NCBI GenBank assembly: GCA_023300375.1
Contig: JALZWO010000203.1
Coordinates: 1 to 37,822, forward strand
DNA length: 37,822 nt
Direction: 5' to 3'
Source: Granulosicoccus sp.
GTDB lineage: Bacteria > Pseudomonadota > Gammaproteobacteria > Granulosicoccales > Granulosicoccaceae
In this document: positions 1 to 37,822 of the stretch, one piece after another
Layout: every line of letters begins with the position of its first letter
How positions within the stretch are numbered: the stretch's first letter is position 1
Made by a program: the position numbers and the translations under genes
Notes under the pieces: generated by a model
The model's database searches: none
The model's input: the letters and a program-made list of their open reading frames with translations, nothing else
What the model was told of the DNA's origin: nothing

Positions 1-497
1 CCAAGCCACAACGGTGAAGAACTGGCTGACAATGCTTCGCGCTCAGCAGGGGTTGCGATCAATTTTATGACACCCTCATCCAGAGCTTGAATGCGCTCCA
101 GATCGATACCAAGCATCTGCGCTTGACACATATTTCTGGCAGCGACTGCCGCCACTGCCCAGTCGCTGGTGTGGCTTAGACTACCAATGACCCCATCAGG
201 CCATTGCACCGATCCATTGTCTCGTCGAGGCAAGGCTCCAACAGGCAAACCAGCCTCAAGCAGCACCGCACGCGCACAGTGCCGACCCGATGAGAACGTC
301 GCGCGCCGCAGATCAGCAGCCTTGGCAATGGCAGGTACTTCCTCAGCATATAGTTCACTGGAATAATCTGCCACTGGCAAACTCAATAAATAAATGCTGG
401 TACCCGCCCACTCTGGGGCGAAACGCAAACCATTGATGGGGCAGGATTGACCACCTGCCAACAACGCGGCCTGTTCAAACGCGTGGTCACTAGACAT
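1..497 (-). CDS. 4'-phosphopantetheinyl transferase, Sfp/EntD type (partial, 3' end outside window)
   Basis: The ORF starts at an ATG (497-495) and remains open to the window edge, giving the first ~165 residues. Visible are an EntD-like block around residues 65-82 (ATFSSGRHCARAVL), the motif WPDGVIGSLSHT at 99-110 and GIDLE at 130-134; the last two are the CoA-contacting GS(I/L)SH and the Mg-binding (G)xD(x)E motifs of the family. Such enzymes move the phosphopantetheine arm of CoA to a serine of acyl or peptidyl carrier proteins in the cytosol. The start lies 11 bp after the stop of the dioxygenase gene, so the two are probably co-transcribed. The C-terminal half with the KE(A)xxK motif is not visible. 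No obvious Shine-Dalgarno sequence precedes the ATG. The family call is good; the carrier-protein partner is unknown. Confidence 0.85.
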   Translation of the reverse strand, partial: MSSDHAFEQAALLAGGQSCPINGLRFAPEWAGTSIYLLSLPVADYSSELYAEEVPAIAKAADLRRATFSSGRHCARAVLLEAGLPVGALPRRDNGSVQWPDGVIGSLSHTSDWAVAAVAARNMCQAQMLGIDLERIQALDEGVIKLIATPAEREALSASSSPLWL

Positions 498-508
498 AAG
501 TGCTAAGG

Positions 509-1267
509 CTAAACAGGAATATCTTCATAGACAGCAGAACGGGTTTCAGGAATGGGTTGATTATGTTCAGCGCGGTAGGTGTACACCAACGAGCGTTTAA
601 TCGTACCACTCTCGTTTTGCCCCGCGGCATGCAGCGTACGAGAATGAAAAAACAGCATGTCTCCGGCTTGCAACTCTACGACAGTTGCCTTTGAGAGCAG
701 CGTGCTATTGGCTTTCAGATCGGTTCTTAAGAACATTGAGGCATCAAATTGTCCCGGTTCAAAGTCCAGCTTATGCGACCCAGGTATGACGAGTAGTCCA
801 CCGTTTTCGCGGGTTTCAGGCCCAAGTGCCAGCCAGGTGCTGACCAAATCTCGTTGATCGAAACGCCAATAGCGAATGTCTTGGTGCCAGCTTGTCACGC
901 TACTGAACCCCGGGTGTTTGGTCATCACGCAATTATGATGATTTTGAGAGAGTCGGATTTGATCAGCGTGCATGAACGTTTTTAAAAAATCCACAACTCG
1001 CGGATGTCGGCCAATTTGCTGAAACAAACGGTCTCTCCCGTAAGCGTGCAACAAGCGACGTGGTGTTTGTCCACCCGGAGCACCTCGCGATACCGGGGCA
1101 CCTGGGTAATGAACATCAGCTTCAAACTCAACCGGAGCCAATGCCGGATTCAGCGAATGATCAATCAGCTCAACTAGCGCTTTGACTTCGTCGGAGGGAA
1201 TAAGATTACGCAGCACAACGTAGCCGTTTTCCTCAAAATCGACAGCGGCCTGTTCTGTATGGGTCAC
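509..1267 (-). CDS. Phytanoyl-CoA dioxygenase (PhyH) family Fe(II)/2-oxoglutarate oxygenase
   Basis: 252 residues, close to the usual size of bacterial PhyH proteins. The facial triad can be placed as H128 and D130 (SWHQD) and H213 (TLHAAGQN), with R225 (KRS) as the likely 2-oxoglutarate anchor. NGGLLVIPGSHK at 156-166 is the family's conserved turn. The start is a GTG (1267-1265) with an AAAGGTGA-like ribosome binding site just upstream; no in-frame ATG precedes the conserved N-terminus. These enzymes hydroxylate small molecules or fatty acyl chains at the expense of O2 and 2-oxoglutarate; the substrate cannot be deduced. The phosphopantetheinyl transferase follows directly, which would fit a substrate attached to, or made on, a carrier protein, but this is inference. 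It diverges from the UvrA-like gene across ~96 bp. Confidence 0.9.
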   Translation of the reverse strand: MTHTEQAAVDFEENGYVVLRNLIPSDEVKALVELIDHSLNPALAPVEFEADVHYPGAPVSRGAPGGQTPRRLLHAYGRDRLFQQIGRHPRVVDFLKTFMHADQIRLSQNHHNCVMTKHPGFSSVTSWHQDIRYWRFDQRDLVSTWLALGPETRENGGLLVIPGSHKLDFEPGQFDASMFLRTDLKANSTLLSKATVVELQAGDMLFFHSRTLHAAGQNESGTIKRSLVYTYRAEHNQPIPETRSAVYEDIPV

Positions 1268-1363
1268 ACAATCACCTTTGGTATTGGTCGTCGACGAGTC
1301 TACCTGCTCAGATAACCGTAAACTAGTGTACTGGACATTACCTATTCAACAAAATAAGGCCTC

Positions 1364-4300
1364 ATGAGCAAGCATATCCTGATCGAGAACGCCCATCAGA
1401 ACAATCTTAAGGGTCTCGACCTGAACCTGCCCCATGGTGAGCTGATCGTTGTGACTGGTGTTAGTGGTAGCGGCAAATCCACTCTCGCATTTGACACCAT
1501 CTACGCAGAAGGTCAGCGGCGCTACGTTGAAACGTTTTCGCCCTACGCGCGCCAATTTCTTGATCGCATGGACAAACCCAAGGTGGATCGAATAGAAGGC
1601 ATTCCACCTGCTATTGCCATTGATCAGACCAACCCGGTTCGCACATCGCGCTCAACCGTAGGCACCATGACCGAGCTCAATGACCACATTAAGTTACTGT
1701 TCGCGCGCACAGCCCAGCTGTATTGCGGAGACTGCGGCCAACAGGTGAAACGCGATACTGCCGAGAACATCGGTAAACGCTGGTTCGATCACGCACAGGC
1801 GCTGCGCATAATGGTCACGTTCGAGGTGCCTATTCCCGAAAATTTTAGCAGCGAAGAAATTACCGATTGGTTGGCACGTCAGGGCTATACACGCATCCAC
1901 AAACAGACAAAGCAAAAGATTGACGTTATTCAGGATCGACTGCGCAGCGTGGAAGATAACCGCGGACGCTTCACTGAGGCAGTAGAGGCAGGTTTACGCT
2001 ACGGGCAAGGTAAGGTCAGTGTGCATATCCTTAACGAGCAGCGCGAGTCGATCGAGCAGCAAACATACTCAGTGGCTCTGCAATGCGAAGGCTGCAATAA
2101 ACGTTATCGCGAACCCACGCCGTCTAGCTTCTCATTTAACTCACCTCTCGGCGCTTGCGAGACCTGCAAGGGATTCGGTCGCATTATAGGTATCGATTAC
2201 CGTTTAGCCATTCCGGATACCAGCAAGACACTTAACGAAGGCGCTGTAAAGATATTCCAGCCTGAAAAATCAAGGGTCTGCCAGAAAGATATGGTGAGAG
2301 CGGCCAAGAAAGCAAACATACCCATGGATGTGCCGTACGAGAAAATGAGCAAAGCCCAGCAGCGTTGGGTTATAGAGGGCGATAAGCACAGCAAAGGAGA
2401 TTGGTATGGTGTGGTCGGTTACTTTGACTATCTGGAACGCAAGTCGTATCGCATGCATGTGCGTGTCATGTTGGCCAAGTACCGCAGCTATGACCAATGC
2501 ACCGCCTGCCATGGCGCACGCTTAAAACCTGACTCATTGCATTGGCGTGTAGGCACACTGGAGCAAGCCACAGCGGTCATCAAACCCGGTGATCGCTACA
2601 AGGCTCCAGACAGCAAGCTAAACGCTGCAGTCTTGAAAACATTACCCGGGCTCAACGTGGTTGATCTCATGCGCTTGCCACTAGAGCGAACTCTACGCTT
2701 TGCCCGTGACATGGAACAAAGCCATAGCGACGATGCCACCGAAATGGTGATGCGTGAAATGTTGTCGCGTTTGGCTTATCTTAATGATGTCGGACTTGGC
2801 TATTTAAGTCTTGATAGGCAATCGCGCACGCTGTCTGGTGGTGAGGTGCAGAGAATTAACTTGACCACAGCACTGGGCACCTCGTTGGTTAATACTCTTT
2901 TTGTACTCGATGAACCCAGTATAGGATTGCATGCACAAGATATGGATCGCGTTATTCGTGTTTTACAGCGACTGCGCGATGCCGGCAACACACTGATCGT
3001 AGTAGAGCACGACCCGCAGTTAATGATGGCCGCTGATCGCATCATTGATATTGGTCCGGGCCCTGGCAATGCAGGAGGGAGCATTGTATTCAATGGCACA
3101 CCACAGGCTCTACTGGCAAATAAGTCATCGTTAACTGCTGAATATCTGAATGGCGATAAGCAGCTTAGCTTCACCAGCACTCACAGCACAGCCAAAGACT
3201 CAGCAAAAAATGCGGACAAACTCGTGCTCAAAGGTGCTACTGGCAACAACCTGAAAAACATAGATATCAGCATTCCACTCAACCATTTGGTTTGTATTAC
3301 CGGCCCGAGTGGCTCAGGCAAATCCACGTTAATACAAGACACCCTCTACAACGCTTTAGCCGCGATCAAAGGCAAGCCAAAAGATCTTGCCCAAGCGCAC
3401 GTCAGCATTGAAGGTCATGAATTTTTTACTGATGTGATCTTGGTTGATCAATCACCCATTGGTAAATCTGCTAGGTCAAACCCTGTCAGTTATACCGGTG
3501 CCTTCGAGGCTATCCGTAAGCTATTCGAAAAAGTGCCTGAGGCCACCCAGCGTGGATACAAGGCTAGCTCTTTCAGTTTTAACTCAGGTATGCGCTGTCC
3601 TGTTTGCTCGGGCAATGGTTTTGAACATGTAGAGATGCAATTTTTGTCTGATGTGTACCTGCGCTGTGCTGAATGTTCTGGCCGTCGGTATCGTCCAGAA
3701 CTTCTTGAAATAAAATTGTTTGGTAAAGGCACTGAACAAGGTCAGTCAATTGCAGATGTGTTGGAGATGACGGTAGACAATGCGCTAGCGTTTTTTGCAG
3801 AGCACGCCAAAGTGCAAACCGCACTACAACCTTTGCAAGATGTCGGCTTGGGTTACCTGCAACTTGGCCAGCCAGTCCCTACCCTGAGCGGTGGTGAAGC
3901 ACAACGATTAAAACTTGCTGCCTATCTAGGTCAGGCAGCTATGATTCGCTCTAAACGAACGATAGAAGGCCATACGCTATTCCTGTTCGATGAACCCACC
4001 ACCGGCTTACACTTCGAGGACATAGACAAACTGCTTCGTGCATTCGAACAGCTGGTAGAACAAGGTCATTCTCTTGTCGTTGTGGAACACAACCTTGATG
4101 TCATAGCGAACGCCGACTGGATTATCGATCTGGGACCCGCTGGTGGTGATGCAGGTGGAAAAATCGTTTGCAAGGGCACCCACGCACAAATGCTAGCGAA
4201 TAAAAACAGCGTAACAGCAGCTTCACTACGAGACTATCAGCAAGCCAGTGATCGCTTGCGAACGCCCATGGTGGCTGAAACAGCCCCAATTCTTACCACT

Positions 4301-6916
4301 GGGCATAGAGCGACTGCTAATACTATTCATGTGCACAACGCGCGTGAACATAATTTGAAAAACATCGATGTTGAAATACCGCGAGACGCGTTAACGGTTA
4401 TTACAGGCATGAGCGGTAGCGGCAAAAGTACATTAGCGTTCGATATCATTTTTAACGAAGGCCAGCGACGCTACTTGGAATCGTTGAATGCCTATGCTCG
4501 TCAATTTGTACAACCCGCTTCTCGCCCTGATGTTGATGCAATAACGGGCATACCTCCCACAGTAGCTATCGAACAACGTACCAGTCGTGGTGGTCGCAAA
4601 AGTACAGTTGCCACTATGACCGAGATCTATCACTTCCTGCGCTTACTGTTTGTCAAACTCGGAACACAGTACTGTCCTGATTGTGAGGTTCCCATCTCAG
4701 CACAATCTGTGGAAGCCATTACTGCGCAAATCATCAAACAACATCGTGGCAAGTCAATCAACCTGCATGCGCCACTCATAGTTGATCGCAAGGGTTACTA
4801 CACAGATCTTGCCAAGTGGGCATTGAACAAAGGCTTTGGTGCATTACGAGTAGACGGTAAGAACGAGCCCACAGCCAACTGGCCTAGACTAGACCGATTC
4901 AAAGAACACAGCATAGACTTACCGGTAGGTACGATAACGGTCGATGTTAAGCATGAAGCCGAGCTACAGTTGATCATTCAACGCGCCGTAGACTACGGCA
5001 GTGGTGTGGTTAAAATTGGTAGCACCTTAAAGAATGAAAAACTGTTCTCTACGCAGCGTGCCTGCTCTGACTGCCAACGCAGTTTTCCAGAACTCGATCC
5101 ACGTATGTTCTCCTATAACTCTCGACACGGATGGTGTACAGAGTGTTTTGGCACTGGCGAGCTCATAGCTGGTTTCGATGAAGAACAAACAGGCGAAGAA
5201 AAAAACTGGGAGCCCGGTGAGGATGAAGCCATTGAGTGCTATAGCTGCGAAGGACAACGTCTGAAACCAGACTCGTTATCTGTGTACTTTCATGACTGGA
5301 CTATCGCCGACTATACCAACCTATCCATAGAAGATGCGATTGGCATTTTCGCTGATATCAACCTATCGGAGCGCGAAGCGACAATCGCCAGGGATAGCTT
5401 GAAAGAACTCAACTCAAGACTGGATTTTCTACAACAAGTGGGCTTATCTTATCTCTCACTTGATCGCTCAGCTCCCACACTCAGTGGTGGTGAAGCGCAA
5501 CGCATCAGGTTGGCAGCACAACTAGGATCGAACTTACAAGGGGTGTGCTACATCCTTGACGAACCCACCATTGGCCTACACCCACGCGACAATCATATGT
5601 TGCTAGACACATTGAGTACGCTGCAAGCCAAGGGCAACACGATAGTGGTTGTTGAGCACGATGAAGACACCATCCTCAAAGCTGACCATATCATTGACAT
5701 AGGGCCGGGAGCTGGCGTACGCGGCGGCGAAATTGTTGCCACCGGTACCGTCATGGAAGTTCGAAAAAATCCAGATTCTGTCACGGGTCGTTTGCTTGAT
5801 AGACCGCTCAAGCATCCGCTGTACCCGCAACGCACTAAACCAGAACACAGCTTGAGTATCGAGAATGCCCAATTACACAACTTGAAAAATCTCAATGTAG
5901 AGATACCTCTAGGCCAATTGGTGTGTGTATCAGGTGTATCTGGTTCAGGCAAAAGCACTCTGGTGAGAAACGTTTTACACGACAACTTACGCGTACTGAA
6001 CTCACAGAAAATGAACCGTAAGGCGGGACGCAAACTGGGCAATTTGAAAGGCTGTGACAGCATAGAGGGTTGGCAGAACATATCGCGCTTACTTGAAGTT
6101 GATCAAACTCCCATTGGTAAAACCTCACGCTCTTGCCCTGCCACGTATATTGGTTTCTGGGACAACATAAGACGATTGTTTGCCGATACTACGGAGGCTC
6201 GCATAAGAGGCTATACAGCTAGTCGTTTTTCATTCAACACAGGCGATGGTCGATGTGAAGAATGTGCCGGCCAAGGCATGCAACGTATTGAAATGAGTTT
6301 CTTACCCGATGTTCGTGTGCTCTGTGAGACGTGTAACGGACAACGTTTCAATCACGAAACCTTGTCAGTCACCTACAAAGATAGGTCTATTGGTGAAGTG
6401 CTACTGATGGACGTCGATGAAGGGATCGACTTCTTTGCTAACCACACCAGCATTAACCACGCGCTGAAACTGCTGCAAGATGTGGGGCTGGGTTATCTGA
6501 CTCTGGGACAACAAAGTCGCACGCTCAGTGGTGGGGAGGCACAGCGTATCAAGTTGGTAACAGAACTTGCTAAAGCTAAACCCGCCATTAAGGACTCACG
6601 CGGTCGAACGATTGCCAATGTACATACTCTGTACATTCTGGATGAACCCACCGTGGGATTGCACATGGCCGATGTAGAAAGGCTTATTCATGTGCTGCAA
6701 CGTTTGGTTGACGCTGGCAACTCCGTCGTTGTTATCGAACACAACCTAGACATTATGGCTGAGGCAGACTGGCTGATTGATATTGGTCCAGAAGGTGGTA
6801 GCGGTGGCGGTCGAATTGTTGCCAAAGGGACTCCAGCCAAAGTGGCAAAGTCAAAACGTTCGCGCACAGCACCGTTTCTTGCACAAATACTTGACCGTCC
6901 AGTATCTAATATCTAA
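1364..6916 (+). CDS. Double-length UvrA-like excinuclease ATPase (tandem duplicated UvrA)
   Basis: 1850 residues, about twice the ~940 of UvrA. Four ABC cores are present: Walker A at ~32-40, ~646, ~1014 and ~1523; LSGGE signatures at ~490, ~841, ~1373 and ~1721; each followed by a DEP(S/T)xGLH Walker B block. The first and third copies have the N-terminal UvrA hallmark (AEGQRRYVE / NEGQRRYLE) and CxxC pairs around a ~115-residue insert at the UvrB-binding position. The second and fourth have the C-terminal hallmark (DQxPIGKxxRS) and the C-x2-C...C-x2-C zinc finger. So this is UvrA-UvrA in one chain, not a fragmentary copy. UvrA scans DNA for helix-distorting lesions as a dimer; here the dimer could be built into one polypeptide. 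Start ATG has AAGG upstream. An accessory role (damage or drug tolerance) beside a normal UvrA is likely, because these long forms are usually not the housekeeping copy. Confidence 0.9.
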   Translation: MSKHILIENAHQNNLKGLDLNLPHGELIVVTGVSGSGKSTLAFDTIYAEGQRRYVETFSPYARQFLDRMDKPKVDRIEGIPPAIAIDQTNPVRTSRSTVGTMTELNDHIKLLFARTAQLYCGDCGQQVKRDTAENIGKRWFDHAQALRIMVTFEVPIPENFSSEEITDWLARQGYTRIHKQTKQKIDVIQDRLRSVEDNRGRFTEAVEAGLRYGQGKVSVHILNEQRESIEQQTYSVALQCEGCNKRYREPTPSSFSFNSPLGACETCKGFGRIIGIDYRLAIPDTSKTLNEGAVKIFQPEKSRVCQKDMVRAAKKANIPMDVPYEKMSKAQQRWVIEGDKHSKGDWYGVVGYFDYLERKSYRMHVRVMLAKYRSYDQCTACHGARLKPDSLHWRVGTLEQATAVIKPGDRYKAPDSKLNAAVLKTLPGLNVVDLMRLPLERTLRFARDMEQSHSDDATEMVMREMLSRLAYLNDVGLGYLSLDRQSRTLSGGEVQRINLTTALGTSLVNTLFVLDEPSIGLHAQDMDRVIRVLQRLRDAGNTLIVVEHDPQLMMAADRIIDIGPGPGNAGGSIVFNGTPQALLANKSSLTAEYLNGDKQLSFTSTHSTAKDSAKNADKLVLKGATGNNLKNIDISIPLNHLVCITGPSGSGKSTLIQDTLYNALAAIKGKPKDLAQAHVSIEGHEFFTDVILVDQSPIGKSARSNPVSYTGAFEAIRKLFEKVPEATQRGYKASSFSFNSGMRCPVCSGNGFEHVEMQFLSDVYLRCAECSGRRYRPELLEIKLFGKGTEQGQSIADVLEMTVDNALAFFAEHAKVQTALQPLQDVGLGYLQLGQPVPTLSGGEAQRLKLAAYLGQAAMIRSKRTIEGHTLFLFDEPTTGLHFEDIDKLLRAFEQLVEQGHSLVVVEHNLDVIANADWIIDLGPAGGDAGGKIVCKGTHAQMLANKNSVTAASLRDYQQASDRLRTPMVAETAPILTTGHRATANTIHVHNAREHNLKNIDVEIPRDALTVITGMSGSGKSTLAFDIIFNEGQRRYLESLNAYARQFVQPASRPDVDAITGIPPTVAIEQRTSRGGRKSTVATMTEIYHFLRLLFVKLGTQYCPDCEVPISAQSVEAITAQIIKQHRGKSINLHAPLIVDRKGYYTDLAKWALNKGFGALRVDGKNEPTANWPRLDRFKEHSIDLPVGTITVDVKHEAELQLIIQRAVDYGSGVVKIGSTLKNEKLFSTQRACSDCQRSFPELDPRMFSYNSRHGWCTECFGTGELIAGFDEEQTGEEKNWEPGEDEAIECYSCEGQRLKPDSLSVYFHDWTIADYTNLSIEDAIGIFADINLSEREATIARDSLKELNSRLDFLQQVGLSYLSLDRSAPTLSGGEAQRIRLAAQLGSNLQGVCYILDEPTIGLHPRDNHMLLDTLSTLQAKGNTIVVVEHDEDTILKADHIIDIGPGAGVRGGEIVATGTVMEVRKNPDSVTGRLLDRPLKHPLYPQRTKPEHSLSIENAQLHNLKNLNVEIPLGQLVCVSGVSGSGKSTLVRNVLHDNLRVLNSQKMNRKAGRKLGNLKGCDSIEGWQNISRLLEVDQTPIGKTSRSCPATYIGFWDNIRRLFADTTEARIRGYTASRFSFNTGDGRCEECAGQGMQRIEMSFLPDVRVLCETCNGQRFNHETLSVTYKDRSIGEVLLMDVDEGIDFFANHTSINHALKLLQDVGLGYLTLGQQSRTLSGGEAQRIKLVTELAKAKPAIKDSRGRTIANVHTLYILDEPTVGLHMADVERLIHVLQRLVDAGNSVVVIEHNLDIMAEADWLIDIGPEGGSGGGRIVAKGTPAKVAKSKRSRTAPFLAQILDRPVSNI

Positions 6917-6934
6917 TAGGATCTGCAACTCAAG

Positions 6935-6999
6935 GCAGCCTTACGCGGGTGGCTTCAACAAAGCCGCATTGCTTAAGGCTGCATAGGTTGAACCACCCG
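6935..6999 (+). repeat. Interleaved inverted repeats after the UvrA-like gene
   Basis: Arm GCAGCCTTA (6935-6943) is perfectly complementary to 6974-6982. A second arm, 6946-6959, pairs with 6987-6999 over 13 bp with one bulged base (6953). The two pairings interleave, so they either exclude each other or form a pseudoknot. A third small hairpin, GGCTT (6951-6955) with AAGCC (6961-6965), fits inside the first. No T-run follows, so a simple intrinsic terminator is unlikely. Function unknown. Confidence 0.6.
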
Positions 7000-7111
7000 G
7001 ACCCAAAATTTATGCTGCGCTAAAATTACCATTTGCATTTTAGAAAAAACAAGCTAGCACGTGGCACGGTAGTTGCGAAATTACAGTAACTCTTTGTTAT
7101 TGATGCTGGAA

Positions 7112-8290
7112 ATGGACACGAAATTCCTTTGGAGCGGCGCTTGCACACGTATTTGTATTGCTTTACTTATCGCGCAGCTGAACGCCAGTGAACTCACCGA
7201 CAAAGCAATTAATGCCATTGATATTGAACCGCTAACACACGGCTCCTCAGTGCAGACCACTTCTGAACCACACGAGCCACTAGCGTACGGAACTATCGTG
7301 CCAATGCCATTGACTCAAACGTTGCCAGTGGCTGATTTGATGGACGTTGCGTCACGGGCCGCCTTACAAAGCAATAAGGTAAGTGCATCCGCCACTCAAA
7401 GTAATGCGCCTACATCTACCGACTCTGCCCGCAGACATAAATTACCGTTCACATTTCAGCCCACCACTAATGCACCAGAACCTAGCCCACAGCCAAACAC
7501 ATTACTCGATTTCAAATTACAGCTCTCGCCAGCAGGTTTCCACCGACCTCAGTGGCAAGACATGCAAGTTCGACAATATTTTTTCTCTGATGAACCAACT
7601 GTTAAGCCTTTCGTCGTGATGCTTGACCCTGGCCACGGTGGCAGCGACCCAGGCGCCATTGGACACAACGGTTTGCTAGAGAAAGATTTGACGTTGGACA
7701 TCGCACGACGGGTGCGCTTGTTTCTCACAGAATTTGAACACATTGACGTCAGACTGACGCGCCATCATGACTATGGCCTGTCCAGACAGTCACGAGTCGA
7801 GTCTATCAAGCGAAGCGATGCTGACATGGTGATCTCACTGCACTTTAATCATCTTCCCCAGAGCGATGTAAATCTGGTCGAATCCTATTATGCAGGCGCT
7901 GAAAATATTAGAGATAGTATGAGCAGTTCCAACAGTGCTCAGATGCATCGCACAGCAAACGCAAACAGCAGACCCGATTTTCGATTTACCAGCAATTCCA
8001 AGACGCTTGCAAATACCTTGCACCAGCGAGTATTTGCCGAAGTCAGCCTCGACAACGATCAGGTTAAAAATGCTGGAGTAAAGCAAGAGACTCTGTTTGT
8101 GCTGACGCGTAGTTTCACTCCAGGTGTTCTACTGGAAATAAGTTGTTTGAGCCACCCCGCCGAGGCGGACAAATTGGCCTTTGATGCGTATCGAGATCGT
8201 TTAGCTGCAGCTCTTGCAGACGGTATTCGTCACCATCACGATTCTTTGATAAATGCGCCTGTAAGCTTGGCAGAGAAAATAGGGGCTTAA
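7112..8290 (+). CDS. N-acetylmuramoyl-L-alanine amidase, Amidase_3 (AmiC-like), periplasmic
   Basis: The zinc amidase domain occupies the C-terminal ~220 residues: LDPGHGGSDPGA (first zinc His), GLLEKDLTLDIA (zinc Glu), VISLHFN (second zinc His) and VLLEISCLSHPAEAD (catalytic Glu near the end). It cuts the amide between N-acetylmuramic acid and the stem peptide of peptidoglycan. The reading frame also has a TTG at 7073 and an ATG at 7103; I prefer the ATG at 7112 because it puts a short basic stretch directly before a hydrophobic segment ending LNAS, a plausible signal peptide. Residues ~30-155 are a low-complexity Thr/Pro/Ser-rich linker without a recognisable AMIN domain, so the usual septal-ring targeting module seems absent or very diverged. 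The gene stands alone. A short palindrome, 8281-8296, overlaps its stop. Confidence 0.88.
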   Translation: MDTKFLWSGACTRICIALLIAQLNASELTDKAINAIDIEPLTHGSSVQTTSEPHEPLAYGTIVPMPLTQTLPVADLMDVASRAALQSNKVSASATQSNAPTSTDSARRHKLPFTFQPTTNAPEPSPQPNTLLDFKLQLSPAGFHRPQWQDMQVRQYFFSDEPTVKPFVVMLDPGHGGSDPGAIGHNGLLEKDLTLDIARRVRLFLTEFEHIDVRLTRHHDYGLSRQSRVESIKRSDADMVISLHFNHLPQSDVNLVESYYAGAENIRDSMSSSNSAQMHRTANANSRPDFRFTSNSKTLANTLHQRVFAEVSLDNDQVKNAGVKQETLFVLTRSFTPGVLLEISCLSHPAEADKLAFDAYRDRLAAALADGIRHHHDSLINAPVSLAEKIGA

Positions 8291-8661
8291 GCCTCTCAGC
8301 TGACTAACACTAGAGCGATGAACTCTCACTCTGTGAACTATCGCAGATGAGATGCTGCGTTCGTGTGAACAGGCTCATGCTCGCGACGGTTAAGTCGATG
8401 GTAGTCTATCTCGTATCAACTACAGACACTTTGTTTGATGTTGAAACGCACTAGCATCATGGCAGTTTGCTATGTGCAGACAATTACTGTCGAACGGCGG
8501 TTGCGGTGGGGTCCAGAGCTTTATTGCAACTACTTTCGCAGGTAATCAATGCCGCACAGCGGCCGCGGTAGAGTCCAGAGCTTTATCGCGGCCAATGTTG
8601 CTCATACATACGGTATCTGTTATACCTCGCGGCTATCTACAGACATCTAAAAATCCAGCGT
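8291..8661. other. Intergenic region, 371 bp, rich in inverted repeats
   Basis: No convincing gene is present on either strand. Besides the two covarying hairpins annotated separately, there is a palindrome over the amidase stop (8281-8296) and a small hairpin CGCAG/CTGCG (8342-8346 with 8355-8359). Several hairpins in a row suggest either a non-coding RNA or a structured 5' leader of the flavoprotein gene. Confidence 0.5.
8499..8593. ncRNA. Two tandem hairpins with covarying stems (candidate structured RNA)
   Basis: Hairpin 1 pairs 8499-8507 with 8523-8531; hairpin 2 pairs 8561-8569 with 8585-8593. Both have nine stem pairs and a 15-nt loop, and the loops differ only at two purine positions, sharing GTCCAGAGCTTT. 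Between the copies two U-A pairs become C-G (both bases changed), and two G-U pairs become G-C. Changes are concentrated where they keep pairing, which points to selection on the structure. The copies are 62 bp apart. The strand is not determined; if plus, they would be in the leader of the downstream flavoprotein gene. They match no RNA family I recognise. Confidence 0.5.
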
Positions 8662-9234
8662 GTGAGCTTTCCTGACTTACCTTTCACTGACTTACTAAAA
8701 AGTCCAGAAGATCTGGAACTGCACTACGGTGCTGTGCGCAAGCCTTCCAGAGTAAAAGTTAGTCATAAACTAACACCGCCCATGCAGCGCTGGCTGGCCT
8801 ATTCTCCCTTTTTCGTCATCAGTACAGGCGGTAACGATGGTATCGATTGCTCGCCTAAAGGCGATGCTCCTGGCGAGGCATTTCGTATCATTGATGAGCA
8901 GAGCCTGGCAATACCAGACCGTCGCGGTAATAATCGAATAGATACCCTTCGCAACCTGCTACTTGATCCACGTATAGGCCTACTGTTTCTAGTGCCAGGG
9001 GCCAACGAAGCGTTACGAGTGAAGGGAACTGCCAGCATCTGCGTGCACCCACCGCTACTGGACACTTTCACAATGACAGATGGCACGCGCCCCGCGAGTG
9101 TCTTGCTGATCCAAATTGACAGTGTCTATGTGCAAAATGACCGAGCTATCAAGCGCTCTCAACTTTGGACGCAAGTAAGTACTGAGGTGCCCGCTGACCT
9201 GCCTAACGCTGAGGAACTATCGCAATTGCAATAG
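8662..9234 (+). CDS. FMN-binding pyridoxamine-phosphate-oxidase-like protein (DR2398/MSMEG_1061 type)
   Basis: 190 residues in a PPOX split-barrel fold. The conserved family run is visible: PFFVISTGGNDGIDCSPKGD (residues ~50-69), LAIPDRRGNNRIDTLRNLL (~82-100) and IGLLFLVPGANEALRVKG (~104-121). This matches the FMN-dependent PPOX subgroup often annotated simply as pyridoxamine 5'-phosphate oxidase family protein. True PNPOx activity is not implied; members are F420- or FMN-dependent reductases or of unknown function. Start is a GTG at 8662; no ATG is available before the conserved region. It has a long, structured upstream region and no close partner gene. Confidence 0.8.
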   Translation: MSFPDLPFTDLLKSPEDLELHYGAVRKPSRVKVSHKLTPPMQRWLAYSPFFVISTGGNDGIDCSPKGDAPGEAFRIIDEQSLAIPDRRGNNRIDTLRNLLLDPRIGLLFLVPGANEALRVKGTASICVHPPLLDTFTMTDGTRPASVLLIQIDSVYVQNDRAIKRSQLWTQVSTEVPADLPNAEELSQLQ

Positions 9235-9268
9235 CCCGCCACCAACATTTAGTTCCCAACTAGGCCTT

Positions 9269-9283
9269 GATTCTAATAGAATC
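9269..9283. promoter_or_regulatory. Perfect palindrome upstream of the amino-acid receptor gene
   Basis: GATTCTAATAGAATC is a perfect inverted repeat with 7-bp arms and one central base, ~80 bp before the receptor start. Size and place fit an operator for a dimeric repressor or activator, but the regulator is not in the window. Confidence 0.3.
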
Positions 9284-9363
9284 GGAGTACAGGTAGGTTC
9301 GATCTTCAACGGGCTAGTTTAGATGTTGCGAACTCTTGTGTTGACTCAAAGGACAAAATCACT

Positions 9364-10194
9364 ATGGCTCTAAAGATTAAAAAACTATTACCCAATTGGC
9401 ATGTAGCATGGCCATCAGCCCTGCTTGCGATTTGCTCTTTGCATTTTTTCTCACTAGCCGCAGCTGCCGATTTGCCTGATCTTCAGGGCGCTAAGGTGGT
9501 CGTTGTTACTGAGAATGCCTATCCACCTTTGCAATTCGTTGATCCACGGACCGGCGAGGCTATTGGCTGGGAATATGATGCCATGGCCATACTGGCAGAA
9601 CGATTGAATTTTGAATTGGACATCCAGAATACGAGCTGGGATGCCATGATTGCAGCCGTTAGCGAAGGACAATACGATATAGGTATGACGGGCATCACCA
9701 TTCGTGATGATCGACGTGAGAAGGTCGATTTTTCAGAGCCGTATATGCGTTCTGAGATGTTCATGCTGGTTCGAGCCGATGAACAAAGGTTCTCCAATGG
9801 TGAAGAATTTGCCTCCATTGATGACGGCTTAGTGGGCGCACAAGCAGGCACTACTCCTTTTTATACAGCAGTGTATGAAGTGCTTGATGGTGATGAGTCC
9901 AATCCTAGAATAAAGCTATTTGATACTTTTGGCACTTCAGTACAGGCGTTACGAGCAGGAGATGTCGATGTTGTCCTCACTGATGGAACAGCCGGTGCAG
10001 GCTACGTTGAAGCAAATCCAGATGCCTTCAAACTAGTCGGAGATGCTATGGGCTCAGAGGATTTTGGCTTCATTTTCCCCAAGGGTTCTGAGTTGGTCAC
10101 CGCCTTCAACGCTGGCATTGAAAGCTTGCGTAAAGATGGCACTCTTGAAGAACTCAATACTCGCTGGTTCCTCGAGTACAAACTGGGTCAGTAA
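9364..10194 (+). CDS. Polar amino-acid ABC transporter, periplasmic substrate-binding protein (SBP family 3)
   Basis: 276 residues. The N-terminus has lysines, a hydrophobic core and ends SLAAAA, a good signal peptide with cleavage near residue 35. The mature part shows the family 3 signatures: VVVTENAYPPLQFVD at the start, IGWEYDAMAILAERLNFELD, and YDIGMTGITIRDDRREKVDFSEPY around residues 104-127, the ligand-contact block. It captures an amino acid or opine-like compound in the periplasm and delivers it to the permease encoded next. Start ATG at 9364 has AAAGGA upstream. The downstream permease is 117 bp away, with a REP-like remnant between them. Confidence 0.9.
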   Translation: MALKIKKLLPNWHVAWPSALLAICSLHFFSLAAAADLPDLQGAKVVVVTENAYPPLQFVDPRTGEAIGWEYDAMAILAERLNFELDIQNTSWDAMIAAVSEGQYDIGMTGITIRDDRREKVDFSEPYMRSEMFMLVRADEQRFSNGEEFASIDDGLVGAQAGTTPFYTAVYEVLDGDESNPRIKLFDTFGTSVQALRAGDVDVVLTDGTAGAGYVEANPDAFKLVGDAMGSEDFGFIFPKGSELVTAFNAGIESLRKDGTLEELNTRWFLEYKLGQ

Positions 10195-10234
10195 GTTTAT
10201 GACGTCACCTTCGTGGGGATGGCGGACTAAAGAA

Positions 10235-10260
10235 CGTCATTCCTGCGTACGTAGGGATAC
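10235..10260. repeat. Degenerate REP-like palindrome
   Basis: CGTCATTCCTGCGTACGTAG followed by GGATAC resembles the GTCATTCCCGCG...GCGGGAA element at 24272-24337 and its half at 17654-17677. Symmetry is weakened by substitutions. It lies between the receptor and permease genes, where such elements commonly affect differential expression. Confidence 0.45.
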
Positions 10261-10311
10261 AAGTGAAGAGCTAAAGAAAATACCATTTGTTCTACTACGG
10301 CATCATCACGC

Positions 10312-11124
10312 GTGAATTCCCTAGATCCATCTAAGCCCGCATCGAAAGACCAAGACTTTCCATGGTGGCTTCTAGCCACAGCCGCTATTGGTTTATGGTT
10401 AGGTTACAGAATCATCTCTGATGAACTGTACTCTCAGGTATTTGCCATTCTTGTTAAAGGTATTGGCGTCACGGCATTTGTCACTATCACAGCTTTCACG
10501 CTGGCCAGCCTACTGGGCTTGTTACTCGCCTCAGCTGTTCTCTCACGATGGATAATTGCTCGGCAGATTGCCACATTCTACATCGAGATCATGCGCGGGA
10601 TTCCCATGTTGGTGCTGCTGTTCTACATCGCCTTTGTTGGAACACCCTTACTAGTCAACGGTTTTAACAGCCTGTTTTCGACCTTACTCGATGAGCCGTT
10701 GCGCACCAGAGACATCTCGTTACTGTGGCGCGCCATTATCGCCCTGACATTAGGCTACTCAGCATTTATTGCGGAGGTTTTTCGTGCAGGGATTCAGGCC
10801 GTTGGAAGTGGTCAAAATGAAGCTGCAAAAGCACTTGGACTTCGTACACGAGACCGGTTTCGATTTGTCATTTTTCCACAGGCTCTGCGGACAATAATGC
10901 CACCACTGGGTAACGACTTTATCGCGATGATAAAAGACTCATCACTGGTATCAGTTCTTGGGGTTGCCGACATTACACAACTAGGTAAGATCTACGCGGC
11001 TGGCTCGTTTCGCTTCATGGAAACCTACAACGTGGTAGCGTATGTCTATTTAACAATGACGGTTGTCTTGTCGTTGATGCTAAGACGTGTAGAGCGTTCG
11101 CTAAGACACAGGCACGAAAAATAA
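10312..11124 (+). CDS. Amino-acid ABC transporter permease (HisM/GlnP family)
   Basis: 270 residues with about five or six membrane segments. The N-terminal run VKGIGVTAFVTITAFTLASLLGLLLA and the EAA loop (GQNEAAKALGLRTRDRFRFVIFPQALRTIMPPLGNDF split across residues ~166-203) are typical of the HisMQ/GlnP group; the EAA loop docks on the ATPase. Start is a GTG at 10312, followed by a hydrophilic tail before the first helix. No ATP-binding subunit and no second permease are encoded beside it, so the pump must borrow an ATPase from elsewhere or use a distant gene. It converges with the GGDEF-like gene across 19 bp, with no clear terminator. Confidence 0.9.
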   Translation: MNSLDPSKPASKDQDFPWWLLATAAIGLWLGYRIISDELYSQVFAILVKGIGVTAFVTITAFTLASLLGLLLASAVLSRWIIARQIATFYIEIMRGIPMLVLLFYIAFVGTPLLVNGFNSLFSTLLDEPLRTRDISLLWRAIIALTLGYSAFIAEVFRAGIQAVGSGQNEAAKALGLRTRDRFRFVIFPQALRTIMPPLGNDFIAMIKDSSLVSVLGVADITQLGKIYAAGSFRFMETYNVVAYVYLTMTVVLSLMLRRVERSLRHRHEK

Positions 11125-11143
11125 ACTCGCGACGTGGTGCAGC

Positions 11144-11638
11144 TCAGACTCGACGCTTACTTTGGCGTTGTAATTCCGCGGCCTCGAGCGTACGCCCAAC
11201 ACCCCACGCAAGGGGTACTCCACAAAGATCACTTAAACCTTGGCCAAGGCGTGTTGCCGGCAGAGGCAGCTGGCGACTGTGAAATTGAACTCTTAGTACA
11301 CCAGCGATGAGCGACTCTTCACAATGGTGGTTAACGACAAAGACTTGATGGCGTCGGTGTACCCGTAGACCACCAAACTCCTGATCCAACAATGTTCGGA
11401 TCTTCGCCATTAGCTGGTCAGCCACCTGAATGGAATAGGCCTGTTGAAGAAAGCTGAAATCATTGATTCCGATACTGGCCTTGTACGTCAAATGTTGCCG
11501 TATGGACAATAGATCGGCGCTAACAGGTGAGCTACCTTGAAAACCTCTTGGACTCGCCATCTGTGTGCTTTTAGCGCTTGCAGGCATAGCAAGAATCTCT
11601 GCGCTTGAACGTTGTTTAGATCTGATTGTCATTTTCAA
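11144..11638 (-). CDS. Protein with degenerate, probably inactive GGDEF domain
   Basis: 164 residues. After a polar ~40-residue N-terminus, residues 41-155 follow the order of a diguanylate cyclase domain: KASIGINDFSFLQQAYSIQVADQLM lies where active enzymes have the IDLDxFKxINDxxGHxxGDxLL helix (positions ~53-77), RVHRRHQVFVV (92-102) aligns with the beta-hairpin R-x-GGDEF-xV, and PLAWGVGRTLEAAE (142-155) with the SxGVA block. The GGDEF signature itself reads R96-H97-Q98-V99-F100, so metal and GTP binding should be lost. If correct, it could be a c-di-GMP effector, a partner protein or an evolutionary relic. No membrane or sensor domain is seen. The gene is alone between convergent and tandem neighbours. 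The fold call rests on pattern alignment by eye. Confidence 0.5.
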   Translation of the reverse strand: MKMTIRSKQRSSAEILAMPASAKSTQMASPRGFQGSSPVSADLLSIRQHLTYKASIGINDFSFLQQAYSIQVADQLMAKIRTLLDQEFGGLRVHRRHQVFVVNHHCEESLIAGVLRVQFHSRQLPLPATRLGQGLSDLCGVPLAWGVGRTLEAAELQRQSKRRV

Positions 11639-11933
11639 TAAATCATAACCTTGAAAGTGGGCTGCTTAATAGTGCTCCAAAGCATACTCGTAACGCAAGC
11701 AATGCCACGTAACTTCGTTATGTTACCTGCTATAAATACGCCACGCTAAAGCGTTAGGAAAAGTTGTGATCCAGTCACTTGATTGCTGTATTTCAAGAAC
11801 TAAATCATGTGACCCATAACACGATTTACCGATCAGGCATGCCCAACAATGTGCTTACATTCGACGCAGGTGAGTGTGGTCAACGGATGTTCAATGACTT
11901 AGCTGACCGTAGACTACTTAGCCGCAGTTGAAA

Positions 11934-12497
11934 CTACTGGGGGGCAGAGTATGTAGACAGTATGCTAGCCAAAGCTGGGCGATGCTGCTCTACCTCTTCG
12001 GTGGTTAACCCTTCTAACGAGTGCGGAAATTTCAGCCATTGATCAGTCTCGTGCAAATAATAATCGGGGACACGATCTGTCTTATTGCGCGTGGGCTTAT
12101 AGTAGGGCACCGCCACTCTAATATCGTGAGGTAGATTACGGCGTGTTTTTTCGTGTAAAACACTAATGATAGCTTCGATACTTCGGCCAGTATCGTATAC
12201 GTCGTCAACGATGAGCAAGCTATCCTCATGACACAGTTTTTTGACCAGATAATTAATACTAAACACCTGCACTTTACTCTGTTGCTGATCAATACCTTTG
12301 TACGATGATGTTCTGACAGTGATGTGATCTGCCTGCACGCCTTTGTAGGCAAGTAACTCTTGCATAGCAATACCCATCGGTGCCCCACCTCGCCACACGG
12401 CCACTATAAAGCTGGGCCTGAATCCGCTGTTATACACATTGGCGGCAAGTCGGAACGAATCTTCCAACAACTGCTGAGTGTCAATATAATGTTTCAT
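11934..12497 (-). CDS. Phosphoribosyltransferase, hypoxanthine PRT-like (COG2236 type), copy 1
   Basis: 187 residues from the ATG at 12497-12495. The frame extends to 12569, but the paralogue across the intergenic region begins at the same aligned point (MKHYIDTQQLLEDSFRLA versus KHYVTETDLLQDAYRLG), so the shorter start is preferred. The PRPP loop is canonical for type I PRTases, LLIVDDVYDTGRS at ~94-106. FIVAVWRGGAPMGIAMQE (30-47) is the pyrophosphate-loop region. PYYKPTRNKTDRVPDYYLHE (131-150) is the conserved C-terminal part of this group. The enzyme would join a purine or related base to PRPP in the cytosol. It is transcribed away from copy 2, with a 217-bp shared promoter region. Confidence 0.85.
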   Translation of the reverse strand: MKHYIDTQQLLEDSFRLAANVYNSGFRPSFIVAVWRGGAPMGIAMQELLAYKGVQADHITVRTSSYKGIDQQQSKVQVFSINYLVKKLCHEDSLLIVDDVYDTGRSIEAIISVLHEKTRRNLPHDIRVAVPYYKPTRNKTDRVPDYYLHETDQWLKFPHSLEGLTTEEVEQHRPALASILSTYSAPQ

Positions 12498-12658
12498 TAG
12501 TCGATTACCCGGTTTACATCGCTGCCCGATTCGCAAGTAGCCTAGCTCATAATAGAACAAAGTTAGCAAACGCCAGTTTTTTTAGCTAAAGTTGTAGCAT
12601 TCAAAAGCCAGTCAGCATTCTAGGCTGGAGAATCAGACCGCGCTATACGGTGCAAACT

Positions 12659-12679
12659 GTTACAAAAAGCGACTGTAAC
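12659..12679. promoter_or_regulatory. Inverted repeat in the divergent promoter region of the two PRTase genes
   Basis: GTTACA (12659-12664) and TGTAAC (12674-12679) are perfect 6-bp arms separated by nine bases, 36 bp before the copy 2 start. It may be a regulator site controlling one or both phosphoribosyltransferase genes. No regulator gene is nearby. Confidence 0.25.
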
Positions 12680-12714
12680 TTGCCAACACTATTTTCAACA
12701 CGCCAGGGGCCATT

Positions 12715-13296
12715 GTGCAACCTAAACACTATGTGACAGAGACCGATCTCCTACAAGACGCGTATCGTCTGGGCGTGAATATTGCCAACAGTGACTTTAC
12801 GCCCACATTTATTGTTGGTCTTTGGCGAGGTGGTAGTGTAGTTGGCATTGCGGTACAAGAATGCCTTCAGTATCTGGGGTTCCCTACCGATCACATATCA
12901 TTAAGGACTTCATACCGCGGATTGTCTAGTTACCAGCAAATGGTAGACAACCCCCAAGAGGAAATACGTATCCACGGCACACAATATCTACTTGATACCC
13001 TCAACCACAACGATGGACTGTTGATAGTCGATGATGTGTTTAGCTCTGGTTTAACGGCCAAAACCCTGCTGGATCGATTGCGTCACAGGCTAAAAGCCAA
13101 TATGCCTGACGATGTTCGTATTGCCGTGCCTTGGTACAAACCCGACAGCAACCAAACTGATATCACGCCAGATTTTTATTTGAACAAAACAGACGACTGG
13201 CTGGTTATGCCGTACGAGCTCAGCGGCCTGTCTCGCGACGATATCGCCGCCAACAAACCCTGGATACTGCCGATCCTCGACAGTCTCGACGCATAA
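12715..13296 (+). CDS. Phosphoribosyltransferase paralogue with altered PRPP loop, copy 2
   Basis: 193 residues; clearly paralogous to copy 1 over the full length (FIVGLWRGGSVVGIAVQE, ADHIT/TDHIS, RIAVPWYKPDSNQTDITPDFYLNKTDDW). The start is a GTG at 12715 with a strong AGGGG Shine-Dalgarno 6 bases upstream. The PRPP loop reads LLIVDDVFSSGLT (102-114): the DTG core of copy 1 is SSG here, so phosphate contacts are changed although the two acidic residues remain. It may use a different base, act in regulation, or be slower. It is 21 bp upstream of the DUF368 transporter gene and very probably in one operon with it, which couples a nucleotide-salvage-like enzyme to cell-envelope lipid carrier recycling. 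Confidence 0.82.
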   Translation: MQPKHYVTETDLLQDAYRLGVNIANSDFTPTFIVGLWRGGSVVGIAVQECLQYLGFPTDHISLRTSYRGLSSYQQMVDNPQEEIRIHGTQYLLDTLNHNDGLLIVDDVFSSGLTAKTLLDRLRHRLKANMPDDVRIAVPWYKPDSNQTDITPDFYLNKTDDWLVMPYELSGLSRDDIAANKPWILPILDSLDA

Positions 13297-13317
13297 TTCT
13301 AACTACCGTCAAAAGTC

Positions 13318-14238
13318 ATGAACCCCCAAATTGCAGTTTTCCTAAAAGGGCTCGCCATGGGCGCAGCCAATGTCATACCAGGTGTCTCGGGTGGAACCAT
13401 TGCGCTTATAACTGGCATTTATGAACGGCTGATCAATGCGATTAAACGCTGTGACATCAAGGCGGCTAGATATGTACTCAGCGGACAGGTAAAGCGCGCC
13501 TGGACACACATTGACGGAACGTGGCTAACCACATTACTCGGTGGCGTAGCCGTGAGCATTGTCAGCTTGGCAAAATTGTTTGAATACTTGCTCGAAGACT
13601 ATGAGCGCTACACCATGGCGTTTTTTTTCGGACTCATCCTCATTTCAATAGTCTATGTAGCGCGTGGCGTAAAAAATTGGTCTTTAAGCACCTACATTGC
13701 GCTGTTGATAGGCACCTCACTGGCGGTCGCTATTGCCACGCTTGCACCAGCATCTGAAAATGACGCGGCACTCTATGTGTTTCTGTGTGGCGTAATAGCC
13801 ATTAGCAGTATGGTGCTGCCAGGGCTATCGGGCTCGTTCGTTCTTATATTGATGGGCAACTACGCACTGGTACTTGGCGCAGTCAGTACGTTTAACTTTA
13901 GCATCATCATACCTATGGCTCTGGGGTGTGGTTTTGGCCTCATCGCGTTCTCACATTTTCTGGCTTGGGTGTTTAAGCGTTATGCTGATCACACTATGGC
14001 ATTAATGACAGGCTTTGTTGTTGGCTCTTTGGTAGTCATTTGGCCATGGAAGACAGCCATTACCGACACCGTGACGCGCGAAGGTAAACCACCACGAGAA
14101 ATCATCACAAGCTACGAATGGTTCTTGCCTGCATTACAAAATTCAAGCACCTGGATCGCTATTGGTTTGATGGTTGTGGGTGCAGCGTGCATAGTTATGA
14201 TGGAAAAATTTGCTAGTGGCGACTCAGACAATCGCTGA
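13318..14238 (+). CDS. DUF368 family membrane protein, undecaprenyl-phosphate translocase (PopT-like)
   Basis: 306 residues and about eight hydrophobic segments. Two inverted family signatures are present: GLAMGAANVIPGVSGGTIAL (residues 10-29) and VLPGLSGSFVLILMGNY (~164-180), the paired PGxSG motifs of DUF368. Members of this family were recently identified as transporters that return undecaprenyl phosphate, the lipid carrier for peptidoglycan and O-antigen synthesis, to the cytoplasmic leaflet. Start ATG at 13318, 21 bp after the phosphoribosyltransferase stop. The C-terminal region (MVVGAACIVMMEKFA) is the last helix. A perfect palindrome, 14236-14250, begins at the stop codon and may help end transcription between this gene and the convergent exporter gene. 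Confidence 0.9.
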   Translation: MNPQIAVFLKGLAMGAANVIPGVSGGTIALITGIYERLINAIKRCDIKAARYVLSGQVKRAWTHIDGTWLTTLLGGVAVSIVSLAKLFEYLLEDYERYTMAFFFGLILISIVYVARGVKNWSLSTYIALLIGTSLAVAIATLAPASENDAALYVFLCGVIAISSMVLPGLSGSFVLILMGNYALVLGAVSTFNFSIIIPMALGCGFGLIAFSHFLAWVFKRYADHTMALMTGFVVGSLVVIWPWKTAITDTVTREGKPPREIITSYEWFLPALQNSSTWIAIGLMVVGAACIVMMEKFASGDSDNR

Positions 14239-14250
14239 TCACAGTGATCA
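14236..14250. repeat. Perfect palindrome at convergent gene junction
   Basis: TGATCACAGTGATCA has 7-bp arms around one base and includes the DUF368 stop codon. It sits between convergent genes 29 bp apart. Without a T-run it is not a classical terminator. Confidence 0.35.
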
Positions 14251-14267
14251 AACACACCAGTAGCAGC

Positions 14268-15506
14268 TCAGATATTAACTACTCTAAGCCGATCCTCTGC
14301 ACACGATCTCCGGAACAGCACGACCAACACAAGCCCTAAAAATACAACCACTATAGCCATTGGTCTTGCGGTTCCGTCGTGCAGTACACTGATTATTAGA
14401 GCAGCCATGCCCGCTGTTGTTTGCTCAATACTACTGAGCAATGCCGACGCAGTTCCCGCCTGCCCTTCTATTGATCGCAGAGCGCGACTGGGTGCCGCAG
14501 CAAACATCGGCCCCAATCCGAATGTGATGATCATATAAGCGCCAGTCAACGAGAGCGCTGAGGTGGAGCCCGAAAAAATTACTAAACACAACACGGTGGC
14601 CCCGGCTAGCGCTAGAGCAACACCCATGCGTAACAGGGAGATAGCTTCCCAATGATCTGCCAACCTCGACGCCAGCAAGCTACCAAAGAAAAACGCCACA
14701 ATAATACTCGCTTGATAGTAACCAAACTGATCGACAGCAACGCCTAGCTTATCAATGAGAACGAACGGGGCTCCGGTGACAAAAACAAATATCAATCCCA
14801 AGGCCACACCGAGAATGGCGCAATGGGTCATGAAATCACTGTTTTTCAACAGCCCGGCATACCCTTTCATTAACTTGCGCGCGTTCAACGCCTGCGGGTC
14901 AGGAACACAGGATTCAGGCAGATATCTGATAACAGCCATCATAGACACCAAAGCCATGAAACTGATGACATAAAAATTGCTTTGCCAGCCAAACGCTACG
15001 TGCAAATAGCCACCTAAAATAGGGGCCACGGCTGGCGCTATGGCAATCACCATTCCCAATAGAGCAAGTGCTTTGACCTGCTGTTTCTCGTTGTACAAGT
15101 CCTTAATGATGGCAAGGCCAATAACGGCCTCTGCGGCAGCAGCCAAACCCAACAAAATACGAGCAACAATTAATTGATCTATGGTTTGCGCAAACGAACA
15201 GGCCAGACTCAATACGATAACAAACACGGATGAGACAATCAGAACAGGCTTGCGTCCGTAGCGATCTGACAACGGTCCATGAAATAATTGGGCAATACCA
15301 AAAGCCAACATATTCAGACTTATGGTGAGTTGGACACGGGTAGCAGTGGTGTCGTACCATTCTGCCAAATCAGGCAGACTGGGCGTGTACATATCGGTTG
15401 ACATGATACTGACACTGGAAGCTAAAACAAGAATGCCGACAATCAGACCCATTGTCGGCAGTTCATCTACCTCATGCTTGTTGGCTCTCGCCTGATCTGA
15501 CACCAT
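14268..15506 (-). CDS. Bcr/CflA family MFS multidrug efflux transporter
   Basis: 412 residues with a 12-helix MFS pattern. Signatures: STDMYTPSLPDLAEWYDTT at ~35-53 (the Bcr/CflA first-helix motif), GPLSDRYGRKPVLI (motif A between helices 2 and 3, ~77-90) and GMVIAIAPAVAPILGGYL (motif C of drug/H+ antiporters, ~150-167). It likely exports drugs or metabolites with proton antiport through the inner membrane. The ATG overlaps the stop of the dehydrogenase gene by one base (TAATG), so translation is coupled. That pairing with MmsA is unusual and does not in itself indicate substrate. Confidence 0.9.
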   Translation of the reverse strand: MVSDQARANKHEVDELPTMGLIVGILVLASSVSIMSTDMYTPSLPDLAEWYDTTATRVQLTISLNMLAFGIAQLFHGPLSDRYGRKPVLIVSSVFVIVLSLACSFAQTIDQLIVARILLGLAAAAEAVIGLAIIKDLYNEKQQVKALALLGMVIAIAPAVAPILGGYLHVAFGWQSNFYVISFMALVSMMAVIRYLPESCVPDPQALNARKLMKGYAGLLKNSDFMTHCAILGVALGLIFVFVTGAPFVLIDKLGVAVDQFGYYQASIIVAFFFGSLLASRLADHWEAISLLRMGVALALAGATVLCLVIFSGSTSALSLTGAYMIITFGLGPMFAAAPSRALRSIEGQAGTASALLSSIEQTTAGMAALIISVLHDGTARPMAIVVVFLGLVLVVLFRRSCAEDRLRVVNI

Positions 15507-16990
15507 TAAGTAGGAAAGTCAAAAACAGCACCTTCTTTGATACCTGTAGGCCAGCGCGAAGTGACCGTTTTCAGACGCGTGTAGAAATTTACGCCTTCTG
15601 GCCCATAGATGGAATGACCACCGAACAACGAGCGCTTCCATCCACCGAAGCTGTGGTACGCCACAGGCACTGGGATAGGTACATTGATACCAACCATCCC
15701 CACCTGAATGCTATCAGCGAATGATCTTGCAGCATCGCCATCACGTGTAAAGATGGCTGTGCCGTTGCCATATTCATGATCATTGATCATCTTGACCGCT
15801 GAATCGTAGTCAGTAGCTCGTACTACTGACAACACTGGGCCGAAAATCTCTTGTGTGTAGATGTCCATGTCTGTGGTGACTTTATCAAACAGCGAACCAC
15901 CCAGGAAATAACCGTTTTCATACCCTTGTAAGGACAGGTTTCTACCATCGACAACCAGCTCTGCACCCGCAGCCACACCACTGTCTATCAGGCCAGATAT
16001 TTTTTCTTTGGCAGCAGCTGTAATTACTGGACCCATTTCGGCATCTGGATCGTCAGCAGGGCCGACTTTCAAGGCCTCAACGCGCGGCCGCAATGCCTTG
16101 ACAAGACGATCGGCTGTCTCTTCTCCCACCGGCACGGCAACTGAAATCGCCATGCAGCGCTCTCCTGCTGATCCAAAGCCTGCGCCCATAAGTGCATCAA
16201 CAGCTTGATCCAGATCCGCATCAGGCATGATAACCATATGGTTTTTAGCACCACCGAGCGCTTGTACACGCTTACCAGCTTGAGAACCTCGGTTGAAAAC
16301 ATATTCGGCAATGGGCGTAGACCCAACAAAGCTAACTGCCTGCACTTTCGGGTGATCAAGAAGCGCGTCCACTGCCTCCTTGTCTCCATGCACTACATTC
16401 AATACTCCCGGCGGTAGTCCAGCCTCATGCAGCAATTCTGCAATCATCATGACCGAGGAAGGATCACGTTCTGAAGGTTTCAGGACAAAGGTGTTACCAC
16501 AGGCAATGGCGACTGGATACATCCACAATGGCACCATTGCAGGAAAATTAAACGGTGTTATGCCAACGCACACACCCAAAGCTTGTCTGTCGGAAAAGGA
16601 ATCTATTTTAGGGCCCACATTTCGCGAATATTCGCCTTTGAGTAACTGCGGGATGCCGCAGACAAACTCTACAACCTCTTTACCGCGCTGTATCTCACCC
16701 AGAGCATCATCATGCGTTTTTCCATGCTCACGCGATATTTCGCGAGCGATTTCATCTGCGTGTTTTATGAGCAATTCGTTGAAGCGAAACATCACTGCCG
16801 CCCGTTTCAGTGGAGGTGTTGCAGCCCAAGCCGGAAAAGCTTCTGCCGCAGACTCTACAGCCGCCGCGACTTCAGCTTGCGTGCTCAGACCCAGCTGATC
16901 GGTAATCTCGCCAGTTGCCGGATTGAAAACGGGTTGTGTCCTTTCGCTCTTACTGGCCACTCGCTGACCACTAATTAAATTGTTGATCAT
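15506..16990 (-). CDS. mmsA: Methylmalonate-semialdehyde dehydrogenase (CoA-acylating)
   Basis: 494 residues from the ATG at 16990; the frame opens 12 codons earlier, but homologues begin near INNLISGQ, and AGTGAG precedes this ATG. It is an aldehyde dehydrogenase with [21 protein letters not shown] (Asn at ~147), KPSERDPS, and the nucleophile in [11 protein letters not shown] (Cys at ~279). The position of the general-base Glu of hydrolytic ALDHs is occupied in LGGAKNH, the hallmark of the CoA-dependent MmsA group. It converts methylmalonate semialdehyde to propionyl-CoA, or malonate semialdehyde to acetyl-CoA, in valine, thymine, beta-alanine and inositol breakdown. None of the partner catabolic genes is next to it. 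It is followed by the coupled MFS exporter gene and diverges from the DNA glycosylase gene. Confidence 0.92.
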
Positions 16991-17134
16991 CTCACTGTAA
17001 ACTCTGGTAATTTCGGATTGAAGCAACGGGCGACTCAGTTGCAGGAGGCCCAGACTCTGCCCAGCGAACGCTGTACGCTATCTCATCTCGCAGTGCTGGT
17101 CAATGTACTTAGGGCCTATTCAAAGAACAAACGT

Positions 17135-17680
17135 ATGAATGAATCTTTCGCCCCGCTAACAGGCAACCATTTGCATACTCTGATTCTTGGCACCATGCCG
17201 GGCCAGCGATCCTTACAATCTCGACAATATTATGCGCACCCACGCAATGCACTATGGCCAATCCTGTGCGCCATTGTTCGTGACGAAGAGCCGTCGTACA
17301 ACGTTCACACCAAACTGAGCTACGAGCAACGCTGTCGCTTTGTTACACAGGCAGGTTTTGGCCTATGGGATGTATTGGCAAGCTGTGAGCGACAAGGGAG
17401 CCTTGACAGCAATATAGTCAAGTCAACAGAAATCCCCAATGAGATCGGCGATCTGGCCAAAAGGCATCCCGAACTGCGCACGGTTGTCTGCAATGGGCGC
17501 ACCGCTGAAGCCTTGTTCAAGCGTCATATACGGCCCACACTTAGCGACAAATTCGCCGAACTTAACATAGTGTGCGTGCCGTCATCGAGTCCTGCTATGG
17601 CAAGCCTGGACCTGAAAGCGAAATATCAGTTCTGGCGCAAGGCTTTAATGGAGTTCCCGCCTGCGCGGGATGACGGGTAA
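17135..17680 (+). CDS. DNA-deoxyinosine (hypoxanthine-DNA) glycosylase, UDG superfamily family 6
   Basis: 181 residues from the ATG at 17135; an upstream TTG at 17018 would run into the divergent mmsA promoter. The signature LILGTMPGQRSLQSRQYYAHPRN (from ~16) includes the GTMPG loop and N38 of the YYxHPRN motif, placed like the catalytic Asn of family 6 enzymes. VPSSSPAM at ~148-155 is the C-terminal DNA-gripping motif, usually SPAN; here the last residue is Met. It removes hypoxanthine from DNA, the deamination product of adenine. The last eight residues (FPPARDDG) are encoded by a REP-like palindrome, so the tail looks like a recent extension. It converges with the TRAP permease gene across 4 bp. 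Confidence 0.85.
   Translation: MNESFAPLTGNHLHTLILGTMPGQRSLQSRQYYAHPRNALWPILCAIVRDEEPSYNVHTKLSYEQRCRFVTQAGFGLWDVLASCERQGSLDSNIVKSTEIPNEIGDLAKRHPELRTVVCNGRTAEALFKRHIRPTLSDKFAELNIVCVPSSSPAMASLDLKAKYQFWRKALMEFPPARDDG
17654..17677. repeat. REP-like palindrome inside the 3' end of the glycosylase gene
   Basis: TTCCCGCCTGCGCGGGATGA and the next bases contain the hairpin TCCCGC (17655-17660) / GCGGGA (17665-17670) with loop CTGC. It matches the REP element at 24272-24337. It lies at a convergent junction (stops at 17680 and 17685) and may act as a two-way transcription block. Confidence 0.65.
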
Positions 17681-17684
17681 AAAT

Positions 17685-19934
17685 CTAGTCTGCACCTCGA
17701 ACCGGTATCGGCGCATCCGGATCGGGGCGAATAAATTTCTGCACCATGACGGCAGCCGCAGCGATGACCACACCGATAACATCTGATACGAAGCCGCCTT
17801 CTATCATAAACAGCGCAGCAGCTAACAAGGCGAGCCGAATGAACCAAGCGGCACGGGCATCCATAAACCAGCCTTGAACACCTGCTGACAACAAAAACAC
17901 ACCAGCAATAGCCGTTACCGAGGCCAACACCACTAGATACCAAGCACCCTCCATCAAAATCGCACTGTTGTAGAAAAACATGAACGGCACGATAAAGGCC
18001 GCGATACCAATTTTGAATGACGCGAATGAAGTCTCCATGGGATTAGCTCCCGAGATTCCCGCTGCTGCATAACTTGCCAGCGCCACCGGCGGCGTGATGG
18101 CAGACAACACCGCAAAATAAAAAACAAAGAAATGTGCCGTCAGTTGTGGGATACCCAGCTGCACCAACCCAGGCGCCACCACTGATGCTGCCACCGCATA
18201 AGCGGCCGTAGTGGGCATTCCCATACCCAGCAGAATCGATATACACATGGCAAAGAACAAGGCTAACAACTGAGAAGATTCTGCAATACCAAGCAATAAA
18301 CTTGAGAACCGTGCACCCACACCGGTTAACGAGATAACACCCACAATGATGCCCGCGCAGGCACACACGGCAATGATTTGAACAGACATGACTCCAGCCA
18401 TCTCAAAGGCTTTTGTAATTTTACGAGGCCCCATACGGTGCGGCGTTAGCCAGGATACAAACGCGGCTGCAACGGTTGCCAACGTGCCCGCACGAATAAC
18501 CGAGTAGCCCGCAAACAGCGCATAAATCAGAATGATGATGGGTAGAAACAGATAGACCTGTTTAATAAGTACAGCTACTTTCGGCAGTTCGTCCTCGCGC
18601 ATGCCACGCATACCTAACTTAGCAGCTTCAAAGTCCACCATGAAGTACACAGACACAAAATACAAAACAGCAGGCAGAATGGCTGCAACAGCAATGTCTG
18701 TGTAAGGAATACCGGTAATTTCAGCCATAATGAAAGCACCGGCACCCATGATCGGCGGCATGATCTGACCACCCGTAGATGCAGCAGCTTCTACAGCACC
18801 TGCTGTCTTGGCCGGATAACCCACTTTTTTCATTAGCGGTATGGTTAGCGAACCTGTGGCAACCACATTGCCCGCTGATGTGCCGTTAATCATACCCATG
18901 AGTCCAGAGGCGAAAATAGCCACCTTCGCAGGCCCTCCGCGAGCACGCCCAGCCAAGGCAAACGCAAAGTTAACAAAATAGTCACCCACTTTAGAGGCTT
19001 GCAGGAATGCGGCAAAGATGATGAACAGAATAATGTAGGTTGACGACACGGCAGTCGTTGGCCCAAGTATTCCTGCATCGGTATAAACCTGTGAGAAAAA
19101 ACGTGCCCAATTTATTTTAGGAGAATTTAAAAAGCCCGGCAACAGATGCCCAACAAACACATACACTAGAAACACCCCAGCGATAATAATTAATGCAAGA
19201 CCGGTTACTCGTCGTGTTAACTCCATTATCAGTGCAGAGCCAGCAACAGCTGCTAGTGAAATACCAATGGGGGCAAAGGGTGTCCCGGTTGAGTTACGCA
19301 TCAAGGTGCCGTACATGGTCACCAGATAAATTGCCACAGCCAATGCGCAAACACCCAGTACAAGATCAGGCAAGGCATACAAGCTGCGAGGTGTTTTGTC
19401 GATCCAGCCAAGCATAATACCGCCGAAAGTGGCGATAATTAACGGAATTCCGAACCAGTAAATTTCTGGCTGACGATACTCCTGAGCAATACCATTCCAC
19501 ATGGCACCGTCAGCAATTCGCCAACCAATATTGATAGCTGCTGCGCAAGCCACAAGACCTAAAAGTAAAAGCACTAGACCTGCGACTAAAGCCACTTTTG
19601 ATTCTTTATGATTGACGTTTTCAACGAAGTTGAGTCGAGGACCAAACAATAGAAAACCTAGAACCAATGCCCCAGCAACATGCACGATACGAAAATTCCA
19701 TGTTTCAAGAGGAAAACTGGGCAGAAACCCAACTTCAATGCCAGTAATACCTGACAGTGAAAGACCATTAAGTGCCGCCATGTGGAACGCAGCATAGAGT
19801 GTTGCTAAGGTTGCAATCACAACATAGCGCCAACCCACAAATGTTCGACGATTAGCCTCAACAGTTTCTTCGTCGATGCCGTCAGCCACAACCTGAGTGC
19901 CGTGATTGAGCGATTCCACCATTTTTTCAGTCAT
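17685..19934 (-). CDS. TRAP transporter fused permease (4TM/12TM, DctQM fusion)
   Basis: 749 residues; many hydrophobic segments. The N-terminal ~220 residues hold the small-subunit-like helices; from ~230 the DctM-type large domain follows, with family blocks such as FASGLMGMINGTSAGNVVATGS (~340-361), TGGQIMPPIMGAGAFIMAEI (~388-407) and LLGMGMPTTAAYAVAASVVAPGL (~563-585). Fused TRAP permeases pair with TAXI receptors, and a TAXI gene lies just upstream on the same strand. Together they import an organic acid or amino acid using the sodium gradient. The gap of 217 bp between receptor and permease holds an attenuator-like hairpin. Confidence 0.93.
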   Translation of the reverse strand: MTEKMVESLNHGTQVVADGIDEETVEANRRTFVGWRYVVIATLATLYAAFHMAALNGLSLSGITGIEVGFLPSFPLETWNFRIVHVAGALVLGFLLFGPRLNFVENVNHKESKVALVAGLVLLLLGLVACAAAINIGWRIADGAMWNGIAQEYRQPEIYWFGIPLIIATFGGIMLGWIDKTPRSLYALPDLVLGVCALAVAIYLVTMYGTLMRNSTGTPFAPIGISLAAVAGSALIMELTRRVTGLALIIIAGVFLVYVFVGHLLPGFLNSPKINWARFFSQVYTDAGILGPTTAVSSTYIILFIIFAAFLQASKVGDYFVNFAFALAGRARGGPAKVAIFASGLMGMINGTSAGNVVATGSLTIPLMKKVGYPAKTAGAVEAAASTGGQIMPPIMGAGAFIMAEITGIPYTDIAVAAILPAVLYFVSVYFMVDFEAAKLGMRGMREDELPKVAVLIKQVYLFLPIIILIYALFAGYSVIRAGTLATVAAAFVSWLTPHRMGPRKITKAFEMAGVMSVQIIAVCACAGIIVGVISLTGVGARFSSLLLGIAESSQLLALFFAMCISILLGMGMPTTAAYAVAASVVAPGLVQLGIPQLTAHFFVFYFAVLSAITPPVALASYAAAGISGANPMETSFASFKIGIAAFIVPFMFFYNSAILMEGAWYLVVLASVTAIAGVFLLSAGVQGWFMDARAAWFIRLALLAAALFMIEGGFVSDVIGVVIAAAAVMVQKFIRPDPDAPIPVRGAD

Positions 19935-20076
19935 GATTGAGTCTTAATTTTTTAGCAACATTCAGCAAAAGGTAGACCGTGGCGTTGTATTAAAATTTCA
20001 CACAGCCCTTTAAATACAGCAAAATTAGCTTTTTTTGGACTCGTAATTTTGATTCAGCACTTAGGATAAACAGTAT

Positions 20077-20126
20077 AAAAATTAGAGCCATCACTTGCAA
20101 ACCTACGTCACGAATTGCAAGCGATG
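20077..20126 (-). terminator. Attenuator-like hairpin between TRAP receptor and permease genes
   Basis: On the minus strand, 20126-20115 pairs with 20100-20089 over 12 bp with one G-U pair and a 14-nt loop; a run of five T follows within ~8 bases. It lies after the receptor stop and before the permease start, where partial termination would give more receptor than permease. Confidence 0.45.
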
Positions 20127-20151
20127 ACAGTCATTCAAACGATGCTGTGAA

Positions 20152-21150
20152 CTACAACCCTTTGATCATCGAATCAGGAATATCTGCACCTGCATTTTCC
20201 TTGAACCACTTGGCAGCTCCAGGATGCCACATCAGCACAGCGTTCTTATCCCAGTTCTCGGGTATGGTTGAACGAGCCGCTTTGTGAATACCTAACATTC
20301 TATCGTTGTCTGACATAACAATATCGACAACAGCTTCAACGAAACTTTCTGGCAAGTCACAGTTAGCTATGGAAAAATTCCACATAGACACAGAGCGAGC
20401 ATCTGCCGTTAGAGTAGTGTAAGTATCTGCTGCGATACTGAATTCTGCTACTGGAAAATCTGCAATGATCTTGGCCTGCTCGTCAGCGGTGAATTCGATA
20501 ATGTTAACGTCAGTTTGGACCTCTAGCTGACTAACAGCTGGTACCGGCACACCGGCTGCAAACGCAATAACGTCGAGCAAGCCATCTTGCAGCTGGCTGC
20601 CAAGATCAGTCCAACCACCGTTTCGTCGTTCAAAATCCACACCCAATGTTTCCATTATGCGTGGAAAATACGTGTCGGAAGTTGAGCCCGCAGGGCCAAA
20701 GCCAATCTTCGCACCAGCTGGGATATCAGCCACTGTAGTAATGCCAGAAGAGCTCAGCGCTGTTACTGAAAATGGCGTTTGGTACATAGGGAACATGGCA
20801 CAAGCATTGTCCATTTCCAAGCCAGGGGCGATAGGGTTGGTTCCTGCAAGAGACTCTGCAGCAGGCCCCATAGTTGTCATACCAAAAGAGGCATCACCAG
20901 TATGCACAAGCGCCATATTCTGCATAGGCCCACCAGTAACTTCACCACCGCCCGACAAACCTAGCTCTTCAGCAACCAGATTCGCCCAACCTGAACCGTA
21001 GGCAAAGTAAGTTCCGCCTTGCGATGCAGTACCTACAGTAAAGCTCTCAGGCCAACCAGTGCGATCGGCATCCTGCGCCAACAACGGGCTACCACCGAGG
21101 GTGACGGCCGCAGCCATTGCTGATGTGGTTAATAGATTGTGTAATTTCAT
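20152..21150 (-). CDS. TRAP transporter solute receptor, TAXI family
   Basis: 332 residues. A signal peptide (LLTTSAMAAAVTLGGSPLLA, cleavage near residue 25) is followed by the TAXI-type fold: FTVGTASQGGTYFAYGSGWANLV (~38-60) carries the family's GTxSxGGTYF ligand loop, and ADIPAGAKIGFGPAGSTSD and NGGWTDLGSQLQDGLLDVIAFAAGVPVPA mark the second lobe. It binds the transported solute in the periplasm for the fused permease downstream. The start has an excellent GGGAGGAAG ribosome binding site 3-11 bases upstream, consistent with the high level expected of receptors. TAXI receptors that have been characterised mostly bind glutamate, glutamine or related acids; the ligand here is unknown. Confidence 0.93.
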   Translation of the reverse strand: MKLHNLLTTSAMAAAVTLGGSPLLAQDADRTGWPESFTVGTASQGGTYFAYGSGWANLVAEELGLSGGGEVTGGPMQNMALVHTGDASFGMTTMGPAAESLAGTNPIAPGLEMDNACAMFPMYQTPFSVTALSSSGITTVADIPAGAKIGFGPAGSTSDTYFPRIMETLGVDFERRNGGWTDLGSQLQDGLLDVIAFAAGVPVPAVSQLEVQTDVNIIEFTADEQAKIIADFPVAEFSIAADTYTTLTADARSVSMWNFSIANCDLPESFVEAVVDIVMSDNDRMLGIHKAARSTIPENWDKNAVLMWHPGAAKWFKENAGADIPDSMIKGL

Positions 21151-21211
21151 TTCTTCCTCCCAGAAGAATTCATTAGGTTTATATTCTGTAACAGCGTCGT
21201 TCCACTCACGC

Positions 21212-21229
21212 TATACACCTGTGAGTATA
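21212..21229. promoter_or_regulatory. Operator-like inverted repeat upstream of the TAXI receptor gene
   Basis: TATAC (21212-21216) and GTATA (21225-21229) flank eight bases, ~62 bp before the receptor start. The TGTATAC-like halves resemble sites of GntR-type repressors, which often control TRAP operons, but no regulator gene is in the window. Confidence 0.25.
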
Positions 21230-21297
21230 CATCCGAGAACACGGTGACAATCAACATCAACCGAAGCGTTTGTTCAGCTTAATTTTAGGAGGAAAAT

Positions 21298-23205
21298 TTA
21301 GTGCCGGTCTTTTACCGGATTACTGGAGAACAACTCTACCAATTGAGTCGTCATTACATCAGCCAGCTGAGCCACATCGTGGATAGTGGTCGCTCGCGAA
21401 TAGTACTGGCGAACATCATGACCGATGCCGATAGCCACCAGCTCAACCTCTTTCTGACGTTCTATTTGCCCGATAACATGCCGCAGATGCCTTTCAAGGA
21501 AACGACCGGGGTTGGTTGACAGCGTTGAGTCGTCAATAGGCGCGCCGTCTGAGATCATCATCAGAATACGCCGTTGTTCAGGCCGCTGTAGAAGTCGTCC
21601 GTGCGCCCATTGAAGTGCCTCACCATCGATGTTCTCTTTCAATAGCCCTTTGCGCATCATCAAGCCTAAATTAACTCGAGCTTGGCGCCAAGGTACATCA
21701 GCCGACTTGAATACTATGTGCCGCAAATCGTTCAATCGCCCAGGATTAGCTGGATAGCCACCAGCCACCCACTTTTCACGAGATCTGCCACCTTTCCAGG
21801 CACAAGTAGTAAAACCGAGTATTTCCACTCGCACACCACAGCGCTCAAGTGTCGCCGACAAAATGTCAGCACAAACAGCAGCTACCCGTATAGAGCGACC
21901 GTGCATCGACCCAGAATTATCTAACAGGAGCGTCACCACCGTATCTCGAAATGGGGTTTCCGATTCTTGCTTGAATGTTAGCGGCATCATAGGGTCGGTA
22001 AGAACACGCACTAATCGGGCTGTATCGAGTTGACCTTCTTCCAGATCGAATTGCCACGAGCGTGTTTGCTGCGCCATTAGCACGCGCTGCAAGCGGTTAG
22101 CGAATCGCCCCACCGAACGTTGCAGATCTCCCAGATGGGTATCCAATGTCTGGCGTAGGCGAGTCAGTTCCTCAAGATCACACAAATCCAAAGGCTTGAT
22201 CACCTCGTCAAATTCTTGTGTGTAGGCGTGATAATCACTGGCCACACGGTTTAACGCCTCACCATTCACAGAACGCCATTCACTGCCCGCATTCTCCGAA
22301 GAATTCTCTGGCAGATCTTCTTCAGGTTCGACGGTGTCACTGGCATCGTCAGCACCACTATCATCATCGACCGTATCCGATTCGCCGTCATCCTGTGTGG
22401 ATGTGCTGTCCGATTCGCTCATGTCTGAATCATCATCTGACGCTGACTGCTGATCCGGAGGCTGATCATTTTCATCAAAATCGTCTTGCGGATCACGCTC
22501 TTCGCTGTTATCCAGCTGTAGAGATCGCAACAACTGACCTAGCGCTTTGGCAAAACTGCCCTGATCATTGATGTCGAATTGTTGCGCATCAAACTTAGGC
22601 GCAACATCGCTGTCTAGCCACTCTTGCCAATCTGATAATGCGTCGGAGGCCGCCGGAGGAAGTGGATCTGAGCCGAGGCGTTGTCTTAAATACAGGGACA
22701 GAGCATGGTCGATACCCAAACGCGGCTCTGGAATTTCACCCAGAGCGATAGCGGGCTTTCTGATGGTATCCAGAAGTAACTGATACCTGTTGTCTAATGC
22801 GGCATGCAAATTTCTGCTAACGCCAGCAAACGCCTCGCTACCTAATAATTCGCAGCGTGTTTGCTCAGCCATTTGATGCAATTGCTGCGACGTTTCAGTA
22901 CTTGGCTGAAAACGCCTGTGGGTAGCAGTATCGTGATGTTGCTTGTGCAGCGCTATAGCGTCGCTGCGGCCTCTGGTTTGTAGGCGTTCGACCAGTGTTG
23001 CATCATCTGGAATACTTGGCAGCGCCATGCCATCAACGTCTGATGCACTATCATCGAAAGTAAGCTCGATGGATCTGTCTTTTGCCAGAGTACGAGCACA
23101 AGCACTGGTAGAGCGTCGAAAACCCTTACTTAACGGCGCACCTATTGTGGTGACCGCGTTAGCCGCATTGGCAGACTTATCGGCATTTGAGCCGTCAGCC
23201 GTCAC
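21298..23205 (-). CDS. cobT: Cobaltochelatase subunit CobT (vWA domain)
   Basis: 635 residues from the GTG at 23205-23203, which overlaps the cobS stop by 11 bp; the frame extends to 23250, but that start would lie deep in cobS. Layout: N-terminal region with [14 protein letters not shown], a helical middle, a very acidic low-complexity stretch (roughly residues 240-315, runs of D/E/S), then a C-terminal von Willebrand A domain with the MIDAS motif [10 protein letters not shown] near residue 425 and SDGAPIDD. CobT and the AAA+ protein CobS form the ring complex that drives cobalt insertion into hydrogenobyrinate a,c-diamide by CobN in the aerobic cobalamin route. CobN is not in the window. 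If the genome lacks it, this pair may serve another MoxR/vWA role. Confidence 0.88.
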
Positions 23206-24178
23206 GATCAACCAGCTCTTCACCGAATACGCGCTGGTACAGTTCGGCAATCAGTGTGCGTTCTGCGGGGTCGCACTTGTTAACGAAAGCCAGCTCTAAC
23301 GACAAGCCAGGCTCTTTGAAGAAGGTAAGATTTTGCGTCCAGGTGATAACAGTACGCGGGCTCATAACAGTGGCTAAATCGCCATTGCGAAAGGCCACAC
23401 GCGTAAGACCTGCCAGCGATACCATTTTCTCGACAAGATCCCTTCCCTCCTCGTTTTGAAGATGTGGCGCTTTGGCCAACACAACATCAACTTCTTTTTC
23501 GGCGGGTAGGTAATTGAGGATAGTGGTGATAGACCACCTGTCCATTTGCGCTTGGTTGATCTGTTGAGTACCGTGATACAGCCCCGTAGTGTCGCCCAAA
23601 CCCACTGTATTAGCCGTCGCAAAAAAACGAAACGCCGGATGAGGTCGGATGACTCTGCTTTGATCTAGCAGTGTGAGTTGTCCTGTTGATTCAAGCACCC
23701 TCTGGATAACAAACATTACATCGGGTCGGCCAGCGTCATATTCATCGAATACTAAGGCCACGTTGCGTTGATAGGCCCAAGGCAGAATACCGTCCTGAAA
23801 CTCGGTTACCTGCTTGCCTTCTTTAAGCACAATAGCGTCCTTGCCAATCAGATCGATGCGGCTAACATGACTGTCAAGGTTGATACGCAAGCAAGGCCAA
23901 TTCAAACGCGCCGCAACTTGCTCAATGTGAGTTGATTTACCCGTACCGTGAAAACCTGAAATCAGTACGCGCCAATCGTTACTGAAGCCCGCGAGTATGG
24001 CGAGCGTGGTTCGGCGGTCAAACAGGTAGCTGCTGTCCAGATCAGGTACTTTGTCTGTGCGCTGGGAGTAGGCCGGAACCTGCAAGTCAATATCGAGACC
24101 GAACACCTCTCTGACAGATACAGTGGTGTCAGGCATCAGATCGTTATCTGGTGCGCGGTTAGAGTGTGAATCGAGCAT
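23195..24178 (-). CDS. cobS: Cobaltochelatase subunit CobS (AAA+ ATPase, MoxR-like)
   Basis: 327 residues from the ATG at 24178; a TTG three codons earlier is also open. N-terminal [27 protein letters not shown] is the CobS-specific leader. Walker A is [11 protein letters not shown] (~74-84), Walker [11 protein letters not shown] (~142-151), sensor 1 [20 protein letters not shown] (~185-204). The ring ATPase works with CobT as chaperone for CobN-type cobaltochelatase. Residues typical of active AAA+ proteins are intact. The gene overlaps cobT and they are one transcription unit; upstream is a REP element and the EF-G gene on the same strand. Confidence 0.92.
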
Positions 24179-24271
24179 GATTGACAAAATTTAGTGGCGT
24201 AAGTGCCAGTGTATACGTTGAAAACCTGACGGTCGTTGTTAAACGAAGGAAAAGTTGTCTATAGCTGATCT

Positions 24272-24337
24272 GTCATTCCCGCGAAGGCAGGAATCTATTT
24301 CTGGATGCATATGGATTCCCGCCTTCGCGGGAATGAC
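24272..24337. repeat. REP/BIME-like palindrome, two inverted arms
   Basis: 24272-24295 (GTCATTCCCGCGAAGGCAGG and four more bases) pairs with 24314-24337 as a 24-bp inverted repeat with one mismatch; the loop includes ATGCAT. Typical extragenic palindrome of Gammaproteobacteria. It lies between EF-G and cobS, which are on the same strand, so it may separate them transcriptionally. Confidence 0.85.
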
Positions 24338-24397
24338 GCGCTTTCGCGAGAAAGACACGTCTTCGCAGGAGAGACACTCATTCGCAGAAATAACATA
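24322..24397. repeat. Four decaying 19-bp tandem units derived from the REP arm
   Basis: Units 24322-24340, 24341-24359, 24360-24378 and 24379-24397 keep a TTCGC core at the same place in an exact 19-bp period. Neighbouring units match at 15, 13 and 11 of 19 positions, falling with distance from the REP palindrome, whose right arm is part of unit 1. Confidence 0.6.
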
Positions 24398-24472
24398 TCA
24401 GGGCCTGATACGCCCAATAAATCAGGTATACCAGACCGTCTCAGCTTAAAGCGAACTAATGCGTAACCGACA

Positions 24473-26557
24473 TTACTTAGCCGCTTTACGCTCTTGAGCT
24501 TCTTTGATTACAACGTCTGCAACGTTCTTCGGACACTGACTGTAGTGGCTGAATTCCATTGAGAACTGGCCACGGCCAGAAGTCATTGTGCGTAGATCGC
24601 CAATGTAGCCAAACATCTCGGACAACGGCACGTCAGCCTTGATGCGAACACCAGTTGGGCCTGCTTCCTGTCCTGCAATCATGCCACGGCGACGGTTAAG
24701 GTCACCGATAACATCACCGACGTGATCGTCAGGTGTGAACACATCAACCTTCATGACAGGCTCGATGATCTGCGGGCTTGCTTTAGGAATTGACTGTCGG
24801 TAAGCACCTTTAGCGGCAATCTCAAACGCAAGCGCTGAGGAGTCAACTGCGTGGAAAGCACCATCCGTTAGCACAACGCGGAAGTCGAGCAGTGGGTATC
24901 CAGCGAGAACACCTTCAACCATAGACGTCTTGAAGCCTTTCTCTACAGCTGGCCAGAATTCGCGAGGAACGTTACCACCAGTAACCTTCGACTCGAATGT
25001 GAAACCAGTACCAGATTCACCAGGCTCGATGGTGTAATCGATTCGACCGTACTGACCAGAACCACCAGATTGCTTCTTGTGAGTGTAAGTATCTTCGATA
25101 GCAGCAGTGATGGTTTCGCGGTAAGCCACCTGCGGCTTGCCTACTTCAACTTCAACACCGTGTGTACGCTTGAGGATATCGATCTTGATATCCAAGTGCA
25201 GCTCACCCATACCCATAAGGATGGTTTCGCCACTCTCTTCGTCAGTCATTACGCGGAAAGAAGGATCCTCTGCAACCATCTTGCCGATAGCTACGCCCAG
25301 CTTCTCACTACCTGCTTTGTCTTTAGGAGACACAGCGATTGAGATGACCGGATCAGGAAAGACCATAGGCTCGAGTGTTGCTGGATGCTTTGGATCAGCC
25401 AATGTGTGTCCAGTCTGGACATTCTTCATACCTAGGACAGCAACGATGTCGCCGGCCTGTGCAGAATCTAGCTCTTGGCGTGAATCAGCGTGCATCTCAA
25501 CGATACGGCCGATACGCTCTGTCTTCCCTGTGAAAGTGTTCAGTACCGTGTCGCCCTTGGCAATCTTGCCAGAGTAGATACGGATAAACGTTAATGCGCC
25601 ATAACGGTCGTCCATGATTTTGAACGCCAGTGCACGCAGTGGCTTGTTAGGGTCAACGATAGCGCGTTCGCCAGTCTCGTTACCTTCCAAATCAACTTCA
25701 GGCTGTGGCACCACTTCAGTAGGACTTGGCAGATAAGACACAACACCGTCGAGCATGGGCTGAATGCCTTTGTTCTTGAACGCTGAACCACAGAACGTGG
25801 GGAACCAAACCAACTCGATAGTACCTTTACGAATGCATTTCTGCAGTGTTTCGATATCCGGCTGCTCACCCTCGAAATAACGCTCCATAGCGGCGTCATC
25901 CATCTCCAGAGCTGACTCAACTAGCTCTTCACGCCATTTAGCAACATCTTCGACCATGTCAGCAGGTACGTCTTCGATGCTGTAGTTCTCAGGATTTCCT
26001 GTCTCGTCCCAGATCCATGCTTTTTCAGTCAAGAGATCGACTATGCCGACAAAGTTCTCTTCCGTACCGATTGGCAGAACCATAACCAGCGCACGCGCAG
26101 CCAGAACTTTCTTGACTTGGTCTACAACGCGGAAAAAGTCAGCACCCATACGATCGAGTTTGTTGACGAAGATTACGCGTGCAACTTCAGATTCATTCGC
26201 ATAGCGCCAGTTAGTCTCTGACTGGGGCTCAACACCACCAGAACCACAGAAAACGCCTACACCACCGTCCAATACTTTTAATGAACGATAAACTTCGATT
26301 GTGAAGTCAACGTGTCCCGGGGTGTCAATGATATTGAAACGATGACTGTCCCACTCACAGCTGGTTGCAGCGGACTGGATCGTGATACCACGCTCCTGCT
26401 CCTGTTCCATGAAATCGGTTGTGGCTTCACCATCATGAACCTCACCGGACTTATGAATTTTGCCCGTAAGTTTTAGGATTCGCTCTGTTGTGGTGGTCTT
26501 GCCCGCATCAACGTGGGCGAAAATGCCTATGTTGCGGTAGTTGGAAAGGTCTGTCAT
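24473..26557 (-). CDS. Elongation factor G 2 (EF-G paralogue)
   Basis: 694 residues, complete. GTPase motifs: [11 protein letters not shown] (G1, ~14-24), RGITI (G2), DTPGHVDF (G3, ~81-88) and [10 protein letters not shown] (G4, ~134). Sequence such as [32 protein letters not shown] and the C-terminal [12 protein letters not shown] matches the second EF-G type of Vibrio, Shewanella and Pseudomonas, not the str-operon EF-G. It is not beside rpsL/rpsG/tuf, as expected for the paralogue. It would catalyse ribosomal translocation, or a specialised version such as recycling or low-growth translation. It diverges from the ATP-grasp cluster across ~590 bp. A fusidic-acid-type or toxin-tolerant EF-G function is possible but not shown. 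Confidence 0.93.
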
Positions 26558-27150
26558 GGGTTAATGCTCAAACTCTGTGAATAGGGGCCAAGGGCGTCTT
26601 GCGAAAGTTGTCGAAAAACGCTCTGACCATAAAGCCAAAAAATAGGTGAATAATGGAGACTGCATCTAAAAATCAAATAAAAACGGTGAGCAGCTCGGAG
26701 ATGCATTGTGGAAACAAGGCATACTGGCGCTCGGTAAACCCGCAATTCTACCCAATTTTGGCGCTCGGCGGTCGCTAACAATGTTCCTTTCGTTAACGAA
26801 CGGGCGGAACTGATTGATGTTTTTCTGTTTGAGCTTTCAAAATTGCACAAAAACAATCAGTTGAATGGCCCAACAGCCCAGCTACAATACAACCAGAGAG
26901 TTACATTCTGTACAGCCAGACATATAAGTACTGAACCTTACCGGCTCCAGCAACTCTACAACCCAAGTAATTCAATCACGTCAAACTCCCGACGAGTTCT
27001 TAGAACTTGTTCCGGAATCCCAGATAATGACAATATCGCAAGAGTATTGCTACCTAAATGCTAGCGCAAGAGCTGGTTTGCAAGGTAAAATAATAACGTC
27101 ATTCTGACCAGTTTGATCTGTTACACATCGAGGATAGGTGGTAGTTCATC
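26558..27150. promoter_or_regulatory. Divergent intergenic region between EF-G 2 and the ATP-grasp cluster, 593 bp
   Basis: No credible gene; the short open frames here have no homology-like features or ribosome binding sites. It holds a direct repeat TGGCGCTCGG (26725-26734 and 26759-26768), a 13-bp palindrome AGTTCTTAGAACT (26995-27007) followed by TTCCGGAA (27011-27018). These last two sit ~140 bp before the ligase gene and could be regulator sites for it. Confidence 0.35.
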
Positions 27151-28035
27151 ATGCACATTACGATCATCATGGTATTGACCTATATACTGTGCTGCGTCAG
27201 GATCTCCACTGCGCCATGGCGCTACTGGCAGCTCAACGCACACTATTTTTCAAAAGAACAGGGCGTGTTCTCTAAAATGTCCATCGACGAGCTAATACCT
27301 GACCGATGGAGGTTAGCTCAAGCCTTCGATTCCGAAACCTATACCCCAGATCAGTTCCCTGTCTTTTTGAAGCCAGAGTGGGGACAAAATGCGCACGGCA
27401 TACATCGGGCTGACGATTTAGCTCAGCTTGTAAAATTGCGCGCTAACCTTGAGTGCCAGCCACAACGCTATTTAGTGCAGCAAGCTGCTCCAGGACAGCG
27501 TGAATTCGAGCTGTTCAGCATTGATGAAGACCGCGAAGATGGAAAACACGACGTATTCACCGTCACGGAAGCGATCAACAACTCCGAAATCTACCCCATC
27601 AACAGCAAGTACAACCGATCAACTCGCTATTCGGACATCACCGGTGAGTTTGACGCTGAGCAACGCGTTGCAATGTCTGGATACTTGTCTCAAATAGGCA
27701 AATTCGGCATCAGTCGCATGGCGGTTCGCGCCGAAAGCACCGAAGCGTTGGTCAATGGTGACTTCCACATTATTGAAATAAACCTGTTCCTACCCATGCC
27801 GATAAACCTACTCGACGGCGATTACACGTGGCAGCAAAAGTGGGCTTTTATCCAGCCAGCGATGATGAGTCTTGCTAAATCAACCAAATTAATCAAACCT
27901 GTTGAAAAACGGCAGCCTATATTTATGCGCATGATGATGTACGGACGCGACAAGCCCAATACAGAAAAATGCGCTACCAATAACAACCAAGGAACTAAAT
28001 CACACAAAATTGGCGAGCAATCCAGCCAATCGTGA
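27151..28035 (+). CDS. ATP-grasp domain protein, putative carboxylate-amine ligase (gene 1 of cluster)
   Basis: 294 residues. The ATP-grasp nucleotide fold is visible: FPVFLKPEWGQNAHGIHRADDLAQLV (~70-95, with the ATP-binding Lys and glycine-bearing loop), YLVQQAAPGQREFELFSI (~110-127, hinge strand), and FHIIEINLFLPMPINLL (~206-222, the metal-binding E-x-N). The substrate domains are unlike those of D-Ala-D-Ala ligase or RimK, so the acceptor is unknown. The N-terminal ~20 residues are hydrophobic (TIIMVLTYILCCV), a possible membrane anchor, unless the real start is the ATG at 27277. The C-terminus is polar and variable. It overlaps the next gene by 26 bp if that gene starts at its TTG. Family membership is firm; reaction is inferred as ATP-driven amide formation. 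Confidence 0.75.
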   Translation: MHITIIMVLTYILCCVRISTAPWRYWQLNAHYFSKEQGVFSKMSIDELIPDRWRLAQAFDSETYTPDQFPVFLKPEWGQNAHGIHRADDLAQLVKLRANLECQPQRYLVQQAAPGQREFELFSIDEDREDGKHDVFTVTEAINNSEIYPINSKYNRSTRYSDITGEFDAEQRVAMSGYLSQIGKFGISRMAVRAESTEALVNGDFHIIEINLFLPMPINLLDGDYTWQQKWAFIQPAMMSLAKSTKLIKPVEKRQPIFMRMMMYGRDKPNTEKCATNNNQGTKSHKIGEQSSQS

Positions 28036-28954
28036 AATCAACAACGTGAAGAAATTGAAGACTCTGATCTACGCATGGATCAGCGCCAAATACATGGCTG
28101 GCTGCAGTAATTACAACACGCTAGAAGTCAGAAAAGCCAGTCGCTCAAAGCGACAGGCGCGTGAAATGTTTGCAAAGCACAATGTCCCACATGCTAAAGG
28201 CACGCTGTTTTTCAATCCACTGACAGCGCATCGCTTCGCAAAGGAACATGGATTCCCTTTGTGTATTAAGCCAAACGTTAGCGGTTTTTCACGGGGCAGC
28301 CACTTCCCTATCACCAACTTCAAAGAGCTCTGGAAGGCGGCGTTATGGGTGAAAGTCTGGTGGCCTAGCAGTGTTGTTGAGCAATACCTACTCGGATCCA
28401 ACTATCGTGTGTTAGCTACGGATGATGAGCTGGTCTCCGTGATTCGTCGTTATCCGCCGTTTGTTGACGGCAACGGACGCGATACTATCGCGACCTTAAT
28501 AGACACTGAGAATGCGCAAAGGCAAGCAATGAACTTGCACCCCACGATCTACCCCATAGCCAAGTCTGCGCAAACAATTTCCTATCTGGCAAGCTGTGGA
28601 AAAACGCTTGAGTCGGTACCAGCTGACGGAGAGCGTGTACACACGTTCAACCGAATAGCGCTAGCACCCGGCGGCATTGTTGAAGTTATTGACAAAGAGA
28701 CTATTCCAGAAGCTAATCGCGAATTATTTTTGCAGGTCATGAAATCGTTCGACGCAAAGCTTTTTGGCATTGATGTCATATTTGAACAGGGCATAGAAAA
28801 GGACTATCGAGAGCAAAAATGTATCTTTCTCGAAGTAAATTCACGCCCGTACACACGCATGCACAGCTTCCCCCGTTTCGGGAAAGTAGAAAATCTGGAG
28901 GCTTTCTATGAGAAAATGGATGCCCTGCAGGTTGCAGAATCTGACACGTTCTAG
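28010..28954 (+). CDS. Free-standing ATP-grasp ligase like the cyanophycin-synthetase ATP-grasp half (gene 2 of cluster)
   Basis: 314 residues from a TTG at 28010; a GTG at 28046, 10 bp after the upstream stop, is equally possible. The order of motifs follows the ATP-grasp part of CphA: ASRSKRQAREMFAKHNVPHAKG (~43-64), FPLCIKPNVSGFSRGSH (~82-98), SSVVEQYLLGSNYRVLATDDELVSVIRRYPPFVDGNG split over ~120-156, SVPADGERVHTFNRIALAPGG, and GIDVIFEQ...IFLEVNSRPYTRMH (~262-290) with metal-binding Glu and Asn. The Mur-ligase half of CphA is missing and no such gene is next door. CphA-type domains activate a carboxylate as acyl phosphate and join an amino acid; this one probably does the same on a small substrate. 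Confidence 0.82.
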   Translation: MASNPANREINNVKKLKTLIYAWISAKYMAGCSNYNTLEVRKASRSKRQAREMFAKHNVPHAKGTLFFNPLTAHRFAKEHGFPLCIKPNVSGFSRGSHFPITNFKELWKAALWVKVWWPSSVVEQYLLGSNYRVLATDDELVSVIRRYPPFVDGNGRDTIATLIDTENAQRQAMNLHPTIYPIAKSAQTISYLASCGKTLESVPADGERVHTFNRIALAPGGIVEVIDKETIPEANRELFLQVMKSFDAKLFGIDVIFEQGIEKDYREQKCIFLEVNSRPYTRMHSFPRFGKVENLEAFYEKMDALQVAESDTF

Positions 28955-28985
28955 TTTTTTGCCATCTAGCGCGGTCACGTAAATT

Positions 28986-30233
28986 TTGCCTACCCCTTCG
29001 CGCCCGTTGTACTTTTACCAATTCCTTGGCGCCCATTCGCTTCTTATTGGGCTTCTCCCGTTCTTTCTACCTGTTTACTTGTGGAAGCTAGGGCTTAGTC
29101 TGGCAGGATTGAGCCTGCTTATCGGTGTTTCTGGGATCAGTTTTGCGCTAGCTCTTTATGCTTGGCAACGCTTGTCCACACGCTGGCAACTAAAGCGACT
29201 CGTGGCATTCACCTTTGTACTTGAAACCACGCTGGTTTTTTTCGTCGGCGTGTTCACACTGATTCCAGGCGTTGGTTTATTTGCAACGCCATTGGAAGGT
29301 ATAGGGGCAGCCAGTGTATTCGGCTTGGTTATGACGGCTAGTGTTATTGGCCTATTCAACGGCTTATACAACGCGTTTTTCTGGACGACACAACGCACCC
29401 TTTTTTTACAGCAGTTGTCCCCCATCGACAATGGCCAGAGTAACACCGGCAGGCAGTACGGGAACTTTCAGATCTTTGTCACACTGTTCCTCAAACTCGG
29501 CATTTTACTGGGTGGATGGCTACTGGATACTGGAGGTTTTGTGACGTTACTCGCCATCAGTGCAGGCGTTAGTGCTGTATCGAACTGGTGGCTAGCAAAG
29601 TCTGAACACGGCAAGATGGCACTTCACAAGCTGCCTTCAAACATTGGACTACTAGAGAGCCTACGTTACAAAGACGAACAAGGCTCCCGCCCCACGTTCG
29701 CGATTGATGGCGTCTTTCTTTACCTTGATAGCCACTTCTGGACCTTGTCTTTATTCATGCTGGTTAAGGAAGATTTTTCGATGCTGGGAATAGCCGTTGT
29801 GCTGTTAGGCATTGGCTTTGGCGTGTTGTTTTTTCTGATTAAAAACGGCATTGATCGCATTGACGTTGAGCGCGTGTTCAAAGCAGCTGTAGTCTTGTAC
29901 AGCCTATCTTGGCTTCTGCGCTTTACGCTGGATGACACCTTAAGCGGCAATGCATTACTCATTAGCCTTCTCGTGGTTACCTTCTTTTCATCGTTTTTCC
30001 GTCTGGCTTTCAACAAACGTTTTTTTGATGTTGCGCGCACCGAAGGTGCTGTGCAGTACCTGCTCTATAAAAGCTTTAGCTCACAATTTATACTGGGGTT
30101 GTTTTTTATTATCCTAGGTGGCTTGCTGTTCTTTGTTGACACCGAACCCATGCGTATTCTGCAGAGCGTGTATCTGGGTGCTGCATTGCTATCATTGCTT
30201 TACTTGCTTTACCAAGACAAAAGCAAGGGCTAG
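28986..30233 (+). CDS. MFS transporter (gene 3 of ATP-grasp cluster)
   Basis: 415 residues, about eleven or twelve hydrophobic segments (FLGAHSLLIGLLPFFLPVYLWKLG at ~13-36, then regular helices to LYLGAALLSLLYLLY near the end). The pattern fits MFS; the classic motif A is weak, as in several export subfamilies. It begins at a TTG 31 bp after the second ligase stop and ends 63 bp before amn, so it belongs to the same unit. The natural reading is that it exports, or imports, the compound handled by the two ligases. I recognise no substrate-specific motif. Confidence 0.78.
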   Translation: MPTPSRPLYFYQFLGAHSLLIGLLPFFLPVYLWKLGLSLAGLSLLIGVSGISFALALYAWQRLSTRWQLKRLVAFTFVLETTLVFFVGVFTLIPGVGLFATPLEGIGAASVFGLVMTASVIGLFNGLYNAFFWTTQRTLFLQQLSPIDNGQSNTGRQYGNFQIFVTLFLKLGILLGGWLLDTGGFVTLLAISAGVSAVSNWWLAKSEHGKMALHKLPSNIGLLESLRYKDEQGSRPTFAIDGVFLYLDSHFWTLSLFMLVKEDFSMLGIAVVLLGIGFGVLFFLIKNGIDRIDVERVFKAAVVLYSLSWLLRFTLDDTLSGNALLISLLVVTFFSSFFRLAFNKRFFDVARTEGAVQYLLYKSFSSQFILGLFFIILGGLLFFVDTEPMRILQSVYLGAALLSLLYLLYQDKSKG

Positions 30234-30296
30234 CCAAAGAGGTTTACAACGTGATAGAGTCGGCTCGAATTCGCAACGAATTCACAAGGTACCGAA

Positions 30297-31775
30297 TTGA
30301 ATCAGGAAAAGATAACACCGCCGCCGCAGAACGCAAAAACGTTTAACAATGCGGGGGACGCCGTCGAAGAACTCATCCGGCTATACGACATTAGCACGCA
30401 CTTTTTGCGCAACGCCTTCACGCAGTACCTGGAAGGTAAACTCCCCGCTCAAAAACATCGTGCTTATTATCCTGAAATACGCTTTAGCACCAGCACATAT
30501 GCGCGAGTGGACTCACGCTTGTCGTTCGGACATGTTGATCAACCTGGACTTTACAGCACCACGGTATCCCAACCTGCACTGTTCCGAGGGTATTTAACAC
30601 ACCAGCTAAAACTACTCATAGAAAATCATAACGAGCCTGTTGAGATACGCTTTTCAGATATCCCCATACCTCTGCATTTTGCATTGGAGGCAGGCTCTCC
30701 AGTGGCGGTTAAGCAGCCGCAAGTCACCAATAGCTTGTTGCGCGATATGTTTGATGTCCCCGTATTAGCGCATGTTAACGACTACATTGTTAATGGCACT
30801 CATGAGACCAAACCAGGAGGCGCCAGTCCGCTAGCGCCCTTCACCGCACAACGTGTTGATTACTCACTACACCGGCTGGTGCACTACTCAGCCACTGCAC
30901 CCGAACACTTTCAGAACTATGTGTTGTTTACCAACTACCAGTTCTACATCGATGAATTTTGCCGACTCGCACGCGACATGATGGCCTCTGGTGATAGTCG
31001 CTATGAGTCTTTTGTAGAACCGGGTAACGTCATCACACACTCTGGAGAGTCTGGCCCCAGCTCAGGTACAGCGCCAGCACGCCTGCCGCAAATGCCAAGT
31101 TACCATCTTAAAACAGCTAAGGGCCGCGGCATCACAATGGTCAATATTGGTGTCGGGCCTTCAAACGCAAAAACCATTACCGACCACATCGCGGTATTGC
31201 GCCCACACGCATGGCTCATGCTTGGGCACTGCGCAGGTCTTAGAAACACACAAGCACTCGGTGATTATGTGTTGGCACATGCCTACGTTCGAGAGGACAA
31301 AGTATTGGATGCCGACTTGCCTGTATGGGTACCTATTCCAGCGCTAGCCGAGGTGCAACAAGCACTCGAAAGTGCCGTGGCTGAAGTTACCGGCCTTCAA
31401 GGTTTTGAGCTTAAGCGCATCATGCGCACCGGCACGGTAGCCTCCATTGATAACCGCAACTGGGAGCTACAGGACCAGAAAGAACCCGTACTGCGGTTAT
31501 CGCAATCTCGTGCAATAGCTCTGGATATGGAGTCGGCAACCATTGCTGCCAATGGCTTCAGACTGCGCGTGCCCTATGGCACTCTGCTTTGCGTGTCTGA
31601 TAAGCCGCTGCAGGGTGAACTCAAACTACCCGGCATGGCCTCTGATTTCTATCAAAAACAAGTGGCGCAGCATCTTGAAATTGGCATGCTCGCTATGCAG
31701 AAAATGAGCGATATGAAAGCTGAAAAACTGCATTCGAGAAAACTACGCAGTTTTTCAGAGACCGCATTTCAGTAG
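30297..31775 (+). CDS. amn: AMP nucleosidase
   Basis: 492 residues, close to 484 in E. coli. The N-terminal Amn-specific domain includes YYPEIRFSTSTYARVDSRLSFGHVDQPG split over ~57-85 and RFSDIPIPLHFALE. The C-terminal phosphorylase-like domain has GHCAGLRNTQALGDYVLAHAYVREDKVLD (from ~308) and ALDMESATIAANGFRLRVPYGTLLCVSDKP (from ~394), the substrate-binding Met-Glu and the Asp. It hydrolyses AMP to adenine and ribose 5-phosphate, lowering AMP and feeding purine salvage. Start is a TTG at 30297 with AAGG 9 bases upstream. It follows the MFS gene by 63 bp and may be co-transcribed. A perfect 12-bp inverted repeat, 31720-31758, lies within its last codons. Confidence 0.93.
   Translation: MNQEKITPPPQNAKTFNNAGDAVEELIRLYDISTHFLRNAFTQYLEGKLPAQKHRAYYPEIRFSTSTYARVDSRLSFGHVDQPGLYSTTVSQPALFRGYLTHQLKLLIENHNEPVEIRFSDIPIPLHFALEAGSPVAVKQPQVTNSLLRDMFDVPVLAHVNDYIVNGTHETKPGGASPLAPFTAQRVDYSLHRLVHYSATAPEHFQNYVLFTNYQFYIDEFCRLARDMMASGDSRYESFVEPGNVITHSGESGPSSGTAPARLPQMPSYHLKTAKGRGITMVNIGVGPSNAKTITDHIAVLRPHAWLMLGHCAGLRNTQALGDYVLAHAYVREDKVLDADLPVWVPIPALAEVQQALESAVAEVTGLQGFELKRIMRTGTVASIDNRNWELQDQKEPVLRLSQSRAIALDMESATIAANGFRLRVPYGTLLCVSDKPLQGELKLPGMASDFYQKQVAQHLEIGMLAMQKMSDMKAEKLHSRKLRSFSETAFQ
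31720..31758 (+). terminator. Perfect 12-bp hairpin with T-run inside the amn 3' end
   Basis: CTGAAAAACTGC (31720-31731) and GCAGTTTTTCAG (31747-31758) are exact reverse complements around a 15-nt loop. The 3' arm contains TTTTT. It precedes the amn stop by ~15 bp at a convergent junction, so it may be a coding-embedded terminator or mRNA stabiliser. Confidence 0.45.
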
Positions 31776-31821
31776 AGTGCGTTGAGTTGGTTACGGCCTC
31801 ACATCACATCGCCGTTTTTCG

Positions 31822-33018
31822 TCAATCATGTTGTAGAAGACGTTTGGTCAGTGCCAAGTAAGCCACGTCAACAAAGGATGCCCCTAGGCGCAAACAGCGT
31901 TCTGGGGACCATCCGACATCGGGTCGAGGGCGGTTTGCAGTGTCTTTGAAGGGCATCTCCAAAGTCAGCGCCAGTGCGCCAAACTGATGCGCAAGCTGGT
32001 TACTACAAATAGTCAGGTTCGCATTGCCGGGCTTATTGATCGGGTAACCGTGCTTATCTTGAAAATCAGGATTGATTGCACCCCACGTGTGCTTCAAGTT
32101 AACCAGCTCTGCATTTCGCTCAGGCGTCCAATCTTTAACACCTTCGGTACCGGCTATAAAGTTATACGGCAAGGCCTCATCACCGTGCACATCAAGAGCC
32201 AGATCAATACCCGTGCTGCGCATACGCTCAAGTACAGAATACACCTCGGGGCTGCGTTCCATGCTGGGCTCTGCCCACTCACGGTTCAGGTTGACACCCA
32301 ATGCGTTGGTACGTAAGTGCCCTAGATACGACCCATCAGGGTTCATGTTAGGTACAACGTGTATGTCGGCTAACTCCCGCAAAGCACAGCTCGTTGCATC
32401 GTCTTCATCGAGTAATCTGTCTAACCAACCTTCCATAAACCATTCAGCCATAGATTCGCCAGGGTGCTGACGAGCGATGACCCACAGTTGTGGTCTTTTG
32501 CCACTATTGTTGGCGTCTGGCTCTTCTGAAAGTGGCAACACATTAAGATAATCAATGGGCCGGCGTTGATATGTTTGGGCTAGCACTTCATGGCGCACAC
32601 AGAGCGACGATGCTGCGGCCGCGATTAAATCAGCATGCTGCTCCATGGAATAAGGTGCAAAGTACGCAAACCATAGTTGATCATTGTCAGTTTCTACCGA
32701 CCAACGTAATTCGCCATTCTTGTATTCAGAGGCTACGCGCTGCCACGTTTGACGATCGCTACTGCAAACAACGTGGTAGTCCACCCACCCATCTGGGTAA
32801 GTCGTAGCCCCCGCGTTTTCAATAATGAATGTGGTGTTTTTGCCACGAAGGCCAGACGCACTGAAATGAAACCATTGAAGGAAATCAGAGTTTGCATCTT
32901 TACGAATGTTTAGCCGGACGCCAGCTGGATTGGATGCATCAACAAGCTCAATGTTTGCGCTGTCGTGCTGGGTGTTTACGTTGATGTCAGAAGATGTCAC
33001 TTTTTCAGAGTATTCCAT
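31822..33018 (-). CDS. M14-family zinc carboxypeptidase, cytosolic carboxypeptidase (CCP/Nna1-like) type
   Basis: 398 residues from the ATG at 33018; the frame opens 16 codons earlier at 33066, and neither start has a good ribosome binding site. An N-terminal beta-sandwich (residues ~10-150 with WFHFSASGLRGK) precedes the catalytic domain, the architecture of M14D cytosolic carboxypeptidases. Zinc ligands are in ARQHPGESMAEW (HxxE, ~185-188) and DVHGDEALPYNF (His at ~278). VVPNMNPDGSYLGHLRTNALGVNLNREW holds the substrate-binding Asn-Arg, and TLEMPFKD (Glu at ~354) is the catalytic Glu. No signal peptide, so it acts in the cytosol, trimming C-terminal residues from a peptide or protein. Separated from the upstream fasciclin gene by an intrinsic terminator, hence an independent unit. 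Confidence 0.9.
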   Translation of the reverse strand: MEYSEKVTSSDINVNTQHDSANIELVDASNPAGVRLNIRKDANSDFLQWFHFSASGLRGKNTTFIIENAGATTYPDGWVDYHVVCSSDRQTWQRVASEYKNGELRWSVETDNDQLWFAYFAPYSMEQHADLIAAAASSLCVRHEVLAQTYQRRPIDYLNVLPLSEEPDANNSGKRPQLWVIARQHPGESMAEWFMEGWLDRLLDEDDATSCALRELADIHVVPNMNPDGSYLGHLRTNALGVNLNREWAEPSMERSPEVYSVLERMRSTGIDLALDVHGDEALPYNFIAGTEGVKDWTPERNAELVNLKHTWGAINPDFQDKHGYPINKPGNANLTICSNQLAHQFGALALTLEMPFKDTANRPRPDVGWSPERCLRLGASFVDVAYLALTKRLLQHD

Positions 33019-33109
33019 GATGGATAAAGCCAACAATGCATCAATCTGTTGGCCAGAGTTATACATCGTAAAGAAAGTACATCAAGAGGCCAAATTACTA
33101 CAAGCCCAA

Positions 33110-33146
33110 ACAAAAAAGGCTGCCCTTGAACTCAAGGGCAGCCTTT
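33110..33146 (-). terminator. Strong intrinsic terminator of the fasciclin lipoprotein gene
   Basis: 33115-33128 and 33133-33146 are perfect 14-bp arms around a 4-nt loop (core GGCTGCCCTTG). Reading the minus strand, the stem ends in TTTTTTG, an ideal rho-independent terminator, 90 bp after the lipoprotein stop. Confidence 0.92.
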
Positions 33147-33236
33147 GTATTACTGCACTAACCGCTTAATGATATTTTGAGTCACGTTACTCACGTGACC
33201 CAACGGCGGTTGATTCTGTCTAAAAACCTTCCTTAA

Positions 33237-34436
33237 TTAAGGAACCAGAATTGCGTCAGCTGCGTAGATGAAACCACCCTGAGGAGAAGTACCTAACTGA
33301 GTGATTGTTGCTCCACCGACGGTAATAGTAGTTCCGTCGTTAGTGATTTGGTAAGTCTGTCCACCGTTCACAAGGATTGAACCACCGTCTGGGAAGCCTG
33401 TAAGATCAAATGTGCGCGTAGAGCCAGTGTCAGTGTCAACGTGTGACTGCAAAAATGCGAAGTCTATCGTTGTGCCATCAGTAGCAGCATCGGCCGGTAT
33501 AAAGAACGCCCAAAGGTCAGTTGTGTTAGTTGAACCATCGTCGACGTTAGTACCAGTGTACTGCGCACTCAGTTGAGCAGCAAATGCGTCAGCAACTGTA
33601 TTTCCAGCACCCACGTGATCACCGGCAGGAGGAGTAGTAGTGCCACCACCATCAGTAGTTCCACCGTCAGTGGTTCCACCGTCAGTAGTTCCACCAGCTT
33701 CAACAGGCGCTTCAGGAGCAACTAAGACAGAAGCAACTGAATACAGGTTACCAGTAGCCGATTCACTAACGACTGCTAGATCTACAGCATTGGTGCCAGA
33801 GTCGACAGCAGCCGCTGTTTCACTAGTACCTGCTTGAAACGTCAGTTGTGCAGCAGTGCCATCATCAACTAGTAGAGTGTCGGTAGCAGGTGTAGTGTCT
33901 GTGATATCAACAACACTTCCAATGGCGTGGTACTGAAGAGTACGTGTAACTAACTCACCTTCGTTGGCTAGAAGATCTTCAGCCGAATCGGAACCGTCAG
34001 TAGCTGCAACCAATGCATCGAACGCAGCATTGTTAGGAGCAATTAACGTGATAGGTGCAGCGTCGTCATCCGCAGCGTTTGCGATCGCAGGATTCGCATC
34101 AAGCGCCGCAAGCAAAGTAGTGTGATCAGTAGATGATGCAACGAAGTCGTATGCAGAAACTTCAGGAACAGTTGCTTCAGCTGTGAGCTCAACAGCAGCG
34201 CCGCCGCCGTCTGTAGTGGCTCCGTCTGTAGTACCGCCGTCTGTAGTAGCGCCATCTGTAGTGCTACCGGCAGTGGTAGTGCCGTCTGTAGTAGCACCAG
34301 CAGTAGTAGCGCCATCTGTGGTAGTACCGGCAGTAGTTCCACCAGCAACTGGATCGTCATCGTCGTCGTCACTTGAACAACCGACCATCGCGACGCTGAG
34401 AGCAATAATGCTCAGTGCAAAGTACTTCTTAATCAT
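33237..34436 (-). CDS. Secreted lipoprotein with two fasciclin (FAS1)-like domains and TTDG repeats
   Basis: 399 residues. The signal peptide ends in the lipobox MVGC (Cys20); Ser at +2 points to the outer membrane. A run of six Asp follows, then a linker of TTDG/TTAG units (residues ~34-79). FAS1 domain 1 spans ~85-243 (YDFVASSTDHTTLLAAL, ITLIAPNNAAFDAL, TLQYHAIG, LYSVASVLVAP). A second TTDGG linker (~250-265) leads to a FAS1-like domain 2 (AGNTVADAFAAQL, WAFFIPADAAT, GGFIYAADAILVP) in which the H-box is eroded. FAS1 proteins mediate adhesion or cell-surface contacts. Ribosome binding site GAGG at proper distance before the ATG. Acidic composition and repeats suit life in salty water. Strong terminator downstream; monocistronic. 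Confidence 0.85.
   Translation of the reverse strand: MIKKYFALSIIALSVAMVGCSSDDDDDDPVAGGTTAGTTTDGATTAGATTDGTTTAGSTTDGATTDGGTTDGATTDGGGAAVELTAEATVPEVSAYDFVASSTDHTTLLAALDANPAIANAADDDAAPITLIAPNNAAFDALVAATDGSDSAEDLLANEGELVTRTLQYHAIGSVVDITDTTPATDTLLVDDGTAAQLTFQAGTSETAAAVDSGTNAVDLAVVSESATGNLYSVASVLVAPEAPVEAGGTTDGGTTDGGTTDGGGTTTPPAGDHVGAGNTVADAFAAQLSAQYTGTNVDDGSTNTTDLWAFFIPADAATDGTTIDFAFLQSHVDTDTGSTRTFDLTGFPDGGSILVNGGQTYQITNDGTTITVGGATITQLGTSPQGGFIYAADAILVP
34200..34337 (-). repeat. Tandem short repeats encoding the TTDG/TTAG linker
   Basis: Repeating 12-bp units coding for Thr-Thr-Asp-Gly or Thr-Thr-Ala-Gly, ~46 codons. A shorter copy, 33642-33689, encodes the second linker. In-frame unit number can vary by slippage. 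Confidence 0.75.
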
Positions 34437-35252
34437 GAGGTATCCTCTACTTGATTATCAAAAAAATTAAAGTGCTCGTTCCGCAAAGCAAATAACTTGC
34501 CGAATACGAATTATTTTCCAAAAACTATAACAAACTCACAACATTGGACTAAAGAAATCAGTTTGGTACAACGATTCACACAAACTGCCGCCTCTCAGAC
34601 TCCGTGGCACAAGTATAGACGAGTCATACAAAGTGCTAACTCTCTTGCAAAAGAATTTAACATGTGATCAAACATGCATTTTGCCGAAATGGCAAATGCA
34701 ATTCTAGCGCCTGAATTGAAAAGTGTAGGCAATTCACAGTTACAAGCAAACAAGGTTAGTTGGTTTTTAAATAATTTCCAGCCAAACTGTCGCTTACAAA
34801 AAAAATTTCCTTCAAGCAAATAGCTGATTTGCGTGGGTTTTTAAGATTGATCACCTCACCTAGCGCAAGAGTATGTGCTTAGTAAGTACCGTTAAAAAGC
34901 CGGAGTTAACTACGCGGATTATTGCTTTGCCTGAGCAGCTTCAATCGTTTGAACCTGATTAAAATGCACAACAGTTCACTTTTCCTGCGCTAAGTTCTGC
35001 GTTGAGCATTTGAAGTTTCACAATTAACAACCCATTTGGCTAGTGTTCGGATAGGTTCTGAACAGTGGCCTTGCCGCAGCGGCTTGATTTGATAGAGTGA
35101 TGGGGTGGGATATCGGAAAAAAAGCGGGTCTTCCTTGACCCTGCGTGGCTCCGTGCCTCAATACCACTTGGAGGAGGAATACCGAAAGTCACCACACTTT
35201 CGATGAACTGATCATACTGAAGAACCTCCCGTTTGCATGCGACGCCGCCACA
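34437..35252. other. AT-rich intergenic region of ~800 bp between fasciclin and tmcA genes
   Basis: No convincing gene is seen on either strand; open frames here lack ribosome binding sites and domain patterns. It includes a hairpin at 34675-34700 (TGCATTTTGCC with GGCAAATGCA, one bulged T, 5-nt loop) preceded by CATGT/ACATG arms (34661-34676). Its right end may include an upstream extension of tmcA (frame open from GTG 35145), and a strong GGAGGAGG at 35170-35177 without a matching start codon. Promoters for both divergent genes must lie here. Confidence 0.4.
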
Positions 35253-37205
35253 ATGGATTTTAGCCATAAATTCACAAATCACGGTGATTTGCTAAATACT
35301 ATTGATCATTGGATGGGCAATCGCAGGGAAAATTCCCACAGGTTTTTGCTTATCGTGACAACGCTGACTCCACTTTGGCTTGAAAAATTGGCACATCTGG
35401 GCAATTTTGACTACGTAAGCCATGAATCTGGCGCTGACAGATCCGATCGTATCGCCGCCTTACTGGGCTCCGAACGCAGCAGCGCAGTTGTCACGCTAGC
35501 TCCAAAGCCAGATTTAGGACTAATTGCAGCTGTAGCCGGCACGATCAAGGCCGGTGGCCTGATGGTTCTAGGCATTAACCCGTCACGTTCAAGTCACTCC
35601 TTACGGCGACTACTCAGCCTAGCTGAACAGTTAGCCACGGAGCACTCTGCGTGTGTGGCACAAGTTATTGCTGCTCCAGACCCCCTATCGACTGTAGGAA
35701 CTAGCTTCTCAGCATCACGACCAATACTTGACGAGGGCTACAACTCAACAGCCTCTAAGCCAGCACTTGAACCCAGACTCATCAATCCAGACGCCTTAGC
35801 AGAGCAGAATGCGTTACTCAGCTCAGCAATCAAGCATGTTGGCTCTCGTCATAATAGCTGCGTGGCTATCACCGGCACTCGCGGACGCGGAAAATCTACA
35901 CTCTTAGCACGACTCGCAAAGCATTTCGCTAACAACAACACGCCAATCGCAGTAACAACGCAAAACAAATCGGCACTGGGCAGTTGGGCTCAACACGCGC
36001 CCCTTGCAGGGCAATGGTTTATCGCCCCTGAAAAAGCCGCAACACAAAGTGGCACACTGCTGTTTGTGGATGAAGCCGCCAATTTCCCATTAGCAACCAT
36101 CCAACGGTTTCTCGACAATTTCAGTCACGTGATATTGGCTTCCACCATAGATGGCTATGAGTCGGGGGGACGCGCCCTGGATATTCGTTTATTGAGCGAT
36201 CAATCGCAATCAAATAGTGATTTCTTACAACTTGAACCACAAGAGCCTTGGCGCTGGTCAGCCCATGATCCTCTCGAAACCCTAATATCCAGACTATTAC
36301 TCAATCAAACTATCGAGCCCTCAAAAATTTGCGGTGAGCCCCCTAAAAGTGCTGAATTCCAGATCAAACGCATCTCTCAACAAGAACTTGCAGGCAACGA
36401 AGCGCTACTGGCTTCCGTCTACTCTTTACTCAAGGCCACGCACTACCAAACATCAACCAAAGATCTCGAACATTTACTGGATGCCACCAGCTTACAAGTA
36501 TGGGCACAGATGCAGTTCACCGGAGGATGTCAGCGAGCAGTCGCCGTGTTGTTATTGGAAATCGAAGGAGAGATCGAAAATAAAGACGATTTACACGAAG
36601 ACATTGTGAGTAAAACACGCCGTCTACCAAACCAGTTACTACCCCAGCTGCTTGCACAGAGCGCAAACACGCCAATGGCACTGCATAAACGCTACGGTCG
36701 AGTATTGCGTATTGCTGTGGCACCAGAGCACAGGCGATGTCATTTGGCTACAGAGCTGCTCCGTTCGGTTATCGCCGAAGCTCAACTGGATGCCTTTGGT
36801 GCAAGCTTTGCCTCAGATGAAAGATCAAACGCTTTTTGGCAAGCCTGCGGCTTTCAGACTTTTCACAGAGGCTTTAAAGATAACCCACGCACCGGCCAAC
36901 GTGCTATCGCTGTGCTGCGCAGCTTTGAAGCCACTACAAAAGCAGTAATGGATACAGCGGTCAGAATTTACAAAGACAACGAAAACAGTGACAAACACGA
37001 TGGCCAGGCTATTTCTTCTTTTGACGATATAGCCCTGCTGCAACGCTTTGTGCTTGGCCAGCGCAGCATGCACGACTCTCGAAGCGCCATCAGGCGTCTG
37101 CCTGTAGTTAACACCTTGCCGCTAGAAAGAACTAGCTCACAAAGTAGAAAGCAACATGAACTTCTCCTGCGTAAGTGCGTAGAAAAAGCGATGAAGAGGA
37201 AATAG
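35253..37205 (+). CDS. tmcA: tRNA(Met) cytidine acetyltransferase TmcA
   Basis: 650 residues from the ATG at 35253; a GTG at 35145 would add 36 residues without similarity to the usual N-terminus. Domains: N-terminal DUF1726-like part (FLLIVTTLTPLWLEKL), helicase-like ATPase with Walker A AITGTRGRGKST (~206-217), Walker B LLFVDEAANFPL, and motif STIDGYESGGRALDIRL; then a GNAT acetyltransferase with RVLRIAVAPEHRRCHLATELL (~480-500, acetyl-CoA loop) and GASFASDERSNAFWQACGF. The enzyme makes N4-acetylcytidine at the wobble position of elongator tRNA-Met using ATP and acetyl-CoA, preventing misreading of AUA. Length is near E. coli TmcA (671). Followed after 115 bp by a secreted-protein gene. Confidence 0.92.
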   Translation: MDFSHKFTNHGDLLNTIDHWMGNRRENSHRFLLIVTTLTPLWLEKLAHLGNFDYVSHESGADRSDRIAALLGSERSSAVVTLAPKPDLGLIAAVAGTIKAGGLMVLGINPSRSSHSLRRLLSLAEQLATEHSACVAQVIAAPDPLSTVGTSFSASRPILDEGYNSTASKPALEPRLINPDALAEQNALLSSAIKHVGSRHNSCVAITGTRGRGKSTLLARLAKHFANNNTPIAVTTQNKSALGSWAQHAPLAGQWFIAPEKAATQSGTLLFVDEAANFPLATIQRFLDNFSHVILASTIDGYESGGRALDIRLLSDQSQSNSDFLQLEPQEPWRWSAHDPLETLISRLLLNQTIEPSKICGEPPKSAEFQIKRISQQELAGNEALLASVYSLLKATHYQTSTKDLEHLLDATSLQVWAQMQFTGGCQRAVAVLLLEIEGEIENKDDLHEDIVSKTRRLPNQLLPQLLAQSANTPMALHKRYGRVLRIAVAPEHRRCHLATELLRSVIAEAQLDAFGASFASDERSNAFWQACGFQTFHRGFKDNPRTGQRAIAVLRSFEATTKAVMDTAVRIYKDNENSDKHDGQAISSFDDIALLQRFVLGQRSMHDSRSAIRRLPVVNTLPLERTSSQSRKQHELLLRKCVEKAMKRK

Positions 37206-37320
37206 GCACTCACTTTGCCCGTAGATTAGTAGAGCGAGCGTGAATACGTTGCTACCGAACCGCCTTCTGTGGCAAATAACTTTCCTCAAATTTGGCCTTT
37301 AAAAACGAGCACCTTCGCGC

Positions 37321-37822
37321 ATGATCGACACTGCCCTGTTAAAACGTTATTTTAACATTCTAGTAATTAGCTCAGGCCTGTCGCTACTGCAAGGTGGCGC
37401 GCATGCAGAAACGCCGATCGCTAGCCCAACTACCCAAGCAACAGCAGCCGCTATCGCGGCTAAGTATGGCAACGAGGTTGTTTACACAGTATCAAGAAAC
37501 GGCAAGAAAATTGGCACCCATAAGATGAGTTTTTCGCAGAACGGCAGCGAGCTATTGGTTAGCGTCGATTCATTAATAAGAGTCACCGTACTCCGCATAC
37601 CGATCTATCGGTTGACGTATAAATCTGAAGAGCGTTGGCTAGACAATGTGCTGATTTCAGCCAACGCTACGACTACTGAAGATGGTGAGGCCAACACCGT
37701 ATCGTATGAAAAATCAAACGATGAAAATGCAGCCGCCAGCCCTTCCTTCACGAGTAACCACTGGCATAAGGGCGTTTTGGCTAGCCACTCGTTATTCAAT
37801 ACCTTGACCGGTGAGGTGAGCC
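37321..37822 (+). CDS. DUF6134-like secreted protein (partial, 3' end outside window)
   Basis: Open from the ATG at 37321 to the window edge, 167 residues seen. A signal peptide (YFNILVISSGLSLLQGGAHA, cleavage near residue 29) is followed by EVVYTVSRNGKKIGTHKMSFSQNGSELLVSVDS, IYRLTYKSEERWLDNVLISANATTTEDG, and SNHWHKGVLASHSLFNTLTGEV. This beta-rich pattern (YxVxRxGxxIGxH..., YxYxxxExWxDGxLxxxxAxTxxxG, TLTG) is that of DUF6134 proteins, periplasmic or lipid-linked, of unknown function. About the last third is probably cut off. Confidence 0.7.
   Translation, partial: MIDTALLKRYFNILVISSGLSLLQGGAHAETPIASPTTQATAAAIAAKYGNEVVYTVSRNGKKIGTHKMSFSQNGSELLVSVDSLIRVTVLRIPIYRLTYKSEERWLDNVLISANATTTEDGEANTVSYEKSNDENAAASPSFTSNHWHKGVLASHSLFNTLTGEVS

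Follow-up and report, generated by a model that had tools for sequence, protein, structure and literature searches.

Two dissimilar ATP-grasp ligase genes and an MFS transporter gene form a conserved trio that may make and export a small amide-linked metabolite

What might be made by a compact gene cluster in which two unlike ATP-grasp ligases are encoded directly ahead of an MFS-family transporter? Such a cluster lies on a Granulosicoccus sp. contig (JALZWO010000203.1), from which the 37,822 nucleotides analysed here are referred to as the window; the ORF listing gives four genes on the same strand, designated LIG1, LIG2, MFS and AMN (Table 1). The question has a wider bearing: microbial exchange in the sea depends centrally on organosulfur amines and on small molecules that cells export, and many of the genes involved are unknown. 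The reading that we prefer, to which we would give an even chance, is that LIG1, LIG2 and MFS constitute a self-contained operon for making and exporting a small amide-linked (peptide-like) metabolite, and that AMN has no part in it.

Table 1. Genes of the cluster, with positions in the window
Gene	Position	Strand	Remarks	Basis
LIG1	27151-28035	+	294 aa, ATG start	ORF
LIG2	28046-28954	+	GTG start, homology-inferred	TIGR02068 match, AlphaFold2, Foldseek, PDB profile search
MFS (MFS-family transporter, trio gene 3)	28986-30233	+		ORF, PF07690
AMN (AMP nucleosidase)	30297-31775	same strand as trio		NF006142, TIGR01717

The mechanically called ORF of LIG2 starts with a TTG at 28010 and encodes 314 aa; in most relatives, however, the homology begins at residue 12-13 of this ORF, and the GTG at 28046 is, therefore, the likely start. 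This leaves 10 bp after the LIG1 stop, such that, of the original prediction that the ligase genes overlap or abut, the abutment stands, whereas an overlap is improbable here. Elsewhere in the Granulosicoccaceae, 17 of the 26 loci having both genes show a 4-bp LIG1/LIG2 overlap. The MFS gene starts 31 bp past the LIG2 stop, exactly as had been noted. We presume that the three genes are transcribed together; a promoter search of 26500-31900 was uninformative for a LIG1 promoter, returning three promoter-like sites against 6.0 in shuffled sequences. No Rfam match to an RNA element was found in 24000-35200. We also considered whether a short peptide is encoded ahead of LIG1, and rejected the idea: matches to the stop-to-stop pieces come mostly from the nearest species and occur in several frames of either strand, so that these pieces look like conserved DNA and not coding sequence. 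A role in anti-phage defence was likewise set aside, as none of seven proteins matched PADLOC.

Comparison of gene neighbourhoods across genomes, originally proposed as the check on the cluster, found the pairing of the ligases with the transporter to be conserved. The comparison covered 86 distinct loci from Gammaproteobacteria, Desulfobacterota and SAR324 (three loci that had been fetched twice were removed). LIG2 follows LIG1 in 80 of the 81 distinct loci with room for it, and MFS lies near LIG1 in 73 of the 76 with enough sequence; one locus (L140) lacks MFS, and another (L171) lacks both LIG2 and MFS. Within 369 Gammaproteobacteria, the same 11 genomes carry both ligase genes, which are adjacent in all 11. 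Moreover, outside the Granulosicoccaceae, the LIG1 and LIG2 distances are correlated (r=0.85 for 39 sequences; equalled in 0 of 2000 permutations). Given these conservation counts, the adjacency of the trio is not due to chance. The earlier proposal that two ligases plus a transporter signify a pathway for an amide-linked metabolite thus gains strong support as regards a functional unit, whereas the small exported amide itself is something that we infer. The trio is rare overall, as LIG1 occurs in only 2 of 398 genomes sampled across phyla; carriage on plasmids was rejected, LIG1 matching none of 72,556 plasmid records. Retained from Granulosicoccus to Desulfobacterota and SAR324, among distant relatives that are in many cases marine, the trio offers a compact and testable entry to an undescribed metabolite.

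AMN is identified without ambiguity by NF006142 (739.7 bits; cut-off, 307) and TIGR01717 (684.8 bits; cut-off, 364.7), and one could imagine that it belongs to the pathway, for example by recycling AMP from the ligases. Indeed, of the 26 Granulosicoccaceae loci that extend 2 kb downstream, 22 have it near LIG1. These are, however, the only such cases among 76 loci: AMN is near LIG1 in none of the 50 other distinct loci with 2 kb downstream, which contradicts a pathway role, and it is missing from the neighbourhood even in one family member (G027, locus L092). The EF-G, CobS, CobT and tmcA genes (the first three with identities supported by Pfam) also largely hold their positions around the Granulosicoccaceae trio loci, so that gene order is generally conserved there anyway. 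Furthermore, ATP-grasp ligases as a rule release ADP, and not AMP. Membership in the pathway is, therefore, very improbable, and AMN was rejected as a member of the trio: it is a syntenic neighbour, outside the operon. The original suggestion had been that it could recycle nucleotide pools or belong by chance; only the mere neighbour survives.

LIG2 had been described as the ATP-grasp half of a cyanophycin synthetase without the Mur-ligase half, and this is borne out. It matches TIGR02068 (131.5 bits, E 2.8e-38, well short of the 850 bits required for an equivalog) through ORF residues 43-295, corresponding to model positions 210-461 of 862; the first 209 positions are unmatched and, the match ending where it does, the Mur-ligase half is missing from this protein of 302-314 aa. 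The AlphaFold2 model (pLDDT 90.1) has CphA2 and CphA1 as its first Foldseek matches, with CphA and GshAB as the closest structures overall, and a profile search against the PDB gave 7wac (E 4e-33) and 3ln6 (E 6e-23). Thus, LIG2 shares the ATP-grasp (G) domain of CphA1/CphA2 and is a cyanophycin-synthetase-type ligase domain of ~300 aa that is maintained as a separate gene. It also falls into the same ATP-grasp subgroup as the bifunctional GshAB (GshF; 3ln6), and matches PRK02471 solely at 492-743 of 756; unlike GshAB, it has no fused GshA (glutamate-cysteine ligase) module, and none was recognised in an adjacent gene. Its catalytic-type residues Lys75, Asp243, Glu263 and Asn265 are invariant in all 62 sequences. 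By analogy with the homologous CphA/GshAB domain, LIG2 would probably activate a carboxylate with ATP and couple it to an amine.

The matches of LIG2 extend to the N-acetylglutaminylglutamine synthetase and GshAB models, and this raises the alternative of an intracellular osmolyte or a low-molecular-weight thiol as the product, with the MFS protein importing a precursor. The named relatives include marine genera, and DinB-type genes neighbour LIG1 in 20 of the 56 distinct non-family loci; the DinB family includes thiol transferases. Against this, we recognised neither an acetyltransferase nor a GshA module next to the three genes (an osmolyte of the N-acetylglutaminylglutamine type was rejected on the former ground), and the direction of MFS transport is unreadable from sequence. 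We regard this alternative as improbable.

LIG1 is a short ATP-grasp protein of the Ddl/LysX-like fold according to both Foldseek and VIA-align (AlphaFold2 model, pLDDT 87.7), so that the original view of the pair as two dissimilar ATP-grasp ligases is upheld: both have the fold, and their sequence profiles match one another with a probability of just 1%. The resemblance to characterized proteins is distant, with identities of 7-18% to the listed structural matches. The single Pfam match, to PF07478, is sub-threshold (22.7 bits against a gathering score of 24), and that of the Amphritea relative is likewise below the cut-off (16.9 bits). LIG1 has the fold and the E-x-N motif in common with D-Ala-D-Ala ligase, LysX/ArgX/RimK and synapsin; it differs from them in starting with one hydrophobic helix and, by motif alignment, in lacking the metal-binding Asp. 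The metal-ligand motif of Ddl is Asp...Glu-x-Asn. Lys74, Glu209 and Asn211, all of catalytic type, are invariant in 64 of 64 LIG1 sequences; the position that aligns by eye with the Asp of this motif, 191, is Ser, Gly, Ala or Cys in every one of them, and LIG1 activity is, therefore, not assured. In the 57 of the 64 sequences that cover the N-terminal region, the helix has a mean hydropathy of at least 1.6 in 55, and LIG1 is probably held at the membrane by it. LIG1 might perform a second coupling or prepare a substrate.

In VIA-align, LIG1 matches LysX/ArgX best, followed closely by RimK (Z 13-15), as would be expected if the ligases, like these enzymes, attached amino acids to a carrier protein or peptide and the transporter were incidental. 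Synapsin and Ddl, however, score nearly the same. Moreover, among recurring neighbours of 80 aa or more we recognised no gene for a LysW-like carrier (shorter genes were sought in the gap upstream of LIG1), and the frequent 4-bp ligase overlap described above, together with a constancy of MFS that nearly equals that of LIG2, speaks against this reading. Carrier modification is doubtful, and we favour a small metabolite, which the MFS protein would carry out of the cell. PF07690 is matched by 17 of 19 MFS members at E<=0.001, and by the protein of the window more weakly (E 0.0017).

A further membrane protein, with four predicted transmembrane segments (4-TM) and no Pfam match, may act together with LIG1, LIG2 and MFS. 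Its gene lies inside the operon elsewhere and co-occurs with the trio, unlinked, within the Granulosicoccaceae. Among 57 relatives in the genome set, 27 of them members of the genus, it is present in 27 of 29 trio genomes versus 2 of 28 others (Fisher p 1.1e-11; p 0.001 within the family, both values being inflated by relatedness). The genome of the window has a broken copy of the gene, and none was found in the trio genomes G191, G301 and G393. The protein appears DoxX-like by eye; this name was dropped for want of support from any Pfam or NCBIfam model.

This association, the hydrophobic helix of LIG1 and the occurrence of VTT-type proteins are what one would look for if the ligases modified a membrane lipid or envelope component with an amide-linked head group, the MFS protein being a lipid flippase: in locus L197 (genome G358), a VTT-like protein takes the place of MFS (PF09335, 30.5 bits, below the cut-off of 33.9), and 4 of the 56 non-family loci encode a VTT-domain oxidoreductase no more than 5 kb from LIG1, in three of them right beside it. 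Nevertheless, we recognised no gene for an acyltransferase, a glycosyltransferase or lipid synthesis in the annotated part of the recurring neighbours, and the cysteine-dioxygenase and decarboxylase genes considered below suggest a soluble amine. A lipid product seems unlikely to us.

The original prediction knew of no described system with this gene set, and the trio is indeed not described in the literature searched; its general type is, however, familiar, since operons combining ATP-grasp peptide ligases with a cupin, a PLP enzyme and an efflux transporter have been predicted (Iyer et al. 2010, PMC2922099). Like the trio loci, these combine an exporter and a cupin dioxygenase with either one or two ATP-grasp ligases, and some versions include a PLP enzyme. 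They centre on a paralogous methionyl-tRNA synthetase or a pair of oxygenase cupins, with Rieske proteins, none of which was recognised here, and the trio differs from them in its CphA-type stand-alone ligase.

The cupin and decarboxylase of some trio loci point to what may be coupled. A cysteine-dioxygenase-like (CDO-like) cupin gene is found near LIG1 in 5 of the 56 non-family loci, and a GADL1/CSAD-like acidic-amino-acid decarboxylase gene in 6; in five distant operons, both lie upstream of LIG1. The closest solved relative of the operonic CDO-like protein is cysteine dioxygenase, and those of the decarboxylase are GADL1 and cysteine sulfinate decarboxylase. Both gene types of taurine/hypotaurine synthesis (cysteine dioxygenase plus cysteine sulfinate decarboxylase) are thus present in these operons; two ligases and an MFS transporter are not known to form part of it. 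Because the pair would yield hypotaurine, turning cysteine into an amine supply in some lineages, hypotaurine or taurine is a candidate building block. From this, one may speculate that the operon makes sulfinate or sulfonate 'peptides', a new class of exported amides that contain hypotaurine or taurine, through two unlike ATP-grasp ligases, one membrane-anchored, and possibly spread by transfer among marine proteobacteria, SAR324 and animal-associated bacteria; we think it unlikely in this full form. Such a supply is not general: a search around LIG1 in the other loci did not find the two gene types, and the window's genome has neither PF05995 cysteine dioxygenase nor a protein closely resembling the operonic decarboxylase (31% identity at best). 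Cysteine dioxygenase was also not found in 13 searched genomes of the genus. In one genome (G082), a cysteine dioxygenase and a decarboxylase are both present at a site other than the trio.

The two dissimilar ATP-grasp ligase genes, LIG1 and LIG2, and the MFS-family transporter gene, MFS, lie on contig C203 of a 4.58 Mb draft genome, and the original prediction joined them with the adjacent AMP nucleosidase gene, AMN, into a four-gene cluster. In a search of 57 relatives of this genome for the trio, LIG1 and MFS were each found in 29 and LIG2 in 31; two of the latter matches (G045 and G050) are remote, at 23-28%, and lie inside long frames outside the Granulosicoccaceae, and the other 29 genomes are those that carry LIG1 and MFS. 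Because the genes from EF-G to tmcA mostly keep their order within the family, adjacency of the trio there is, alone, little proof, and the independent test was provided by loci outside the Granulosicoccaceae.

Genes of the window around LIG1, LIG2 and MFS, in order (names of the first three backed by Pfam)
Feature	Position	Strand	Place
CobT		-	upstream of LIG1
CobS		-	upstream of LIG1
EF-G		-	upstream of LIG1
LIG1	27151-28035	+	after EF-G
LIG2	28046-28954	+	after LIG1
MFS	28986-30233	+	after LIG2
AMN	30297-31775		after MFS
M14 carboxypeptidase		-	downstream of AMN
Fasciclin-domain protein	33237-34436		after M14 carboxypeptidase
tmcA-like gene	35145-37205		after fasciclin-domain protein

A pattern-limited scan for LIG1 across 84,980 species genomes gave 167 relatives, of which the best 80 were kept; these include Granulosicoccaceae, Colwellia, Psychromonas, Amphritea, Neptunomonas, SAR324 and Desulfobacterales, as well as records titled as sponge, bryozoan or Osedax symbionts. 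With six loci added from whole genomes, and three repeats (of L118, L159 and L175) left out, there were 86 distinct loci, 30 assigned to the Granulosicoccaceae (including L195, whose genome and that of L118 are of one family) and 56 others. Of the 81 loci with 1 kb or more of downstream sequence, 80 have LIG2 after LIG1 in the same orientation (family 29/29, others 51/52), and 73 of the 76 with 2 kb or more likewise have MFS (family 25/26, others 48/50), whereas AMN is near LIG1 in 22 of these 76, all within the family (22/26, versus 0/50 elsewhere). The pairing of the ligases with the transporter is conserved, and the cluster is real, but it consists of three genes, not four; the trio occurs more widely in nature than one genus. 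The exceptions are L171, without LIG2 and MFS, and L140 and L197, without MFS; in L197, a VTT-like protein follows instead (PF09335, 30.5 bits, below the cut-off of 33.9). Among 369 evenly sampled Gammaproteobacteria, the 11 genomes with LIG1 are also the 11 with LIG2, and the two genes are neighbours in every one. Outside the family, their pairwise distances are correlated (r 0.85 for 39 sequences, reached by 0 of 2000 permutations), and 17 of the 26 family loci having both genes show a 4-bp overlap between them.

A fusion of about 715 residues between a VTT domain and an FAD pyridine-nucleotide-disulfide oxidoreductase adjoins LIG1 in L172, L178 and L171, occupying in the last the usual place of LIG2.

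ORFs were clustered for 56 loci (909 ORFs; L126-L179 plus L100 and L123), and neighbours lying no more than 5 kb from LIG1 were counted in the 56 loci outside the family. The most frequent is a membrane protein without a Pfam match (the 4-TM protein; 40/56, always on the strand of LIG1), followed by a YHS-domain protein (NF041384; 34/56, 28 of them on that strand), a DinB-family protein (20/56), a TANGO2/NRDE protein (14/56), a GADL1/CSAD-like PLP decarboxylase (6/56: L148, L161, L166, L173, L197 and L199) and a cupin resembling cysteine dioxygenase (CDO; 5/56: L148, L161, L166, L173 and L197). The order in L173 is 4-TM, decarboxylase, CDO, LIG1, LIG2, MFS. The 30 family loci have none of these six genes in that range. 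The DinB-family and TANGO2/NRDE genes are often paired beside the trio, downstream of MFS (L138, L143, L158 and others); in L163, the pair lies upstream on the opposite strand.

Co-occurrence of the 4-TM protein with the trio is a test independent of linkage, the family genes sitting on contigs other than that of the trio or, in G023, a genome of one contig, megabases from it. Among the 57 relatives, all trio genomes but G009 and G025 have the protein (27/29), versus 2 of the 28 others (G017 and G035), giving Fisher p values of 1.1e-11 for the whole set and 0.001 for the family alone (27/29 versus 2/7), both inflated by shared ancestry. Counting against its membership, G191, G301 and G393 have the trio and lack the 4-TM protein. 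In the window genome itself, the copy (G000:C161:8139-8568, L211) consists of fragments that fall in different frames, owing to either decay or draft-assembly error.

By its match to TIGR02068 (E 2.8e-38, model positions 210-461 of 862), LIG2 corresponds to the ATP-grasp portion of cyanophycin synthetase, and it also matches that of GshAB; CphA1, CphA2 and GshAB are its nearest solved relatives by profile search, and the same proteins come first when its AlphaFold2 model (pLDDT 90.1, from 62 sequences) is searched with Foldseek (7ta5, E 2e-20, TM 0.75 over the query). Residues K75, D243, E263, N265 and C20 are kept in 62/62 sequences. The LIG1 and LIG2 profiles do not match each other, and LIG1 is weakly recognised (PF07478, 22.7 bits; cut-off 24). 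Its model has an ATP-grasp fold (pLDDT 87.7, from 64 sequences), for which Foldseek places Ddl first (E 5.5e-8) and VIA-align gives LysX/ArgX (Z 15.4), synapsin (14.6) and Ddl (13.8), scores too near each other for a choice. Residues K74, E118, E120, R189, E209 and N211 are kept in 64/64 sequences and C15 in 63/64; where Ddl has its metal-binding aspartate, located by motif alignment, LIG1 has S/G/A/C. In the model, residues 2-17 form a hydrophobic N-terminal helix; of the 64 sequences, 57 span this segment, and 55 of those have a mean hydropathy of 1.6 or more there. For MFS, 17 of 19 family members match PF07690 at E 0.001, and the window's own protein does not (E 0.0017).

Enzymes of the CphA/GshAB group form an acyl phosphate and then an amide bond, and, by analogy, LIG2 would probably do likewise. 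LIG1 may act as a second ligase, although without the metal aspartate it could also have a different role. MFS would most simply export the product.

Four of the five CDO-like proteins were aligned, and all four share with cysteine dioxygenase the Arg, H-x-H, His and S-x-H-x-Y positions; that of L161 scores 24.9 bits against PF05995 (cut-off 23) and matches 4pix at E 5.5e-8, and the NCBIfam library names none of them. The nearest solved relatives of the decarboxylase are GADL1, cysteine sulfinate decarboxylase (CSAD) and GAD1, a likeness from which its substrate cannot be told. PF05995 is present in 3 of 28 genomes searched, namely G358 (in the operon), G082 (elsewhere, beside a decarboxylase) and G030. 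The 28 include 13 Granulosicoccus genomes, all lacking PF05995, and those bacteria would need an imported or a different amine. This scarcity counts against hypotaurine as the amine, and the clue to it comes from a minority of the loci.

Searches of 5.39 million open-access papers, PMC2922099 and PMC11915815 among them, gave no description of a LIG1-LIG2-MFS operon, and this family of operons appears to be new. The kind of operon is already known, as other predicted operons in PMC2922099 join ATP-grasp ligases and cupins to an efflux transporter, with PLP enzymes in some.

Elsewhere in the window, the fasciclin-domain protein has Thr/Gly/Asp repeat stretches and, judged by eye, a lipoprotein-like start. 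The tmcA-like gene largely keeps its place in the family while its product diverges fast, at 27-43% identity except in the nearest genome (70%), versus 68-93% for AMN, and this product scores far below the cut-off of the one TmcA equivalog matched. In the gap between EF-G and LIG1, a stretch of 22-33 nt (26729-26761) is 91-100% identical in five of the seven other genus genomes compared, with no match over the remainder of the gap; the nearest species aligns along the full length of the gap at 68%, and one genome does not match anywhere in it. This conserved stretch may be the EF-G promoter.
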